Part shown: piece after piece, positions 1 to 64,000 of the stretch
How the letters are laid out: every line of letters begins with the position of its first letter
How positions within the stretch are numbered: the first letter of the stretch is position 1
Origin: Bacteroidota bacterium
Lineage (GTDB): Bacteria > Bacteroidota > Ignavibacteria > UBA10030 > UBA6906
Length of the DNA stretch: 64,000 nt
NCBI GenBank assembly: GCA_030835135.1
Contig: JAUQWO010000011.1
Span: 1 to 64,000, forward strand
Reading direction: 5' to 3'
Notes under the pieces: model-generated
Databases searched by the model: none
Seen by the model: the letters and a program-made list of their open reading frames with translations, nothing else
Told to the model about the DNA's origin: nothing
Translations under genes and position numbers: made by a program

Positions 1-1
1 G

Positions 2-625
2 GGGGGGCGGCTTCACACGGCGACGAGCAGCACAGGCGTCCCGCTCCGCGGGGCGAACGGGACAAGCGTGCCGTTCCATGACGTCATCACCGCGATGTTC
101 AAGCAGAAGAAGTTCCCGCATGCGTTCGGGGTGTTCCGTGCGCCGACGACGTCGTGGGAAGAGGAGCATGGGCAGGGGCGGGCGTATTTCACCTGGGTCT
201 ATGGGTGCCAGGCGATCGAGCTGACGGTGAACCGGCGCACCGGCAAGGTCAAGCTGCTGAATGCCGTTGCTGCGCACGACGTGGGGACGGCCGTGAACAA
301 GGGGATGCTCGAGGGGCAGTTCTTTGGCGGCATGGCGATGGGGATCGGCTACGCGCTCCACGAGGCCCTGGACGTCCGCGACGGGAAGATCATGAACAGC
401 AACCTGAATTCCTACCGCATTCCGCGCTCGATGGACCTGCCGCGCATGAAGGCCATCATCATCGAGAACCCCGATCCGCAATCGCCCTCCGGCGCGAAAA
501 GCATCGGCGAGCCGACGAACGAACTGATGGCGCCGGCGGTCGCCAATGCCGTGTACAACGCCAGCGGCATCCGTTCCACATCGCTGCCCATCCATCCGAA
601 GCCAGTGGAAGGAGGTGTGCGATGA
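2..625 (+). CDS. Xanthine dehydrogenase-type molybdopterin-binding subunit, C-terminal part (5' truncated)
   Basis: This is the tail of a molybdenum hydroxylase large subunit, the family that hydroxylates purines or related heterocycles at a Mo-pterin centre. The frame is open to the left edge of the window, so the start is missing and only about 207 residues are seen. The stretch SIGEPTNELMAPAVANAVYNA near the end matches the conserved GEP segment that carries the active-site glutamate, followed by the usual AIANAIYNA-type helix. An earlier segment, VAAHDVGTAVNKGMLEGQ, fits the family pattern of DxGxxxNP...GQ. The stop overlaps the start of the 2Fe-2S subunit (ATGA), as expected for translationally coupled subunits of one enzyme. 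The substrate cannot be read from the sequence; the ygeW neighbour suggests purines. Confidence 0.9.
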   Translation, partial: GGRLHTATSSTGVPLRGANGTSVPFHDVITAMFKQKKFPHAFGVFRAPTTSWEEEHGQGRAYFTWVYGCQAIELTVNRRTGKVKLLNAVAAHDVGTAVNKGMLEGQFFGGMAMGIGYALHEALDVRDGKIMNSNLNSYRIPRSMDLPRMKAIIIENPDPQSPSGAKSIGEPTNELMAPAVANAVYNASGIRSTSLPIHPKPVEGGVR

Positions 626-1101
626 CCATCATCGTGAACGGGCGGACCCATGAGATCGCGCCGGAGCAGGCGGACAAGCGGCTGGTGATGTTCCTCCGCG
701 AGGACCTCGACCTGACCGGTGCGAAGAACGCCTGCGACATCGGTGCGTGCGGCGCGTGCACGATCCTGCTGGATGATGCACCCATGAAGATCTGCACCAA
801 GACCGTCCGTGAAGCAGCTGGCCACCGGGTGCTGACGATCGAAGGGCTGGCGGCGCCGGACGGCACGCTGCATCCGCTGCAGCAGGCATTCGTGGACCAT
901 GGTGCCATCCAGTGCGGCTTCTGCACGCCGGGCATGGTGCTCACCGCGCATGCGTTCCTGTTGAAGAATCAGAACCCGTCCCGTGCGGAGATCGGACGGG
1001 CGATCTACGGCAATCTCTGCCGGTGCACAGGGTACCAGCAGATCGTCGATGCCATCGAGGCCGCCGTGCCGTCCTACCGGCACGGCGCCGAACGATCCTG
1101 A
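622..1101 (+). CDS. 2Fe-2S iron-sulfur subunit of molybdenum hydroxylase
   Basis: This is the small electron-transfer subunit (159 residues) of the xanthine dehydrogenase/CO dehydrogenase family. The N-terminal ferredoxin-like domain holds a plant-type 2Fe-2S motif in CDIGACGACTILL, and the C-terminal helical domain holds the second cluster in CGFCTPGM and CRCTGYQQIV. Length and motif order are typical. The start at 622 follows an excellent Shine-Dalgarno (ggaggt, 611-616) and overlaps the stop of the Mo subunit. No FAD subunit lies on the visible side of the operon; it may lie upstream of the window or be absent. Confidence 0.95.
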   Translation: MTIIVNGRTHEIAPEQADKRLVMFLREDLDLTGAKNACDIGACGACTILLDDAPMKICTKTVREAAGHRVLTIEGLAAPDGTLHPLQQAFVDHGAIQCGFCTPGMVLTAHAFLLKNQNPSRAEIGRAIYGNLCRCTGYQQIVDAIEAAVPSYRHGAERS

Positions 1102-1133
1102 ACACTATCCACATCCATCTGAAGAACTCCACC

Positions 1134-2309
1134 ATGAATCCCACCCCCGATACATTGCACGGACTGAACCTCGACCTCTTCAACAAGGATCTTCTTCTCA
1201 CCTGGGAACACACCGACGACGAGATCAAGGGGATCCTGCTGGTCGCCGAGCTGCTCAAGAAGCTCCACCGTGACGGTGTCTCGATCCGTTCGTTCGATAC
1301 CGGTCTGGCGATCTCGATCTTCCGGGACAATTCCACGCGCACGCGCTTCAGCTTTGCGTCGGCCGTCAACGCGCTCGGTCTCGGGCTCTCCGAGCTGGAC
1401 GAGGTGAAGTCCCAGATCGCCCACGGCGAGACCGTCCGTGAAACCGCCAACATGATCTCCTTCCTGGCCGAGGTGATCGGGATCCGTGACGATATGTATA
1501 TCGGCGCCGGTAACACCTACATGCGCGACGTGGGTGCCGCCGTGCAGGAAGGGTTCGAGAAGGGGGTGTTGCACCGCCGTCCGTCCGTGATCAATCTGCA
1601 GTGCGACATCGACCATCCGACCCAGACCCTGGCGGACCTCGCGCACCTGAAGGCGGCGTTCGGATCGCTGGACGCTCTGCGGGGCAAGAAGATCGCCATG
1701 ACCTGGGCGTATTCGCCGAGCTATGGCAAGCCGTTGTCGGTGCCGCAGGGGATCATCGGACTGATGACGCGCATGGGCATGGACGTGGCGCTTGCGTCTC
1801 CCGCAGGGTACGATCTCATCCCCGACGTCGTGGAGCGGGCGAAGAAGCAGGCCGCTGCGGCGGGCGGGATTTTCACCGTCAGCACTTCCATGGACGAGGC
1901 GTTCGCGGGGGCCGACATCGTGTACCCGAAATCCTGGGCACCGTTCCATGTGATGGAGAAGCGGACCGCGCTGCTGAAGCAGGGCGACCGTCCGGGGCTC
2001 ACCGAGCTCGAAAAGCAGTGCCTCGCGGAGAACGCGAAGCACAAGGACTGGGAATGCACCGAGGCCAGGATGAAGACCACAAATGGCGGGAAGGCGCTCT
2101 ACATGCACTGCCTGCCGGCCGATATCTCCGGCGTGAGTTGTGCGCAGGGCGAAGTGGCGGCGTCGGTGTTCGAGCGCTACCGCATCCAGACCTATAAGGA
2201 AGCAGGCTTCAAGCCGTTCGTTATCGCCGCGCTCGTGTTCCTGACCCGCATGCAGCATCCTGTGGCGAAGCTGGAACAGATCATGACCCGTTCCACGGAA
2301 AGGGCATGA
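1134..2309 (+). CDS. ygeW: Knotted carbamoyltransferase YgeW
   Basis: This 391-residue protein belongs to the aspartate/ornithine carbamoyltransferase superfamily. It matches E. coli YgeW closely in remembered segments: the carbamoyl-phosphate loop FRDNSTRTRFSFASA, then KSQIAHGETVRETANMISF, VNLQCDIDHPTQ-type and TWAYSPSYGKPLSVPQG segments, and the C-terminal YMHCLPADISGVSC. In E. coli ygeW sits in the anaerobic purine-catabolism cluster next to molybdenum hydroxylase genes, as here. Its exact reaction is not settled by sequence; a role in carbamoyl transfer from a ureido intermediate of purine breakdown is a family-level inference. The ATG at 1134 gives the expected length. The stop overlaps the next gene by 4 nt. 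Confidence 0.93.
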   Translation: MNPTPDTLHGLNLDLFNKDLLLTWEHTDDEIKGILLVAELLKKLHRDGVSIRSFDTGLAISIFRDNSTRTRFSFASAVNALGLGLSELDEVKSQIAHGETVRETANMISFLAEVIGIRDDMYIGAGNTYMRDVGAAVQEGFEKGVLHRRPSVINLQCDIDHPTQTLADLAHLKAAFGSLDALRGKKIAMTWAYSPSYGKPLSVPQGIIGLMTRMGMDVALASPAGYDLIPDVVERAKKQAAAAGGIFTVSTSMDEAFAGADIVYPKSWAPFHVMEKRTALLKQGDRPGLTELEKQCLAENAKHKDWECTEARMKTTNGGKALYMHCLPADISGVSCAQGEVAASVFERYRIQTYKEAGFKPFVIAALVFLTRMQHPVAKLEQIMTRSTERA

Positions 2310-3766
2310 CCATGTCACGCATCGTGAAACAGCATCACCCCGAGGTCGTCGCCCGTACGGCCGCACGCTGCCGCGAACGCAACATCATCATCCCCACATT
2401 CCGCCAGATGGCGAACCCTTCGGAGATCCCCCCGTCGATCCTCGCGCGGCTCAAGGGTGTCGGACTGTGGGACATCAATCCCGTGAACCTCTTCCGCATC
2501 TCCTGGAAGAACGACATGGCGACGGGAGTGTTCGGGGAGGTGAACTACGTGGAGATCCCCCCGGCGATCTCCGGCGTTCCGGCCCGGATCATCGGACTGG
2601 TGGGCAAGTACTTCCCCACGGGTGCGCACAAGGTGGGTGCCGCGTTCGGGTGCCTGGTGCCGCGGCTGGCCAGCGGCGAGTTCGATCCCGACACGCACAA
2701 GGCCGTGTGGCCCTCCACGGGCAACTACTGCCGTGGCGGGGCGTTTGATTGCGCCCTGCTCGGCTGCACATCGGTGGCGATCCTGCCCGAAGAGATGTCG
2801 AAAGAACGCTTCGTGTGGCTGCGTGAGATCGGTGCCGAGGTCATAGCGACCCCGGGCTGCGAATCGAATGTGAAAGAGATCTATGACAAATGCTGGGAGC
2901 TCAAGGGCGATCCCATCAATGTCATCTTCAACCAGTTCGAGGAGTTCGGCAATCCGCTCTTTCATTATGCGGTCACCGGGCCGGCGATGGAAGAGGTGTT
3001 CCAGAAGGCGTGTGCCGGCGGCCGGATGGCGGCGTATATCTCCGCCACGGGTTCGGCGGGGACGATCGCGGCGGGTGATCTCCTGAAACGGCTCCATCCC
3101 GATCTGAAGATCGTGGCGGGCGAGGCATTGCAGTGCCCGACACTCCTGATGAACGGCTTCGGCGGCCATCGCATCGAGGGGATCGGCGACAAGCATGTGC
3201 CCTGGGTGCACAACGTCCGGAACACGGACGGCGTGGCCGCTATCGATGACGAGGATGCCATGCGCATCCTGCGGCTCTTCAATGAGCCGGAAGGGAAGTC
3301 TGTCCTCCGCAGCGCGGGTGTGGCCCCCGGCGTGATCGAACAGCTCCCCCTGCTGGGGATCTCGTCGATCTGCAACATGCTGGCTGCGGTCAAGACCGCA
3401 CGGTACTTCGAGATGACCGCACAGGACGTCATCTTCACGGTCTTCACGGACTCCGCGGATATGTACCGCTCGCGCCTGGGCGAGCTCACTGCCGAGCGTG
3501 GTGCCTATGTCGCGGCGCAGGCGGAACGCGATCTCTCGGGCCCGTTGCATCACCAGCGCATCGATTTCTTCAAGGAGCTCGGATACTACGATCGGAAGGC
3601 GATCCATAACCTGAAATACTACACCTGGGTGGAGCAGCAGGGGAAGTCGTCGGAAGAACTGAACGCACAATGGGATCCGGCGTACTGGCGTGCATTGTTC
3701 GAGGAGGAGCCCGCCAGGGTGGATGCGCTGATCAACGGGTTGAACCGGGAGATCGGACTCGCGTGA
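2306..3766 (+). CDS. PLP-dependent fold-type II lyase/synthase in the purine-type cluster
   Basis: This 486-residue protein belongs to the tryptophan synthase beta/cysteine synthase superfamily of pyridoxal-phosphate enzymes. The Schiff-base lysine is probably K109 in PTGAHKVGAAFG, followed by a substrate-loop-like STGNYCRGGAFDCALLG and a phosphate-binding-type ISATGSAGTIAAGD. It is longer than cysteine synthase and does not resemble the diaminopropionate ammonia-lyase YgeX as I know it, although it occupies the position ygeX often has beside ygeW. The start overlaps the ygeW stop (ATGA) and the end overlaps the next start (GTGA), so it is co-translated with both. A second in-frame ATG at 2312 is an alternative start. 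The substrate is unknown; an amino acid released from purine breakdown is a reasonable guess. Confidence 0.8.
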   Translation: MTMSRIVKQHHPEVVARTAARCRERNIIIPTFRQMANPSEIPPSILARLKGVGLWDINPVNLFRISWKNDMATGVFGEVNYVEIPPAISGVPARIIGLVGKYFPTGAHKVGAAFGCLVPRLASGEFDPDTHKAVWPSTGNYCRGGAFDCALLGCTSVAILPEEMSKERFVWLREIGAEVIATPGCESNVKEIYDKCWELKGDPINVIFNQFEEFGNPLFHYAVTGPAMEEVFQKACAGGRMAAYISATGSAGTIAAGDLLKRLHPDLKIVAGEALQCPTLLMNGFGGHRIEGIGDKHVPWVHNVRNTDGVAAIDDEDAMRILRLFNEPEGKSVLRSAGVAPGVIEQLPLLGISSICNMLAAVKTARYFEMTAQDVIFTVFTDSADMYRSRLGELTAERGAYVAAQAERDLSGPLHHQRIDFFKELGYYDRKAIHNLKYYTWVEQQGKSSEELNAQWDPAYWRALFEEEPARVDALINGLNREIGLA

Positions 3767-4344
3767 TCACCCCGCCGGCCGCCGTCATCCTCGCCGCGGG
3801 AAGCGGTGCGAGGATCGGACAGCCGAAGTACCGGCTTCCTGCCGGAGGTGGGACCTTTCTGGACCGGGTGGTGGGTCTTGCTCGCATCGCCGGATGCGAA
3901 CCGGTGGTGTGCGTGGTGGCGCCACAGGAAGCGGATCGGGTGCGCATGAAGTTCGATCCGACCATCCTTGTTGTGACGAACCCGGACCCCTCCCGCGGAA
4001 TGGTGTCGTCGCTGCGGGAGGCGATCGGACATGTTGCCGGTGCACCGGGGGTGTTCGTGTTTCCGGTGGATCATCCCTATATCGCACCGGCGACCATGCA
4101 CCTGTTGATGGAGTGCGTGCAGGGGCAGACGGATGTCGTGGTGAAGCCTGAGTATCTCGGCCGTGGCGGCCACCCGGTGTATGTGCCGGCCGGACTGTTC
4201 GGCCTGATCCGGGAAGCCGGGCGTGATGCATCGCTGCGCACCATCATTGCCGGTAGCGGCATGCGCACCGTCCGGGTCCTGGTCAGCGACGATGGTGTGA
4301 TCCATAACGTGAACACCCCCGACGATCTGCGGGGAGAACACTAA
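3763..4344 (+). CDS. mocA: MocA/MobA-like nucleotidyltransferase
   Basis: This 193-residue NTP-transferase is of the type that adds CMP or GMP to molybdopterin (MocA, YgfJ in E. coli). The N-terminal AAVILAAGSGARIGQPKYRL is the nucleotide-binding signature, and the acidic metal-binding motif appears as FPVDHPYI near residue 105. The likely start is the GTG at 3763, which overlaps the preceding stop in GTGA. No good Shine-Dalgarno precedes it, which fits translational coupling. Position between a molybdenum hydroxylase and an XdhC-family gene supports a role in cofactor maturation. A general sugar or alcohol nucleotidyltransferase is less likely. Confidence 0.8.
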   Translation: MITPPAAVILAAGSGARIGQPKYRLPAGGGTFLDRVVGLARIAGCEPVVCVVAPQEADRVRMKFDPTILVVTNPDPSRGMVSSLREAIGHVAGAPGVFVFPVDHPYIAPATMHLLMECVQGQTDVVVKPEYLGRGGHPVYVPAGLFGLIREAGRDASLRTIIAGSGMRTVRVLVSDDGVIHNVNTPDDLRGEH

Positions 4345-4380
4345 CTCTCAGTATCTACTATCCGTGATCCAGGGATACTC

Positions 4381-5196
4381 ATGGCCACAGCGTCTGCATT
4401 CTACGAAACAGTGGCGGCGTGTTCGCGTGAAGGGGAACCCGCGTGGCTTGCCACGGTCATCGCGACCACCGATTCCACGCCGGCACGCACGGGGATGAAA
4501 ATGATCGCCAGGATCTCCGGTCTGGTGGCGGGGACGATCGGCGGCGGGGCGCTGGAGAAGATGACGCTGGACAAGATCCGCGCGGAGCAGCCCGGCACCC
4601 CGGTGCGGTGGTCGTTCGATCTCGGTCGCATGGATGGCAGCGGGATCGCGACGCCGATGGTGTGTGGCGGCGTCGAGGAGATCCTCGTGGAACCGCTTGC
4701 CTCCGGTGTACCGCTGATCATCTTCGGCGGCGGACACTGCGGCGTGGCTCTGTCACGGCTCGCGGCGCAAACGGGGTTCATGGTCACAGTGGTCGACCCG
4801 CGCGCAGAGTGGGCCTCCGCGGAGAAGCATCCGCTTGCGGCGCGGGTCGTGTGCGCGCCCTACGATGGGATCATCGCCCGTCTCGGTGTGACCCCGCAGT
4901 CGTTCATGGTGATCATGACCCACGGCCACCGCGATGATGCCGCGGTGCTGCATCAGGCCGTGCGGGCAGAGTGGCGGTACCTCGGGATGCTGGGGAGCGG
5001 GAACAAGGTGCAGGTGGTGCTGGACGGGCTGCGTGCCTCGGGCGTGGATGATGTCCGCATCGCACGGATCAGCACACCGATCGGCCTCCCGATCGGGTCG
5101 CACACGCCGGAAGAGATCGCGGTGAGCATCGTGGCGGAGATGATCGCCGTGCGCAACGGCATGGCGCCGGCAGCGCGGACGCCGCTCCCGCGCTGA
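4381..5196 (+). CDS. xdhC: XdhC/CoxI-family molybdenum cofactor insertion protein
   Basis: XdhC-family proteins bind molybdenum cofactor, protect it and help insert it, with its terminal sulfur, into xanthine dehydrogenase-type enzymes. The 271-residue protein has the N-terminal XdhC domain (STPARTGMKM and GTIGGGALE, residues 32-58), a conserved CGGVEE motif (95-100) and a C-terminal Rossmann domain starting at FGGGHCG (115-121). The MTHGHRDDAAVL segment and the YLGMLGSGNK motif are typical of the C-terminal domain. It follows the nucleotidyltransferase by 36 nt and is the last gene of this operon. It should act in the cytoplasm on the hydroxylase encoded at the start of the window. Confidence 0.88.
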   Translation: MATASAFYETVAACSREGEPAWLATVIATTDSTPARTGMKMIARISGLVAGTIGGGALEKMTLDKIRAEQPGTPVRWSFDLGRMDGSGIATPMVCGGVEEILVEPLASGVPLIIFGGGHCGVALSRLAAQTGFMVTVVDPRAEWASAEKHPLAARVVCAPYDGIIARLGVTPQSFMVIMTHGHRDDAAVLHQAVRAEWRYLGMLGSGNKVQVVLDGLRASGVDDVRIARISTPIGLPIGSHTPEEIAVSIVAEMIAVRNGMAPAARTPLPR

Positions 5197-5241
5197 TGGA
5201 TCACTGCGTGGGTGTCGTTGCCGCCATCGCACCGGGAAGGG

Positions 5242-6429
5242 TCACCGACGGGGTGCGACAAGCAGGCTGTCCGCGGCTGTACTGATCACCTGCAGGGAGT
5301 TGGCGACCGGCCGCTCGCCGGTCACGTCCGAAGGGGTGTTCACGATCGTGCCCTGGACCACCATTGTGGTCGATCCCCCGCCATCCAGGTTGAAGCCCTC
5401 CGAGGCCCCCAGCGAGAGCAGGAAGTTCGCCATGTCCGCGAACGTCATGCCGATGCTCGTGGACCGTCTGCCGTCGGCCGTGCAGATGTAGAGCATGGTG
5501 GTGTCGCGGTTGAAGCCCGCGAACGTCCGCGGATGCCGCACCGCAGTGAACTTTTCTGTGATGCCCTCCAGGCGCGATGTGCTGTCGGTGACATTGCGGC
5601 CGCCGGCAAGAAATCGTCCACACCCTCCGATGATCTGTCTGATCCCGTGCAACGCCGGCTGCGTGCCGAGGACGAGCCGCAGCGTGTCCCCGTCCCGGAT
5701 GGACCGGGTCAGGAAAGCCGCGGCCGTGTCCATTGTCGCCGCGAGGACCGCAGTTCCCGGTGCGATGGCTGCGTCTCCGTCCGTGGCGCGTGCGGTCGCG
5801 ACGGCCCGCAGTGTGTCCGGTGCCGTCCAGGTCGTGTCGGGGATTCGCAGGGTGTATGCGCTCAGACTGGAATCGGCCGCGGTGGTCCGGCCATGATAGT
5901 GTGTGTACAGGATGAGCGGGTGGGACCGGTGGGGGACGTTCACGCCGGAGAGCGTGAATGACGACCCGTCGGGACCCGTCACGCTTCCCGTGAATGCGAT
6001 CCGGTCGATGAACGGTCGGCCGGCGGCATCGATCGCCATGTGTGATCGCGCCGAACTCGTCCCGAGGACCCAAGTGCCGTTCACGATCTGGTTCCCGACA
6101 GGCCACCCGGTCTGGAATGAGAAGAAATCGGCATTCACCGCGCCGAGTACCCGGTGTCCGGGCCGGTCATTCGCCGCGGCCTGTACCGTGGTCTCCGTGA
6201 GTCCATCGGGGCGATAGGTCTCGATCTGGACCAATGGCTCGCGGAGCGAGACCGACAGCACATCCACCGTGAGAGGTCCCGGGAGAATGAACTGCGCATG
6301 AATGACCCCCGGTCCGACCTGACGCGCGGAAAGGAGGCCGGGCTGTGCCAGAGCGCTGAACGGGAAGAGAACGAGGCAGAATGCTGCAAGGATGCCGCGG
6401 TGGGGCGTCGTGCGAAGGTTCAGGAGCAT
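5242..6429 (-). CDS. Secreted phosphodiester glycosidase (NAGPA) domain protein
   Basis: This 395-residue protein has an N-terminal signal peptide (hydrophobic run through about residue 28, ending SALAQ). Its C-terminal part is a NAGPA/DUF2233 domain, related to the enzyme that uncovers mannose-6-phosphate. Family motifs are visible: RTFAGFNRDTTMLYICTADG, then FLLSLGASEGFNLDGGGSTT and ERPVANSLQV at the end. An N-terminal segment with AVNADFFSFQTG is also typical. It is transcribed convergently with the xdhC gene and divergently from the Rrf2 regulator. Its substrate is not known; related bacterial proteins are thought to act on envelope or extracellular glycoconjugates. Confidence 0.88.
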   Translation of the reverse strand: MLLNLRTTPHRGILAAFCLVLFPFSALAQPGLLSARQVGPGVIHAQFILPGPLTVDVLSVSLREPLVQIETYRPDGLTETTVQAAANDRPGHRVLGAVNADFFSFQTGWPVGNQIVNGTWVLGTSSARSHMAIDAAGRPFIDRIAFTGSVTGPDGSSFTLSGVNVPHRSHPLILYTHYHGRTTAADSSLSAYTLRIPDTTWTAPDTLRAVATARATDGDAAIAPGTAVLAATMDTAAAFLTRSIRDGDTLRLVLGTQPALHGIRQIIGGCGRFLAGGRNVTDSTSRLEGITEKFTAVRHPRTFAGFNRDTTMLYICTADGRRSTSIGMTFADMANFLLSLGASEGFNLDGGGSTTMVVQGTIVNTPSDVTGERPVANSLQVISTAADSLLVAPRR

Positions 6430-6510
6430 GGGAGGGTTCCGGGTGGATGGTGATCAGGATGCAACTGAAGGTACGCCGAAATCGGTGAAGGGTCAATGGG
6501 TCCGGGGGAC

Positions 6511-6539
6511 TTGACTTTGGTTCACGCTTTCTGTATATT
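6511..6539 (+). promoter_or_regulatory. Sigma-70-type promoter of the Rrf2 regulator gene
   Basis: A near-consensus -35 TTGACT (6511-6516) is separated by 17 nt from a -10 TATATT (6534-6539). The -10 overlaps the first two bases of the inverted repeat at 6538-6557, and the expected transcription start lies inside that repeat, so a bound repressor would block transcription. The leader to the ATG at 6563 would be only about 17 nt. Confidence 0.8.
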
Positions 6540-6557
6540 CAGACAAAGATATCTGAA
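6538..6557. promoter_or_regulatory. Rrf2 operator candidate 1 (autoregulatory)
   Basis: A perfect inverted repeat, TTCAGA and TCTGAA, flanks the 8-nt spacer CAAAGATA. It sits between the -10 box and the Rrf2 start codon. An almost identical element lies upstream of the polyferredoxin gene at 7029-7048, which supports a shared operator bound by the Rrf2 protein encoded between them. Confidence 0.75.
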
Positions 6558-6562
6558 AAGAA

Positions 6563-7003
6563 ATGAGCATCCTTTTCTCACGACAATGTGAATACGCCAT
6601 CCAGGCAGTGCTCTTTCTGGCCCTCAAGCCGGAAGGGGAGCGGGTGCCGACGAATGCCCTGACGCGCCGGCTGAAGATCCCGTATCATTTCCTCGGGAAG
6701 ATCCTGCAGAGTCTGACGCGCAAGGGCCTGTTGCGGTCGGAGAAGGGACCGAAGGGCGGGTTCTCTCTGGCTTTGCCGCCGGAGGACATCACATTGTTCC
6801 ATATCGTTGAAGCGATCGATGGCGATGCCTTCACGCGGTCCTGCGTCCTCGGCTTCCCTGAGTGCTCGGGGAAGAACCCCTGCTCCGTGCATGAGACATG
6901 GGGGAAGCAACGCGATCAGATCTATCAGATGCTGGTCAGCAGGAACATCGGCGAAATGGCGCGCGACATGAAGCGTCCGGAGTACCGGTCGAAGGCCCAT
7001 TGA
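6563..7003 (+). CDS. Rrf2-family transcriptional regulator
   Basis: This 146-residue winged-helix regulator is of the Rrf2 family (relatives IscR, NsrR, CymR). The DNA-binding half covers residues 1-70, including the wing segment KGPKGGFSLA. Three cysteines, C94, C101 and C107 in SCVLGFPECSGKNPC, lie where IscR and NsrR hold an Fe-S cluster, although the first spacing is one residue longer than I expect for IscR or NsrR. It may therefore sense oxygen, nitric oxide or Fe-S status; this is inference. The gene has its own promoter and an operator overlapping the -10. The same operator recurs before the downstream Fe-S polyferredoxin, which makes that gene the obvious target. Confidence 0.9.
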   Translation: MSILFSRQCEYAIQAVLFLALKPEGERVPTNALTRRLKIPYHFLGKILQSLTRKGLLRSEKGPKGGFSLALPPEDITLFHIVEAIDGDAFTRSCVLGFPECSGKNPCSVHETWGKQRDQIYQMLVSRNIGEMARDMKRPEYRSKAH

Positions 7004-7028
7004 AGTGCATGCTTTTTTTTATGGTGTA

Positions 7029-7048
7029 ATCAGACAAGACCATCTGAT
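7029..7048. promoter_or_regulatory. Rrf2 operator candidate 2, upstream of polyferredoxin gene
   Basis: The inverted repeat ATCAGA and TCTGAT flanks the 8-nt spacer CAAGACCA. Arm sequence, spacer length and the start of the spacer (CAA) match the element at 6538-6557. A weak -10-like TGTAAT (7025-7030) overlaps its left edge in the same register as at the first site; a -35-like TTGAAG lies at 7000-7005 with a long 19-nt spacer. Confidence 0.7.
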
Positions 7049-7074
7049 TTAACGGGAACGAAGGGAGGAGCACC

Positions 7075-8274
7075 ATGCTGCTGCAGGAGAAGGAGAGGTT
7101 CATGGAAGAGCGCCAGGCGACGTCAGGCCCGTCACCGGTATCGACGCGTCCATTGCGCATCAAGAAGATCCCTCAGGAGTTGCGCCGCGGCAAGCCGGCG
7201 TACAAGAATGAGACGCAGTGGTTCCGCAGGCTACGCGCGCGCTGGAACGAGGATTCGCAATTCCAGCGTTCGACCGTGCAGTTCGCCTTTGTTGCTCTCT
7301 GTATCTGGATCGGGATCGAATTCGCACTGTTCATGCGCTGGGGAACGTCGGGCGGAACGGAGCCATTCTTTGACCGTCCCCCGGGCGCTGAAGGGTTCCT
7401 GCCCATCAGCGCGCTCATGAGCCTGAAGTACTGGTGGCACACGGGCATCGTCAACAACGTCCATCCCTCCGGACTCATCATCCTTCTGGCGATCCTCGCG
7501 GTGAGCGTCGTTCTCAAGAAAGCCTTCTGCAGCTGGCTGTGCCCCATCGGGACCCTGAGTGAATCCCTCTGGATGCTGGGCACGAAGCTGTTCGGCCGGA
7601 CCTTCGATCCGCCCCGGTGGCTGGATTATCCGCTGCGGTCACTCAAGTACCTCCTCCTGGCGTTCTTTGTTACGTCGATCGTCACCATGGACGTTGCCGA
7701 CCTGGCAGCGTTCATCTACAGTCCGTACAACAAGATGGCGGACGTGAAGATGTATCTCTTCTTCGCCGAGATCACCACGTTCGCACTCTGGACGATCATC
7801 ATTCTGGCGTTGCTGTCGGTGGTCATCAAGAACTTCTGGTGCCGGTTCCTATGTCCGTACGGGGCGTTGCTGGGCATCGCCGGCTGGCTCAGTCCGCTGA
7901 AGATCACCCGGACGAAGGAGAGTTGCATCGATTGTGAACTGTGCACGAAGGCGTGTCCGTCGCGCATCACCGTACACAAGGCAACGCGCGTGTGGAGCGA
8001 CGAATGCACGAGCTGCATGGCATGTGTGGCGGCATGTCCGGTGAAGAACACGCTGGAGATGCGTGCCGCGCGGCATGCACCGGCGGTCCCTACCAGGGTC
8101 TACGGGGTCCTCGTCGCCGGGGTGTTCGTGGCAGTGGTGGGCATGGCCATGGTGACCGGGTTCTGGCGCAATGGCATCACGAACGAAGAATACCTTAAGC
8201 GCTTCAACAACTTGAACGCGCCCGTGTACAATCACTTCCGGGGACAGGTGCCCGCATATGGACCAGAAGACTGA
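7075..8274 (+). CDS. Membrane-bound 4Fe-4S polyferredoxin (NapH/NosR/CcoG-like)
   Basis: This 399-residue integral membrane protein has several transmembrane segments, two CxxxCP motifs at membrane edges (CSWLCP 152-157 and CRFLCP 256-261) and two cytoplasmic 4Fe-4S ferredoxin motifs (CIDCELCTKACP 284-295 and CTSCMACVAACP 311-322). One further membrane segment lies near 341-362. Proteins of this design pass electrons between quinol and periplasmic or Fe-S partners, as in NapH, or take part in nitrous-oxide reductase (NosR) or oxidase (CcoG) maturation. The ATG at 7075 follows a strong gggagg site; an ATG at 7102 is an alternative. Control by the adjacent Rrf2 protein is likely because the operator is duplicated here. 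The partner enzyme is not in the window. Confidence 0.85.
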   Translation: MLLQEKERFMEERQATSGPSPVSTRPLRIKKIPQELRRGKPAYKNETQWFRRLRARWNEDSQFQRSTVQFAFVALCIWIGIEFALFMRWGTSGGTEPFFDRPPGAEGFLPISALMSLKYWWHTGIVNNVHPSGLIILLAILAVSVVLKKAFCSWLCPIGTLSESLWMLGTKLFGRTFDPPRWLDYPLRSLKYLLLAFFVTSIVTMDVADLAAFIYSPYNKMADVKMYLFFAEITTFALWTIIILALLSVVIKNFWCRFLCPYGALLGIAGWLSPLKITRTKESCIDCELCTKACPSRITVHKATRVWSDECTSCMACVAACPVKNTLEMRAARHAPAVPTRVYGVLVAGVFVAVVGMAMVTGFWRNGITNEEYLKRFNNLNAPVYNHFRGQVPAYGPED

Positions 8275-9034
8275 GACCGTTGATATCGCCGGGTTCTATG
8301 ACCGGCTCTCCGGCGACTACGACCGGATGACGGGGTTCGAACAGCGCTTCGTCCGCGAACGCCCGTTCATCACACTGCTCGTCGACCGCCACAGGATCAC
8401 GCGGGCGGTCGACGCCGGCACCGGCACCGGGTTCCACGCGATCCTGCTCGCACGTCTCGGCGTGCATGTGACAGCCATCGATCTGTCGTCTGCCATGGTC
8501 GCAGCCCTGAAGACACATGCAGCCCGGGAGAATCTGCAGATCACGGGGCTCGTTGGCGCATTTGAGGACCTTCCCACGCTGGTCCGACAGCCGCAGGACG
8601 CGGTGTTCTCGATGGGGAACACGCTCGCCCACGCTCCCTCCTTCGACCACCTGCGCGCCACGATGCACTCCTTCCGGCAGATCCTCCGACCCGGGGGGGT
8701 GGTCTTCGTGCAAATGCTCAATTACAAGCGCATCCTTGCCTCGAAGGAGAGGGTTCTGGCGGACAAGGTTGAGGACGGGATCCGATTCATCCGGTGGTAC
8801 GACTACGAGGGCGACCATATCCGGTTCAATATCACCCGTGAACGTGTGGACGGGGCGGTCCCCGCGGAAACACAGACCCTGGACCTGATGCCTTTCACCG
8901 ATGACGATCTCCGTCTGGCCGCACGGCAGGCGGGGTTTGCGGATATCACGACCCTCGGGAGTATTGCGCTCGAGGCGTTCGATGAAGAGCGTTCGCGCGA
9001 CTGCGTCATGCTCGCGCGCGTCCCGGACCTCTGA
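8258..9034 (+). CDS. Class I SAM-dependent methyltransferase
   Basis: This 258-residue protein has the class I methyltransferase fold. SAM motif I is VDAGTGTGFHAILLA (about residues 49-63), the acidic end of beta-2 is AIDLS, and the post-motif strand is seen as FSMGNTLAHA. The C-terminal half carries the usual beta-sheet cap (RPGGVVFVQMLNYKRI). The gene overlaps the end of the polyferredoxin gene by 17 nt in another frame, so the two are probably co-transcribed. Substrate is unknown; a small molecule is more likely than nucleic acid from the domain layout. Confidence 0.85.
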   Translation: MDQKTETVDIAGFYDRLSGDYDRMTGFEQRFVRERPFITLLVDRHRITRAVDAGTGTGFHAILLARLGVHVTAIDLSSAMVAALKTHAARENLQITGLVGAFEDLPTLVRQPQDAVFSMGNTLAHAPSFDHLRATMHSFRQILRPGGVVFVQMLNYKRILASKERVLADKVEDGIRFIRWYDYEGDHIRFNITRERVDGAVPAETQTLDLMPFTDDDLRLAARQAGFADITTLGSIALEAFDEERSRDCVMLARVPDL

Positions 9035-9244
9035 CCGCCCGGCCGCTGTTCCCGGCCGCCATCCTTCTGGCAGCCCCGATGCCTTATCAAGAGATCGGAT
9101 CCAATCCTGTCTTGTTTTTCCCTGTGTGGCTTCGTAGCTTGAGGGAGTGAGGACGTGCGTCCGGCCGACGTGCGTGTTCCGGGCCTGCCGTCGTCGACCG
9201 GCCACCCGGTCTCACATCGCACGGGCAGAGAGGAAGGACGCCAC

Positions 9245-9700
9245 ATGAAGGACGCCGACCCGCGGATGCATACCGCGGAACATCTGATGAGCGGAGTGCT
9301 CGTCGCGATGTTCGGGATGGACCGGCCATTCACGACCCACATCGAGAAAAAGAAATCGAAGGCTGACTACCGCTTCGGGCGGACGCTCACCGAAGGGGAA
9401 GCCGCAGCGGTGGAGGCACGTGTGAACGAGCTCATCACGGCCGACCTGCCGGTGACGGAGGAGTTCCTGACGCCCGAAGAAGCCGCGTCACGGTTCGATC
9501 TCTCGCGGCTTCCCGAAGGGTCGGGCGACCGTGTGCGCATCGTGCACTGCGGCGACGCCGACGTCTGTCCGTGCATCGGTCCGCATGTGACGTCCACGCG
9601 TGCATGCGGGCGGTTCCGTCTGATCTCCTGGAGCCATGAGGACGGAGCGCTGCGCGTGCGGTTCAAGCTGGATGACCCGACTCCGGGCGATCCGGTATGA
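9245..9700 (+). CDS. AlaX-like tRNA editing domain protein
   Basis: This 151-residue free-standing protein resembles the second additional domain of alanyl- and threonyl-tRNA synthetases, which hydrolyses mischarged tRNA. The zinc-binding pattern is visible: HTAEHL near the N-terminus supplies two histidines in HxxxH spacing, and CIGPH within VCPCIGPHVTST supplies the CxxxH pair. The frame extends upstream to 9155, but the ATG at 9245 is preceded by aggaagg and begins just before the HTAEHL motif, as in the family. The amino acid it edits (Ser, Gly or other) cannot be told from this sequence. Confidence 0.82.
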   Translation: MKDADPRMHTAEHLMSGVLVAMFGMDRPFTTHIEKKKSKADYRFGRTLTEGEAAAVEARVNELITADLPVTEEFLTPEEAASRFDLSRLPEGSGDRVRIVHCGDADVCPCIGPHVTSTRACGRFRLISWSHEDGALRVRFKLDDPTPGDPV

Positions 9701-9760
9701 CCCCAGCGCCCGGCCCCGGGCAAATGATCGTCCGATCGCACAGAACCACAGGATCGTTGC

Positions 9761-11167
9761 ATGCCACCACATGTTGACGCGGGTCACATCGAAGACCCGC
9801 ACGGCGAAAAAAGCAGGATCGCGCTCACCTCTGTCCTTGCGGCCATCTTCATCACCGCATTGAAGCTCGTGGTCGGTCTCGAGACGAACAGTCTCGGTCT
9901 GCTGTCCGAGGCCGCGCACTCCGGCCTGGACTTCCTTGCCGCGCTCATGACGTTCGTCGCAGTGAAGATCGCAGCACGGCCGCCGGACAAGGAACATCAG
10001 TACGGCCACGGAAAGATCGAGAACCTTTCCGCCTTCATCGAAACGCTCCTTCTGGTGATCACCTGCGGCTGGATCATCTATGAGGCCCTGAGCCGGCTGA
10101 TCAGCCGGGAGTCGCATGTGGAGTCCTCTGTCTGGAGCTATGTCGTCATCGGCGTGGCGATCCTGGTGGACATCAGCCGTTCGCGGGCGCTCAAACGCGT
10201 GGCCGTGAAGTACAAGAGCCAGGCTCTGGAGGCCGATGCACTTCATTTCTCCAGCGATGTGTGGAGTTCGCTGGTCGTTCTCGCCGGCCTCGTCTTCGTG
10301 TCCTTCGGGTATGCATGGCTCGACGCCCTTGCAGCACTCATCGTCGCCTTCCTCGTCCTGTTCGTCAGCTATCGGCTCGGGCGGCGGACCATCGATGCCT
10401 TGATGGACAAGGTACCCGAGGGGCTGTATGAGCAGGTCGTCGGTGCGGTGCAGAGCGTCGACGGGGTGGAAGAGGTCCGCAACATACGCATCCGCCCGTC
10501 CGGTGCGAAGATCTTCGTTGATACGACCGTCGCCATCCGGCGCACGACACCGTTCCAGAAGGCGCACGCGATCATGGACGCCGTCGAGCATGCGGTCAAC
10601 AACCGACATCCCGGGATCGATGTCGTGGTCCACGCCGAGCCCTTCGAGAGCAGTGACGAGTCGGTGGCCGACAAGGTCCGCATGATCGTTATTGGCCGGG
10701 GCCTCCGCCCGCCCCACAATCTGGTGGTCCACCACAAGGAGGGGAAGTATCACGTGGAGTTCGATGTAGAATACACGGCGGGTGTGTCGTTCGTGGATGC
10801 CCATGCCATCGCGGATGAACTGGAGGAGGCGATCTTCCGGCAGGTGCAACACGTGGCCCATGTGACCGTTCACCTCGAGGAGTATCAGCCTGGCCAGAGT
10901 GAGGTTACCCCCGCCGTTGCCGACGAGGCGCTGCGTGCCTCGCTCGGACGGTTCCTCGCTCACCAGCAGGAGATCGTTGGCGGGACCGTGACCCAGATCC
11001 TGCGGAATGAGGAACATCAGTGCACGGTGCACCTGAACTGCATCTTTCCCCATACGCTTTCCCTCGCGGAAGTTCACCGGCTCGTTTCCCAGATCGAGAG
11101 CCGGCTGTATGAGCACTTCTCCGAGATCAACAAGGTCTCCATTCACGCGGAGCCGGACAGAGCCTGA
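9761..11167 (+). CDS. Cation diffusion facilitator (CDF) metal exporter with extended C-terminus
   Basis: CDF proteins are proton-driven dimeric exporters of Zn, Fe, Mn or similar divalent metals in the inner membrane. The membrane domain spans roughly residues 20-215. The metal site residues are H53 and D57 (SEAAHSGLD) in the second helix and H162 and D166 (LHFSSD) in the fifth, an HD-HD type often linked with Zn or Cd. The usual cytoplasmic ferredoxin-like domain follows, at about 220-300. Total length is 468, roughly 150 residues more than common family members, and the extra C-terminal part looks like a second alpha/beta domain rich in histidines. It has its own short leader after the AlaX gene, and a terminator follows. 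Confidence 0.9.
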   Translation: MPPHVDAGHIEDPHGEKSRIALTSVLAAIFITALKLVVGLETNSLGLLSEAAHSGLDFLAALMTFVAVKIAARPPDKEHQYGHGKIENLSAFIETLLLVITCGWIIYEALSRLISRESHVESSVWSYVVIGVAILVDISRSRALKRVAVKYKSQALEADALHFSSDVWSSLVVLAGLVFVSFGYAWLDALAALIVAFLVLFVSYRLGRRTIDALMDKVPEGLYEQVVGAVQSVDGVEEVRNIRIRPSGAKIFVDTTVAIRRTTPFQKAHAIMDAVEHAVNNRHPGIDVVVHAEPFESSDESVADKVRMIVIGRGLRPPHNLVVHHKEGKYHVEFDVEYTAGVSFVDAHAIADELEEAIFRQVQHVAHVTVHLEEYQPGQSEVTPAVADEALRASLGRFLAHQQEIVGGTVTQILRNEEHQCTVHLNCIFPHTLSLAEVHRLVSQIESRLYEHFSEINKVSIHAEPDRA

Positions 11168-11200
11168 CCCGGCGCTCGTCCATCGTCTCTTCTTTCCCCG

Positions 11201-11231
11201 CCGGGGCATGTGGCACGCATGCCCCGGTTTT
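11201..11231 (+). terminator. Intrinsic terminator after the CDF gene
   Basis: A 10-bp perfect stem, CCGGGGCATG (11201-11210) with CATGCCCCGG (11218-11227), closes a 7-nt loop and is followed by TTTT. Part of the loop and 3' arm also matches the repeated element found again at 11254-11272. Confidence 0.75.
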
Positions 11232-11253
11232 GCTTCTGCGGTCCCGCTTCGAG

Positions 11254-11272
11254 ATGTGGCACTGATGCCACA
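11254..11272. promoter_or_regulatory. Inverted-repeat activator-site candidate
   Basis: TGTGGCA and TGCCACA form a perfect 7-bp inverted repeat around a 4-nt spacer (CTGA), preceded by an A that is shared with the other copy. A second copy with the same core ATGTGGCAC-NN-ATGCC lies at 11208-11222. Both are roughly 80-130 nt upstream of the sigma-54-like -12 element, the usual distance for enhancer sites of NtrC-type activators such as the one encoded at 16196-17611. Confidence 0.5.
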
Positions 11273-11331
11273 CCATCCGCCGCAAACCCACTCTCACACC
11301 TGAAAATGCCAGAAATCGCAATTCTGCGTCA

Positions 11332-11347
11332 TGGCACGCCAATTGAA
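11332..11347 (+). promoter_or_regulatory. Sigma-54-type promoter candidate
   Basis: TGGCACG-CCAA-TTGAA matches the sigma-54 consensus TGGCACG-N4-TTGCW with a perfect -24 element and one mismatch (A for C) in the -12 element. It lies upstream of a run of same-strand genes that includes an NtrC-type sigma-54 activator. Confidence 0.5.
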
Positions 11348-11511
11348 ATAGCCTGAGCGCTTCTCCGCCCACGATATCCCGATCAACGTCCACGTCGGAC
11401 GATTCACTGGACAACCACACCGGGCCGATCGTGGTCGACCTGAACCTGGACGCGCAGATGATCCCGTCATCGCGCGAAGCCGCAACGAGCTCTTTATATA
11501 GGGACCGCGAC

Positions 11512-11727
11512 ATGAAGACGAACATGGGTTCATATGACCGGGTCGCGCGCGCTCTGCTGGCGTTGGTGTTCATCGTCCTCCTGCTCACCGAAACCGTCAC
11601 GGGGCTGGCCGCGTGGATGCTGGGTGTCCTCGCGGCCGTTCTCCTGCTGACCAGTGCAGTAAGCTTTTACCCGTTGTATGCGCCGTTGAATTTCTCCACT
11701 CGCGGCGACAAATCCACGACACACTGA
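11512..11727 (+). CDS. Small DUF2892 (YgaP-type) membrane protein
   Basis: This 71-residue protein starts MKTNMGSYDRVARALLALVF and has two hydrophobic segments (about 15-31 and 34-53) followed by FYPLYAPLNFST. This is the layout of the DUF2892 family, where the loop before the C-terminus normally reads CPLYA with a cysteine; here the cysteine is replaced by tyrosine. The ATG at 11512 gives the standard family start; upstream in-frame codons back to 11431 do not fit it. The function of the family is unknown. It lies 21 nt before the CHRD gene, so the two are probably co-transcribed. Confidence 0.8.
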   Translation: MKTNMGSYDRVARALLALVFIVLLLTETVTGLAAWMLGVLAAVLLLTSAVSFYPLYAPLNFSTRGDKSTTH

Positions 11728-11748
11728 ACGATCGAGGCGAGGGATACA

Positions 11749-13656
11749 ATGAAGACGTGCATTTCCCTGGTGCTGGCTCTGCTCGCCACCACCGCGACCG
11801 CAAGCATCCACATGACCGCGGCCCTGACAGGGTCCGAGAACGTCCCTGTCATCGCGACGGCAGCCACCGGCACCGGCTCATTCGTCCTGAGTGATGACCG
11901 GACGGAACTGAAGTACACGATCAGCTATCAGGGTTTGAGCGGAACCATCACCGGTGGACACTTTCACATGGGACGTCCGGGAGTGAATGGCGCAGTACTC
12001 AAGGGGTATGGCGCGAGCGGAGCACCGGCGAATGGTATGGTCACCGGTGTCTGGAGGACGACCGATGCGAGCCAGCCTCTGACCAGCGCGATCGTCGAGT
12101 CGCTCCTGACAGGAAAGGTGTATGTGAATTTCCACACGGCAGCGAACCCGGGCGGGGAGATCCGTGGGCAGGTGTCGCTCGGTACCGCGTTGCATTTCAC
12201 GGTGGACATGAACGGTGCCCAGGAGGTTCCTGGCAACGGAGCGACGGGAACGGGTACCGGCGTGTTCGTGCTGTCGGCCGATCGGACGGAGATGCGGTAT
12301 GAGATCGCGTATCAGGGATTGTCAGGAACACTCAGTGCGGGTGGTCATGTGCATACGGGAGCAGTGGGAGTGAGCGGCGGGGTGGTGCGGGCGATCGCGA
12401 ACAGTGGGGACCCTGCCGCCTCTGTTCTGCGCGACACGTGGAAGGCGACCGACAGCTCGCAGCCGCTGACCGCGGCGCTCATCGATTCAGCGGTTGCGGG
12501 AAAGTTGTACGTGAATCTCCATACAGCGGCGAATCCGGGCGGCGAGATCCGCGGACAGTTCGTGCTGGCAGGTGGGACGGGATTCTCTGCATCGCTGGAA
12601 GGGGACAAGGAAGTGCCTGCCGTGACGGCCGACGGGCGGGGGGTCGCGTACATAGTCATGAACAGTGCACGTACGGAAGCCCGGTACGCCGTGACATATT
12701 TCGGTCTGACGGGGACGTTGACCGCCGGGGGGCATTTCCACTTCGGCACCGTGGGCCGGAACGGACCTGTTGCGAAGGGGATCGCGACATCGGGCGGAGC
12801 GTCTGCTGCCACGATCGGCGGTTCGTGGAGATCGACGGATGCCTCCCAGCCGCTCACGCTGGCGATCGCCGAATCGCTTCTTGCGGGCAAGATCTATATG
12901 AACTTCCATACGGCTGCGAATCCGGGCGGCGAGATCCGCGGGCAACTGGAGATGACCACCGGGATCGGTTTCGATGTTACCCTCGATGGGTCACAGGAAA
13001 ACCCATCGGTGACGACCGACGGCAAAGGCACGGGGTATGCGGTCCTCAACGGGGAACGGAATGACCTCCGATATCGGTTTACCTATTATGGGTTGAGCGG
13101 TCCACTCACGGCCGGCGGGCATTTCCATGCCGCGGGGCCGGGGCGGAATGGGGCATTGGTGAAGGCCATTGCTGTGTCTGGGGAACCCGCTGCGGGTACA
13201 GTGAACGGCAATTGGGCTGCGTCGGCACCCACGCAGGCCCTGACCGATGTGGTGAAGGATTCGCTCTTCGCAGGGAACATCTACGTGAACTTCCATACGG
13301 CTGCCAACCCCGGCGGCGAGATCCGTGGACAACTGAGCGCAACCGCGACGGGCCCGACCGACGTCAGGATCGTTGATGCGGGAACCCCGGGGGCCTTCTC
13401 TCTGGGGCAGAACTACCCGAACCCCTTCAATCCGTCCACCCGGATCCCCTTTACCGTGGCACGTGAAGAGCGGCTCGCACTCGAGGTGTACAGCATCCTC
13501 GGACAGCGGGTAGCGGTCCTTGCCGAAGGGGTGATGCAGCCTGGGGTGTACGAGGCGCAGTTCGATGCCCGGGGCCTTGCCAGCGGTGTGTATGTGTATC
13601 GCCTGGTCGGTGCGACGGGGATCTCGTTGGCCCGAACGCTGTCGATCGTAAAATGA
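11749..13656 (+). CDS. Secreted four-repeat CHRD protein with T9SS sorting domain
   Basis: This 635-residue protein has a signal peptide (hydrophobic through TATAS, about residue 17). Four tandem CHRD domains of roughly 125 residues follow, each ending in a variant of HTAANPGGEIRGQ; units begin near nucleotides 11815, 12190, 12580 and 12965. A T9SS type-A C-terminal domain follows, with NYPNPFNPST (about 13411-13440), a beta-sandwich GVYVYRL segment and a basic end. The protein should therefore be exported across the outer membrane and attached or released at the surface. CHRD is a beta domain first seen in chordin; its bacterial role is unknown. It sits in front of the small haem proteins, which may be functionally linked. 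Confidence 0.93.
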   Translation: MKTCISLVLALLATTATASIHMTAALTGSENVPVIATAATGTGSFVLSDDRTELKYTISYQGLSGTITGGHFHMGRPGVNGAVLKGYGASGAPANGMVTGVWRTTDASQPLTSAIVESLLTGKVYVNFHTAANPGGEIRGQVSLGTALHFTVDMNGAQEVPGNGATGTGTGVFVLSADRTEMRYEIAYQGLSGTLSAGGHVHTGAVGVSGGVVRAIANSGDPAASVLRDTWKATDSSQPLTAALIDSAVAGKLYVNLHTAANPGGEIRGQFVLAGGTGFSASLEGDKEVPAVTADGRGVAYIVMNSARTEARYAVTYFGLTGTLTAGGHFHFGTVGRNGPVAKGIATSGGASAATIGGSWRSTDASQPLTLAIAESLLAGKIYMNFHTAANPGGEIRGQLEMTTGIGFDVTLDGSQENPSVTTDGKGTGYAVLNGERNDLRYRFTYYGLSGPLTAGGHFHAAGPGRNGALVKAIAVSGEPAAGTVNGNWAASAPTQALTDVVKDSLFAGNIYVNFHTAANPGGEIRGQLSATATGPTDVRIVDAGTPGAFSLGQNYPNPFNPSTRIPFTVAREERLALEVYSILGQRVAVLAEGVMQPGVYEAQFDARGLASGVYVYRLVGATGISLARTLSIVK

Positions 13657-13695
13657 TGACGCCACGTACTCACGACATCAGGATGGAGCAGTGAG

Positions 13696-14097
13696 ATGAC
13701 TACCTACCAGACGATCGCCATCGGGCTTCTCGTTGTCGTTGCTGCAGGGTGCAAGGATATGGGAACCGAGCCGGTGCAACCTGATCCGCCGGTCCCGCCC
13801 GCGGGGTCGACGATATCGTTCTCCCAGCATGTGCTCCCCATCCTGCAGCGCCACGGGTGCACCGGCTGCCACGGCGGGAGCGGGGGCCTTACGGTCACGT
13901 CGGTCGCGTCGCTCCTGACCGGAGGCGCGCATGGGGCCGCGGTCGTGGCAGGCCAGGCGGACAATAGCAATCTCATCAAGAAATTGCTCAGTCCCCCTCC
14001 GTTCGGCGCGCGGATGCCGCAGGGCGGACCGAATCTGGCCGATAGCACGATCACGGTCCTCCGCTCGTGGATCAATCAGGGGGCCCTGAACAATTGA
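13696..14097 (+). CDS. Small mono-haem c-type lipoprotein
   Basis: This 133-residue protein has a short signal with a lipobox ending AAGC (C19), a Pro-rich linker and one haem c motif, CTGCH, at 55-59. The segment around the motif (FSQHVLPILQRHGCTGCH) and the C-terminal MPQGGPNL...VLRSWINQGAL resemble planctomycete-type cytochrome C domains that occur in surface haem proteins. The distal Met ligand could be the Met in ARMPQGG. It is probably anchored to a membrane facing the periplasm or outside. The related 18777 protein closes the same operon. Confidence 0.85.
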   Translation: MTTYQTIAIGLLVVVAAGCKDMGTEPVQPDPPVPPAGSTISFSQHVLPILQRHGCTGCHGGSGGLTVTSVASLLTGGAHGAAVVAGQADNSNLIKKLLSPPPFGARMPQGGPNLADSTITVLRSWINQGALNN

Positions 14098-14145
14098 CCT
14101 TGCCATTTGCCGTGCGTATCATCTGATGACCCCTATGAGAGAACC

Positions 14146-14619
14146 ATGAAGACACTCCTGAAAGTGGCAGCCCTGTTCATCGGCGTCGGCGTGGTGGCCA
14201 TGCAGTTCATCGCGCGGCCGGACCGGACCAATCCGCCTGAGGATGCGCGGGTGGCCCTCTCGTCGCGGCTCCGTGTCCCGGACGATGTGCAGGCGGTCCT
14301 GGACAGGTCCTGCAGTGATTGCCACTCGAATACCACCCGGTGGCCGTGGTACACCGCGGTCGCTCCTGCGTCCTGGATCGTGGCGGATCACGTGGAGGAA
14401 GGGCGTCGTCACCTGAACTTCTCCGTCTGGGGAACGTATTCGGTGAAGCGGCAGGCCGCGAAACTGGAGATGATCTCGGCCGAAGTGGACAAGGGCAGCA
14501 TGCCGTTGAAGGGGTATCTGATGCTGCATGGCGATGCGGCACTCAGCGAGGCGGACAAAGACCGGTTGTGCGAATGGGCCGGCGCGCTCTCGGACAGTCT
14601 TCTCGGCAGGACGGAGTGA
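14146..14619 (+). CDS. Haem-binding domain protein (single CxxCH)
   Basis: This 157-residue protein has an N-terminal membrane or signal segment (residues 4-20) and one CSDCH motif at 56-60. It is followed by NTTRWPWYTAVAPASW, a signature of the small haem-binding family (Haem_bd) found in Bacteroidota. The frame continues upstream to 14107, but the ATG at 14146 starts directly before the hydrophobic segment. The stop overlaps the start of the histidine kinase gene (TGATG), which implies translational coupling. It could deliver haem or electrons to, or be sensed by, the kinase; this is inference. Confidence 0.82.
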   Translation: MKTLLKVAALFIGVGVVAMQFIARPDRTNPPEDARVALSSRLRVPDDVQAVLDRSCSDCHSNTTRWPWYTAVAPASWIVADHVEEGRRHLNFSVWGTYSVKRQAAKLEMISAEVDKGSMPLKGYLMLHGDAALSEADKDRLCEWAGALSDSLLGRTE

Positions 14620-16199
14620 TGTCCTTCCGTTCGGTGTCACTTTCGTGGAAGCTTCTCCTGGGTGTCGTACCGCTGATGCTTGTCTCCCTGACGATCAGCG
14701 TCATCCTGCAGAACCGCTTCCAGGAAGCGGAAATGATGGAACAGGCGCAGACCTCGGCACATACGTATGCCGACCTCATCCGCGAGAGTCTCGTCAGCCA
14801 GATGGTGTACAGCCAGGAGATCGATACGACGTATGTCGAGCGCGTCAACCGCATCCGGCACTTCGACAGTCTCGGGGTGCTCGCGAACGACCTGCATCTC
14901 CGTGAGGAACTGCTCGATGAGGACCGTCGCCAGGCACTGCGCACGAAAGTGCGCCCAACGCCACTCCAGGACTCGGTCCAGATGGATGTGTTCGGGGCCG
15001 GTCAGCCGGCGTTCCTGCGGAGTGGAGATCAGTTCCGTGCGGTGATCCCGTTCAACGCAACGAAGGTGTGTCAGAAATGCCATGCCGTGCCTCTGGACTA
15101 CACGCTCGGTGCGGCGGATGTGCGGTTCTCCCTGGCCCGCTTCACGGAGGCGACACAGGGAAACTGGCGCCGGTCGGTGATCATCTTCGTCATCTTCACG
15201 GTCGTTGCGGTGAGCGTTGCGGTCCTGGTCTTCCGTCGTACCGTTGCACGGCCGGTGGAACGGCTGGTAACGGCAACGACCGCCATGCAGAAGGGGGATC
15301 TGACCGTTCACGCGTCGGGGTCCGGGCACGGCCGGGGCACCGATGAGCTCGGGGTTCTCGCGGACCACTTCGATGAGATGCGTGAATCGCTCGCGGATAA
15401 GATCGCGAGTCTGGATCAGGTGAACCGCGATCTGGTCCGGCGGAACCGGGACCTGGAAGAGGCGATGGGACGTTTGCGCCGCACGCAGGAGGAACTGGTC
15501 CGGAGTGAACGGCTCGCGGTGACCGGCAAGATGGCGGCCCAGTTGTCGCATGAGATCAATAATCCCATTCATAACACGCGCAGTCTCCTGGAATCCTCGC
15601 TGCGGCGCATGGGCCCTGATGATCGTGCGCACGAACTCATCAGCCTCGCGATCGAAGAGGTGACGCGGATGGCGACGCTGACGCGGCAGCTGCTCGACGT
15701 GTACCGCGGGTCGGTGTCAGAAACGGCGATGGCGCCCGTGGACCTTGTCGCGCTTGTACACGAGATGGAGCGGGCGCACCAGGAGGCCTTCGCATCGCGC
15801 AACATCCATCTTTCGTCCGTGGTCAGCGGGTCCGTGCTCCCGGTCTGCGGATCACGCGACAAGCTCAAGCAGGTGCTCTTGAATCTGCTGCTGAATGCCC
15901 GGGATGCGATGCCGCAGGGAGGAACGCTGGTGATGGGGGTGCGGCAGGACGGTGAGCGGGTGGAGGCGACGGTCCGTGATTCCGGGAACGGGATCGCGCC
16001 GGAACACCTCCCGAAGATCTTCGATGCGTTCTTCACCACGAAATCTGAGGTGACCGGCGTGGGCCTGGGCCTGGCCGTGACGTACGGGATCATCCAGCAG
16101 CACAATGGCACCATCGACGTGCGGAGTACCCCCGGTGTGGGGACGGAGTTCACCATTCGCCTTCCGCTCGCACGCGCGGGAGCAGGAGTCATGGCATGA
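14619..16199 (+). CDS. Histidine kinase with haem c motif in the periplasmic sensor domain
   Basis: This 526-residue membrane sensor kinase has TM1 at about 12-30, a periplasmic domain at 31-184, TM2 at 186-205, HAMP and coiled coil at 206-297, a HisKA phosphoacceptor (H311 in SHEINNP) and an HATPase domain with N box LLNARDA, G1 DSGNGIAP and G2 GVGLGLAV. The periplasmic domain carries a CQKCH motif at 151-155, so it should bind one covalent c-type haem; the flanking PFNATK...LGAADVRFS resembles Tll0287/DUF3365-type haem sensor domains. Redox state, oxygen or nitric oxide could be the signal. The gene overlaps its neighbours on both sides, and the downstream regulator is the evident partner. 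Confidence 0.92.
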   Translation: MSFRSVSLSWKLLLGVVPLMLVSLTISVILQNRFQEAEMMEQAQTSAHTYADLIRESLVSQMVYSQEIDTTYVERVNRIRHFDSLGVLANDLHLREELLDEDRRQALRTKVRPTPLQDSVQMDVFGAGQPAFLRSGDQFRAVIPFNATKVCQKCHAVPLDYTLGAADVRFSLARFTEATQGNWRRSVIIFVIFTVVAVSVAVLVFRRTVARPVERLVTATTAMQKGDLTVHASGSGHGRGTDELGVLADHFDEMRESLADKIASLDQVNRDLVRRNRDLEEAMGRLRRTQEELVRSERLAVTGKMAAQLSHEINNPIHNTRSLLESSLRRMGPDDRAHELISLAIEEVTRMATLTRQLLDVYRGSVSETAMAPVDLVALVHEMERAHQEAFASRNIHLSSVVSGSVLPVCGSRDKLKQVLLNLLLNARDAMPQGGTLVMGVRQDGERVEATVRDSGNGIAPEHLPKIFDAFFTTKSEVTGVGLGLAVTYGIIQQHNGTIDVRSTPGVGTEFTIRLPLARAGAGVMA

Positions 16200-17611
16200 C
16201 CGATCCCGCGCTTGCCGCGACGACGATCCTGATCGTCGATGATGACCGGGCATTCCGCGTCGCCACCAGGACCCTGCTCGAGGATGAGGGATACAGCGTG
16301 ATGCTGGCGACGAACGGGGAGGAGGCACTTGCCGTGCTCCGGGTGACGCCCGTGGACCTGGTGATCACGGACATGATGATGGAGAAGATGACGGGGCTGG
16401 TGCTGCTCTCGCGGCTGCGGGAGAAATTGCCGGAGATGCCCGTGATCATGGTGACGGGGTTCGGGTCGATCCAGACCGCCGTGGAAGCCATGCGGCTGGG
16501 AGCGGCGGATTACGTCACGAAGCCTCATAATACTGAGGAGCTCCTCATCAAGATCCGGAAGACCCTGCATGCCCGGGAACGGGACAGGGAACTCCATCAG
16601 CTCCGTCAGGAGCTGCAATCCACATACAGCTATGCCAACATCATCACGCGCAGTCCGAGGATGCGCGACGTACTGACGCAGATCCGGCAGGTGGTGGACA
16701 CCGACGTGACGATCCTGGTCCAGGGTGAAAGCGGGACGGGCAAGGAACTCGTGGCGCGTGCGCTGCATTTCAACAGCATGCGCAAGGAGGCCCCGTTCAT
16801 CGCGACGAGTTGTTCGGCCCTCAATGAGACGCTCCTGGAGAGCGAACTGTTCGGGTACGAGAAGGGAGCGTTCACGGGCGCCACGGCGCAACGGCGGGGC
16901 CGGTTCGAGGAAGCGCACACAGGGACATTGTTCCTGGATGAGATCGGCGACATTTCCCCGGGCGTCCAGAAGAAGCTGTTGCGCGTGCTGCAGGAGAAGA
17001 CCTTCGAGCGTGTGGGCGGATCGACGCCCATCACCGTGGAGACACGGGTGGTCGTTGCCACGAACCGCAACCTGGAAGTGATGGTGCGCGAGGGGGACTT
17101 CCGCGAGGACCTGTTCTACCGTTTGAACGTCTTTCCGATCACTCTGCCGCCCCTGCGTGAGCGGCTGGAAGATGTTCCTCTGCTCGTCGAGTCCTTCCTG
17201 CAGAAGCATGGCGGACTGGCGGGTGGCCGTGTCCGGTACGTCGCCCCCGAGGCGGTGAGCGCGATGATGCAGCATCCGTGGAAGGGGAATATCCGCGAGC
17301 TGGAGAACCTCGTGAAACGGGCGATCATCACGTGTGCGGGTGACACGATCGTGACCGTGGACCTGCCGGAGGTCCAGGGGCGTGAGGAGGAGCAGAGCGG
17401 GGTGCCCGGCGTGCCGGGCGATTGGACCGCTCCCTATAAGGAATATCTGGGCGCGGTCCTGCGCAACGCGGAAGAACGCTATCTCGTCAGGATGTTGCGG
17501 CAGCACCACGGGAACATCAACCAGATCGCCCGGCTGATGGAAGTGGACCGGAAGACCGTGTACCGGAAGATGGCGGATCTGGGCATCGTGCCCGGCACGT
17601 ACAGGGAGTGA
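16196..17611 (+). CDS. NtrC-family sigma-54-dependent response regulator
   Basis: This 471-residue activator has three domains. The receiver domain (about 10-125) has acidic residues DDD at the start, the phosphoacceptor D in VITDMMM and K in VTKPH. The AAA+ domain has Walker A GESGTGKE, the sigma-54-contact GAFTGA loop and Walker B LFLDEIGD. A C-terminal Fis-type helix-turn-helix follows, in GNINQIARLMEVDRKTVYRKM. It overlaps the kinase gene by 4 nt, which makes them a two-component pair. The sigma-54-like promoter and repeated sites at 11208-11347 are the nearest candidate targets, suggesting that the system controls its own cytochrome operon. Confidence 0.95.
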   Translation: MTDPALAATTILIVDDDRAFRVATRTLLEDEGYSVMLATNGEEALAVLRVTPVDLVITDMMMEKMTGLVLLSRLREKLPEMPVIMVTGFGSIQTAVEAMRLGAADYVTKPHNTEELLIKIRKTLHARERDRELHQLRQELQSTYSYANIITRSPRMRDVLTQIRQVVDTDVTILVQGESGTGKELVARALHFNSMRKEAPFIATSCSALNETLLESELFGYEKGAFTGATAQRRGRFEEAHTGTLFLDEIGDISPGVQKKLLRVLQEKTFERVGGSTPITVETRVVVATNRNLEVMVREGDFREDLFYRLNVFPITLPPLRERLEDVPLLVESFLQKHGGLAGGRVRYVAPEAVSAMMQHPWKGNIRELENLVKRAIITCAGDTIVTVDLPEVQGREEEQSGVPGVPGDWTAPYKEYLGAVLRNAEERYLVRMLRQHHGNINQIARLMEVDRKTVYRKMADLGIVPGTYRE

Positions 17612-17651
17612 CAGACAAGCGATGATTCTCACAGATGAAAGGACACTTTCC

Positions 17652-18764
17652 ATGGTTCTGTACCGGCGTATGATCGTTCTCATCGCGATGGTGGCGTGGT
17701 GCGTGTCGGCGGCCGATGCGCTCCCGCGGTTCTCGGCGCGCACGGGCATGAAATGTCAATCATGTCATGTCGATCCCTCCGGTGGTGGCATGCGCCAGGC
17801 CTTCGGCGCGAAGTACGGCCGCGAGGAGTTGCCGGTCCCCGCATGGTCGGATGGGATGAGTGCGGAGGATGTGACGAACATCATCACGAACGTGCTCGGG
17901 GTGGGCGCAGATCTCCGGACGCTGTACATGGTCCGCTCGGTCCCCGACTCGTCCGGGACCACATCGAGGACGGAGAATTCCTTCTGGCAGATGCAGGGGG
18001 ATCTGTACCTGAACTTCCGCGTCTCGAGGAAGGTTGCCCTCTATTTGAAGAAGGGGTTGTACAGCGGGTTCGAGGCCTTCGGTACGTTGCAGGTGCTTCC
18101 CGCCCAGGGCCACATCAAGGTCGGCAAGTTCGTGCCCAACTACGGCATGCGGATGGATGACCACACGACGTTCGTGCGGACCTACACGGGGTTCAGTCCG
18201 GCCACCGGCCGGCCGGAGCTGACGGGGGTGGAGGCGGCGATCGCTCCCGGTGCGTTCCGGATCGCTGCGGGGGTCTTCAATGCCGCTGATGCATTCGGTG
18301 GTGGTGACAGCCGCAAGGCCTTCCTCGGGCGGGCGGAAGGGCTGTTCGATCTTGGGGAGGATGTGACGCTGGGTGTGGGGGCGAATGTGTACCGGCGGGA
18401 ACTGGACGCCGGCGGGGCGCAGACCCTTGCCGGATCGTTCGGGTCGTTCAGTACGGGTGATCTGACGGTCCTGGGTGAGGTGGACTTCATCCGTTCCACG
18501 GTCGCCGCGAGAACGATCACGGCGGTGACCGGATTCGGTGAGGTCAATTACGAGGTGACGCCCGGCGTGGATCTCAAGGTCATGTACGATTTCTACGATC
18601 CGGACAGGGACCTGAAGAGCGGCTCGGTGTCCAGGTACAGTGCAGGCCTCGAATTCTTCCCGGTCTCCGGAGTCGAGATCCGTCCGTTGTACCGTTTCGT
18701 TGCCGAGGATCCGAAGGATGTGCCGAACAATGAATTCCATCTTCTGTTCCACCTCTATCTCTAA
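17652..18764 (+). CDS. Outer-membrane beta-barrel protein with N-terminal haem c motif
   Basis: This protein of about 370 residues has a signal peptide (VLIAMVAWCVSAADA), then a mono-haem motif CQSCH at 35-39 followed by VDPSGGGMRQAFG. The rest alternates hydrophobic and glycine/aromatic residues in a porin-like barrel pattern and ends in FHLLFHLYL, a typical aromatic C-terminus for outer-membrane insertion. The ATG at 17652 is preferred because aaagga lies just upstream and the signal peptide follows directly; an in-frame ATG at 17622 lacks a ribosome site. A haem placed at the mouth of a barrel suggests electron transfer or redox-linked transport across the outer membrane, but no function is proven for such proteins. 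Confidence 0.85.
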   Translation: MVLYRRMIVLIAMVAWCVSAADALPRFSARTGMKCQSCHVDPSGGGMRQAFGAKYGREELPVPAWSDGMSAEDVTNIITNVLGVGADLRTLYMVRSVPDSSGTTSRTENSFWQMQGDLYLNFRVSRKVALYLKKGLYSGFEAFGTLQVLPAQGHIKVGKFVPNYGMRMDDHTTFVRTYTGFSPATGRPELTGVEAAIAPGAFRIAAGVFNAADAFGGGDSRKAFLGRAEGLFDLGEDVTLGVGANVYRRELDAGGAQTLAGSFGSFSTGDLTVLGEVDFIRSTVAARTITAVTGFGEVNYEVTPGVDLKVMYDFYDPDRDLKSGSVSRYSAGLEFFPVSGVEIRPLYRFVAEDPKDVPNNEFHLLFHLYL

Positions 18765-18776
18765 GGGGAAGCGTCT

Positions 18777-19187
18777 ATGAACGTGCGCCGGGTTGTGCTG
18801 GTAGGTCTGGTGGTCCCATCGTTCCTCGGTCTCGTCGGTATGCAGAAGACACCGGGTGAGGGTGCGCCAACTTTCAAAGCGAATGTGATGCCGATCTTCG
18901 AGAAGTACTGTCTGCCGTGTCATGCGGAAGAGAGTTTCAATCCGAGTGCATTGTCGCTGGATGACCATGCCCTGTTGATGAAGGGAGGGGAGCATGGTGC
19001 GGCGGTGGTGCCGGGCAAGCCGGAGGAGAGTCTGTTGGTGAAGAAGGTGCGTGCGGATCCGCCGTTCGGAGAGAGGATGCCGATGCGCCCGAAGCGCCGG
19101 AAGTCGGTGGACCGGCCGGTGCAGTTGAGCGAGGAAGATGTCCGGGTGTTGCAGGAATGGATCAAGGCCGGAGCGAAGAACGACTGA
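18777..19187 (+). CDS. Small mono-haem c-type protein
   Basis: This 136-residue protein has an N-terminal hydrophobic export segment (about 5-22) and one CLPCH motif at 45-49. The context FKANVMPIFEKYCLPCH and the C-terminal VRVLQEWIKAGAK match the planctomycete-type cytochrome C domain and resemble the 13696 lipoprotein, including a GGEHGAAVVPGKPEESLLVKK stretch that parallels its GAHGAAVVAGQADNSNLIKK. The two are probably paralogues. It lies 12 nt after the haem-barrel gene and before a terminator, so it closes the operon. Confidence 0.85.
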   Translation: MNVRRVVLVGLVVPSFLGLVGMQKTPGEGAPTFKANVMPIFEKYCLPCHAEESFNPSALSLDDHALLMKGGEHGAAVVPGKPEESLLVKKVRADPPFGERMPMRPKRRKSVDRPVQLSEEDVRVLQEWIKAGAKND

Positions 19188-19220
19188 GAAAGTATGGATG
19201 AGCGGAGGCGTGGCGTAAGA

Positions 19221-19253
19221 AATGCCGGTGGGGTAACCCTCCGGCATTTTTTT
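19221..19253 (+). terminator. Intrinsic terminator closing the cytochrome operon
   Basis: AATGCCGG (19221-19228) pairs perfectly with CCGGCATT (19241-19248), with further GGG/CCC pairing possible inside the loop, and runs into seven T residues (19247-19253). Confidence 0.9.
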
Positions 19254-19263
19254 AACTTTACGC

Positions 19264-19292
19264 TTGACAATATCAATTCGGAGTTGTACACT
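19264..19292 (+). promoter_or_regulatory. Sigma-70-type promoter of the lacI-family gene
   Basis: A consensus -35 TTGACA (19264-19269) lies 17 nt upstream of TACACT (19287-19292). The first LacI-type operator begins at the last base of the -10, so repressor binding would block initiation. Confidence 0.8.
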
Positions 19293-19305
19293 GTAAACGC
19301 TTACA
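19292..19305 (+). promoter_or_regulatory. LacI-type operator 1
   Basis: TGTAAACGCTTACA is a near-palindrome with the central CG typical of LacI/GalR-family operators. The overlapping segment 19305-19318 (AGAAAACGCTTACA) is a degenerate second copy. Operator 2 at 19357-19370 is the exact reverse complement. Confidence 0.8.
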
Positions 19306-19320
19306 GAAAACGCTTACACG

Positions 19321-19347
19321 GCGGCTGAGGCCGCACAGTTTTTTTTT
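19321..19347 (+). terminator. Short hairpin with T tract between the two operators
   Basis: GCGGC (19321-19325) and GCCGC (19330-19334) form a 5-bp stem with a TGAG loop; four bases later comes a run of nine T. It resembles a weak intrinsic terminator or attenuator inside the lacI leader. The short stem makes this uncertain. Confidence 0.4.
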
Positions 19348-19356
19348 CCTCCCGAA

Positions 19357-19370
19357 TGTAAGCGTTTACA
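19357..19370 (-). promoter_or_regulatory. LacI-type operator 2
   Basis: TGTAAGCGTTTACA is the exact reverse complement of operator 1, centred 65 bp downstream of it. Two such sites about six helical turns apart could be bridged by a tetrameric LacI-family protein. Confidence 0.8.
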
Positions 19371-19414
19371 TTTTTCAGCATCCAGACTCATCCATCATCG
19401 TTCATCAGGACCGT

Positions 19415-20485
19415 ATGCCGACGACCATCAAAGAAGTTGCGCTCAAGGCCGGGGTGTCCATCGCGACCGTCTCGCGTGCTTTGAACAACGTCGGGCCCGT
19501 CGATGAACGAACCCGGCAACACGTCCGCGAGGTCGCGCGCGAACTCCGCTATGTTCCGAACGCCACCGGCCGGAGTCTCAGCAGACGGAAGACCGAAGCG
19601 ATCGGTCTTTTGCTTCCGGACCTGTTCGGGGAGTTCTTCTCTGAAGTGCTCCGCGGGAGCGATCAGACCGCCCAGCAGTCGAACTACCACCTGGTCGTCT
19701 CCAGCTCGCACAACAATCGCCGGCAGATCCGCGCGGCCCTCACGATGATGCGTGGACGGGTGGATGCCCTCGTGATCATGTCGCCGCACATCGATGCCGA
19801 GACCCTCAACGAGAATCTCCCGCAATCGCTGCCGGTCGTCCTGCTGAACTATCAACTCGAATCCGATGCCTACGACTCCATCACCGTGGACAACTTCGGT
19901 GGTGCGCAGGCGATGGTGACCCATCTCCTTGATCACGGGCACCGGCGTGTGGCGATCATCACCGGGACGCCGGGGAACACCGACTCTGACGAACGTCTGC
20001 GCGGGTATCATGCGGCGCTGGCATCCCGCGGCATTCCGGCGGATGAGCAGCTCATCGTACCCGGACATTTCTCCGAGACCTCGGGCGTGGACGCGGTGAG
20101 GACCCTGCTCGCATTGGCGCACCGCCCGACGGCGATCTTCGCGTCCAATGATGCGATGGCGGTCGGCGCGCTCAGCGCGCTGCGCGATGCGGGCGTTGCG
20201 GTCCCTGAAGAGATGGCGCTGGCCGGTTTCGACGATGTGCCGTTCGCGGCCTATACCACCCCGACGCTGTCGTCGGTCCGCGTTGGGATCCATGCCCTCG
20301 GTGTCCTGGCCATCGAAACCGCACTGCATGCGGTCCGGCATCAGAACACCCATCGCCGGCAACAGATCATCACCCCGACGACACTGAGCCTGCGGGCTTC
20401 ATGTGGATGTTCGCTCGTCAGGCAGCGCGAGCCTGGTGCGCCGGAGATCGTTGCCGTCGCCGGCGCCGTGCCCGTTCCTTCGTAA
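19415..20485 (+). CDS. LacI-family transcriptional regulator
   Basis: This 356-residue regulator has the LacI helix-turn-helix at the N-terminus (TIKEVALKAGVSIATVSRALN, residues 3-23), the hinge helix around YVPNATGRSL, and a periplasmic-binding-protein-like sensor domain with the family signatures GLLLPDLFGEFF and AVGALSALRDAGVAVPEEMALAGFDD. It should bind the operators directly upstream and so regulate itself. A glucan-derived sugar is the likely effector because the next dozen genes encode carbohydrate use. It may also control that operon by read-through, since no separate strong promoter is seen before 20587. Confidence 0.93.
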   Translation: MPTTIKEVALKAGVSIATVSRALNNVGPVDERTRQHVREVARELRYVPNATGRSLSRRKTEAIGLLLPDLFGEFFSEVLRGSDQTAQQSNYHLVVSSSHNNRRQIRAALTMMRGRVDALVIMSPHIDAETLNENLPQSLPVVLLNYQLESDAYDSITVDNFGGAQAMVTHLLDHGHRRVAIITGTPGNTDSDERLRGYHAALASRGIPADEQLIVPGHFSETSGVDAVRTLLALAHRPTAIFASNDAMAVGALSALRDAGVAVPEEMALAGFDDVPFAAYTTPTLSSVRVGIHALGVLAIETALHAVRHQNTHRRQQIITPTTLSLRASCGCSLVRQREPGAPEIVAVAGAVPVPS

Positions 20486-20586
20486 TGGAAGCAGTCTGCT
20501 GTCCAGCGCTACAACCGTAATCCACGTTGTACACCTGGAGATGTGGTCTTGTCTCCATCATTCAATCACCACAGGAGGTAGACGTC

Positions 20587-22491
20587 ATGAGAGCAAAACT
20601 CTCTACCATGGCTGTTGTGGCCTTGCTCCTCGTTTCGGTGAGCGCATTCGGTCAGATGACCAAGCGCCCCGACGCCGTGTGGGCACGCACCACATCGACC
20701 GCGATCACGCTCGATGGCAAGCTGAATGAAGCTGCCTGGGCGGTTGCGGAGTCCATCCGTGTGCAGTACGGCCTGTCGTCGGGAGATCCGGGCGGCGGCT
20801 GGGTGTTCGAGAACGGCGTGAAGCCGGCGACCGATCCGACCGATGCCACCGTGAAGTTTCTTGTGTACGGTGACAGTCTGTACATTGCCGTGCTCTGCCG
20901 CGACAAATCCATCGGCGCGGGCCTGTGGGCACACAACGATGCCCTGCTGATGAATCTCCGCTACCCGCAGCCCACGGGCAACGCCGGCGTGCTTGCCCGT
21001 GACGGCAACACCCAGCAGAACTATGAGATCTACTATGGCTGGGTGGCGGAAGGCTGGGCGGACACCACGACGAAGAACATCGGCGCACTGCCGGCCTTCC
21101 TCGGCTGGGCCGGTTCCGCCTATGTGCAGCCGCGGCCGGATTCCCTGCGGCAGATCTGGGACGCAGCCACGTTCGTCCAGGGCACCACGAACAGCGACAC
21201 CGTGGCCGACGCCTCCTGGACCACCGAGCTCGTGTTCAACCTGAAGTACTGGGGCTACAAGCCGAAGCAGGCCGGCGGCGACATCGCCATGTGGAACATG
21301 TCCATCTGGGACAACGATTACGAGTGGCCGATCGACACGCTGAAGCAGAGTGCGAATCGCGTGTTCCTCCAGGGCCCGTGGGGCAACGCCAGTTCCCTCA
21401 GCCATCTGAAGATCTTCATGCGTTCGGACGTGTCGACCACAGGCTCCGTGCCGGCGATCGCGGCCGACTATGAGATCCCCGGAACCACCGCATGGCCGTC
21501 ACCGGTCATCGATGGCGTCATGAATGAAGGCATCTGGAAGACCGCCCCGTCCCTGTCCATGAAGTATGGCGACGGCGCGCTCCGTGCCGCCTATCCGAAC
21601 ACGCTGAAGTATCGCAGCGGTCAGACGCAGAACGAAGTGAACGGCGCGAAGAACCCGGTCCTCGATCCGGGTCTGATGACCGTGAAGGCTGCTGTGAAGA
21701 ACGATACGCTGTTCCTGGGCTTCAATGTCAATGACAAGTTCGTGCAGTCGGTCGACAACGAGAACCGCTGGGACGGTATCAACGTGATCTTCAACCATCG
21801 CACGAACCTCGATGGCGACAACGCGATCGCGCGCTATCGGTTCGCCTTCCGTGTGGATTCCGCGGGTCAGACCAAGCGTCTCTTCGACCTCTCGCAGGAC
21901 GGGTTTGACTCCCTCGGTACGATCGTCCGTGCGAAGATCGCCCTCAAGGGCGGTACCACGGTGGACACGCTCGGCACGACCGCGGATTCCGGCTATACGG
22001 CAGAAATGGCGATCCGCCTGACCGGTCTCGGTTATGCGGCAGGCCGCGGCGATGGCATCGCGTACTTCTCGCTGATCAACTACGATGGCGATTCGTTCAA
22101 CGGCGGGTCGTACGGCGTGAAGACGTGGCTTGGCCGTCCGGGCGACTGGGATGACGGTCCGGCGATGCTCTGGATCAACCCGAGCGGTGTCAACGCGGTT
22201 GAGGCGGAAGGCCAGCTCCCTGAGGGCTTCCAGCTCCTCGGCAACTACCCGAACCCCTTCAACCCGTCCACCACGATCAGGTTCCAGATCGGACAGGCGA
22301 GTGATGTGGTGCTGGATGTGTATGACCTCCTCGGCCGCCTCGTCAATTCGCAGTCCCTCGGCGTGCGTCAGGCCGGCGACCACAGCGTGAGCTTCAACGC
22401 GGCGGGCCTGGCTTCCGGCTCGTATTTCTACCGCTTGAAGAACGTGACCACGGGCGCAACGCTCCTCGGCAAGATGATGCTGATGAAGTAA
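20587..22491 (+). CDS. Secreted protein with two CBM9-like domains and T9SS sorting domain
   Basis: This 634-residue protein has a signal peptide ending SVSAFGQ. Two domains begin with the CBM9-type start ITLDGKLNEAAW (about residue 39) and VIDGVMNEGIW (about 308), each followed by strands such as VKFLVYGDSLYIAVLCRD and VKAAVKNDTLFLGFNVND. The C-terminus is a T9SS type-A sorting domain with NYPNPFNPST near 22241-22270. The ATG at 20587 follows a perfect aggaggt (20573-20579). It probably binds a polysaccharide or oligosaccharide at the cell surface and, as first gene after lacI, could fill the glycan-capture role that SusD-type lipoproteins fill in Bacteroidetes loci. That role is inference. 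Confidence 0.88.
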   Translation: MRAKLSTMAVVALLLVSVSAFGQMTKRPDAVWARTTSTAITLDGKLNEAAWAVAESIRVQYGLSSGDPGGGWVFENGVKPATDPTDATVKFLVYGDSLYIAVLCRDKSIGAGLWAHNDALLMNLRYPQPTGNAGVLARDGNTQQNYEIYYGWVAEGWADTTTKNIGALPAFLGWAGSAYVQPRPDSLRQIWDAATFVQGTTNSDTVADASWTTELVFNLKYWGYKPKQAGGDIAMWNMSIWDNDYEWPIDTLKQSANRVFLQGPWGNASSLSHLKIFMRSDVSTTGSVPAIAADYEIPGTTAWPSPVIDGVMNEGIWKTAPSLSMKYGDGALRAAYPNTLKYRSGQTQNEVNGAKNPVLDPGLMTVKAAVKNDTLFLGFNVNDKFVQSVDNENRWDGINVIFNHRTNLDGDNAIARYRFAFRVDSAGQTKRLFDLSQDGFDSLGTIVRAKIALKGGTTVDTLGTTADSGYTAEMAIRLTGLGYAAGRGDGIAYFSLINYDGDSFNGGSYGVKTWLGRPGDWDDGPAMLWINPSGVNAVEAEGQLPEGFQLLGNYPNPFNPSTTIRFQIGQASDVVLDVYDLLGRLVNSQSLGVRQAGDHSVSFNAAGLASGSYFYRLKNVTTGATLLGKMMLMK

Positions 22492-22514
22492 CCGCAGTCC
22501 ATCATTCACCCCCT

Positions 22515-22539
22515 CCACCCCGCTCTTCGCGCGGGGTGG
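22515..22539. other. GC-rich intergenic hairpin
   Basis: CCACCCCGC (22515-22523) pairs with GCGGGGTGG (22531-22539) around a 7-nt loop. No T tract follows, so it is more likely an mRNA-processing or stabilising structure between two operon genes than a terminator. Confidence 0.5.
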
Positions 22540-22568
22540 GGGGACGTGTTTCAAAGGGACGCATCGCC

Positions 22569-25226
22569 ATGAACCACACGAGAACCAGGACCGGCGTGAG
22601 CTGTGTCGCGTTGCTGCTCTTCCTTGCTGCGGTACCGCTGTTCGCGGGCACGACCGGTAAGATCGCAGGGCGCATTGTGGACGCCAAGAATGAGCCATTG
22701 CCCAGCGCCAACATCATCCTTGCCGGCACCAAGCTTGGCGGCGTGACCGATATCGATGGGTACTACTCCATCATCAACGTCCCCCCGGGGACCTACACCG
22801 TCCAATTCCGGCTGGTCGGCTACCGCCCGCACTCTGCGCGTGAGGTCAGGGTCTCCGTGAACACCACGACCAAGATCGATGCCGTCCTCGAAGATGCCTC
22901 CATCACCACGCAGGACGTGGTGGTGACCGCCCAGCGGCCCGTCGTTGACGTCGGTGCCACGAGCACCACGGCGACCATCTCCGACAGCGACATCCGGACC
23001 CTTCCCGTTCAGGAACTGCAGGATATCGTGAACCTCCAGGCAGGCGTCGTGGACGGACACTTCCGCGGCGGCCGTGCCGGCGAAGTGCAGTATCAGGTGA
23101 ATGGCGTCTCGGTCAACAACGTGTTCGATAACACCTCCACCGTCCGCATCGACCGCTCCCTGATCCAGGAAGTGCAGGTCATCACCGGCACCTTCGATGC
23201 CGAATATGGCCAGGCGATGAGCGGCGTGGTGAATACCGTCCTCAAATCGGGCGGCGAGGACTTTACGGTGGACGCCGAGGCCTTCGCTGGCTCCTTCCTG
23301 TACGGGGACGACGGCTACAGGAATCTGGATTTCAAATTCCGTCCGGCGACCACCCAGAATTATCAGCTGAGCATCAGCGGTCCGACCGGCCTCCCGCAGA
23401 CATTCTTCCTGGTGAATGCCCGGCGGTATCACTTCGACGACTATCTGTACGGCAAGCGCCTCTTCAACATCAACGACTCCTCGGATTTCGCGCGGGGCAT
23501 CGCCTATCCGACGGGCGACAGCAGTGAGGTGGCCTTGGGGTACACCCGCGAATGGTCCGGCCTCGCGAAGGTCACCAACCGGTCCATCCCGGAACTCGAG
23601 ATCAGCTATCAGATCCTCTTCAATCTGATCGAAGGCAAGAACCTCGGCGGCGCCTTCTCCTGGCGCATCAATCCGGACGGCCGGACGACACAGAAGAAGC
23701 GGTCCTATGTGCATGGCCTGGATATCACGCACACCCTGTCGGCCTCCACCTTCTATACGGTCAGCGTCCGGCAGAACTACTTCAGCTACACCGACTGGGC
23801 ATACGAGGACTTCTTCGACCCGCGGTACGACCTCGTGCAGCAGGGGCCGTTAAGCCTGAATGCGGACTACTATTATGGTGCCATCGTCCGCGGGGTTGAC
23901 CTCTCGCGGTATCTGCAGAAGACGGACACCTACCTCGCCAAGGCGTCGGTGACGAGCCAGATCTCACGCGCGCATCAGATCAAGGCCGGCGTGGAGTTCC
24001 AGAGATCGACGATGGAATTCGGCGCCCCGGGCTGGCTGCTGGCCAAACAGGTCGGCAACACCTCGGTCCTTACCCGTGTGTATGATGATCCGCCCGAATA
24101 TCCCGGCGCACGGACGTACACGCCGATCTCCGGTGCGGCGTATCTGCACGACCTCATCGAGTGGAACGACCTGACCATTCGTGCCGGCGTCCGGTTCGAG
24201 TACTTCGACGGGCGCTCCACGATGCCCGCGGATCTCGCGAACCCGGCGAACGCGATCCCGGGTGCGCCGACCGGGACGAAGGCGACGAGCAAGAAGACCT
24301 CGGTCGCTCCCCGTCTGGGCATCTCGTATCCGATCACCGCGACCTCCTCCGTCTACTTCTCGTACGGCCATTTCTATCAATTGCCGAATCTCGGCGATAT
24401 GTACCGCAACGCCGATTACAACCGGCTCTCCCTGTTGCAGGCGGGCGCGCTGGACTACGGCGTGCTTGGCAATCCGGATGTGAAGCCGGAACAGACCGTC
24501 CAGTATGAGGTGGGCTACAAGAACGCGCTCACCGATGCGTTCGGGATCTCGGTGAATCTCTTCTACAAGGACATCCGTGATCTGCTCGGGGTCCAGTTCG
24601 TGAACACGTACACCGGCGCGCAGTATTCCCGCCTGTCGAACATCGACTTCGGGAACGTGACCGGATTCACGGTCTCTCTCGACCAGCGCCGGATCGGGCT
24701 GTTGAGTACCTCGCTGGACTATACCTGGCAGCTGGCGCAGGGAAATTCAAGCGATCCGCAGGAGACTGCCAACCTTGCGCAGGCCGGCCTGGATGCGCGG
24801 CCGCAAACGCTGCCGTTCTCCTGGGACCAGCGTCATACGGTGAACCTGACCGTGCAAGTGTCCAACCCCGAGGACTACTCGGTCAGCGCGGTCGTCCGCT
24901 ATGCCAGCGGTCAGCCGTACACGCCATCGATCGGTCTCGGGTTGACCGGTCAGATCGAACGGAATTCGGGACGGAAGCCGGAAGGGCTGCTCGTGGACCT
25001 GCGGGGCGAGAAGTTCTTCTCGCTCGGCTCCTGGAACATGAGCGTGTTCGCGCGTGTGTTCAACCTCTTCAATGCCCGGTACTTCAATGGGTCGGTGTTC
25101 GCGAACACCGGCAGCCCCGACTATTCGACGACCCCGTACACCGACCGTGGCTCGCTGGCCGATCCGACCAGGTACTATGCCCCGCGGCGGTTCGAGGTCG
25201 GTATTTCCCTGAACTCATCATTGTGA
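22569..25226 (+). CDS. TonB-dependent outer-membrane receptor with carboxypeptidase-regulatory N-domain
   Basis: This 885-residue outer-membrane transporter has a signal peptide (to about FAGTTG), a CarboxypepD-regulatory-like beta domain (GKIAGRIVDAKNEPLPSANI, residues 30-110), a plug with QDVVVTAQRP as likely TonB-box region and VQVITGTFDAEYGQAMSGVVN, then a barrel rich in aromatic beta strands. It ends RRFEVGISLNSSL. No SusD-like gene is adjacent, unlike classical polysaccharide-utilisation loci. The ATG at 22569 follows aaaggga; upstream in-frame codons would put charged residues before the signal. It probably imports oligosaccharides released by the GH144-type enzymes encoded downstream. 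Confidence 0.93.
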   Translation: MNHTRTRTGVSCVALLLFLAAVPLFAGTTGKIAGRIVDAKNEPLPSANIILAGTKLGGVTDIDGYYSIINVPPGTYTVQFRLVGYRPHSAREVRVSVNTTTKIDAVLEDASITTQDVVVTAQRPVVDVGATSTTATISDSDIRTLPVQELQDIVNLQAGVVDGHFRGGRAGEVQYQVNGVSVNNVFDNTSTVRIDRSLIQEVQVITGTFDAEYGQAMSGVVNTVLKSGGEDFTVDAEAFAGSFLYGDDGYRNLDFKFRPATTQNYQLSISGPTGLPQTFFLVNARRYHFDDYLYGKRLFNINDSSDFARGIAYPTGDSSEVALGYTREWSGLAKVTNRSIPELEISYQILFNLIEGKNLGGAFSWRINPDGRTTQKKRSYVHGLDITHTLSASTFYTVSVRQNYFSYTDWAYEDFFDPRYDLVQQGPLSLNADYYYGAIVRGVDLSRYLQKTDTYLAKASVTSQISRAHQIKAGVEFQRSTMEFGAPGWLLAKQVGNTSVLTRVYDDPPEYPGARTYTPISGAAYLHDLIEWNDLTIRAGVRFEYFDGRSTMPADLANPANAIPGAPTGTKATSKKTSVAPRLGISYPITATSSVYFSYGHFYQLPNLGDMYRNADYNRLSLLQAGALDYGVLGNPDVKPEQTVQYEVGYKNALTDAFGISVNLFYKDIRDLLGVQFVNTYTGAQYSRLSNIDFGNVTGFTVSLDQRRIGLLSTSLDYTWQLAQGNSSDPQETANLAQAGLDARPQTLPFSWDQRHTVNLTVQVSNPEDYSVSAVVRYASGQPYTPSIGLGLTGQIERNSGRKPEGLLVDLRGEKFFSLGSWNMSVFARVFNLFNARYFNGSVFANTGSPDYSTTPYTDRGSLADPTRYYAPRRFEVGISLNSSL

Positions 25227-25251
25227 GCCGGCCATGGAGAGACAGTCATTC

Positions 25252-28200
25252 ATGAAGACCCGTGTCGTTGTGACGTTGCTCTGTGCCGCGTTCGTCCTTC
25301 CTCTGGCGCAGGCCCAGATCTCGCTGCCCGTCCCCGCGGCCAAGCGCGGCAGTTCGCTCTATGAGCGCAAGGGCATGCACGATGCCAACAACATCCGGAC
25401 CGAGTTCTGGAACTATGGGATGGTCGGCAACTACCCGAACGACCCGGGGCGCGTCGACCTGTCCACGTTCCATTCGATCGAAGTGCCCAAGGGCTCGGGT
25501 GTGAACTATTCCGATGGCACGACACCGTTCATCCTCTCGAAGATCCTCGATCGGGGCGGCAGCGAGAACTTCATCATGGAGACCGGGTACCGCGAGCGGC
25601 AGCGGTCGCGGTCTCATGGCCCGGGCGTGCAACGGTTCGAACCGCGTCCCGGGTACTTCCAGGAGAGCACCACCATCAACCGCGCGCTGTCGCCGGCCAT
25701 CAGCAACGATACTCTGACGTGGCCTGCAACGTGGCCGGACAAGGACATGACCTGGAACGGGAAGTGGAACGGTTACTTTGGCAAGCGGCCGGCCGCGGAC
25801 CAGGAGAGCTTCACCGTCATGGATGACGATTACTACGATGCCTTTGACTATACCGCGGACTACCGTGACAGCACCCGCAAGGGGCTCGGGATGCGCGTCG
25901 AGGTCCGCGGCTTCCAGTGGTCGAACCCGCAGTCCGGGAATGTGATCTTCTGGCATTACGACATCACCAACGAAAGCACCACCGACTACCCGAAGCTCAA
26001 CACCAGAGAGAACATCATTTTCGGCATCTACATGGACTCCGGCGTGGGCGGGGAGGCGCTGTCGTGCGATGGCGTGTATGAATCGGATGATGACAACGCC
26101 CACTGGGACAACGCCACCGGTTTGAATCTGGTGTACACGTGGGATGTGTACGGCAAGGGTGTCGGACTCAGCTCGACATGTGCGCACACCGGCTACCTGG
26201 GGTACGCCTATCTCGAGACGCCTGGCAAGGAATTCGACGGCACGGACAATGACAACGACGGGATCACGGACGAGTCACGCGGTGGCGACCGCGGCACGCA
26301 CCTCGTCGGGCAGGGTGCGATCGCCGACTATGTGAATGCGCACTACGCCCTGGGAAAATTCAAGACGTTCTATGGCGAACTTGCCGAGCGGCCGGCATTC
26401 AAGGCCGGCGACTGGTGGACCGGCGACGAGAATCTGAACTGGCTGGCGCTGTACGACGATCTCGGCAGCGATGGGATCGGGCCGCGGAACGAGGGGTACG
26501 TGGGTCCGGACGCCGATGGCTCTGAGGGGAACGGGCTGCCGGACGTTGGCGAACCGAATTTCGGCAAGACGGACCCGGATGAGTCTGACCAGATCGGTCT
26601 GACCGGATTCAAGATGAACCGGATCGGGCCCGGCAAGGGCAACCCCTCGACCGAAGTGGACGACATCCAGTTTGCGATGGGCCTGGGCCGCATTCAAAAC
26701 TGGCCCCAGCGCCTGTATGAGATGTTCTCCTCCAGCGATCCGGCGACCCGGTTCGATGCGAGTGTCGTCATCAACTACAATATCGGATTCCTGTTCGCCT
26801 CCGGGCCATTCACGTTGAAGTCCGAACGCACGGAGCGGTTCAGCCTGGCTCTGGCGTTCGGCGACGACCTCGGTGAACTCCGCCGGACCGTGGCCGTGGT
26901 CCAGGCCATCTACAATGCCAACTACCAGTTCTCGACCCCGCCGCCGACGCCCACGGTGAAGGCGGAGGCGGGCGACCGGTACGTCCAATTGACATGGGAT
27001 GATGTGGCGGAGAACGCCACGAACCCGATCGTCGGCTACAATGCCTTCGAAGGATATCGCATCTACAGGTCCACCGATCCGGAGTTCCTGGATACGAAGG
27101 TGATCCTGACCGCGCGCGGTACGACGATGGGCGGGAACGGCAAACCGATGGCCCAGTTCGACAAGAAGGATGGCCGTCAGGGATTTACCGTGACCACGGT
27201 GGAGGGTGTTGCGTACTACCTCGGCAACGATGGCGGGTTGACGCATACCTACCGTGATGAGACCGTCACGAATGGCCAGCTCTATTATTATGCGGTCTGC
27301 GCCTACGATTACGGTCCGGTGCTCATCCGTGGAAATACGCAGTTCACGTATTATCCATCGGAAAGCCCGATCACGATCTCGCGCACGCTCCGCGGGGGCA
27401 CGGTGCTTCCGAAAAACGTTGCGGCGGTACGCCCCAATCCCCGCGTACTCGGCTACACCCCGGCCGGGGTGTCGAGTGCCCTCCGTATCGGCGGTTCGGG
27501 GTCAGGGACCGTGGGTGTCCAGGTCGTGGCATCGCCGTTGGTGCCGAACAATCATCTGTTCAAGATCACGTTCAACAGCGACCCCGATAGCGTTCATGCA
27601 ACGACCTATAACCTGATCGACTCCACGACGGGAACGGTCCTCTACCGGACGGGGAACAACTTTGACGGATCCGCGAACGGCCAGGTTGCGCTGGGCGTCC
27701 TGCCGGTGGTGTACACGCCCGAGGTGATCGAGATCGATTCCGCCTCCGGCTTCACGGCGGCGAGCACGACCAATGCGAAGATCAGCGTCGCATACAACTA
27801 TTTCGGATATCCGATCAACTACAAGCGGTTCGGTTTCCCGTGGGACATCTCGATCCGGTTCTCCGACCAGATCGCGGACACATCGGTGGAGAGTTTTCCG
27901 TACGACCCGCAGCCGGTGAAGTTCACCGTGATCGCGCACACGCCGGAAGGGGACACGAAGTTGCCATTCCTGTTCTTTGATCTGGACGGCAACCAGACCC
28001 TGGGCCATGTGCCGGGCGGGAACCGCGAGGTGATCAGAGTGCTGACCGGTCCCCCGACGGCAACGCCAACACAGCGGACCACGTGGAACATTTCGCTGGA
28101 CGGCGACAATGCCTCCACGATCACTCCGACGGCGGGCGATGTCTACCGGTTGTTCCTCCGGCGACCCTTCACGACGGGCGATGAGTACACCTTCACCACG

Positions 28201-28548
28201 ACGGGGGAGGTGGTCAAGGATGTGACGCAGGAGAACGGCGGCTCGCCCTACGTCGTACCGAATCCGTACGTGGGGGCGGCCAGTTTCGAACCGGCCAACT
28301 TCGGTGTGGTGGGCCGAGGCGAACGGCGGCTGGAATTCCGCAACCTTCCGAAGGTGTGCACGATCCGCATCTTCACCGTGCGTGGGGACCTGGTCCAGAC
28401 CCTCACCCACGATGGTTCTACGGACGGGTTCGTGGCATGGAACCTTCGCACCAAGGACAACCTCGATGCAGCGCCGGGGTTGTACATCTATCACGTCGAC
28501 GAAGGTACCGCGGGGTCCTACATCGGCAAATTCGCCATCATAAAGTGA
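25252..28548 (+). CDS. Large secreted protein with Ca-binding and Fn3-like segments, probable T9SS cargo
   Basis: This 1098-residue protein has a signal peptide ending LAQAQ. It is rich in acidic and aromatic residues, with a calcium-binding, thrombospondin-3-like stretch (DGTDNDNDGITDE) near residues 329-341 and another acidic loop near 430-445. A fibronectin type III-like segment (APPTPTV...VQLTWDDVAENAT) follows in the middle. The C-terminal about 100 residues (VVPNPYVGAASF... to GLYIYHVDEG...GKFAIIK) look like a T9SS sorting domain without the NPFNPST signature. I do not recognise a catalytic domain. Placement between the TonB receptor and the PorV-like gene, with 10-25 nt gaps, suggests a surface partner of the receptor. 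Confidence 0.8.
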   Translation: MKTRVVVTLLCAAFVLPLAQAQISLPVPAAKRGSSLYERKGMHDANNIRTEFWNYGMVGNYPNDPGRVDLSTFHSIEVPKGSGVNYSDGTTPFILSKILDRGGSENFIMETGYRERQRSRSHGPGVQRFEPRPGYFQESTTINRALSPAISNDTLTWPATWPDKDMTWNGKWNGYFGKRPAADQESFTVMDDDYYDAFDYTADYRDSTRKGLGMRVEVRGFQWSNPQSGNVIFWHYDITNESTTDYPKLNTRENIIFGIYMDSGVGGEALSCDGVYESDDDNAHWDNATGLNLVYTWDVYGKGVGLSSTCAHTGYLGYAYLETPGKEFDGTDNDNDGITDESRGGDRGTHLVGQGAIADYVNAHYALGKFKTFYGELAERPAFKAGDWWTGDENLNWLALYDDLGSDGIGPRNEGYVGPDADGSEGNGLPDVGEPNFGKTDPDESDQIGLTGFKMNRIGPGKGNPSTEVDDIQFAMGLGRIQNWPQRLYEMFSSSDPATRFDASVVINYNIGFLFASGPFTLKSERTERFSLALAFGDDLGELRRTVAVVQAIYNANYQFSTPPPTPTVKAEAGDRYVQLTWDDVAENATNPIVGYNAFEGYRIYRSTDPEFLDTKVILTARGTTMGGNGKPMAQFDKKDGRQGFTVTTVEGVAYYLGNDGGLTHTYRDETVTNGQLYYYAVCAYDYGPVLIRGNTQFTYYPSESPITISRTLRGGTVLPKNVAAVRPNPRVLGYTPAGVSSALRIGGSGSGTVGVQVVASPLVPNNHLFKITFNSDPDSVHATTYNLIDSTTGTVLYRTGNNFDGSANGQVALGVLPVVYTPEVIEIDSASGFTAASTTNAKISVAYNYFGYPINYKRFGFPWDISIRFSDQIADTSVESFPYDPQPVKFTVIAHTPEGDTKLPFLFFDLDGNQTLGHVPGGNREVIRVLTGPPTATPTQRTTWNISLDGDNASTITPTAGDVYRLFLRRPFTTGDEYTFTTTGEVVKDVTQENGGSPYVVPNPYVGAASFEPANFGVVGRGERRLEFRNLPKVCTIRIFTVRGDLVQTLTHDGSTDGFVAWNLRTKDNLDAAPGLYIYHVDEGTAGSYIGKFAIIK

Positions 28549-28558
28549 GCGTGCCGCA

Positions 28559-29569
28559 ATGAAAAAACACGTGCTTGTCGGAATGATGGTGCTGGCACTG
28601 GGTGTGCAACTGGTGCCGGCGCAGACGAAGGTCGGGACCACCATCGGGCAATTCCTGCTGATCGAGCCCAGCGCGCGCGTTGCGGGCATGGGGAATGCCG
28701 GGGTGACCACGTATGAAGAGATCCAGTCCGCGTATTTCAATCCCGCGGCCGCCGGCCATATAGAGCGGACCGGAGTCCAGTTCACGCACAGCCCCTGGCT
28801 TGCCGATATCACGTACGACTACGTCGGCGGGGTATTGACGATGGGTGATTTTGGCAATATCTTTGCCAGTGTGACCTCCCTGAATTCGGGGGACATCGAT
28901 GTGCGCACGATCACCCAGCCCCTCGGGACGGGAGAGAAGTACACCGTCGGCAACCTCTCGTTCTCCGTCGGGTACGGCAAACGGGTCTCCGACCGCTTCT
29001 CGGTCGGGTTGCAGGTATCGTACCTGCAAGAGCGCGTCTGGCACAGCTCGCTCAGCGCCATGTCGTTGAGCATCGGGACACTCTATCAGATCTCCGAGGA
29101 TGGGTTCCGGATCGGCGCGAGCATCTCGAACTGGGGAACGCGGGCGAAGTATGACGGGCGCGACCTGCGGGTCCTGTTCGACCAGAACACCGGCGTGAAC
29201 GGCGATAACAGTCAGATCCCGGCGGAGCTGATGATGAATGACTACCCCCTGCCGATCCTCTTCCGCGTCGGGGTCGGGATGCCGTTCATCATCGATGAGA
29301 ACAACCGGCTGCAGATCGCCGTGGACGCATTCCACCCCAGCGACAACAGTGAGAGTGTGAGTGTCGGGGGGGAATGGTTGTTCTTCAACACCTTCGCGGT
29401 GCGCGGGGGATATCAGAATCTGTTCCTGCAGGACTCCGAGGTTGGACTCACACTGGGGGCGGGACTGCGATACGATGCGAACGGTCTTGATCTGCTCTTC
29501 GATTATGCCTGGGCGGATTATGGCCGGTTGCAGAAGGTGCAGCGGCTCACGCTGGGCGTGATGTTCTAA
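28559..29569 (+). CDS. PorV/PorQ-family outer-membrane protein
   Basis: This 336-residue barrel protein has a signal peptide (ending VPAQ) and the PorV/PorQ-type opening FLLIEPSARVAGMGNAGVT followed by YFNPAAAG. The body has beta-barrel repeats and ends in LTLGVMF, with a terminal aromatic residue. In T9SS organisms PorV shuttles cargo from the translocon to the attachment complex. Finding it inside the glucan locus, 10 nt after a likely T9SS cargo gene, suggests a dedicated export or assembly helper for these proteins, though the family also includes FadL-like transporters. Confidence 0.85.
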   Translation: MKKHVLVGMMVLALGVQLVPAQTKVGTTIGQFLLIEPSARVAGMGNAGVTTYEEIQSAYFNPAAAGHIERTGVQFTHSPWLADITYDYVGGVLTMGDFGNIFASVTSLNSGDIDVRTITQPLGTGEKYTVGNLSFSVGYGKRVSDRFSVGLQVSYLQERVWHSSLSAMSLSIGTLYQISEDGFRIGASISNWGTRAKYDGRDLRVLFDQNTGVNGDNSQIPAELMMNDYPLPILFRVGVGMPFIIDENNRLQIAVDAFHPSDNSESVSVGGEWLFFNTFAVRGGYQNLFLQDSEVGLTLGAGLRYDANGLDLLFDYAWADYGRLQKVQRLTLGVMF

Positions 29570-29594
29570 TCATGGAGGTCGTGTCGTCATCGCA

Positions 29595-31994
29595 ATGAAG
29601 AATTTCAAGACGAAGTACGGTCGGTTCTCCGAGACCGGGAACGAATACATCATCACGACACCCCGCACACCACGTCCGTGGATCAATGTGATGAGCAATG
29701 GGGACTACGGGGTCACCGTGTCGCAGACCGGCAGCGGGTACAGCTGGCGCACCCATGCGCAGTTGAACCGCATCACGCGCTGGGACCAGGACCTGATCAG
29801 GGACGAATGGGGGAAGTACATCTATCTCCGCGATGAGAAGGGGAACCTGTGGTCGGCGGGATGGAAACCGGTGTGCGACGAACCGGACGCGTACGAATGC
29901 CGTCACGGCATCGGCTACACCGTCATCACCTCGCGCAACCACGGGATCGAGACCGAGCTGACGATGTTCGTCCCTGTCGACGCGCCCATGGAAGTATGGC
30001 AGCTCACCATCCGCAATACCACCCGCCGTGCACGGCAGTTGTCCCTGTCCACCTATCTGGAGTGGGGCCTGGGGCAGGCGCCGGACTGGCACCGGGAGTT
30101 CCACAAGTCGTTCATTGAGACCTCATACGATGCCGATGCGCATGCGGTGATCGCGACCAAGCGGTTGTGGGAGGTGCCGACGGAACGAGGTCACTGGAAC
30201 ACCAACTGGCCGTTCGTTGCCTTCCACGCGTCGAACGTGAAACCGGCCTCATTCGACACCGACAAGGAATCATTCCTCGGGAATTACGGCTCGCCGGCGC
30301 ATCCAGCCGCGGCAGCGTCGAACCGCCCCCTCGCGAAGAAGGCCGGCAACTGGCTCGACCCTGTGGCGAGTCTCCGGCATAACGTGCGCCTTGCTCCGGG
30401 CAAGGAGACCACGCTGGTGTACGTGCTGGGGTGCGCGGAGACCGCGGACGAGGCACGGACGCTCGCACGCAGATTCCGTACTGCGGCCGATGTCGGGGTT
30501 GCCCTCGAAGCCGTAAGCCGCATGTGGAACGGCCTGCTGTCGACCGTCAACGTGCAGACACCCGATGACTCCATGAACCTCATGGAGAACACGTGGTTGA
30601 AGTATCAGGCGATCTCGGGACGCATCTGGGGACGGACGGCGTACTATCAGACCGGCGGTGCGTACGGCTTCCGCGATCAGCTGCAGGACAGCCAGCTCTG
30701 GCTCTCGATCGACCCTTCCCGCACCCGCGACCAGCTCCGGCTGCATGCACGCCATCAGTTCGCGGACGGCTCCGTCTATCACTGGTGGCATCCGATGTCG
30801 GAGGTCGGGCTCCGGAACCAGATCTCGGACAACCTGCTGTGGTTGCCGTTCGTGATGACCGCGTATCTGAACGAGACCGCCGACCATGGGGTCCTCGATC
30901 TCGCCGAGCCGTTCCTGGACGATCCGGCACCACAGCCGATGTACGATCACTGCGTACTCGCGATCGAAAAGTCGCTCACCCGCTTTTCGGACCGCGGCCT
31001 CCCCCTGATCGGCGGCGGCGACTGGAACGACGGTCTGAGTGCCGTGGGTCTCGACAACAAGGGCGAATCGATCTGGCTCGGGCATTTCGTGCACAGGATC
31101 CTGTTGGATTTCTCGGGCGTTGCAGCGGCGCGCGGTGACCACGAGCGGGCAGGCCGCTTCCGCACCCGGGCAACGGAGCTGTGCGAGAAGCTGAATACGC
31201 TCGGATGGGATGGGGACTATTACTACGGCGCGACAAAGGATTCCGGCGAACGTCTCGGGAGCCGGAGCAACACCGAAGGCCGTGTGTGGCTGAACCCGCA
31301 GACCTGGGCGATCATCGGCGAGGTCGCGGATGATGAGAGGGCGGCGCAGGTCTTCGATGTCGTCGAGCGTGAGCTCGAGAAGGAGATCGGGCCGCTGTTG
31401 CTGACCCCTGCGTATGCGACACCCGACACATACGTCGGGTACCTTACGCGATACAGCCCCGGCATGCGCGAGAACGGCGGCGTGTACACGCATGGCGCAA
31501 CCTGGGCGGTGATCGCCGCTGCTCTTCTTGGCAGGGGTGAGGCTGCGCACCGGATCTACGCCAAACTCAACCCGGTGAACCGCTCCCGCACGCCGGATGT
31601 CTATTGTGCGGAGCCATACGTCACCCCCGGCAATATCGAGGGCCCGGAGTCCCCGTTCTTCGGGCGTGGAGGCTGGACATGGTACTCCGGGTCGGCCGCC
31701 TGGTTGTACAAGGTCGGCCTCGAATGGGTCCTCGGTGTGCGCGCGACCGTGCATGGCCTTGCCGTGGATCCCTGCATTCCTCCTTCCTGGGACCGCTACA
31801 CCGTCCGTCGCGTGTTCCGCGGCGCGCAGTATTCCATCACGGTCGAGAATCCCCAGCATGTGGCATGCGGTGTGGCGAAGGTGCTCGTCGATGGCGCGGA
31901 GGCATGCGCAGTGATGGGGCCGCGGGCGAAGGTCTTACCGCTCCCGGCTCCAGGCGCGACCCATGAGGTCCGCGTCATCCTTGGGGCCGCGTGA
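29595..31994 (+). CDS. GH94 family glycoside phosphorylase
   Basis: GH94 enzymes (cellobiose, chitobiose, cellodextrin, sophoro-oligosaccharide phosphorylases) split beta-glucosides with phosphate to give alpha-sugar 1-phosphate. The 799-residue length matches disaccharide phosphorylases. The N-terminal beta-sandwich is followed by an (alpha/alpha)6 barrel with TGGAYGFRDQLQDS and the catalytic aspartate D476 in GGGDWNDGL; SNTEGRVWLNPQTW is also typical. There is no signal peptide, so it acts in the cytoplasm on imported oligosaccharide. The linkage specificity cannot be read reliably. With GH144-type neighbours, a beta-1,2-glucan role is plausible. Confidence 0.92.
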   Translation: MKNFKTKYGRFSETGNEYIITTPRTPRPWINVMSNGDYGVTVSQTGSGYSWRTHAQLNRITRWDQDLIRDEWGKYIYLRDEKGNLWSAGWKPVCDEPDAYECRHGIGYTVITSRNHGIETELTMFVPVDAPMEVWQLTIRNTTRRARQLSLSTYLEWGLGQAPDWHREFHKSFIETSYDADAHAVIATKRLWEVPTERGHWNTNWPFVAFHASNVKPASFDTDKESFLGNYGSPAHPAAAASNRPLAKKAGNWLDPVASLRHNVRLAPGKETTLVYVLGCAETADEARTLARRFRTAADVGVALEAVSRMWNGLLSTVNVQTPDDSMNLMENTWLKYQAISGRIWGRTAYYQTGGAYGFRDQLQDSQLWLSIDPSRTRDQLRLHARHQFADGSVYHWWHPMSEVGLRNQISDNLLWLPFVMTAYLNETADHGVLDLAEPFLDDPAPQPMYDHCVLAIEKSLTRFSDRGLPLIGGGDWNDGLSAVGLDNKGESIWLGHFVHRILLDFSGVAAARGDHERAGRFRTRATELCEKLNTLGWDGDYYYGATKDSGERLGSRSNTEGRVWLNPQTWAIIGEVADDERAAQVFDVVERELEKEIGPLLLTPAYATPDTYVGYLTRYSPGMRENGGVYTHGATWAVIAAALLGRGEAAHRIYAKLNPVNRSRTPDVYCAEPYVTPGNIEGPESPFFGRGGWTWYSGSAAWLYKVGLEWVLGVRATVHGLAVDPCIPPSWDRYTVRRVFRGAQYSITVENPQHVACGVAKVLVDGAEACAVMGPRAKVLPLPAPGATHEVRVILGAA

Positions 31995-32023
31995 TCCATC
32001 TCTGTCGGCCCTGATCCATCCGG

Positions 32024-32051
32024 CGGTCCGTCACGGTACGCGGACGGACCG
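32024..32051. other. Intergenic inverted repeat between phosphorylase and glucanase genes
   Basis: CGGTCCGTC (32024-32032) and GACGGACCG (32043-32051) form a perfect 9-bp stem with a 10-nt loop. No T tract follows. It may tune mRNA stability or partial termination between operon genes. Confidence 0.5.
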
Positions 32052-32100
32052 TCAGGCAGCTGGTCCCTGACCATCACCGGTGCTTCTCTCGGAGACCCCT

Positions 32101-33702
32101 ATGCGTCGTACACCGTTTCTCCTCCTGTGTGCCGTCCTGTCGGTGGGCCGGCTTGATGCCCAGATCACCGAGACGGCCTTGCTCGACACCGTTCAGTACA
32201 CGGCCTTCCGTTTCTTCTGGGAAGAGGCCAATCCTTCCAACGGCCTGATCCGCGACCGCGCCAGCGTCAACGGCACGTCCTACATCTCGTGGGTGCCTTC
32301 GAGTATCGCCTCCTGCGGGTTCGGGCTCAGCGCCATCTGCATCGGCGTCGATCATGGGTGGGTCTCCCGCACCGCTGCCGCAGACCGCGTGGTCACCATG
32401 CTGCGCACGTTCTGGAACGGCCCGCAGGGCGCAGGGTCGAGCTACATCGGGGCGTACGGCTTGTTCTATCATATGCTGGACATGAACACGGCGAAGCGGA
32501 CGTGGGACAGTGAATTGTCCACCATCGATACGGCACTCCTGTTCGCCGGTATCGTGGACGCACGCGAGTTCTTCAACGGGACCGATGCCGTCGAAGTCGA
32601 GATCCGCACACTCGCCGATGATATCACACGCCGCGCGAACTGGGACCTGATGCGCAATTTCCATCCCGGTATTCTGATGGGGTGGATGCCCGGGAGCGGT
32701 TTCCTGAATTACGGCCAGTGGGTCGGGTACAATGAAGCCATGATCATGTATATCCTCGCGATGGGCTCGCCGACCTATCCCGTGGATTCGCTGGGATGGA
32801 AAGCATGGACGGCGGGCTACCGGTGGGAGACGCACTACAGCCAGACGTATGTGATCTTCCCGCCGCTCTTCGGCCACCAGTATTCCCACTGCTGGATCGA
32901 CTTCCGGAACATCCAGGACGAGTACATGCGGGGGAAAGGGATCACGTATTTTGAGAACTCCCGCCGTGCGGCCCTGGCACAACAGGCGTATTGCGCGGCC
33001 AACCCCGGCTCGTTCGCGGGGTACAGCGATTCGCTCTGGGGGATCACGGCGAGCGATACGCCGACGGGGTACCGTGCGCATGGCGCGCCACCTGCGCAGG
33101 ACGATGACGGCACGCTCGTGCCCACGGCGCCGGTCAGTTCCATTGCCTTTGCCCCTGATGCCGTGCTGCCGACGATGCGGAACATGTGGAACAACTACCG
33201 CGGCAACCTCTGGACCAAGTATGGCTTCCGCGATGCGTTCAACCTGAAGGTCAACTGGTGGGATACGGACATCATCGGCATCGATCAGGGTCCCATCATC
33301 ATCATGATCGAGAACTACCGGACCGGGAAGGTCTGGGAGCGGTTCATGAAGAACGAAGACATTCAGCGCGGGCTGGCGGCGGCGGGGTTCACGACGGTGA
33401 CGTCGGTCGGGGATGCACCGCCTCTGGTGCCACACACCGTTGCCCTCGGACAGAACTACCCGAACCCATTCAACCCGTCCACCACCATCACGTTCTCCCT
33501 TCCCGCCGGAGCGCCTGCGCGGGTCAGCCTGCGCGTGCATGACGTTCTCGGCAGAGAGGTTGCCGGCCTTGTGGATGGTGTGCTCGAGGGGGGGAACCAT
33601 GCGATCACGTTCGATGGTACCCGCCTGAGCTCAGGCATGTACTACTACCAGCTCCGGACGGGGGCGACGACGATCACCCGTTCCATGTTGCTGGCGAAAT
33701 GA
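32101..33702 (+). CDS. GH144-type secreted endo-glucanase with T9SS sorting domain
   Basis: This 533-residue protein has a signal peptide (LLLCAVLSVGRLDAQ). Its catalytic domain of about 420 residues is of the glucoamylase-like PF10091/GH144 type, whose characterised members are endo-beta-1,2-glucanases. Family features include FRFFWEEANPSNGLIRDRA, CGFGLSAICIGV, DSELSTIDTALLFAG, PPLFGHQYSHCWIDFR and IGIDQGPIIIMIENYR. A T9SS domain with NYPNPFNPST (about 33454-33483) follows, so the enzyme is displayed outside the cell. The ATG at 32101 starts the signal peptide; an in-frame ATG at 32080 would add seven residues. It is followed by a paralogue with a different sorting signal. Confidence 0.88.
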   Translation: MRRTPFLLLCAVLSVGRLDAQITETALLDTVQYTAFRFFWEEANPSNGLIRDRASVNGTSYISWVPSSIASCGFGLSAICIGVDHGWVSRTAAADRVVTMLRTFWNGPQGAGSSYIGAYGLFYHMLDMNTAKRTWDSELSTIDTALLFAGIVDAREFFNGTDAVEVEIRTLADDITRRANWDLMRNFHPGILMGWMPGSGFLNYGQWVGYNEAMIMYILAMGSPTYPVDSLGWKAWTAGYRWETHYSQTYVIFPPLFGHQYSHCWIDFRNIQDEYMRGKGITYFENSRRAALAQQAYCAANPGSFAGYSDSLWGITASDTPTGYRAHGAPPAQDDDGTLVPTAPVSSIAFAPDAVLPTMRNMWNNYRGNLWTKYGFRDAFNLKVNWWDTDIIGIDQGPIIIMIENYRTGKVWERFMKNEDIQRGLAAAGFTTVTSVGDAPPLVPHTVALGQNYPNPFNPSTTITFSLPAGAPARVSLRVHDVLGREVAGLVDGVLEGGNHAITFDGTRLSSGMYYYQLRTGATTITRSMLLAK

Positions 33703-33737
33703 CGTTGCGATCCATGGTCTTTACAGGAGAGAGCTCT

Positions 33738-35147
33738 ATGCGTTTCCGCTGGACATTGCTGGCCGTTGGAGTGATCGGGGTTGTTGCACTGTCGTGTTCC
33801 GGGGCGCACGAGTCCCCGGCGCCGGCGATGGCCCCATCGAAGGTCGTTGCCTGGGACCCGTTCCTCGACACGTTACAGGACCGCACATTGCGGTTCTTCC
33901 TCGAGACCACGCCCGAGAACGGCCTGGCGTATGACCGCTGGCCATCACATTCACCGTCCAGCATCGGGGCGGTCGGCTACGCGCTGACCTGCTATCCGAT
34001 CGCCGTGGAACGCGGGCTGATCACGCGCGCGGAGGGTGCCCGGCGTGCCGCAACCACCCTCCGGTATCTGTATGGCCTTCCGCAACATCCAGGCTCGACG
34101 GCCGTGTCGGGCTACAAAGGATTCTTCTATCACTTCGTGGATGTCCGCGATGGTTCACGCTACTGGAATTGCGAACTCTCCACCATCGACACCGGCCTGA
34201 TGCTGATGGGGGCGCTCACCTGTCAGTCGTACTTCGATGGTGCGTCGCCGGATGAGACCGCTCTCCGTGCGTTGACGGACTCCCTCTACCGCCGGGTGGA
34301 TTGGCAGTGGGCGACGAACAACGGACCGGGGATCTCCCATGGCTGGACACCGGAGAGTGGTTTCAATACGACCAGCTGGCGGGGATATGACGAATCCGCC
34401 TTCCTCATCATGCTTGCTCTCGGTTCGCCGACCCATCCCGTGCGGGATGGGATGTGGGAGTACTGGCTGGAGCCCTGCCGCTGGGCGGACTATCGCGGCC
34501 AGAGCTTCATCAGCTTCGCCCCGCTCTTCGGTCATCAGTTCTCATACTGCTGGATCGATTTTCGCGGCTTGACCGACCGGTACATCCGCGAGAAGGGGAT
34601 CGACTATTTCGAGAACTCGCGGCGCGCGACCTATGCATCGCGTGCCTACGCGATCGCCAATCCCCTCGGCATGAAGGGTTATGCGGATACCGTGTGGGGG
34701 ATGACCGCCTGTGATGGCCCCGGCGATACGACGTTCGTGGTGGATGGCGTGAGCCGGCGATTCACGGGGTATGCGGCGCGGGGGGCGTCCTTCGATTGGA
34801 CCCTGGATGATGGCACGATCGCCCCGGCCGCTGCCGGCGGCTCCCTGCCGTTCGCACCGGAGATCTGCATCCCTGCACTCAAGGCGATGCGCACGCTGCA
34901 TGGCGACCGCCTGTTCCGGAAGTACGGATTCGCGGACGGATTCAATATGACCTACCGTACGGCGCGGTGGCCCGATGGGTGGTACGACCCGGATCACGTC
35001 GGTATCGATCAGGGACCGATCGCGATCATGATCGAGAACCTGCGCAACGGCTTTGTGTGGAAGCAGATCGCGCGGAACCCCTCCATCGTGAAGGGACTCC
35101 GCCGGGCCGGTTTCTCCGGTGGGTGGCTCACAAACGCCGCACCGTAA
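33738..35147 (+). CDS. GH144-type glucanase lipoprotein
   Basis: This 469-residue paralogue of the preceding gene aligns by eye along the whole catalytic domain: RFFLETTPENGLAYDRW, CELSTIDTGLMLMG, APLFGHQFSYCWIDFR, YFENSRRATYASRAYA and VGIDQGPIAIMIEN. It differs in targeting: the N-terminus has a lipobox (VVALSC), and there is no T9SS domain. It should therefore be a lipoprotein, on the periplasmic or outer face, acting on shorter chains or at a different site than its secreted paralogue. The ATG at 33738 follows aggaga and precedes the signal directly. Confidence 0.88.
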   Translation: MRFRWTLLAVGVIGVVALSCSGAHESPAPAMAPSKVVAWDPFLDTLQDRTLRFFLETTPENGLAYDRWPSHSPSSIGAVGYALTCYPIAVERGLITRAEGARRAATTLRYLYGLPQHPGSTAVSGYKGFFYHFVDVRDGSRYWNCELSTIDTGLMLMGALTCQSYFDGASPDETALRALTDSLYRRVDWQWATNNGPGISHGWTPESGFNTTSWRGYDESAFLIMLALGSPTHPVRDGMWEYWLEPCRWADYRGQSFISFAPLFGHQFSYCWIDFRGLTDRYIREKGIDYFENSRRATYASRAYAIANPLGMKGYADTVWGMTACDGPGDTTFVVDGVSRRFTGYAARGASFDWTLDDGTIAPAAAGGSLPFAPEICIPALKAMRTLHGDRLFRKYGFADGFNMTYRTARWPDGWYDPDHVGIDQGPIAIMIENLRNGFVWKQIARNPSIVKGLRRAGFSGGWLTNAAP

Positions 35148-35185
35148 GATCGATGCTGTGCCCCGGCCGTTGTACATCAACCATA

Positions 35186-35209
35186 CCCCGCCGGTCACGA
35201 CCGGCGGGG
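35186..35209. other. Strong intergenic hairpin after the second GH144-type gene
   Basis: CCCCGCCGG (35186-35194) pairs with CCGGCGGGG (35201-35209) around a 6-nt loop, followed by a weakly T-rich CCGTATTTCTC. It could terminate some transcripts or protect the upstream mRNA. Confidence 0.5.
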
Positions 35210-35242
35210 CCGTATTTCTCATGACCATGTGATGGCCCCCCG

Positions 35243-38200
35243 ATGAGACCGAACCCGCTTTCCCGCATCATTGCCGCATGTGGCACCGTTCTCATTGTCC
35301 TCCTCCCAACGCTCGCGTCCGGACAGTCGCGTCTCCTCGATGGGTGCGAAACACCCGACGGCTGGCGTGTGATCGTGTCCGAAGGCGCCGGGCTCAACCT
35401 CGCGAGTGCGCCCGGCAGGACGGGGAATGCGCTGGCGATGCAGTTCGATCTCAGCAAGGTCTCCGGCTATGTCATTGCGCGGAAGGACTTCACGGTGGAC
35501 CTGCCCGCGGACTATCAGTTCACATTCGATCTGCGCGCGGACGCTCCGGTGAACAACTTCGAGTTCAAAGTGATGGATGAGCACGAGAATGTTCATTGGA
35601 TCAAGAAACTGAACGTGACCTATCCGAAGACATGGACACGTCAGCGTATCAAGAAGCGCCATCTCACCTTCGCCTGGGGTCCCCGGCGGGACATGCCGCT
35701 CACCTCCGTGCGTTCGGTGGAGTTCGTGGTGTCCGTGGGCAGTGGTGGGACGGGCACGGTGCTCATCGACAATTTCCGGTTCGAGCCGATCGATGATGGC
35801 GCGGCAGCCCGGGCGAAGCCGAAGGTCACCGCCACGCCCCGGGTGGGCGGCCGGCCCGGCATCAGCACTGATGGACGAGTGGTCACGGGGTGGCAGACGG
35901 GCTCGCGCCTGCCGGCGACGCTGCTGGCGGACCTCGGGTACCAGCGGGAATTTGGCGGGCTTGTCATTCACTGGGCCGCCGGCCGGCATGCCACGCGTTA
36001 CGCCATCGACCTCTCGGATGACGGCCGCGAGTGGGAATCAGTCCACTCTGCCGTGGCCGGGAACGGAGGGAGGGACTATGTGTACCTGCCCGAGGCCGAA
36101 GGCCGCTTCCTGCGTCTGCGAGCGACCGCCACCGCAGGGAAGAGGGGCGCTGCGATCGACAGCATCGTTGTTCAGCCACCGGCATTCTCCGCCTCATCCA
36201 ATGATCTGTTCCATGCCGTTGCAGCGGATGCCCCGCGCGGGTGGTACCCGAGATACTTCCACAACGAACAGACCTACTGGACCATCGCCGGCGCCCCGGG
36301 TGATGACAAGGAGGCGCTCATCAACGAGATCGGGGCGGTGGAGCCGGACAAGGCCAGCTTTTCGATCGAGCCGTTCGTCTATCTGGACGGCACCCTCGTA
36401 TCCTGGCAGGATGTGACGACAACGCCATCGCTCGAGAGCGGATACCTTCCCTCGCCGGCCGTCACGTGGCGGTACCGCGACGAATGGACCCTGACCATCG
36501 AAGCGGTTGCGGGAGGCGTTGCAGGGAATTCCACGCTGGGCCTCCGGTACACGCTCGCGATGTCGCGCCCCGGCAACGCGCGCGTGAAGTTGTTCCTTGC
36601 GATCAGACCGTTCCAGGTGAACCCGCCCTGGCAATTCCTGAACACCGTTGGCGGGGTCGCGCGGATCGACAGCGTGTCGATGACGCAGGGGATGGTGCGT
36701 GTGGATGGTCGTGATGTCGTGCCGATGACCGCACCGTCCGGATTCGGAGCGACATCGTTCGCCTCCGGAGAGATCATCGAGTATCTCGCGCGCGGGGTGC
36801 TTCCGGATGCGCAGCGTGCGGGTGACGGCGATGGGTTCGCCTCGGCGGCACTCATGTACGATCTCAGCCTGATGAACGGCGAGCAGAAGGATGTGTATGT
36901 GGGGATCCCCTTCCATGGCTGGCGCGGGAGCCCCCAGCCGAACATGTCCGCCGGCAGTGACCGCATGTACCATGCGCTCATGAGAGCACAAACGCTCTCG
37001 TGGTGGCAAAGGCACCTGAACACGTTCCAGGTCACGGTGCCGCCAGAGGCCGAACCGGTCATCAGGACGGTGCAGTCGAACCTGGCATACATCATGATCA
37101 ATCGTGACGGTCCGGGCATCCAGCCGGGATCGCGGAGCTATGAGCGCTCGTGGATACGCGATGGTGCGCTGACCGCGACCGCACTCCTGCAGACCGGCCA
37201 TCCGGAAGAGGTGCGTGAGTTCCTGGATTGGTACGCGAAGGGGCAGTTTCCGAGCGGGAAGATCCCCTGCGTGATCGATGCGCGCGGGCCGGATGCCGTG
37301 CCCGAACACGATAGCCACGGGGAGTTCATCTATGCGGTGATGCAGTACTACCGGTATACCGGAGATACCACGTGGCTCCGCGGCAAGTATGAGACTGTCG
37401 TCCGGACCGTGCGGTACATCCAGTCGCTCCGTGCCCAGCGGAAGACCGACGCGTACAGGAACGGTACGCCTGCCCAACGCGCACTCTATGGCCTGGTGCC
37501 CGCATCGATCAGTCACGAAGGGTACTGGGATATTCCCCGGCATTCCTATTGGGACGATTTCTTCATTCTGCGCGGGTTGAAGGACGCGGCGGACATGGCC
37601 GCGGTGCTGGGCGAGCGGAAGGATGCGGCGGAGTTCGCGGCGGAGCGGGACGACTTCAGGACATGTCTGTACGCCTCGATGCACCTCGCGATGCAGAATA
37701 CGAACGTGGACTACATTCCGGGCTGTGCGGAGATCGGGGATTTCGATGCGACGTCGACCACCATCGGTGTCGCCCCTGGTGGGGAGCTGGGGAACATTCC
37801 GGAACCCCAACTTCGCACTACATTCGACAAATACTTTGCGTATTTTCAGGAGCGCAAGGTCCGGGAGACCAATCCGAACTACACGCCGTATGAAACGCGT
37901 GTCATCGGGACGTTTGTGTACCTGGGCCAGCGGGAGCGGGTCGAGGAGTTGCTGCAGTTCTTCATGAACGACCGCCGTCCGCCGGCGTGGAACCACTGGG
38001 CCGAAGTGGTCTGGCGCGATCCGGCGGCCGCGAAGTTCATCGGCGATATGCCGCACACCTGGGTCGGTTCCGACTTTGTCCGTTCCGTGCGGGCAATGTT
38101 CGTGTATGAGCGCGAACGCGATACTGCCCTCGTGATCGGTGCCGGGATCCCGGCATCCTGGATCTCCTCGGCGACCGGGGTCGGCATCAAGGGGTTCCCT

Positions 38201-38422
38201 ACGTACTACGGTCCGCTTGCCTATACGATGAAGCAGTCAGGGTCCGTGCTCACGGTGGACGTGCCCGCGGGGGTCCGCCTTCCCGCCGGAGGCCTGATCG
38301 TTGCCGCGCCGACGGCAACACCGGTGAAGCGGATCAGCATCAATGGTGTACCCGCACTCTGCTCTCCGGGAGGAGAGGTCCGTGTTCAGACACTTCCAGC
38401 GACGGTGATCATTGAGTATTGA
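35243..38422 (+). CDS. Large secreted six-hairpin-type glycosidase with N-terminal carbohydrate-binding and discoidin-like domains
   Basis: This 1059-residue protein has a signal peptide ending LASGQ. The first about 170 residues form a jelly-roll carbohydrate-binding-like module (CETPDGWRVIVSEGAG...VLIDNFRFEPI). Residues about 210-310 look like an F5/8 type C (discoidin) domain (GLVIHWAAGRHATRYAIDLSDDG and RFLRLRATA). The rest is an alpha-helical six-hairpin-type catalytic region with SYERSWIRDGALTATALLQTG, PEHDSHGEFIYAVMQYYRYTGD and HSYWDDFFILRGLKDAADM. I cannot name the GH family. It should act outside the cytoplasm on the same glucan as the GH144-type enzymes. No T9SS signature is seen. 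Confidence 0.75.
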   Translation: MRPNPLSRIIAACGTVLIVLLPTLASGQSRLLDGCETPDGWRVIVSEGAGLNLASAPGRTGNALAMQFDLSKVSGYVIARKDFTVDLPADYQFTFDLRADAPVNNFEFKVMDEHENVHWIKKLNVTYPKTWTRQRIKKRHLTFAWGPRRDMPLTSVRSVEFVVSVGSGGTGTVLIDNFRFEPIDDGAAARAKPKVTATPRVGGRPGISTDGRVVTGWQTGSRLPATLLADLGYQREFGGLVIHWAAGRHATRYAIDLSDDGREWESVHSAVAGNGGRDYVYLPEAEGRFLRLRATATAGKRGAAIDSIVVQPPAFSASSNDLFHAVAADAPRGWYPRYFHNEQTYWTIAGAPGDDKEALINEIGAVEPDKASFSIEPFVYLDGTLVSWQDVTTTPSLESGYLPSPAVTWRYRDEWTLTIEAVAGGVAGNSTLGLRYTLAMSRPGNARVKLFLAIRPFQVNPPWQFLNTVGGVARIDSVSMTQGMVRVDGRDVVPMTAPSGFGATSFASGEIIEYLARGVLPDAQRAGDGDGFASAALMYDLSLMNGEQKDVYVGIPFHGWRGSPQPNMSAGSDRMYHALMRAQTLSWWQRHLNTFQVTVPPEAEPVIRTVQSNLAYIMINRDGPGIQPGSRSYERSWIRDGALTATALLQTGHPEEVREFLDWYAKGQFPSGKIPCVIDARGPDAVPEHDSHGEFIYAVMQYYRYTGDTTWLRGKYETVVRTVRYIQSLRAQRKTDAYRNGTPAQRALYGLVPASISHEGYWDIPRHSYWDDFFILRGLKDAADMAAVLGERKDAAEFAAERDDFRTCLYASMHLAMQNTNVDYIPGCAEIGDFDATSTTIGVAPGGELGNIPEPQLRTTFDKYFAYFQERKVRETNPNYTPYETRVIGTFVYLGQRERVEELLQFFMNDRRPPAWNHWAEVVWRDPAAAKFIGDMPHTWVGSDFVRSVRAMFVYERERDTALVIGAGIPASWISSATGVGIKGFPTYYGPLAYTMKQSGSVLTVDVPAGVRLPAGGLIVAAPTATPVKRISINGVPALCSPGGEVRVQTLPATVIIEY

Positions 38423-41105
38423 TTTTCATATTCAGAAGACGAAGCCGCGCGAGGGGCGGGATGCCCGTATCATCCTCCCGTTGAATGGCACGTGGGAGGT
38501 GGAGCCTGGCGAACGCAGTGCACCGCCCGCAGTCTGGGGACGGACGGTGCCGGTGCCATCACTGGTGGACATGGCCCAGCCTGCATACGACCATCACGGA
38601 TCGGACTACCACTGGTATCGCCATACCTTCACCGTGCAGCACTCGCACCGGCGGGAGGCCGCGTTCCTGGTGATCGGACAGGCGATGTATGGCACCGCGG
38701 TGTGGGTGAATGGCAGATTCGCGGGCGACGATATCGCCTGCTACACCTCCCAGGAGTACGACATTACACGCTTCCTCCAGTATGGGAGTGAGAACGTCCT
38801 GCTCATCCGTGTCGGCGCACGGTCCACACTGCCGCCCGAGAGCGCGGTGGGGCGCGATCAGGAGCGGGCAACGTTCATTCCCGGGATCTGGGGTGATGTC
38901 TCGCTCGTCCTCACCGGTTCGCTCCGATGTTCATCGGTCCAGGTGATCCCGCAGATCGACGCGGCAGGTGCCGAGATCCGTGTCGGTATCAGTGGCGTGG
39001 CAGCGGGGCCGGACGTCGCCGTCGGCACCTGCATCTTCGAGAAGGCCTCCGGCCGGCTGGTCACCGGCGATATCGCGCTTCCGGTGATCCTTCAGCCGGC
39101 GGGCGAGACCCCGATCATCTTCCGGCACGCGATCCGTGATGTGCAACTCTGGTCGCCCGACCATCCCTTCCTGTACGAGGCGGAGACCATCGTTCGTGTG
39201 GACGGGCGGGTCGTGGACCGCACCATGACGACCTTCGGCATGCGCGAATTCACGATCCGCAACGGGCACTTCCATCTCAACGGCCAGAGGATCTTCCTGC
39301 GTGGCGGGAACATCGCGTTCCATCGGTTCCTCTCCGATCCTGACCGGGGAACGCTCCCCTGGGATGAGGGCTGGATCACTCGCCTGCTCATCGATATTCC
39401 GAAGGCCCATCATTTCAATTTCTTCCGCAATCACCTCGGACAGTTGTACAACCGCTGGTATGATATCGCGGACGAGCACGGCATGCTGTTGCAGAACGAA
39501 TGGCAGTTCTGGATGGCAACGGGTTCGGAGGAGCAGATCACACGCGAGTTCACACGCTGGCTGCGCGACAATTGGAACCACCCGAGCATCGTGATCTGGG
39601 ATGCATTGAACGAATCCACCGATGCGACCGTCGAGCAGAAAGTGATCCCGAAGATGAAGGAGCTGGATCCGACGCGCCCCTGGGAACCGGTGGACTTCGG
39701 CGATGACCACCCGTACATCTATTCGCTGGGTCCGGTCCTCAATGACCGCGCATTCGGCTACACGCGGTCCATCCAGGACCTGGCCGCCTCGCCAACGCCC
39801 GTCGTGGTCAATGAGTTCCTCTGGTGGTGGCTCGACCGTGATGGCGTTCCCACCGTGCTGACGCGCGATGTGATCGCGCGCTGGACGGGGCCACATGCCA
39901 CACGGGAGGAGATCGAAGAGCACCAGTGTTTTCTCGCCGGCGAACTCGTTGAACTCTTCCGGCGGATGCGCGTCGATGCCGTTCAGCCGTTCGTGTACCT
40001 CAGCAACAACCAGGGTCCGACCGCGAACTGGTTCCTCGGCGCCATCACAGACCTGCAGCCCAGACCAATTCTGCAGACATTGAAGAATGCCTTTGCACCT
40101 ACCGGTGTGAGTCTGGAACTCTGGGACCGGCACTTCATGCCGGGGGAGCAGAGGGTGGTTCCGCTCCACATCATGAATGACCGCTCCGTACCATTCACCG
40201 GCACTGTCCGGTGTGGTATCGTCGGACCGGGCGGGGAGTGGGTCGTGCAGCAGGAAGTGGCCGTGACCGCCGGGGCGCTCGGCCACGCGGTGCAGGGGGT
40301 GAGCATTCCGTTTCCGGAATCGCCGGGCAGCTACACGGTCGCAGCGGTGCTGCGGGATGATGAGGATGGCGGGACGGATGTGTACTCGCGCAAACCAGCG
40401 TACGTCATTGCCTCGCCGGAGGTCCCACCGGCGCTGCATCGCGTGCGGATCGCCGCCATCGATCCGCGGGGGGAACTGCGGTCGTACCTTCAACAACGCG
40501 AGATCTCCCTGATCTCGTCCGACCAGATCGAAGAACCCCAGCCGGGGATCCTGCTTGTGGTGGAGCGGGCTTCACGCGACGTGGCGTTCTCCGGACACCT
40601 TGCCGCCGTCACGCAGTTCGTTCATCGCGGTGGCACGCTGGTGCTGGTCGAGCCCGAAGAAGGCGTGACATCGGCGGTGACCATCCCGGTCCTGGAGGGA
40701 ATGGACCTCCGGATCGTCCGGCGTGTGGACGCTGACCGGGGTGGGTACGATTCCTATGTCTTCCCGGATGATGCCGGTCATCCGTTGTGGGAGGGCCTGG
40801 ACCCTGCCCACCTGCGTATGTTCAATGGAGCGTTCGGCGGCGAAGTCGTTTCGCAACACGATATCAGTGCTTCCGCATCGCCGCGCATTCACGCGCGGTG
40901 CGGGCTGCGCCTCGAAGTGCCGGTGGTGATGGAATGGCGTGTCGGGGACGGACGTGTCGTGGTCTCTCGTCTGCAGATCCGTGGAAGGCTCACCGGCGTC
41001 TCTGCCCCCGACGGGCCCTATGCGCGCAGACGGGACCCCGTTGCCGAGCGGTATCTTCTCAACCTGCTGCAATGGTCCATGTTGCCGCGGAGGGCGAACC
41101 CATGA
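38412..41105 (+). CDS. Cytoplasmic GH2-family beta-glycosidase
   Basis: This protein of about 897 residues has the GH2 layout: sugar-binding jelly roll (about 20-170), immunoglobulin-like domain, TIM barrel and extra C-terminal domains. Catalytic glutamates are E401 in WDALNES (acid/base) and E468 in VVVNEFLWWW (nucleophile). There is no signal peptide. The most upstream plausible start is the TTG at 38412, which overlaps the preceding gene by 11 nt; no ATG lies between it and the conserved N-terminal domain, and the ribosome site is weak. The C-terminal 250 residues (about 650-897) resemble beta-sandwich plus ThuA/GATase-like segments. The substrate is a beta-glycoside imported by the following ABC system. 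Confidence 0.83.
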   Translation: MSIDFHIQKTKPREGRDARIILPLNGTWEVEPGERSAPPAVWGRTVPVPSLVDMAQPAYDHHGSDYHWYRHTFTVQHSHRREAAFLVIGQAMYGTAVWVNGRFAGDDIACYTSQEYDITRFLQYGSENVLLIRVGARSTLPPESAVGRDQERATFIPGIWGDVSLVLTGSLRCSSVQVIPQIDAAGAEIRVGISGVAAGPDVAVGTCIFEKASGRLVTGDIALPVILQPAGETPIIFRHAIRDVQLWSPDHPFLYEAETIVRVDGRVVDRTMTTFGMREFTIRNGHFHLNGQRIFLRGGNIAFHRFLSDPDRGTLPWDEGWITRLLIDIPKAHHFNFFRNHLGQLYNRWYDIADEHGMLLQNEWQFWMATGSEEQITREFTRWLRDNWNHPSIVIWDALNESTDATVEQKVIPKMKELDPTRPWEPVDFGDDHPYIYSLGPVLNDRAFGYTRSIQDLAASPTPVVVNEFLWWWLDRDGVPTVLTRDVIARWTGPHATREEIEEHQCFLAGELVELFRRMRVDAVQPFVYLSNNQGPTANWFLGAITDLQPRPILQTLKNAFAPTGVSLELWDRHFMPGEQRVVPLHIMNDRSVPFTGTVRCGIVGPGGEWVVQQEVAVTAGALGHAVQGVSIPFPESPGSYTVAAVLRDDEDGGTDVYSRKPAYVIASPEVPPALHRVRIAAIDPRGELRSYLQQREISLISSDQIEEPQPGILLVVERASRDVAFSGHLAAVTQFVHRGGTLVLVEPEEGVTSAVTIPVLEGMDLRIVRRVDADRGGYDSYVFPDDAGHPLWEGLDPAHLRMFNGAFGGEVVSQHDISASASPRIHARCGLRLEVPVVMEWRVGDGRVVVSRLQIRGRLTGVSAPDGPYARRRDPVAERYLLNLLQWSMLPRRANP

Positions 41106-42379
41106 GAGCCGTGCGCCGGAATCCTGTGGCGTATCTTGCGGTCCTCTGCGTCTGTCTGTTGCCCGCGTGTTCCGGTGGACCGGCGCAGGACACGGAGATC
41201 CAGTTCTGGGCGTTCGGTTCGGAGGGAGAGAACGTCAAGGCGCTCCTGCCTGCGTTCGAGCGCCAGCATCCCGGGGTCCGTGTCAAGTTGCAGGTGATCC
41301 CGTGGACCGCAGCGCACGAGAAATTGCTCACGGCGTATGCCGGTGAATCCACGCCGGATGTCTGTCAGCTTGGCAATACCTGGATCCCGGAGTTCGTCAC
41401 GCTGAAGGCGATCGAACCTCTGGAGCCGTGGCTCCGGAGGGCCGGCCTGGACAGCACGTCATATTTCTCCGGTATCTGGCGCACGAACTTCATCGAGGAC
41501 GTACAGTACGGGTTGCCGTGGTATGTCGATACACGTGTGCTCTTCTATCGGAAGGATATGTGCGCGCGGGCCGGGTTCCCGACGGGACCCCGCACGTGGG
41601 CGGAATGGGATACGTTGTGCAGGCGCATCGTGACGGCGAAGGGCGGGCATGAACGGTATGCCGTGCTCCTGCCGACCACGGAATGGGCACCGCCGGTGAT
41701 CTTCGGGATGCAGAAGGGGTCGCTGATGCTCCGCGACCGGAACACCTACGGCGATTTTTCAGGCGCAGCATTCCATGCTGCCTTCCGGTTCTACATCGAC
41801 TTCTTCAAGCGCGGATATGCGCCGGCGGCGCTGACCGACGTCATGAATATCTATCAGAGCTTTGGCGAAGGGTATTTCGCCATGTATATCACCGGACCGT
41901 GGAACATCGGCGAGTTCTCCCGTCGTTTGCCCCCGGCATTGCAGGATGTGTGGATGACGGCACCGCTGCCCGGACCGGACCCGGGGAGACCCGGTGTGTC
42001 GCTGGCCGGTGGGTCGAGTCTCGTCCTCTTCTCCCGTTCACCGCGGAAGGAACTTGCCTGGGAGCTGATCCGCTATCTGTCGGCGCCCGAGCAGCAGATC
42101 ATGTTCTACCGGATCACCGGGGACCTTCCGGCGCGTGTGGAGGCCTGGCAGGACAGTGCGCTGGCGACGAACATCTATGCGCGTGCGTTCTTCGAGCAGT
42201 TGAAGCATGTCGCGCCCACTCCCACGATCCCGCAATGGGAACAGATCGCGATGAAGGTGCAGGACTTTGCCGAGCTCGCAGCCCGGAACAAGATGACGGT
42301 GGAGGAGAGTCTGTCCGCCCTCGACCGCGATGTGGACCGCATTCTCGAAAAACGACGGTGGATGCTCAATGTTCGGTAG
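41102..42379 (+). CDS. ABC sugar importer, extracytoplasmic binding lipoprotein
   Basis: This 425-residue family-1 solute-binding protein has a lipobox ending LLPACSGG. The mature part opens EIQFWAFGSEGENVKALLPAFERQHPGVRVKLQ, the classic sugar-binding-protein start, with GYFAMYITGPWNIGEF and GGSSLVLFSRSPRKELAWELIRYL later. Its start overlaps the GH2 stop (ATGA), and its end overlaps the first permease gene by 11 nt. It should capture di- or oligosaccharides in the periplasm for uptake to the GH94 and GH2 enzymes. Confidence 0.93.
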   Translation: MRAVRRNPVAYLAVLCVCLLPACSGGPAQDTEIQFWAFGSEGENVKALLPAFERQHPGVRVKLQVIPWTAAHEKLLTAYAGESTPDVCQLGNTWIPEFVTLKAIEPLEPWLRRAGLDSTSYFSGIWRTNFIEDVQYGLPWYVDTRVLFYRKDMCARAGFPTGPRTWAEWDTLCRRIVTAKGGHERYAVLLPTTEWAPPVIFGMQKGSLMLRDRNTYGDFSGAAFHAAFRFYIDFFKRGYAPAALTDVMNIYQSFGEGYFAMYITGPWNIGEFSRRLPPALQDVWMTAPLPGPDPGRPGVSLAGGSSLVLFSRSPRKELAWELIRYLSAPEQQIMFYRITGDLPARVEAWQDSALATNIYARAFFEQLKHVAPTPTIPQWEQIAMKVQDFAELAARNKMTVEESLSALDRDVDRILEKRRWMLNVR

Positions 42380-43259
42380 CTCTCGCGCACGGGCGTTGCT
42401 GATCTTTCTGGGGCCGGCATTGCTGGCGATCAGTGTGTTCTTTTTCTTGCCGGTGCTGGCGGCGCTGGTGATGAGCTTCACGGATTTCGACATCTATTCG
42501 CTGGGCGACATCCGGTACGCCCGGTTCGTCGGGTTCCGCAATTATCTCCAGCTCTTCAACGATCCCCTGTTCTGGAAGGCCCTCGGCAATACGCTGTACT
42601 TTCTCGTGGTCGGCGGGCCGCTGTCCGTGGCGGTCTCGCTCGGGGCCGCCTTGCTGTTGCATTCCCGGCTCGTCCGCTTCAAACCGATGTTCCGCTTCAT
42701 CTATTTCATGCCGGTCGTCACCACACTGGTGGCGATAGCGGTGGTCTGGCGGTACGTCTATCACCCGCGCTTCGGACTGCTGAATGCCGCCATGGGAGCG
42801 CTGGGGTTCTCGCCGATCGACTGGCTGGGCGATCCGGACTGGGCCATGCCCGCACTCATCATCATGGCCGTGTGGAAGAATTTCGGCTACAACATGATCA
42901 TCTTCATCGCCGGACTGCAGAACATCCCGGCGTCATTGTATGAAGCGGCCAGCATCGATGGTGCGGGTCCCGTGCAGCAATTCTTCAAGATCACGCTGCC
43001 AATGCTCGCTCCGACCACGTTGTTCATTAGCATCATCACGATGATCGGGTATTTCCAGTTCTTTGCCGAGCCGTACGTCATGACGCTCGGGGGGCCGATG
43101 AACAGCACCCTCAGCATCGTGCTCCTCATGTATCAGCAGGGGTTCCGGTGGTGGAACATGGGATATTCCGCCGCGCTCGCGTTCGTGCTCTTTGCGATGA
43201 TCCTGGTGGTGTCCGTGATCCAGACCCGGGTGCAGAAGCAGAAGGGAGACCTGCTGTGA
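42369..43259 (+). CDS. ABC sugar importer, permease 1 (MalF/LacF type)
   Basis: This 296-residue inner-membrane permease has six predicted helices. The EAA loop is seen as YEAASIDGAGPVQQFFKITLPML, where the ATPase docks. The ATG at 42369 lies within the end of the binding-protein gene and has ggtgga upstream. It pairs with the permease encoded next (4-nt overlap). Confidence 0.93.
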   Translation: MFGSSRARALLIFLGPALLAISVFFFLPVLAALVMSFTDFDIYSLGDIRYARFVGFRNYLQLFNDPLFWKALGNTLYFLVVGGPLSVAVSLGAALLLHSRLVRFKPMFRFIYFMPVVTTLVAIAVVWRYVYHPRFGLLNAAMGALGFSPIDWLGDPDWAMPALIIMAVWKNFGYNMIIFIAGLQNIPASLYEAASIDGAGPVQQFFKITLPMLAPTTLFISIITMIGYFQFFAEPYVMTLGGPMNSTLSIVLLMYQQGFRWWNMGYSAALAFVLFAMILVVSVIQTRVQKQKGDLL

Positions 43260-44074
43260 AGACACTGAGGCAGTCGGCGCTCATGGTCCTGCTCGTGGTG
43301 ATCGCCGTGACCACCCTGCTCCCGCTGGTCTGGATGGTCATGGCGTCGTTCATGCCCTCCGGGGATGCGAGCAGCGTGCCCCCGCCGTTCTTCCCGCGGA
43401 CGGTGACCCTGGAACAGTACATCGGACTCTTCACCCGTCTGCACCTGGGACGGTCGCTGTTCAACAGCGTTCTCCTGTCCGTGGCGGTCACCCTGATCTC
43501 CCTCGTCGTGAACTCCATGGCCGGGTATGCATTCGCGAAATACCGGTTCCGTGGCCGCGCCCCCCTGTTCAAATTGCTCATCGCATCGATGGTGATCCCC
43601 GCGCAGGTGACGATGCTGCCCCTGTTCCTGCTGCTGAACAAGATGGGGCTGATCAATACGTATTTCGGCGTGATCATTCCCGGGATGGCGAGTATCTTCG
43701 GCATCTTTCTGATCCGACAGTTTGCGATGACGATCCCGGACAGTCTGCTCGAGGCCGCGCGCATGGATGGCGCGAGCGACCTCCGGATCTACTGGTCGGT
43801 GATCCTGCCGCTCTGCAAACCCATCCTGGTGACGCTGGCGATCTTCACGTTCATGGGGACGTGGAACGACTTCCTCTGGCCCCTGATCGTGATGACGGAT
43901 GATGCGATGTACACTCTCCCCGTGGCGCTGGCGAACCTTGCGGGTGAGCATGTGCAGGACACGGAGTTGATGATGGCGGGGTCGGTGATGACGGTACTGC
44001 CGGTGCTGGTGGTGTTTGCGGCGGTGCAGAAGTACTATCTGGCCGGGATCATGGCAGGATCCGTCAAGGAGTAG
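43256..44074 (+). CDS. ABC sugar importer, permease 2 (MalG/LacG type)
   Basis: This 272-residue permease has six helices and the EAA loop LEAARMDGASDLRIYWSVILPLCKP. The GTG start at 43256 overlaps the stop of permease 1 in GTGA. No ATP-binding-cassette gene follows: the operon ends here and the next gene is on the other strand. The transporter therefore needs a shared ATPase encoded elsewhere, as MsmK does in Gram-positives; this is inference. Confidence 0.93.
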   Translation: MKTLRQSALMVLLVVIAVTTLLPLVWMVMASFMPSGDASSVPPPFFPRTVTLEQYIGLFTRLHLGRSLFNSVLLSVAVTLISLVVNSMAGYAFAKYRFRGRAPLFKLLIASMVIPAQVTMLPLFLLLNKMGLINTYFGVIIPGMASIFGIFLIRQFAMTIPDSLLEAARMDGASDLRIYWSVILPLCKPILVTLAIFTFMGTWNDFLWPLIVMTDDAMYTLPVALANLAGEHVQDTELMMAGSVMTVLPVLVVFAAVQKYYLAGIMAGSVKE

Positions 44075-44076
44075 TT

Positions 44077-44132
44077 GAGGATCGCCCATTGCCCTTTGTC
44101 AACGAATGCACACCGGGCGATCGGCGATCCTC
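44077..44132. other. Inverted repeat in convergent intergenic region
   Basis: GAGGATCGCC (44077-44086) and GGCGATCCTC (44123-44132) are perfect 10-nt complements, and an overlapping second pairing GATCGCCC/GGGCGATC is possible. It sits between convergent genes and may act as a bidirectional stop signal, although no T tract is present on either strand. Confidence 0.5.
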
Positions 44133-44153
44133 GATCGGCAATTGTGGTTGCTC

Positions 44154-45707
44154 CTATTCGAAGTGCTTCAGTGTTCCCCACGCTTCCGCCAGGGGCACCC
44201 GCAGCCCCCTGCACAGATACACCGGCACGTCGTTCTCATAGGGCATGCTCCAGGGTGAGGATGCCGTGCCCGCGAGCTCGACACTCGCAAACACCTTCTC
44301 CTTCTCCTTGCGTGCTCCTCCGAGAACGATCACAACCTCGCCGGTATAACTCCGTGGCCCCCAGACCCAGTAGCTGTTGTGGCTGCCGATCGCGCGGGGT
44401 AATCCGTAGTGCCTGCCGAACAGATCGATCGCGGCGGACCGTCCGTAGTTATCGCTGAAGATCGCGCAGCGGGCTTTTTCTTCCGGCGTCAGACGGTTGT
44501 ACACCGCGGCAACGGCCGCGGCTTTTTCCGGCCATCCGAACATGTCGGCATAGAATTGCGGCAGGGCGCCGAGCTCCTTCTTCTCCGAAGTGCCGGGTGC
44601 AATGCCGAAGGCATGGGCATAGGTCACGAAGGTGTGCACGGGCAGTACGGGGATCGCCAGGGGGACAAGCGCGGCGGCGGTCGCCGCGAGCACGATCCCG
44701 TACGCCGGTACGACGAAACGACGGAACCACCCCGCGGTCCAGGCTTCCATGCACACACCACCCGCAGCAAAGAGGAGGGGAAATCCAGCGGCAAGATATT
44801 CGGCCTTGCTGTGGCCATTGATCACCAGGAGCGCCGTCACGAAGAGGAATGCTGTGCCGAGGAACCGGAAGCGTGCAAGCGGCCGCGCGAAGAACAGTCC
44901 CGCGAGTCCGGCACCCCACAACGGCAGCGCGAACGGGTTATGGAGCAGCAGCTGGTCCGCGAGGAAGCGCAGGGGTGTCAGGTCGGAGTACTTGCCGTTC
45001 GTCGCATTCCGTATGAATTCGAGATGCGCATAATTGTGGAGGACATTCCAGACGACGAACGGTGCGAAGAGCACCACTGCGACCGCGGCCCCGCGCAGGG
45101 CGTGTTTGGTCCAGAGCAGAGACCGGTATGGGGAGAACAGAAGCCCGGCCACGATCCCTGCGGCCAGCCAGAGTACCCCGATCTTGTTCAGTGCTCCGAG
45201 ACCGACGACGATACCGAGCGGAAGGAACATCCGGGGGTCTTTGGCCTGGACCAGTCCCACTGCCAGCAGCACCGCCGCGGTCCAGAACAGAACGTCCAGA
45301 GAGTTCATGGAGTAGATCCCGGAGAATGCCACCAGGACGGGTGAAAAGCCGGCCCCGATGGCGGCCAGCGATTGCGCCATACGGCCGCCCCCGAAGGTTG
45401 CGGCGATGCGACCGGTCAGCACGACCGTTGCCGCGCCGGCAAGGGCAGGGACGAGACGCACGGCGAACGCGGAGTCGCCGAAGACCGACCGGACCATGGC
45501 CAGGACGAAGATCGAAAGCGGGGGGTGGTCCACATAGCCGAGATCCAGGTGATCCGCACAGGCGAGATAGTACAGCTCGTCGCGGAAGTACCCGTAGCCG
45601 CCGAACGTGTTGGTCCAGAGATGAAGGCCGAGACGCACCAGGGCGATCATCATCACGATGGCCGGCCCGGATGTGAGCGTTTCGCGGAAAGTCTGTGGCT
45701 TGTGCAT
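44154..45707 (-). CDS. Family-39-type membrane glycosyltransferase (ArnT/PMT-like)
   Basis: This 517-residue polytopic protein has about ten or more hydrophobic helices. The first periplasmic loop carries the catalytic acidic motif in FRDELYYLACADHLDLGYVDHPPL, typical of GT39/GT83 enzymes that use polyprenyl-phosphate sugars to modify lipids or proteins. The C-terminal 130 residues form a soluble domain. The frame extends upstream, but 45707 is preferred: a gagg site lies just before it and the sequence starts directly before the first hydrophobic region. A second ATG is at 45710. It faces the ABC operon convergently and follows trpB2 on the same strand with a strong hairpin between. Confidence 0.85.
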   Translation of the reverse strand: MHKPQTFRETLTSGPAIVMMIALVRLGLHLWTNTFGGYGYFRDELYYLACADHLDLGYVDHPPLSIFVLAMVRSVFGDSAFAVRLVPALAGAATVVLTGRIAATFGGGRMAQSLAAIGAGFSPVLVAFSGIYSMNSLDVLFWTAAVLLAVGLVQAKDPRMFLPLGIVVGLGALNKIGVLWLAAGIVAGLLFSPYRSLLWTKHALRGAAVAVVLFAPFVVWNVLHNYAHLEFIRNATNGKYSDLTPLRFLADQLLLHNPFALPLWGAGLAGLFFARPLARFRFLGTAFLFVTALLVINGHSKAEYLAAGFPLLFAAGGVCMEAWTAGWFRRFVVPAYGIVLAATAAALVPLAIPVLPVHTFVTYAHAFGIAPGTSEKKELGALPQFYADMFGWPEKAAAVAAVYNRLTPEEKARCAIFSDNYGRSAAIDLFGRHYGLPRAIGSHNSYWVWGPRSYTGEVVIVLGGARKEKEKVFASVELAGTASSPWSMPYENDVPVYLCRGLRVPLAEAWGTLKHFE

Positions 45708-45819
45708 CATATCCTCAGCGACGTGGTGCACGGTAGAAGCCCCCCCAGCGGTGGGTGGTGATGCCGGAGGGGGAGTGTGTGAGAACTCGTCAGGGACAGG
45801 AGTCGGTCCGGGAATCCTC

Positions 45820-45852
45820 GGCGGGTCCGTCCTGCATGAGGACGGACCCGCC
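45820..45852 (-). terminator. Long perfect hairpin downstream of trpB2
   Basis: A 14-bp perfect stem, GGCGGGTCCGTCCT (45820-45833) with AGGACGGACCCGCC (45839-45852), closes a 5-nt loop. It begins about 40 nt beyond the trpB2 stop. There is no T tract, so termination is not certain; mRNA 3'-end protection is an alternative. Confidence 0.55.
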
Positions 45853-45894
45853 ATCTCATTCTATACGGAGGCACTCGGGCCGATGTTGCGCGGC

Positions 45895-47262
45895 TTACCT
45901 TGCCGGGACGGGGAGCGACCTGATCTGGTTCAGCGCCGCTTTGACCTCGTCGATATGCAGCTCATGGTTCTCGAGCTTTCCGGCCAGATAGGAATCGTAC
46001 GCCGTCATGTCGAAGTGGCCATGGCCGCTCAGATTGAAGAGAATGATCTTCTTTGTCCCTTCCTTCTTTGCCTGCAGCGCCTCATCGATCGCACCGCGGA
46101 TGGCGTGCGAGGATTCCGGCGCTGGAATGATGCCTTCCGAACGGGCGAACATCACCGCCGCTTCGAACACCTCATTCTGCATGTAGGCACGCGCTTCGAT
46201 GAGGTCACTAAGGAGCATCCGGCTGACGATCGGTGACATACCGTGGTAGCGCAACCCGCCGGCATGGATCGATTCGGGGATGAACGTGTGCCCCAGCGTG
46301 TGCATCGGGAGGAGGGGCGTCATCATGGCCACGTCGCCGAAATCGTACCGGAACTCGCCCTTCGTGAGCGTCGGGCAGGATGCCGGTTCAATAGCGATGG
46401 ACCGCACCTTCTTCCCTTTGATCCGTTCCCGCACGAAGGGGATCGCGATGCCGCCGAAATTCGACCCCCCGCCCGCGCACCCGATGACAATGTCCGGGAA
46501 GCGGTCGATCTTCTCGAGCTGCTTCATCGCCTCGAGTCCGATCACGGTCTGGTGTAGGAGCACATGGTTCAACACGCTGCCGAGCGAGTAGTTGGTATCT
46601 TCGCGCTGGGCGGCGTCTTCCACTGCCTCGCTGATCGCCAGGCCGAGACTCCCCGGGTGGTTCGGATTGGCGGCGAGCGCATCGCGCCCGGCCTTGGTGT
46701 CCTGGCTCGGGCTCGCCACGACGTCGGCGCCCCAGGTCCGGATCATGGACCGGCGGTACGGCTTCTGGTCGTAACTGACGCGCACCATGTACACCTTGCA
46801 TTCGAGGCCGAAGATCTGGCACGCCAGACTCAGCGAGCTTCCCCACTGTCCGGCTCCCGTTTCGGTCGCAAGGCGTTTGATGCCGGCCTTCTTATTATAG
46901 TAGGCCTGGGGAATGGCCGTATTGGGTTTATGGCTTCCCGCCGGGCTCATTCCTTCATACTTGAAGTAGATCTCCGCCGGCGTGTCGAGCTGCTTTTCGA
47001 GGTTCACCGCGCGGATGACCGGGGTCGGGCGGAACATCTTGTACACATCCTGCACCTCTTCCGGGATCTCGATGAACCGTTCGCCGCTCATTTCCTGCTT
47101 GATGAGTTCCATCGGGAAGATCGCGGACAGGTCATCCGGGCCGATCGGCTTGCCCGTGCCGGGGTGGAGGGGAGGGGCCAGGGGAGTCGGGAGATCGGGG
47201 AGAATGTTGTAATACGCTGTCGGCATCTCCTTCTCGTCAAGGTAGATCTTGCGTGGTGCCAT
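45895..47262 (-). CDS. trpB: Stand-alone tryptophan synthase beta chain, TrpB2 type
   Basis: This 455-residue PLP enzyme makes tryptophan from indole and serine. The N-terminal extension ([21 protein letters not shown]), [16 protein letters not shown] and the length identify the TrpB2 branch rather than the TrpA-partnered TrpB1. The PLP lysine is K112 in [15 protein letters not shown], and the phosphate loop is [11 protein letters not shown]. The ATG at 47262 follows ggaga and gives the usual N-terminus. No trpA or other trp gene is adjacent, so it probably salvages indole or supplements a trp operon elsewhere. The upstream leader holds a trp attenuator, so expression should fall when charged tRNA-Trp is plentiful. 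Confidence 0.95.
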
Positions 47263-47301
47263 GGATGTGTCTCCGGGTTGTATGGTTGATGGAAAGGTCA
47301 C

Positions 47302-47333
47302 AAAAAAAACCGTGGGTGGAGGCACCCACGGTT
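47302..47333 (-). terminator. trp attenuator terminator upstream of trpB2
   Basis: Read on the minus strand, AACCGTGGGTG and CACCCACGGTT form an 11-bp perfect stem with a CCTC loop, followed by six more T residues. It lies 40 nt upstream of the trpB2 start codon, so termination here prevents trpB2 expression. Confidence 0.92.
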
Positions 47334-47352
47334 GTCGTCATTCCGGATCGCG

Positions 47353-47378
47353 TGGGAACACTCCGCGTGGTGTTCCCA
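47353..47378 (-). promoter_or_regulatory. Upstream leader hairpin (pause/antiterminator segment) of the trp attenuator
   Basis: TGGGAACAC and GTGTTCCCA (9 bp) form a hairpin between the leader peptide and the terminator. The six bases CCCACG at and just beyond its 3' arm are perfectly complementary to CGTGGG in the terminator 5' arm, so an alternative antiterminator pairing is possible. Confidence 0.65.
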
Positions 47379-47402
47379 GCTCAGACCATCACATGTGCGT
47401 CG

Positions 47403-47450
47403 TCAGGCAGGCAGGGACACCGAAGGGCGGCGCCACCACCAATACTGCAT
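47403..47450 (-). CDS. trpL: trp leader peptide with three consecutive Trp codons
   Basis: On the minus strand the short frame encodes MQYWWWRRPSVSLPA and stops (15 residues). Three successive UGG codons occupy codons 4-6. It lies about 42 nt downstream of the strong promoter at 47492-47520 and upstream of an intrinsic terminator, the arrangement of classical trp attenuation. Ribosome stalling at the Trp codons when charged tRNA-Trp is scarce would favour read-through into trpB2. The Trp-codon RNA (GUGGUG) can itself pair with CACCAC in the next hairpin, giving a possible 1:2 segment. No clear Shine-Dalgarno is visible. Confidence 0.85.
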   Translation of the reverse strand: MQYWWWRRPSVSLPA

Positions 47451-47491
47451 CGTCGACAGGTATGGTTGGAGAGTATTCATTCGCGTGATAG

Positions 47492-47520
47492 AGTATACTA
47501 AAGGAGCCCGAGTTTGTCAA
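47492..47520 (-). promoter_or_regulatory. Sigma-70-type promoter of the trpB2 transcript
   Basis: On the minus strand a consensus -35 TTGACA (47520-47515) is followed after 17 nt by TATACT (47497-47492). Transcription should begin near 47485, about 35 nt before the leader peptide start codon. Confidence 0.88.
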
Positions 47521-47574
47521 GCGCAAAGTACGAACCAGGAACTCCTGATCCTCGATTCTCCCTTGGTGCTTGCC

Positions 47575-49149
47575 TTATCCATACGGGTTCGGCGCCGGCC
47601 CCGGCGCGGCGACGGGAGTGCCGTACCGGTGCTCATTGGCGGTCGTCACGTAGATCCCGGCCGCTCCTGGCAGCGGACAGCGAGTCTCGCATATCCCGCA
47701 GCCGATGCACAGCTCCTTGATGACGTAGGGGTACTGTACCATCTTCTTCTCGCCTCCACGGGTCACCACTTCCTTCACGTCGAACTTGATGGCCTTGTCG
47801 GGCGTCGGACAGTGTTCCTCGCACACGATGCAGTCTGAATTGCGCGCGAACGGGATGCAGAGGTTCTTGTCGAAGTGGGCGAGTCCGATGGGGGTATGCT
47901 GCTTCTCCTCCAGGCTCAGCGGCATGATGGCATCGGTCGGGCAAACCTGGCCACAGAGGTTGCAGTTGTATTCGCAGTAGCCCTCGCGCATGACAGCCAC
48001 GGGGAGCCAGAGCTCTTCCAGCGAGGAGTGGATCGCATCCGGCTGGAGGCAGCCGCCGTTCGACCGGCAGATACGGACGCATTCCAGGCAGCGGATGCAC
48101 TTGTCTGCGAACGCCGCTTCCGGCAACGCCCCCGGAGGGCGGACCTGCCGGTTGCGCGATTCCCGGCCCGGGAACCCGATGTTCAACAGTCCGATCGCGG
48201 CGACGCTCGCCAGCGAGGTTCGGACCACCTGACGCCGCGAAATGTCGACCGGCGTATGATACGGCTTCCACCGCCACCGGTAGGTGATGGCCTTGATCTT
48301 GGGTGGGCAGACCGCGCCGCAGTTGAAGCAGTCGATGCACTCCACCTTGCTGGTCTGATGCACGTTCCCGCCGGGGATCGCATTCATCTTGCACTCGACC
48401 TGACACTTGTTGCAGACCGGGCATGCCTCACCGACGATACGTTCGAACATCCGGAACTGTCCGAGGAAGCCGAGCCACGCACCGGCGGGGCAGATGTTCC
48501 TGCACCAGAAACGGCGCGAGAGTTTCTCGGCGCCAAAGATGCCGAGGATCAGCAGCAGGATCCAGAAGAGTTCCTGATGATGTGCCTGCGGCTCCGGCAT
48601 GATGTACGTTTTGAAGGGATCCAGGAGGGCATACGCGGCGCCTTCCATGCCCGGGATGCGCGCGACACCCTGCAACGCGCCGTCCACGAGGAGCGTGCCG
48701 AACGGATACAGGACGACCGTCATGGCGCGGTTGAAGATCGAGAGCGGATCGAGATACCCCCAGACGTGGATGTCCACGAGTGCGAGGATCACGCACCCGA
48801 GAAGGAGCGCGAACTTGAGGAACCGCAACTTTTCCCACTTCCCGCCGACGCGGTTGCTGGGCGACCGGACGACCTTGCTGGCGACATCGATGGAGGTGCC
48901 CAGGGGGCAGAGCCAGCCACAGAAGAACCGTCCGAGGAACGGGGTGAGCGCCAGGATGATCAATGCCGGGAGAAAGATCAGGGACAGCCGGTGGTCGGAC
49001 AGCAGTTCGAACAGGGGGATGAGCGGACTCATCCTGAGGAGGACATCCGCCGGGAATCCTGACGTGTACGGATACCGGGCCGCAATGAAGAGCCCGATGA
49101 ACAGGAGCAGGAACAGGACCTGAACGGCCCGACGTATCTTCGCCGTCAT
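47575..49149 (-). CDS. Multi-cluster membrane polyferredoxin (NapH-NapG-like fusion)
   Basis: This 524-residue Fe-S protein has an N-terminal NapH-like half with hydrophobic helices and CGWLCP (77-82) and CRNICP (216-221) motifs. Ferredoxin motifs follow in ACPVCNKCQVEC (about 242-253) and CIDCFNCGAVCP (271-282). A twin-arginine-like segment (SRRQVVRTSLASVAAIG, 304-320) precedes a second half with more 4Fe-4S motifs (CIRCLECVRIC 351-361, CNLCGQVCP, CIVCEEHCP, CIGCGICETRCP 481-492). It looks like NapH joined to a NapG-type ferredoxin. It shares a 4-nt overlap with the DUF362 gene upstream on the same strand, so the two products probably work together in membrane electron transfer. Confidence 0.88.
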   Translation of the reverse strand: MTAKIRRAVQVLFLLLFIGLFIAARYPYTSGFPADVLLRMSPLIPLFELLSDHRLSLIFLPALIILALTPFLGRFFCGWLCPLGTSIDVASKVVRSPSNRVGGKWEKLRFLKFALLLGCVILALVDIHVWGYLDPLSIFNRAMTVVLYPFGTLLVDGALQGVARIPGMEGAAYALLDPFKTYIMPEPQAHHQELFWILLLILGIFGAEKLSRRFWCRNICPAGAWLGFLGQFRMFERIVGEACPVCNKCQVECKMNAIPGGNVHQTSKVECIDCFNCGAVCPPKIKAITYRWRWKPYHTPVDISRRQVVRTSLASVAAIGLLNIGFPGRESRNRQVRPPGALPEAAFADKCIRCLECVRICRSNGGCLQPDAIHSSLEELWLPVAVMREGYCEYNCNLCGQVCPTDAIMPLSLEEKQHTPIGLAHFDKNLCIPFARNSDCIVCEEHCPTPDKAIKFDVKEVVTRGGEKKMVQYPYVIKELCIGCGICETRCPLPGAAGIYVTTANEHRYGTPVAAPGPAPNPYG

Positions 49150-50045
49150 GCCAGCCGCACCTTCTTCAGCTGGAGCGCGTTCGTGTCGAACTTCGCGACG
49201 CCGCTCTTCACCGCATGGGCCACGAGCGGAACGTCGTCAAGCTTCAGCCCGAACAGTTCGATCGCTGTGCGGTCCGCGCTCACGGTGCAGGGGCTCATGA
49301 TGAGTGTGCGGGGCTGTTTGACATGCGCCAGGTTGCCGCCCACGGGTCCGTTGGCCGTGAGGATCCGGTACGCATCGATGATCGTCAGGGTCGGCAGGAT
49401 CGTGCGGTCGATGTCGACGAGCTTCCGGGCGAAATCATTGTGCAGATCGCCGCGGTTGCCGCCCATCACGCCCATCAGGTTCTTGAGTCCGAGGGTGATG
49501 CGGCTGAGGCTGTGGTGCTTGGCGATGGGAACGTTGATCACTTTGTCCGCTTCGAGGTAGTCGCGGTAGATCTCCCATTCCTTCACGACATCGCCGTTGA
49601 TCCCTTTCTTCACGAACCGGGAATCGCGGATCTGGGAGACATCGGCGCCTGCCCCCGTTGCGCTCGCTTCGATGCCGGAGGAGGTGTAGCAACGGAGAGG
49701 GTTGTTGCACGTGCGGTCGAACACCTTCACGGTCTTCGCACCGGCTGCAAAACACTCGCTGACGATCGCCGCGACAAGATCGGGGTTGGTGTTGGCTGCA
49801 TACTGCGGGGCGCGGTCCCACCCCATATTGGGCTTCACCACCACCACATCCCCGCGGGAGATGAAGTGCCGCATGCCGCCGAATTCTTTCAAGGCGGCGG
49901 TCAGCAGTGCCGCGGGTTCTCCGTTCTCCACCCAGACCACCTGTGGGACGGCAGAAGCGGCGAAGAGGGAATCGAAGGCGGTGGATGTGAGGGTGGCGCC
50001 GACGAGGCCCGCGCCGGTCCGTGCGAGGAATTGTCTGCGATGCAT
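49146..50045 (-). CDS. DUF362 protein with Tat-type signal
   Basis: This 299-residue protein starts MHRRQFLARTGAGLVGATL, a twin-arginine-type export signal. The DUF362 domain follows (GDVVVVKPNMGWDRAP, then INVPIAKHHSLSRITLGLKNLMG, with a C-terminal ADRTAIELFGLKL). The family often co-occurs with 4Fe-4S proteins and is of unknown function. The ATG at 50045 has gaggaga upstream; codons further upstream would bury the signal. It overlaps the polyferredoxin gene by 4 nt and is divergent from a second DUF362 gene, sharing a 115-bp control region. Confidence 0.87.
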   Translation of the reverse strand: MHRRQFLARTGAGLVGATLTSTAFDSLFAASAVPQVVWVENGEPAALLTAALKEFGGMRHFISRGDVVVVKPNMGWDRAPQYAANTNPDLVAAIVSECFAAGAKTVKVFDRTCNNPLRCYTSSGIEASATGAGADVSQIRDSRFVKKGINGDVVKEWEIYRDYLEADKVINVPIAKHHSLSRITLGLKNLMGVMGGNRGDLHNDFARKLVDIDRTILPTLTIIDAYRILTANGPVGGNLAHVKQPRTLIMSPCTVSADRTAIELFGLKLDDVPLVAHAVKSGVAKFDTNALQLKKVRLA

Positions 50046-50085
50046 GCCGCTCTCCTCAGATTGTTCCAACAAGCCCCTTTCGTGA

Positions 50086-50114
50086 TTGAGTATAGGGATT
50101 TTATTCGTTAAAAT
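50086..50114 (+). promoter_or_regulatory. Promoter in the divergent DUF362 intergenic region
   Basis: TTGAGT (50086-50091) and TAAAAT (50109-50114) are 17 nt apart and would start transcription towards 50161. On the other strand TATACT (50094-50089) is a good -10 for the minus-strand operon, but its -35 is weak. The two promoters overlap, so the operons may be regulated together. Confidence 0.65.
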
Positions 50115-50160
50115 ACACCATTCACTCACGGATCACCGTTCTCACCTTCCGGGAGTACCT

Positions 50161-51336
50161 ATGAAACACGCAACGCGTCCCGACCGCATCAGCCGTCGGG
50201 CATTCTGCCGTACGGCCGCTGTCGCCGGCACGGCACTCACCGTTCTCGGCGGTCGCGGGATCGCGCAGGTGCAGTCCCCACCCCAGAAACCATCCACGAA
50301 CAAGGCGGATGCCCTCAAGCATCCCCGGACCCCGCTGTCGATGCCGGGCGCGTATCCCGGTGCCGTGCACCAGGTGAGCCATGCCGGCGTCCTTCGCGAT
50401 GGCGTCCCCGATCCCGCCATCCTCGATGCGATGGTCGCGCGGGCACTGCTCGGACTGACCGGAGCTGCGGCCATCGATGATGCGTGGCACCGGTTCGTCG
50501 GACCGAAGGACATCATCGGACTCAAGGTGAATCCGGTCGCCGGGAAACTGCTCTCGACGAGTCCGGAGATCGTCGAGGTCGTCATCAAACAGCTCGAGCA
50601 CGCGGGCATCCCCCGGGAGCATCTGGTGATCTGGGACCGCAGGGAGTTCGAGCTTGCGGAGGCGGGCTTCACCGCAGAACGGTTCCCGGGTATACGGATC
50701 GTGGGCACCGAGCGGAAGGACGCCGCCGGCTCCTTCACCAATGCGGAAGGTGTCCTGCACAGCGAAGCGATGATCGACAGGGAGTGGTTCTACTGGGCGG
50801 ACTGTGAAGAGAAGTACGATGCGGAAACGCTTCCGTACATGGTGAACGAAGGGAAATACTCGTATTTCACCCGCCTGGTCACGCAGGAATTCACCAGGAT
50901 CATCAACATCCCCATCCTGAAGAATGCCGGAGCATCCGTCACGCTCTGTCTGAAAAACCTTGCGTACGGCGCGATCACCAACACCGGACGTCTCCACAAA
51001 CAACTCTGGGCCGAGACGTGTGCCGAGGTACCGGCCTTTCCGCCGCTGCGCGACAAGGTCGTGCTGAACATCGTGGACGGCATCAAAGGTTGTTACAACG
51101 GAGGTCCGGGGGCGAACCCGCAGTTCTTCACCGACTACAAGACCATCCTCGTCGGCACCGATCCCGTGGCGGTGGACCGCATCGGCTACGACATCGTGAT
51201 CAAGAAACGGATCGACGAGAAGGTGCAGAAGGAAGACACACCGCGTGGCCGGGCGTTCCTCACGCTCGCCGAGCAGATGGGACTGGGCACGGCCGAGAGG
51301 GAGAAGATCACATTGGAGCATACCACCCTTTCATGA
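50161..51336 (+). CDS. Tat-exported DUF362 protein
   Basis: This 391-residue protein has a twin-arginine signal (DRISRRAFCRTAAVAGTALTVL, cut here to its core SRRAFC) and a DUF362 domain: GPKDIIGLKVNPVAGKLLST, then INIPILKNAGASVTLCLKNLAYG, and LNIVDGIKGCYNGGPG with GTDPVAVDRIGYDIV at the end. It is related to the divergent DUF362 protein but longer. Its stop overlaps the next gene in ATGA. Role unknown; family context suggests periplasmic redox or Fe-S-linked chemistry together with the polyferredoxin. Confidence 0.87.
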   Translation: MKHATRPDRISRRAFCRTAAVAGTALTVLGGRGIAQVQSPPQKPSTNKADALKHPRTPLSMPGAYPGAVHQVSHAGVLRDGVPDPAILDAMVARALLGLTGAAAIDDAWHRFVGPKDIIGLKVNPVAGKLLSTSPEIVEVVIKQLEHAGIPREHLVIWDRREFELAEAGFTAERFPGIRIVGTERKDAAGSFTNAEGVLHSEAMIDREWFYWADCEEKYDAETLPYMVNEGKYSYFTRLVTQEFTRIINIPILKNAGASVTLCLKNLAYGAITNTGRLHKQLWAETCAEVPAFPPLRDKVVLNIVDGIKGCYNGGPGANPQFFTDYKTILVGTDPVAVDRIGYDIVIKKRIDEKVQKEDTPRGRAFLTLAEQMGLGTAEREKITLEHTTLS

Positions 51337-52172
51337 AATGGCCGTTGTTCGTGTTGATGATCCCGGTGCTGGCGTCTGCTCAGCCGGCTCCGTCGCTGCA
51401 GCCCGGCGAGGGCGGGGCACGTATCCTCCGGACGGAATCCTACCAGGGGCGATCACTGTCGGGCTATATGAACGGCGGGGCGGAGCTCTTCCATGAATAC
51501 GGGTTTGTGGCGCTCTCGATGCAGGAGGTGAGCGTCGCCGGCGCCGGCGAGATCACGGTGGAGATCTTCCGTATGTCCTCTCCCCGCGCGGCATACGGCA
51601 TCTACTCGGTCTCCCGGCATGGGTGCGCGGGTGCAGACACCGCAACGGGTGCCGTCTGCGAAGGGGCGTATCAGATACAGGGGACGGCGCGCGAGCACTA
51701 CATCCGTATCCAGAGCGGCACGGACACGCCCGCGGCACGGAGCGCACGGCGCGGTCTGTTCTCTGCTCTTGCATTCCGCCTCGGACAGGAGCGCGTGGTT
51801 GTGTCTTCCTTCTTCCGGCAGATGCGCCATGTGATGCTGATGGCCGGTCCGCTGGGTGTCCAGAACGGCATGCCCGACCTCGAAGAAGTGCTGGACGGGA
51901 TCGACGGCTATGCAGTCCAGGCCGTCTGGCCGGATACGGCAACGGCGGGGTATGACCTCGTTGCGGAGATCACATTCACCTCCGAGGATCGCACGACGAT
52001 CTTCGCGGGCCGAGCGGGTGATGGTGTGGAGTGCACCGGCGTGGCGGAGTTCTCTGTGCATCCGGGATGGTGGATGCTCCGCTGTCCCGGGAATGTTGTC
52101 CGCATCATGAAGGGGGCGCGGACCAGGGAAGAGGCGGCCAGTATCCTGGTGGACGGACCGCGGCCCCGCTGA
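51333..52172 (+). CDS. Secreted protein of unknown function, possibly DUF6599-like
   Basis: This 279-residue protein has a signal peptide (FVLMIPVLASAQ). The segment SGYMNGGAELFHEYGFVALSMQEV followed by EIFRMSSPRAAYGIYSVSR recalls the DUF6599 family, though I am not certain of that name. No catalytic motif is obvious. It overlaps the DUF362 gene by 4 nt, which strongly suggests a joint function. The ATG at 51333 begins the signal directly. Confidence 0.75.
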   Translation: MKWPLFVLMIPVLASAQPAPSLQPGEGGARILRTESYQGRSLSGYMNGGAELFHEYGFVALSMQEVSVAGAGEITVEIFRMSSPRAAYGIYSVSRHGCAGADTATGAVCEGAYQIQGTAREHYIRIQSGTDTPAARSARRGLFSALAFRLGQERVVVSSFFRQMRHVMLMAGPLGVQNGMPDLEEVLDGIDGYAVQAVWPDTATAGYDLVAEITFTSEDRTTIFAGRAGDGVECTGVAEFSVHPGWWMLRCPGNVVRIMKGARTREEAASILVDGPRPR

Positions 52173-52274
52173 CACGGATCCGGTCCTTCCCCTTCGGTGG
52201 TGGTGGGGCGGGTCCTTCCATTGCGAAACGACGGGCTGGCCGGCCGTGAACGCTGTGATGACAGAAGGGTACCT

Positions 52275-54140
52275 ATGCAGGAATTCTTATCAGGGATCGA
52301 ACTGTTCCGTGATCTGCGCCCCGAAGAACTCGGGCAGGTCGCTGCAACATGCACCGCACGCTCTCTCGAGGCCGGCCACGTGCTGTTCGAGGAGAATGCC
52401 GCCCGCACGGGTCTGTTCCTGATCCGTGATGGCGAAGTGGAACTGTTCAAGCGGACGCCCTTCGGCGAGGAGAAACGGCTGGCCCATTTCCGGGCCGGTG
52501 ATTTCCTTGGCGAGGGCGTGCTGATGAATGAGGACCCGCACTCGACCTCCGCCCGCGCATTGATCCGTGCCGAGGTCCTCGTCCTCGATGCCGCCCGGTT
52601 GGGAGCGCTCCTGAGGACGCAACCTGCCATCGGCGTGAAGGTGCTGTCCCGCACCGCACGCGTGATCGTGCGCCGCATGCGTTCGACGACGGCCCGGGTG
52701 ATCGATGAGACGGCACAGTACGTCTCCGGCCGCACGCGGCGCGAGCACGACCTCCTCGGTGAACGGGATGTGCCGCATGAATACTATTACGGGGTCCAGA
52801 CGCTCCGTGCCCTCGAGAATTTTCCGATCTCCGGGGTGACGCTTGACCTGTATCCGGCATTGATCGAGGCGCTCGCATGGGTGAAGATGGCATCGGCCCG
52901 TGCCAACCAGGAACTGGGCCTGATCCCCACCCCGATCGCCGATGCCATCGTCCGGGCGTGCGAGGAGATCATCGACGGGAAATTGCACAACCAGTTCGTT
53001 GTGGATATGATCCAGGGTGGCGCGGGGACGTCGACCAATATGAACGCGAATGAGGTCATCGCCAACCGTGCACTCGAACTACTGGGTCACGAGAAGGGCG
53101 CGTACGACCACTGTCATCCGAACAATCATGTGAACTGCTCCCAGTCGACAAACGATGCGTATCCCACGTCGCTCAAGCTGGCGATCATCAGGAGTAATGA
53201 GAAGCTGATCGCCGTGCTCCAGCAACTCATCGCTTCGTTCCGGGCCAAAGCGGGGGAGTTCAGCGGGGTCATCAAGATGGGGCGGACCCAACTTCAGGAT
53301 GCCGTGCCGATGACCCTGGGGCAGGAGTTCGAGGCATACGCCGCGACACTGGCGGAGGAAGTGGAACGGCTCGAGCAGAATGCCCGGTTGTTCCTCGAGA
53401 TCAATCTCGGCGGTACGGCGATCGGCACAGGCATCAATGCGGCACCGGGCTATGCCCAGAAGGCCGTGGAATATCTGCGCGAGGCGACCGGACTGCCGTT
53501 CGTGCTGGCGCCCAATCTGGTGGAGGCGACCCAGGACACCGGCGCCTTCGTGATCTATTCTTCGGCGGTCAAGCGGCTTGCGGTGAAGCTGTCCAAGATC
53601 TGCAATGACCTCCGGCTGCTGTCCTCCGGACCGCGTGCGGGCATCAATGAGATCAATCTGCCCAGGATGCAGCCCGGGTCGTCGATCATGCCGGGGAAGG
53701 TGAACCCGGTGATCCCGGAAGTGGTGAACCAGATCGCGTTCAAGGTCATCGGGAACGATCTCACGGTGACGATGGCGGCGGAGGCGGGACAGCTGGAGCT
53801 GAACGTCATGGAGCCGGTGATCGCCGAGTGTATCTTCGAATCGATCGAGATGCTGAAGAACGGCATGGCAACGCTGAAGCACCGGTGCGTGGACGGGATC
53901 ACCGCCAACGTCCGCCACTGCCGGACCATGGTGGAACGGAGCATCGGCCTCGTCACCGCCCTCAACCCGGTGCTTGGCTACGAGACCTGCACCACGCTGG
54001 CCCGCATCGCGCTCGAGGAGGACCGGAGCGTGTATGACCTCGTCCTCGAACGCGGACTGTTGTCGAAGGAGGAACTGGATCGACTGCTCGATCCCGAGAC
54101 CATGCTTGCCCCCACCGTACGAAAGGGAGTGGACCGATGA
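52275..54140 (+). CDS. aspA: Aspartate ammonia-lyase with N-terminal cyclic-nucleotide-binding domain
   Basis: This 621-residue fusion has residues 1-130 as a cNMP-binding (Crp-like) domain: ELFRDLRPEELGQVAATC, GLFLIRDGEVELF and AHFRAGDFLGEGVLM. No helix-turn-helix follows. After a linker, residues about 155-615 are a full aspartase/fumarase-fold lyase: HEYYYGVQTLRALENFPIS, GAGTSTNMNANEV, SQSTNDAYPTSLKLA, and the signature GSSIMPGKVNP at 468-478. It should deaminate aspartate to fumarate and ammonia, possibly under nucleotide control. The phosphate-binding cassette residues of true cAMP binders (RTAxx) are not evident; the matching segment reads GEGVLMNEDPHSTSARA. It leads a tight operon of amino-acid genes. 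Confidence 0.93.
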   Translation: MQEFLSGIELFRDLRPEELGQVAATCTARSLEAGHVLFEENAARTGLFLIRDGEVELFKRTPFGEEKRLAHFRAGDFLGEGVLMNEDPHSTSARALIRAEVLVLDAARLGALLRTQPAIGVKVLSRTARVIVRRMRSTTARVIDETAQYVSGRTRREHDLLGERDVPHEYYYGVQTLRALENFPISGVTLDLYPALIEALAWVKMASARANQELGLIPTPIADAIVRACEEIIDGKLHNQFVVDMIQGGAGTSTNMNANEVIANRALELLGHEKGAYDHCHPNNHVNCSQSTNDAYPTSLKLAIIRSNEKLIAVLQQLIASFRAKAGEFSGVIKMGRTQLQDAVPMTLGQEFEAYAATLAEEVERLEQNARLFLEINLGGTAIGTGINAAPGYAQKAVEYLREATGLPFVLAPNLVEATQDTGAFVIYSSAVKRLAVKLSKICNDLRLLSSGPRAGINEINLPRMQPGSSIMPGKVNPVIPEVVNQIAFKVIGNDLTVTMAAEAGQLELNVMEPVIAECIFESIEMLKNGMATLKHRCVDGITANVRHCRTMVERSIGLVTALNPVLGYETCTTLARIALEEDRSVYDLVLERGLLSKEELDRLLDPETMLAPTVRKGVDR

Positions 54141-55630
54141 TGCGGACCATGCGGATCGCCATCCTGTTGCTTGCGGTTGCTTCCCTCCCCGGTACCGGCG
54201 GGCTCCATGCCGGCGATGTGCCGCGGGCCCCGATCGTGCAGCACGGGTACCAGCGGGTGACGACGCATGAGGAATTGCTGACGTACCTCGGTCAGCTCGA
54301 GGGGAAGGGCCCCATTACCCGTGTCGAGACGATCGGGACGACCACGCAGAGACGCACGATCCCCATGGTGGTGATCTCGAACGGACCGTCGGCCACGAAG
54401 CTCCGGGTGATGGTCTTCTGTTCCCAACATGGGAATGAGCCTTCCGGCAAGGAGGCGGCGTTGATCCTCCTCGAGCGGATCGCACGTGGTGAACTGGATC
54501 CACTGCTTGCGACGATCGACCTCTGGCTTGTGCCTTCGGCCAACCCGGATGGCAATGAACTCCAGCAACGCTGGAACGGGGCGGGGAAGGATCTCAACCG
54601 TGACCATCTGATCCTCATGCAGCCGGAGACGCGCGCCCTGCACGACGTCTATGACCGGATCCTGCCGGAGGCGACGCTGGACGTCCATGAATTCCAGACG
54701 TCGGGGAAGGCCTGGGAGGAGGCGGGATATTACCGGACGATGGATGAACAATGGGGAGCGCCCACCAACCCCAACGTGGGTATCTGGCTCCGCCGCTACG
54801 GTGTGGAAACGATGTTCCCTGCGATGAAGGCAGGATTGGAGGCCGACGGGTTCCGGTTCTACAATTATACCATCGTCGGGTCGCCCGCCGACACGATGCG
54901 GCACAGCACCACGAACGTCAATGATGGCCGGCAGAGTCTCGCCGGCCAGGGATCGTATTCGTTCATTCTGGAAGGGCGCAATGGAGCGACGTTCCATGAC
55001 GAGATCGGGCGGAGGACGAAGGGGCAGCTCTCTGCGCTGACGCACTACCTGGCGTTCGTGAGTGCTCACGCCGGCACGATCCGTGCGGCGGTCTCGGCAG
55101 CACGCGCTGCGATCCCGGCGGGTCGCGACTCGGTCGTCCTGCTGGCGGAATATCTCTTCTCCGGCGAGGCGATGCCGATGCCTGTGCGGACGATCGCCGG
55201 TGGGAAGGACTCGGTCATTCGCGTGTTGCACCGGAGCATGCCGACGCCGCTGGTGCGCACGGCGCGGCCCGCGGCGTATGTGATCCCCGCGGCGCAGCAT
55301 CTCCTCATCGACCTGATGCGCCGCCACCACGTTGCCATGCGCACCCTCACAGCGCCCACGGCGATGCGTGTGGAGGTGCAGACGGTGCAACGGTGGAAGA
55401 CACGGATCTTCGAAGAGGATCCCACGCTGTTCCCGGACATCGTGCGACATGAGACCGAAAGGACATTCGCCGCGGGTGATGTGCTGGTCCCGCTGGATCA
55501 GCTCAAAGCAATGCTCATCATGCTTGCCCTCGAACCGGCCTCGGTGTGGGGCGTCGTGCAGTACGACCCCTTCGCTCCGCTCCGTGTGGTGGGTGCCGAA
55601 TACCCGGTCTACCGGGTCCTGAACCAGTAG
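54137..55630 (+). CDS. Secreted M14-family zinc carboxypeptidase
   Basis: This 497-residue protein has a signal peptide (IAILLLAVASLPGTGGLHAG). Zinc ligands H98 and E101 are in QHGNEPSGKEAAL, and the third ligand is likely H in LDVHEFQTSG; PSANPDGNELQQRWNGAGKDLNRDH is typical of the family. It should trim C-terminal residues from peptides, or act on peptidoglycan stem peptides, in the periplasm or outside. The start overlaps the aspartase stop. The C-terminal 150 residues beyond the catalytic domain are unassigned. Confidence 0.88.
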   Translation: MMRTMRIAILLLAVASLPGTGGLHAGDVPRAPIVQHGYQRVTTHEELLTYLGQLEGKGPITRVETIGTTTQRRTIPMVVISNGPSATKLRVMVFCSQHGNEPSGKEAALILLERIARGELDPLLATIDLWLVPSANPDGNELQQRWNGAGKDLNRDHLILMQPETRALHDVYDRILPEATLDVHEFQTSGKAWEEAGYYRTMDEQWGAPTNPNVGIWLRRYGVETMFPAMKAGLEADGFRFYNYTIVGSPADTMRHSTTNVNDGRQSLAGQGSYSFILEGRNGATFHDEIGRRTKGQLSALTHYLAFVSAHAGTIRAAVSAARAAIPAGRDSVVLLAEYLFSGEAMPMPVRTIAGGKDSVIRVLHRSMPTPLVRTARPAAYVIPAAQHLLIDLMRRHHVAMRTLTAPTAMRVEVQTVQRWKTRIFEEDPTLFPDIVRHETERTFAAGDVLVPLDQLKAMLIMLALEPASVWGVVQYDPFAPLRVVGAEYPVYRVLNQ

Positions 55631-55652
55631 CACAATGACCGTCGGAGTGCCA

Positions 55653-56864
55653 ATGCGTGTTCGTCTTGCTTTCTTGTGCGCGGCGATGATCTGCGCCACC
55701 ATCGCCACTGCGTGTACGTCCGCGATCGTGTCGGGGCGGGTGACCCGCGATGGGCGTCCCCTCCTTTGGAAACAGCGCGACACCGGCGTCATGGAGAACA
55801 AGCTGGTGTATGATACCGGCGGCACATACCGGTATCTCGGTGTCCACGATCTGACCGATGTGAACAATGAAGAGTGCTTCATGGGGAGCAATGAGGCGGG
55901 CTTCAGCATCATCAACACGGCTTCCTACAATCTCCGCTACGCGGCGTATAGCGGACCGATGGATGAGGAAGGAAAGGTGATGCGTGAGGCGCTGGCGACG
56001 TGCAGGACGCTTGCGGATTTCGAGCGGCTCCTTCAGCGGACGGCAGGCAAGCGCGGCGTGGAAGCGAATTTTGGCGTGATCGATGCATCCGGAGGCGCGG
56101 CATACTATGAAACGGACCCCTGGGCGTATGTGAAGTACGATGTGAATGACCCCGGCGTCGCTCCCCAGGGGTATCTCCTCCGCACCAATTTCTCGATGTC
56201 CGGCCCGGTGGAGAAAGGTCAGGGGTACATCCGGTACGAGGCGGCCTCCGCGTTGTTCTCCTGGGCGCGGCTGGGCAGCGGGATCGGGGTGGAGATGATC
56301 CTGCTGGACGGCACGTGCGATCTGAAGCATGCACTCGTCGGGACCGATCTCACCCGTGATCCGCTTCCGGCGAATGAAGAGACGCGCTCGATCGTGAACT
56401 TCACCGACTTCATTCCGCGCTATACCTCGGTAGGATCGATGATCATCCAGGGGGTGCGTCAGGGCGAGGATGCCGCTGCCACGACGCTTTGGACCGTGCT
56501 GGGATCGCCGCTCACGACGCCGGTGATCCCGCTCTGGGTGGCGCATGCGGAACGTATTCCCGCGATGATGTTCTCGCGCGCTTCCATGCCCGCGGCGCTG
56601 AACGCGCGATCGCTGGCGCTGAAGGACCGTCTCTTTCCGATGAAGACCACCGAAGGGCGTGGGTACCTCGATCTGGCCCGCGTGATGAACCGTGCCGGCA
56701 CCGGTACCGTGCAGCGCCTGCGCCCGGTGGACCGCGAGATCATGCGGCGGACGGCGGAGATCCCGGTCACCGCCACCGGACTTCGGACCGCGGGCGATGT
56801 GGAAGCGCTCTACAGGTCCGTCGGTCAGGTGATCCAGGAGTACTATGCTTCGTATGGATTATGA
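55653..56864 (+). CDS. Secreted Ntn-hydrolase (C45/C69-like amidohydrolase or peptidase)
   Basis: This 403-residue protein has a signal peptide whose cleavage after A20 would expose C21 as the N-terminal nucleophile: ATACTSAIVSGRVTRDG. The following PLLWKQRDTG and FMGSNEAGFSIINTASYN fit the C45/linear-amide hydrolase pattern (GxNExGL). It may hydrolyse amide or peptide bonds in exported substrates. The ATG at 55653 has ggag 5 nt upstream; an ATG at 55635 lacks one. It lies between a carboxypeptidase and a racemase, consistent with peptide processing. Confidence 0.8.
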   Translation: MRVRLAFLCAAMICATIATACTSAIVSGRVTRDGRPLLWKQRDTGVMENKLVYDTGGTYRYLGVHDLTDVNNEECFMGSNEAGFSIINTASYNLRYAAYSGPMDEEGKVMREALATCRTLADFERLLQRTAGKRGVEANFGVIDASGGAAYYETDPWAYVKYDVNDPGVAPQGYLLRTNFSMSGPVEKGQGYIRYEAASALFSWARLGSGIGVEMILLDGTCDLKHALVGTDLTRDPLPANEETRSIVNFTDFIPRYTSVGSMIIQGVRQGEDAAATTLWTVLGSPLTTPVIPLWVAHAERIPAMMFSRASMPAALNARSLALKDRLFPMKTTEGRGYLDLARVMNRAGTGTVQRLRPVDREIMRRTAEIPVTATGLRTAGDVEALYRSVGQVIQEYYASYGL

Positions 56865-57888
56865 CGTGAAACGACCTTTCTCCGTACTTCTTGTGACGAT
56901 ACTTATGGTCCATGCCGCTCATGCAGGGATGCCTGCAGCCGATACGGTCGACGCGCGCATTGCGCACGTGGTGCAGCGCGATTCCATTACGGTGCTGGTG
57001 ACGGACTCCGGGCTCGGGGGACTTGCCGTTGCGGCAGACCTCGATGCGCGCGTCCGGACCTCCGGTGTGTACCGGAAGGTCCGCATCATTTTCGCGAACG
57101 CCCTGCCCGAGTCGAACCGGGGCTACAACAGGATGAAGACCACGCAGCAGAAGGTGCGGGTCTTCAACGACGCGCTCGCCGGCATGGCACACGCCTATGC
57201 CCCTGATGTCATTCTCGTGGCATGCAACACGCTCTCCGTTCTCATTCCGCAGACCGCGTTCGCTGCCGCGTCGCCGATCCCCGTCCTGGGGATCGTGGGG
57301 ACCGGCGTGGACATGCTCTACGACAAGCTGGCTGCCGCGCCCGGTTCCGCGGCGATCATCTTCGGGACGGAGACCACCATCGGTGCCGGGACGCACCGGC
57401 GCATGCTGATGGAGCGGGGCATCGATCCCGCCCGCATCGTGACGCGGACATGTCCGAACCTTGCCGGCGCGATCGAGACCGATGCGTCGGGGAGCGCCGT
57501 CGCCGCCGCGGTCGATGGATTTGCTGCCCTGGCGGCAGCGGAGCTTCACGCCGGCCCCGGGAAGGTCTTTGCAGGTCTGTGCTGCACCCACTATGGGTAT
57601 GCGGCCGCGCGATTCCGTGAGGCCCTTGCGGCGCACGGTGTCGCGAGCGTCGAGATCGTCGATCCGAATACACGGATGAATGAAGTCCTGTTTCCTCCCG
57701 AACACCCGCGTGTGACCGACCGGCCGGTGTGCACGGTCGAAGTCGTTTCACGGGCGGTCATCTCCCCGGAAGAGCAGGCGTCCATCGGCGGACTGGTGGA
57801 GGGCGTGTCGCCGGCCACCGCGATCGCTCTGCGTACCTATCTTCTGCAGCGGGACCTGTTCCCGTTCAACCCGGACGCCACGGAGTAG
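56845..57888 (+). CDS. Glutamate/aspartate racemase-family protein with N-terminal export signal
   Basis: This 347-residue protein has the MurI fold. The start motif is VTDSGLGGLAV, the first catalytic cysteine is C127 in VACNTLS and the second is C247 in CCTHYGY. Unlike ordinary MurI (about 265 residues, cytoplasmic), it has an N-terminal signal-like segment (KRPFSVLLVTILMVHAAHAG), so it is probably periplasmic. The most upstream ATG (56845) overlaps the preceding gene by 20 nt; an ATG at 56854 would place the signal better. With neighbours for peptide cleavage and aspartate deamination, it may interconvert D- and L-acidic amino acids from peptides or cell wall. Confidence 0.85.
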   Translation: MLRMDYDVKRPFSVLLVTILMVHAAHAGMPAADTVDARIAHVVQRDSITVLVTDSGLGGLAVAADLDARVRTSGVYRKVRIIFANALPESNRGYNRMKTTQQKVRVFNDALAGMAHAYAPDVILVACNTLSVLIPQTAFAAASPIPVLGIVGTGVDMLYDKLAAAPGSAAIIFGTETTIGAGTHRRMLMERGIDPARIVTRTCPNLAGAIETDASGSAVAAAVDGFAALAAAELHAGPGKVFAGLCCTHYGYAAARFREALAAHGVASVEIVDPNTRMNEVLFPPEHPRVTDRPVCTVEVVSRAVISPEEQASIGGLVEGVSPATAIALRTYLLQRDLFPFNPDATE

Positions 57889-57893
57889 ACCTG

Positions 57894-58634
57894 ATGCGCT
57901 GGAAATTCTGTCTTCCTTCCGCCGCGTCCAGCGGCTCTGATCGATTGGCGATGGAAGATCTGTACCTGGTGCCTGAAGACGGCAGCAGTGCCGGACGTTC
58001 GTATTGGGTCACGGTCGAGGCGTTGCAGTCGTTCACCGGCGGCACCCGCGAGGAAAAGCTCGCACGGCTTGCCGGGAAGGAGTTCGACATCTCCGATACG
58101 ATGGACATGCTCGTGCACCAGGAGGACTTCAACAGGGTCGAGTTGCTCGCGTGGACACGGATCTTCATCCAGCACCGGCTTGGCGACCCGCATCCGGAAC
58201 TGATCGAGGCAGAGGGGGATGAAGTGGCGCGGTGCACGCCGGTGATCCGCGAGAACGACCCCGGCATGCACGCGGGCCGGCCTGCCCGGCTCCTCTTCAT
58301 CCATCATCGCCCCGGGCCCCCGATACCGTTTCCCGAAACGACGCTGGCCGGCATGGCCGGTTTCGAGATCGGTACGCTCTGTCTGGAGGACCTCCAGACA
58401 TCGGATCTTCCCGCCGACCGTATCATCCAGGCCGATCTGATCTTCGTGATGGACAAGAAGACGCGTCATGTGTTGCAGCGTCGTTGCCGGGCGCTCGGGA
58501 TGCAACGCCGGATCGTCTGTCTGTATCTGCCCGAACGCCATGATATCCGGGACCCCTCGTACCAGGCCCTGTTCCACGAGCGGGTGCGCGTGTATCTCGA
58601 ACGATTCGGGTGGGCCGGGAGCGGCCGTGAGTGA
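57894..58634 (+). CDS. Protein with degenerate LMW tyrosine-phosphatase-like C-terminal domain
   Basis: This 246-residue cytoplasmic protein has an N-terminal about 120 residues I do not recognise (WKFCLPSAASSGSDRLAMED, FTGGTREEKLARLAGKEFD). Residues 132-240 resemble the low-molecular-weight protein tyrosine phosphatase family: ARLLFIHHRPGPP at the P-loop position, ADLIFVMDKKTRHVLQRR, and ERHDIRDPSYQALF at the place of the DIPD/DP acid loop. The catalytic cysteine of the CxxxxxR loop is missing (H in its place), so activity is unlikely. It lies 5 nt after the racemase gene and overlaps the transporter gene by 8 nt. Confidence 0.65.
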   Translation: MRWKFCLPSAASSGSDRLAMEDLYLVPEDGSSAGRSYWVTVEALQSFTGGTREEKLARLAGKEFDISDTMDMLVHQEDFNRVELLAWTRIFIQHRLGDPHPELIEAEGDEVARCTPVIRENDPGMHAGRPARLLFIHHRPGPPIPFPETTLAGMAGFEIGTLCLEDLQTSDLPADRIIQADLIFVMDKKTRHVLQRRCRALGMQRRIVCLYLPERHDIRDPSYQALFHERVRVYLERFGWAGSGRE

Positions 58635-59526
58635 CATGCCATTCCTGGGAGAGATCGCCGGCCTGCTGACGGCCGTGTGCTGGTCGGGAAGCTCGCTCGT
58701 GTTCTCCGCGGCGACCCGCCGGCTGGGCACGGTGCTTGTCAATATCGCGCGCCTCGTGTTCGCGCTCGTCTTCCTTACGGTCATCATCCTTGCCGCCGGC
58801 CTCTCCATGCGGGTCTCCTCCACGCAGCTGATGTACTTTGCCATCAGCGGCGTCATCGGACTGGCGCTCGGCGATTCGTTCCTCTTCAGCTCGTATCTGC
58901 ACATCGGCCCGCGCCTGAGCATGCTGGTGATGTCCACGGCGCCCGCGATCTCGGCGCTCTGTGCATGGTTCATCCTGGGCGAGCATCTGTCCCTGCTGGG
59001 TATCACAGGGATCATCATCACGCTGAGTGGGGTTGGTCTGGTAGTGTACGCACCTGGCGCGGGTGGCAGGTTGGGGGGAGGTGAGCTGGCTCTGGGACTC
59101 GTGTCTGCCGGCGTTGCCGCAGTCAGCCAGGGCGTGGGGCTGACGTTCGCCAAGCTTGCATTCATGGAGGGGGCGGTGGATGGTTTTGTGGCCGCCGCGC
59201 TGCGGGTCGCTTCGTCGCTTGTCGTCATGCTCCCCGTCGTTCTTCTGTTCCGCCGCATGCCGGATCCTGTGAAGGCATTCCGCGGCGATGCCAGAGGATT
59301 CAGGCTGACCGTGCTCGGTTCCGTGTTCGGCCCCTTCCTCGGGATCACGCTGAGTCTGATCGCCGTGCAACACACGAAGGTCGGCATCGCTGCAACACTG
59401 ATCGCAACGGTCCCGATCATCATGCTGCCGATGGTGCATTTCATCTACCGGGAACACCTGACCACACGGTCGATCCTGGGGGCCTGCATCGCGGTCGCGG
59501 GTGTTGCTGTGCTCTTTCTCCATTGA
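58627..59526 (+). CDS. EamA/DMT-family transporter
   Basis: This protein of about 299 residues has ten predicted helices in two EamA repeats: FLGEIAGLLTAVCWSGSSLVFS... and LALGLVSAGVAAVSQGVGLTFAKLA. Family members export or import amino acids and related metabolites. The likely start is the GTG at 58627, which has cggga(g) 5 nt upstream and overlaps the previous gene; an ATG at 58636 is an alternative. Position between amino-acid enzymes suggests an amino-acid or metabolite substrate. Confidence 0.88.
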   Translation: MSDMPFLGEIAGLLTAVCWSGSSLVFSAATRRLGTVLVNIARLVFALVFLTVIILAAGLSMRVSSTQLMYFAISGVIGLALGDSFLFSSYLHIGPRLSMLVMSTAPAISALCAWFILGEHLSLLGITGIIITLSGVGLVVYAPGAGGRLGGGELALGLVSAGVAAVSQGVGLTFAKLAFMEGAVDGFVAAALRVASSLVVMLPVVLLFRRMPDPVKAFRGDARGFRLTVLGSVFGPFLGITLSLIAVQHTKVGIAATLIATVPIIMLPMVHFIYREHLTTRSILGACIAVAGVAVLFLH

Positions 59527-59544
59527 CCGGAAGGGAACCTGTGT

Positions 59545-60675
59545 ATGCGGTGGCCAGTCACACTCGTGTGCCGTGATACCGGCGAGGCGTATGATGCTGC
59601 GGAGCCACGGTGGCGATCCGAGAGCGGTGGCCTGCTCGAGGTCGAGGCCACGGGGTCCCTCGATGTCCACGCGATCGCCGAGCGCCCCCCGACCCTCTGG
59701 CGGTACCGCGAAGCTCTCCCGCTTGCGGACGGGGTGACCCCGGTGAGTCTTGGCGAAAGTGTGACGCCTCTCGTCCGGATCTCCATCGGCGGCATCCCTG
59801 TCCTCGTGAAGCAGGACCATCTGTTCCCCAGCGGATCGTTCAAGGACCGGGGCGCGGCGGTGATGATCAGCCGGTTGCGCCATCTGGGGATCGGCCACGT
59901 CGTTGAAGACTCGTCGGGCAATGCAGGATGCGCGGTCGCGGCCTATTGCGCACGCGCAGGCATCGGGTGTGATATCTATGTCCCGCGGTCAACATCCCCC
60001 GCCAAACTCACACAGCTCGAATACTATGGCGCCCACATCCATCGGGTGGAGGGAACACGTGAGGACGTGGCGCATGCGGCCCGGGAAGCAGCGCGGTCAT
60101 CGTACTACGCAAGCCATGTGTGGGATCCATTCTTCGTTCACGGCACGAAGACCTTTGCGTACGAAGTTGCGGAGCAACTTGGCTGGCGGGCGCCGGACGC
60201 CGTTGTGGTCCCCGTCGGCAATGGGACCCTGCTCCTCGGTGCGTTCATCGGATTCGCGGAACTCAAGGCCATGCGGATCATTGACCGGATGCCACAATTG
60301 ATCGGGGTTCAGGCATCGGCGTGCGCGCCGCTGGAGGGTGCATGGCGGGCGGGAGGGAGTGACCTGCCATCGGTTGCATCGGTGCCGTCTCTTGCAGATG
60401 GTATCGCGGTCAGGGAACCCGCACGCTGGCGCTCTATTATAGAGGCGGTGCGCTGGTCAGGCGGAGGGATCCTGCAGGTGTCCGAGGGGGCGATCCGGTC
60501 TGCATTGCTCGAGTTGGGCAGGATGGGATTCTTCGTCGAACCGACCGCTGCCGTGGCGATCGCCGGCGCCCGGGAACTTTTGCGCCGCCCGGGGGAGAGG
60601 GAAACGGTAGTCAGTGTCTTCACCGGGACCGGACTCAAGGCGGGGCATGTGCTGGATGAGGTTCTTCATTCCTGA
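59545..60675 (+). CDS. Threonine synthase-like PLP enzyme
   Basis: This 376-residue fold-type-II PLP enzyme has the PLP lysine in PSGSFKDRGAAVMIS, the substrate loop EDSSGNAGCAVAAYCARAG and the phosphate loop VPVGNGTLLLGA. This layout matches threonine synthase and related beta/gamma-eliminating lyases, with an N-terminal LVCRDTGEAYD that may be a degenerate zinc-finger-like start of the threonine synthase family. No other threonine-pathway gene is near. It ends the amino-acid operon. A threonine/serine or diaminopropionate-type lyase is an alternative. Confidence 0.82.
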   Translation: MRWPVTLVCRDTGEAYDAAEPRWRSESGGLLEVEATGSLDVHAIAERPPTLWRYREALPLADGVTPVSLGESVTPLVRISIGGIPVLVKQDHLFPSGSFKDRGAAVMISRLRHLGIGHVVEDSSGNAGCAVAAYCARAGIGCDIYVPRSTSPAKLTQLEYYGAHIHRVEGTREDVAHAAREAARSSYYASHVWDPFFVHGTKTFAYEVAEQLGWRAPDAVVVPVGNGTLLLGAFIGFAELKAMRIIDRMPQLIGVQASACAPLEGAWRAGGSDLPSVASVPSLADGIAVREPARWRSIIEAVRWSGGGILQVSEGAIRSALLELGRMGFFVEPTAAVAIAGARELLRRPGERETVVSVFTGTGLKAGHVLDEVLHS

Positions 60676-61053
60676 GCCGATCCGGAGCGCTTGTCAGTAC
60701 AGACTTCGTGTGCGCTGGCTCACATCCTTTTACCGGAAAGCCCGTATATTGGGGACAAACGTGGGTAGGATGTCCGTTACTCATATGGCACGCCATTGGT
60801 CTCCTTGACTGGCAGGGGTGTTCTTTGTATCTTGACATGCAGTTTCCGCAATTTTCCGCTGTATATCTGTTTGCGCCCAATCAAAGGCCGACGATGGAAC
60901 GTCCGTGCCCGGGGGGGACTCAGCTCATAGACCAGGTCATGAGGAACTACTCCTCGGGCTTCGCTTTTTTCAGTGCCTTCGAAGGATCCTGATGCACACG
61001 CCGTGCCGTATGTGCAGTGACGATAGCTGTCGTGTTTCATCCGAGAGTGAGAT
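60676..61053 (+). other. Intergenic region and long leader before the repeat protein
   Basis: These 378 bases hold a promoter (60805-60833) and a leader of about 215 nt. A small hairpin GAGGA/TCCTC (60941-60955) is followed 10 nt later by six T. A 94-codon open frame at 60708-60992 has no family resemblance and crosses the promoter, so I do not call it a gene. No riboswitch class is recognised. Confidence 0.5.
60805..60833 (+). promoter_or_regulatory. Sigma-70-type promoter upstream of the repeat protein
   Basis: TTGACT (60805-60810) and TATCTT (60828-60833) are separated by 17 nt. It would give a 5' leader of about 215 nt before the ATG at 61054. Confidence 0.6.
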
Positions 61054-64000
61054 ATGAGAACGCACCACCACACCATCGCCCTGGTCGTGAGCTGCCTGAT
61101 GTTGGGAACCGGCGCGATGTACGGTCAGGCGACGAAATTCGTCATTACCGGCTCCACATCTCAAGTTGCGGGCACGACACAAAGCCTGACGATCCGCGCC
61201 GACAGCGCTGGGTCTCCGGCGGCCTCGTATACAGGCGTCAAGGTGCTGACATTCTCCGGGGCAAATTCCTCGCCGAGCCCCGTCACTGCTCCTACGGTCT
61301 CAGACACAGGCGGTACGCCCGTGGCCTTCGGCAGCGCCACGCCCATTACCTTTGTGGATGGACTCGCGACCGTGAGTGGCATCACCAACGGTGTCCTGAC
61401 GCTCTATGATGTGGAAACCGCGGTCATCTCGGTCACGGATGGTTCGATCCAGTCCACCGGTACCGACCGCCTGACCGTTGGGGTCACCAACGGCACCCTC
61501 GAGAAATTTGCCTTCGCCCTTGCTTCCCCGCAGACCAACAATGCCGGCTTCACCGGCAGTAGTACCCTGACAGCGCAGGATTCCTGGGGGAACACCGTCA
61601 CGAACTTCAATGCGGCCGCGAACCATGTCACGATCAGCGTGAACTCGTTGACCGGCTCGGTCGTCGGGCTCGGCAATTCCGACGCCAACATCCTGAACAA
61701 GAACGGCGATTTCGTCTCAGGCGTCGCAGATCTTGCCGCGCTGGGGATGCGCTATGTCGGCACCACGGGGACCGGTTCATTCACGGCAACGTCGACGACA
61801 CTGCCGGCAAAAAGTGGTAGTTCGGGGAGCGTGACGATCACCGCGGGCATTGCCATGAAACTGGTGCTGACCGGTTCGGCAACGCAGGTGGCCGGGACAT
61901 CGCAGGCACCGACGATCACTGCGAAGGACACGTCGGGAAATACCGCAACGGGATACACGGGTGCAAAGAACCTGACGTATTCCGGTGCGTCGTCCTCCGG
62001 CGCTCCTGTGACGCCGCCGACCGCTTCGACGAGCGGGGGGGTGGATGTTGCGTTCGGGTCCACGACCTCGGTCACCTTCACGAATGGCGTGGCTGCCGCA
62101 TCGGGCGCGGCCAACGGCGCGCTGAAGTTGTACAAAACGGAGAGCGCGGTCATCGCGGTCACCGACGGCACGATCTCCGCATCAGGGTCGGACCGGCTCT
62201 CGGTTACGGTCACCCCGGGAACGGTCGGAAAGTTCGTGGTAACGATCGCTACGCCGCAGACAAGCGGCGTGGCATTCAGCGGTACCAATACCGCCACGGC
62301 CCAGGATCCCTGGGGAAATACGGTCACATCCTTCGATGCCTCGGTCGTTCCGGTGACCATGACAGCCTCGCTGGTCGGAGGCATCACCGGTCTCGGCACC
62401 GGCAACAACGGGATCCTGAATCGCGTCTCGGATTTCTCCGGTGGCATAGCGAATCTGACCACGCTCGGGATGACGTATACCGGTGCGACCGGGACGGGGA
62501 CGTTCACGGCCACCAGCACATCACCGGCAGCGACAGGGACCTCGGGGAGCGTCGTGATCAGTGCCGGCGCTGCCACCCGCCTGGTGATCACGGGCACAGC
62601 CACGCAGACGGCAGGTACGTCGCAGAACCTCACCATCACCGCGAAGGATGCGAGCAACAACACGGTTGCATCGTACACCGGATCGAAGAACCTGACGTTC
62701 TCCGGCGCGAACGCCTCGACGGACCCCGTCACGACACCCAAGGTGAGCAATGCCACGGGGACCGACGTCGCGTTCGGGACCGTTACACCGATCACCTTCA
62801 GCAATGGTGTGGCAACCGTGAGTGGGGGCAGCAATGGTGTCCTGAAACTCTATAAAGCAGAATCCGCGACCATCGCCGTCACGGACGGCGCCATCAGTGC
62901 AGCCGGGAGTGACCGGCTCAGCGTCATCGTGTCGCCGGGCGCCGTGGGGAAGTTCTCCTTCGTCCTGGCGGGCAGTCAGCAGAACGATGTGCCGTTCACC
63001 GGCACCAATACGCTGACGGCCGAAGATGATTGGGGCAATACTGTCACCACGTTCAACGCAGCGGCCAACCCGGTGACCATCGCCGCGAGTGGCCTGACGG
63101 GATCGGTGCTGGGGCTTGGCACCGGATCGAACGGCGTCCTGAATCAGGCGGGCGACTTCGGCAGCGGCGTCGCAAATCTGACCCTCCTTGGCATGAAGTA
63201 TCTTGGCGCTTCGGGGAGCGGAACGTTCACCGCCACGTCGACCGCTCCTGCAAAGTCCGGGACCTCGGCCACCGTGGCCGTGAGTCCGGGTGTGGCCAAG
63301 AAGTTCGCGTTGAGCGGCTCCGCGAATGTGGCGGCGGGCGTGGCGAATGCGCTCACCATCACCGCGCTGGATACGTCGGGCAATACGGCGACCGGCTATA
63401 CGGGATTGAAGACGCTCGCCTTCTCCGGTGCGAACGCGTCCCCCGACGGCAACCAGCCGACGGTCAGCAACAACACGACCAATGAGCGCAACTTCTCCGG
63501 GACGCCGAACACCGAGATCAATTTCACGAATGGTGTCGCGACCGCCTCCAGCAACGCCAATGGCATGATGCGGCTGCGCAAGGTGGAGACCGCGTCGATC
63601 AGCGTAACCGACGGGACGATCAGTACCCCTGTCGGCGGGTCATTGTCAGTGACGGTCACCCCCGCAGGGCTCGGACGGTTTGCCGTGGTCATGACCTCGC
63701 CGCAGACGAATGGTGTCGCCTTCGCCGGCGTGAATACGATCACGGCGATCGATAGCTTCGGCAATACGGCGACCGGGTTCAGTGCGGCAGCCAACAACGT
63801 GACCGTTACCACCCCATCGCTGGGGGGGACGATCACCGGTCTTGGCTCCGGGTCGACGAATGTGTTGAATCAGGCGGGTGATTTCGCCTCCGGCGTTGCG
63901 AACGTGAGTACCAAGCTGAAGTACACCGGCGTGACCGGATCCAGCACGATCAGGGCCGCATCGGCAAGCGGGAAAGAAGGGACGTCGCCATCACCGGTCA
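61054..64000 (+). CDS. Large secreted tandem-repeat protein (Ig-like/invasin-type repeats), 3' end beyond the window
   Basis: The frame stays open from the ATG at 61054 to the right edge (982 residues visible). A signal peptide (IALVVSCLMLGTGAMYGQ) is followed by four tandem units of about 240 residues starting near 61129, 61852, 62572 and 63295. Each unit opens with a variant of KFVITGSATQVAGTSQ, has ITAKDTSGNTATGYTG, then FTNGVATVSG..NGVLKLYK.E and a second half with PQTNGVAFTGTNTLTAQDSWGNTVT and GDFSSGVANLT. Such repeats form rod-like beta domains in adhesins and surface fibres. A T9SS sorting domain would be expected at the unseen C-terminus. Confidence 0.88.
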   Translation, partial: MRTHHHTIALVVSCLMLGTGAMYGQATKFVITGSTSQVAGTTQSLTIRADSAGSPAASYTGVKVLTFSGANSSPSPVTAPTVSDTGGTPVAFGSATPITFVDGLATVSGITNGVLTLYDVETAVISVTDGSIQSTGTDRLTVGVTNGTLEKFAFALASPQTNNAGFTGSSTLTAQDSWGNTVTNFNAAANHVTISVNSLTGSVVGLGNSDANILNKNGDFVSGVADLAALGMRYVGTTGTGSFTATSTTLPAKSGSSGSVTITAGIAMKLVLTGSATQVAGTSQAPTITAKDTSGNTATGYTGAKNLTYSGASSSGAPVTPPTASTSGGVDVAFGSTTSVTFTNGVAAASGAANGALKLYKTESAVIAVTDGTISASGSDRLSVTVTPGTVGKFVVTIATPQTSGVAFSGTNTATAQDPWGNTVTSFDASVVPVTMTASLVGGITGLGTGNNGILNRVSDFSGGIANLTTLGMTYTGATGTGTFTATSTSPAATGTSGSVVISAGAATRLVITGTATQTAGTSQNLTITAKDASNNTVASYTGSKNLTFSGANASTDPVTTPKVSNATGTDVAFGTVTPITFSNGVATVSGGSNGVLKLYKAESATIAVTDGAISAAGSDRLSVIVSPGAVGKFSFVLAGSQQNDVPFTGTNTLTAEDDWGNTVTTFNAAANPVTIAASGLTGSVLGLGTGSNGVLNQAGDFGSGVANLTLLGMKYLGASGSGTFTATSTAPAKSGTSATVAVSPGVAKKFALSGSANVAAGVANALTITALDTSGNTATGYTGLKTLAFSGANASPDGNQPTVSNNTTNERNFSGTPNTEINFTNGVATASSNANGMMRLRKVETASISVTDGTISTPVGGSLSVTVTPAGLGRFAVVMTSPQTNGVAFAGVNTITAIDSFGNTATGFSAAANNVTVTTPSLGGTITGLGSGSTNVLNQAGDFASGVANVSTKLKYTGVTGSSTIRAASASGKEGTSPSPV
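61129..64000 (+). repeat. In-frame tandem repeat, about 720-nt period
   Basis: Four diverged units start near 61129, 61852, 62572 and 63295 (spacings 723, 720 and 723 nt). They are recognisable at protein level by the opening TG/SGSATQVAG-type segment and the SDRLSVTVTPG hinge. The last unit is more diverged and is cut by the window. Confidence 0.85.

Follow-up and report, generated by a model that had tools for sequence, protein, structure and literature searches.

The stand-alone tryptophan synthase gene trpB2 in the window, the 64,000-nt stretch of Ignavibacteria-type DNA that was analyzed, is preceded on the minus strand by an element that is very probably a Trp leader-peptide attenuator, as judged from its sequence features and their recurrence in relatives. 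The best overall explanation, and a likely one, is a ribosome-mediated transcription attenuator that would permit transcription of trpB2 under a shortage of charged tRNA-Trp. It is reasonably probable that the element operates in the window as a six-strand relay, in which the hairpins 1:2, 3:4, and 5:6 are set against the alternative pairings 2:3 and 4:5.

All of the parts lie on the minus strand, and sequence and pattern scan place them in the order promoter, leader open reading frame (ORF), Trp-Trp-Trp run, 9-bp hairpin, 11-bp hairpin with a T8 tract, and trpB2. A first-pass annotation, made from the letters alone, had named a consensus TTGACA-17-TATACT promoter, and both approaches bear this out: the −35 hexamer TTGACA (47515..47520) and the −10 hexamer TATACT (47492..47497), with a 17-nt spacer, match 11 of 12 consensus bases. 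This is the sole promoter-like site detected by the scan between 45000 and 49000, and none was found by the same scan downstream of the terminator nearest the gene. That terminator, T2, was also correctly recognized; it spans 47333-47302 and consists of an 11-bp stem, AACCGTGGGTG/CACCCACGGTT, followed by eight T's (47302..47309), and its presence as an intrinsic terminator upstream of trpB2 is read from the sequence. The gene after it is trpB2, as had been proposed (45895..47262, start at 47262, 455 aa), with a probable Shine-Dalgarno sequence, GGAG, at 47271..47274. Its full-length product exceeds the curated cut-offs of the stand-alone tryptophan synthase beta families TIGR01415 and PRK12391, at 651.6 bits (cut-off 518.85) and 742.3 bits, respectively. 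A glycosyltransferase-like membrane protein is encoded on the same strand at 44154-45854, 40 nt after trpB2, and may be cotranscribed with it.

The Trp run consists of three TGG codons (47441-47433), which are the regulatory codons and also the core of strand 1. The 15-codon leader drawn around them in the first-pass annotation, with the run at codons 4-6, needs to be extended. The start is most probably ATG 47480 and not the internal ATG 47450, because the position of the former relative to the Trp run and the −10 hexamer is kept in relatives and that of the latter is not. The resulting ORF (47403..47480, stop codon 47403-47405) encodes MNTLQPYLSTMQYWWWRRPSVSLPA, 25 codons with the Trp run at 14-16. 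A comparable promoter is found in 16 of the 16 leaders compared, and in every one the distance from the −10 hexamer to the first in-frame ATG is 6-17 nt. In the window it is 11 nt, so this ORF probably has little or no untranslated leader before it. Taken by itself, TGGTGGTGG is weak evidence and is not unusual in the window, where it occurs five times against 0.8 expected. Chance does not explain the ordered set, since the combination of promoter, WWWR ORF, and terminator is seen again ahead of orthologous trpB2 genes. The fold of the leader RNA has a z-score of −2.4.

Alignment of trpB2 upstream regions from the order, a check that the first-pass annotation had suggested, reveals conserved Trp codons and a conserved terminator hairpin. 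The regions share a promoter, a short WWWR ORF (a W-rich run in its place in L009 and L043), and then a hairpin like AAGGTGGGAAC..GTTCCCACCTTTTTT. A covariance model built from 16 leaders (R1) was run against 98 genomes of the order and has matches in 25, at trpB2 in 22 of them and at DAHP synthase in 3. Among the copies linked to trpB2, 20 lie within a few hundred bases upstream of the gene and 2 are on contigs that end there. Extending the R1 search to the class added one weak match (L169), which has no WWW run. A second model, R2, was built from only the nine members of family f6 and recovers leaders from two other families (L007 at 3.3e-10, L010 at 2.3e-9, L014 at 5.8e-7, and L012 at 2.3e-6). 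The window's own copy is not recovered by R2, which scores it at only 10.3 bits (E about 0.5), so that within its clade it has diverged the most. Its membership depends on its position, on the TrpB2 tree, and on two congeners, L010 and L012. In that tree the leader-bearing genes of this type form one clade, which also holds L008 and L042, unlabeled because their contigs end. The leader is absent from several further TrpB2 clades in the order. The relatives are named as Ignavibacteriae/Ignavibacteriales and Bacteroidetes MAGs, in keeping with the earlier proposal of an Ignavibacteria-type genome with a leader at stand-alone trpB2. The series of promoter, WWWR ORF, and hairpins at trpB2 is thus, on comparative sequence grounds, very probably a real and conserved Trp attenuator. 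No report of leader-peptide attenuation in Ignavibacteria was found among open-licence papers.

How the RNA strands are wired differs from the classical ribosome-stalling scheme that had first been assumed, although Trp-codon attenuation of trpB2 itself is conserved in relatives. In the assumed scheme, a simple four-strand attenuator, a stalled ribosome would mask the upstream arm of the 9-bp hairpin, whose 3' flank, CCCACG, would pair with the 5' arm of the terminator. The hairpin is present, with TGGGAACAC (strand 3, 47378-47370) pairing with GTGTTCCCA (47361-47353). Its 5' arm, however, starts 55 nt past the Trp codons and is out of reach of a ribosome stalled there, and a reading as a masked 1:2 hairpin is not supported. 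The segment that the ribosome would control is instead strand 2 (CGGTGTCCCTGCC, 47410..47422), which lies within the leader ORF just 5' of the stop codon. Strand 2 pairs either with strand 1, as in the minimum free energy fold of the window leader, or with strand 3 as an antiterminator. In family f6, three pairs of the 2:3 helix have two-sided changes (4 cells in total), a result matched by 1 of 500 shuffles and with slid controls at 0; the signal is weaker in the f1/f5 set, and an A.C mismatch is found in nearly all members. This covariation is not a by-product of the neighboring terminator stem, because strand 3 bases outside that stem participate.

The counterpart of the 9-bp hairpin is followed by a T-run in all 15 other aligned leaders, and in relatives the 3:4 hairpin can accordingly be read as a terminator, T1. 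In the window, and only there, the T-tract after strand 4 (GGAGTGTTCCCACG, 47351..47364) has been lost, and CCCACGCGATCC stands in its place. Since no T-tract follows strand 4, the window is predicted to terminate at T2 alone. The four-strand scheme can point to the CCCACG:CGTGGG match, which is a perfect 6 bp in the window and covaries in relatives, but it is very unlikely in light of the unreachable 5' arm, the covarying pairing of that arm with a strand inside the ORF, and the terminator role of the same hairpin elsewhere.

The complementarity between CCCACG (47356-47351) and CGTGGG in the next stem is better placed in a second stage, where covariation assigns it to the pairing of strand 4 with strand 5 (AACCGTGGGTG, then CCTCC; 47323..47333). 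A segment like CGUGGGAACCUCC is kept as strand 5 downstream of T1 in all members. Over 19 leaders, 86.7% of the 4:5 cells are paired, and two-sided changes number 11, where shuffled data give 2.9 +/- 1.5 (0 of 500) and slid controls reach at most 4. The 4:5 duplexes are stronger with their own partners than with permuted ones. Relatedness is only partly controlled, but the result is the same in 13 representatives. The pairing is weak in L046, L038, and L044. Sequence and folds thus give the window a six-strand pattern, with hairpins 1:2, 3:4, and 5:6, a T-tract only after 5:6, and the alternatives 2:3 and 4:5. Strand 5 would pair either with strand 4 or with strand 6 (CACCCACGGTT, 47308..47318), the 3' arm of T2. 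A good second terminator of this kind is found in the window, two congeners, L007, L049, and the DAHP synthase leader L166. Many relatives have no T2 following, and 4:5 must therefore serve another role in them.

Fold models of the window agree with two states. With the ribosome held at the Trp run, 2:3 forms with a probability of 0.79-0.86 and 4:5 then reaches 0.99-1.0; with the ribosome at the stop codon, 3:4 is at 0.99. In full-length folds the 5:6 terminator wins in every modeled state. Regulation by the relay must therefore be kinetic. In the models, 5:6 becomes favored after 5 nt of strand 6 are exposed in the released state and after 8-9 nt in the stalled state, a delay of 3-4 nt. When no pairs are locked, 4:5 is also transiently predicted in the released state.

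From these parts we infer stalling, termination, read-through, and a response to Trp. When Trp is plentiful, the ribosome would pass the Trp run, reach the stop codon, and cover strand 2; 3:4 and 5:6 could then form, and RNA polymerase would terminate at T2 (47302). When charged tRNA-Trp is scarce, the ribosome would wait at the Trp run and 2:3 would form. Strand 4, freed in this way, would pair with strand 5, delaying the 5:6 terminator and allowing trpB2 to be transcribed. A decaying attenuator, with the ancestral 3:4 terminator stripped of its T-tract and 5:6 cutting transcription constitutively without regard to Trp, would account for a T-tract missing only in the window, for the success of 5:6 at equilibrium in all states, and for the window's position as the most diverged member by R2. 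This reading is nevertheless improbable, as the window retains its leader ORF, Trp run, promoter, and strand 2 as well as the complementarity of strand 5, its core 4:5 match exceeds that of its congeners by one base pair, and the stalled state still delays 5:6 in the models.

The description of this trpB2 as an "orphan" overstates the case. A single contig of the genome carries trpB1, trpA, DAHP synthase, and trpE, and in front of trpE lie a WWW leader of its own (MKSAHAYRTNLSSWWWRTMMIPRPAGG), a promoter, and a terminator (L200, C39). A scan of 30 other trpE loci from the order showed W-rich leaders at 10, some of them mixing Trp and Tyr codons (WYWFWYRWY). Drawing on the trpE leader in the window's own genome and on these 10 loci, Trp-codon attenuation looks ordinary in this lineage, with trpB2 as a second target.

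The same RNA chassis is found with Tyr codons before DAHP synthase in three genomes (L164, 1511-1637, plus strand; L165, 1480-1599, minus strand; L166, 1481-1600, minus strand), where the leader peptides read MSMFKRYYLYYYPWARDSALSLR, MSMFKRYYFYYFTRARDCALSLR, or MNRPGRYYYYFYFTRARDRALSPG. R2, which was built without the Tyr leaders, detects them at 1e-10 to 4e-9. Among 30 DAHP synthase loci scanned in the order, a Tyr leader is present only at these three closely related genes; for 7 of the loci the motif used gave no placement. The exchange bears on whether Trp or tRNA-Trp is read directly by a different sensor, i.e., a T-box, a protein-bound attenuator, or a riboswitch. T-box leaders are indeed found upstream of trpB2 in other phyla, at several loci of Chloroflexi or Firmicutes type (L068, L070, L095, L103, L115, L123, and L131). 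A search of the window against Rfam, however, returned no family at the gathering score, Trp_leader included, and none at a loose threshold, and the T-box covariance model (RF00230) had no match there. The conserved feature is the WWW ORF, and its codons become Tyr before DAHP synthase, a change to be expected of a mechanism that reads codons; a direct sensor is highly improbable.

Leader-peptide attenuation remains the preferred reading, and its second stage may vary among relatives. In family f6, strand 5 (around ACCUCC) is complementary to the trpB2 Shine-Dalgarno sequence in L004, L006, L009, L038, L043, L044, and L046. Alignment A2 holds nine f6 members lacking a clear T2. When 3:4 is locked in their folds, the Shine-Dalgarno sequence pairs with strand 5 in 8 of the 9 (0.84-1.0), and in some members it opens once strand 4 is freed; the pairing effect is clear against shuffles in 5 of the 9. 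Covariation between strand 5 and the Shine-Dalgarno sequence was sought in f6 and none was found, and in folds of the window the Shine-Dalgarno sequence is not closed, unlike in most f6 members. A translational second stage in f6 is thus possible, and is offered as a lead only. An anti-Shine-Dalgarno role for the conserved GAACCUCC of strand 5 was set aside as a secondary idea; its conservation is better explained by 4:5, because the same bases pair with the GGAG of strand 4. A more tentative proposal is a modular relay, with strands 2 to 5 as one chassis and the codon run setting the input (Trp for trpB2, Tyr for DAHP synthase). The second stage would be a second terminator (the window, its congeners, L007, L049, and L166) or, in most f6 members, sequestration of the trpB2 Shine-Dalgarno sequence by strand 5. 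If so, stray read-through under plentiful Trp would also be silenced in most f6 members.

The closest architectural parallel is the his operon attenuator of E. coli, with stem-loops AB, CD, and EF and the alternative DE (PMC10989985). As is proposed for the window element, it has six segments, three hairpins in the terminating state, middle segments that swap partners, and a last hairpin that acts as the terminator. The window element differs in reading Trp rather than His, in its Ignavibacteria-type lineage, and in a second hairpin that is a terminator in relatives. E. coli trpL shares the tandem Trp codons in a short ORF and the pairing of strand 2 with strand 3, and in the relatives of the window strand 3 is likewise the 5' arm of a terminator. 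In contrast to trpL, the window element controls trpB2 alone, its ORF begins a few nucleotides after the expected transcription start, and its 3:4 hairpin has no T-tract, which would leave the decision to the 4:5/5:6 stage. Attenuators have been predicted at trpB2A of Corynebacterium diphtheriae (PMC1262725) and at trpRBA of Chlamydia (PMC3937554), where a predicted Trp leader peptide and attenuator also stand before synthase genes and not trpE. Those genes are not established as being of the TIGR01415 type, no relay is described for them, and they belong to other phyla. The T-box leaders (RF00230) at Chloroflexi- and Firmicutes-type trpB2 act on the same type of gene and sense tRNA charging, but they sense the tRNA directly, with no leader peptide.

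These observations add a stand-alone trpB2 from an Ignavibacteria-type lineage to the genes probably under leader-peptide attenuation. The elements form a natural series with one terminator, two in tandem, or only the second, which would show a route from a four-strand attenuator to a six-strand relay. That Trp and Tyr codons occur on one chassis suggests a switch that is kept while its input can be exchanged. The arrangement also suggests production of a spare beta subunit under tryptophan shortage, together with a trpE that has a Trp leader of its own, and by family TrpB2 is a candidate for indole salvage. Farther afield, W-rich short ORFs were also seen upstream of trpB2 in L136, L067, and L105 (listed as Latescibacterota, Neomarinimicrobiota, and Deltaproteobacteria MAGs, respectively), and L136 has a strong terminator as well.
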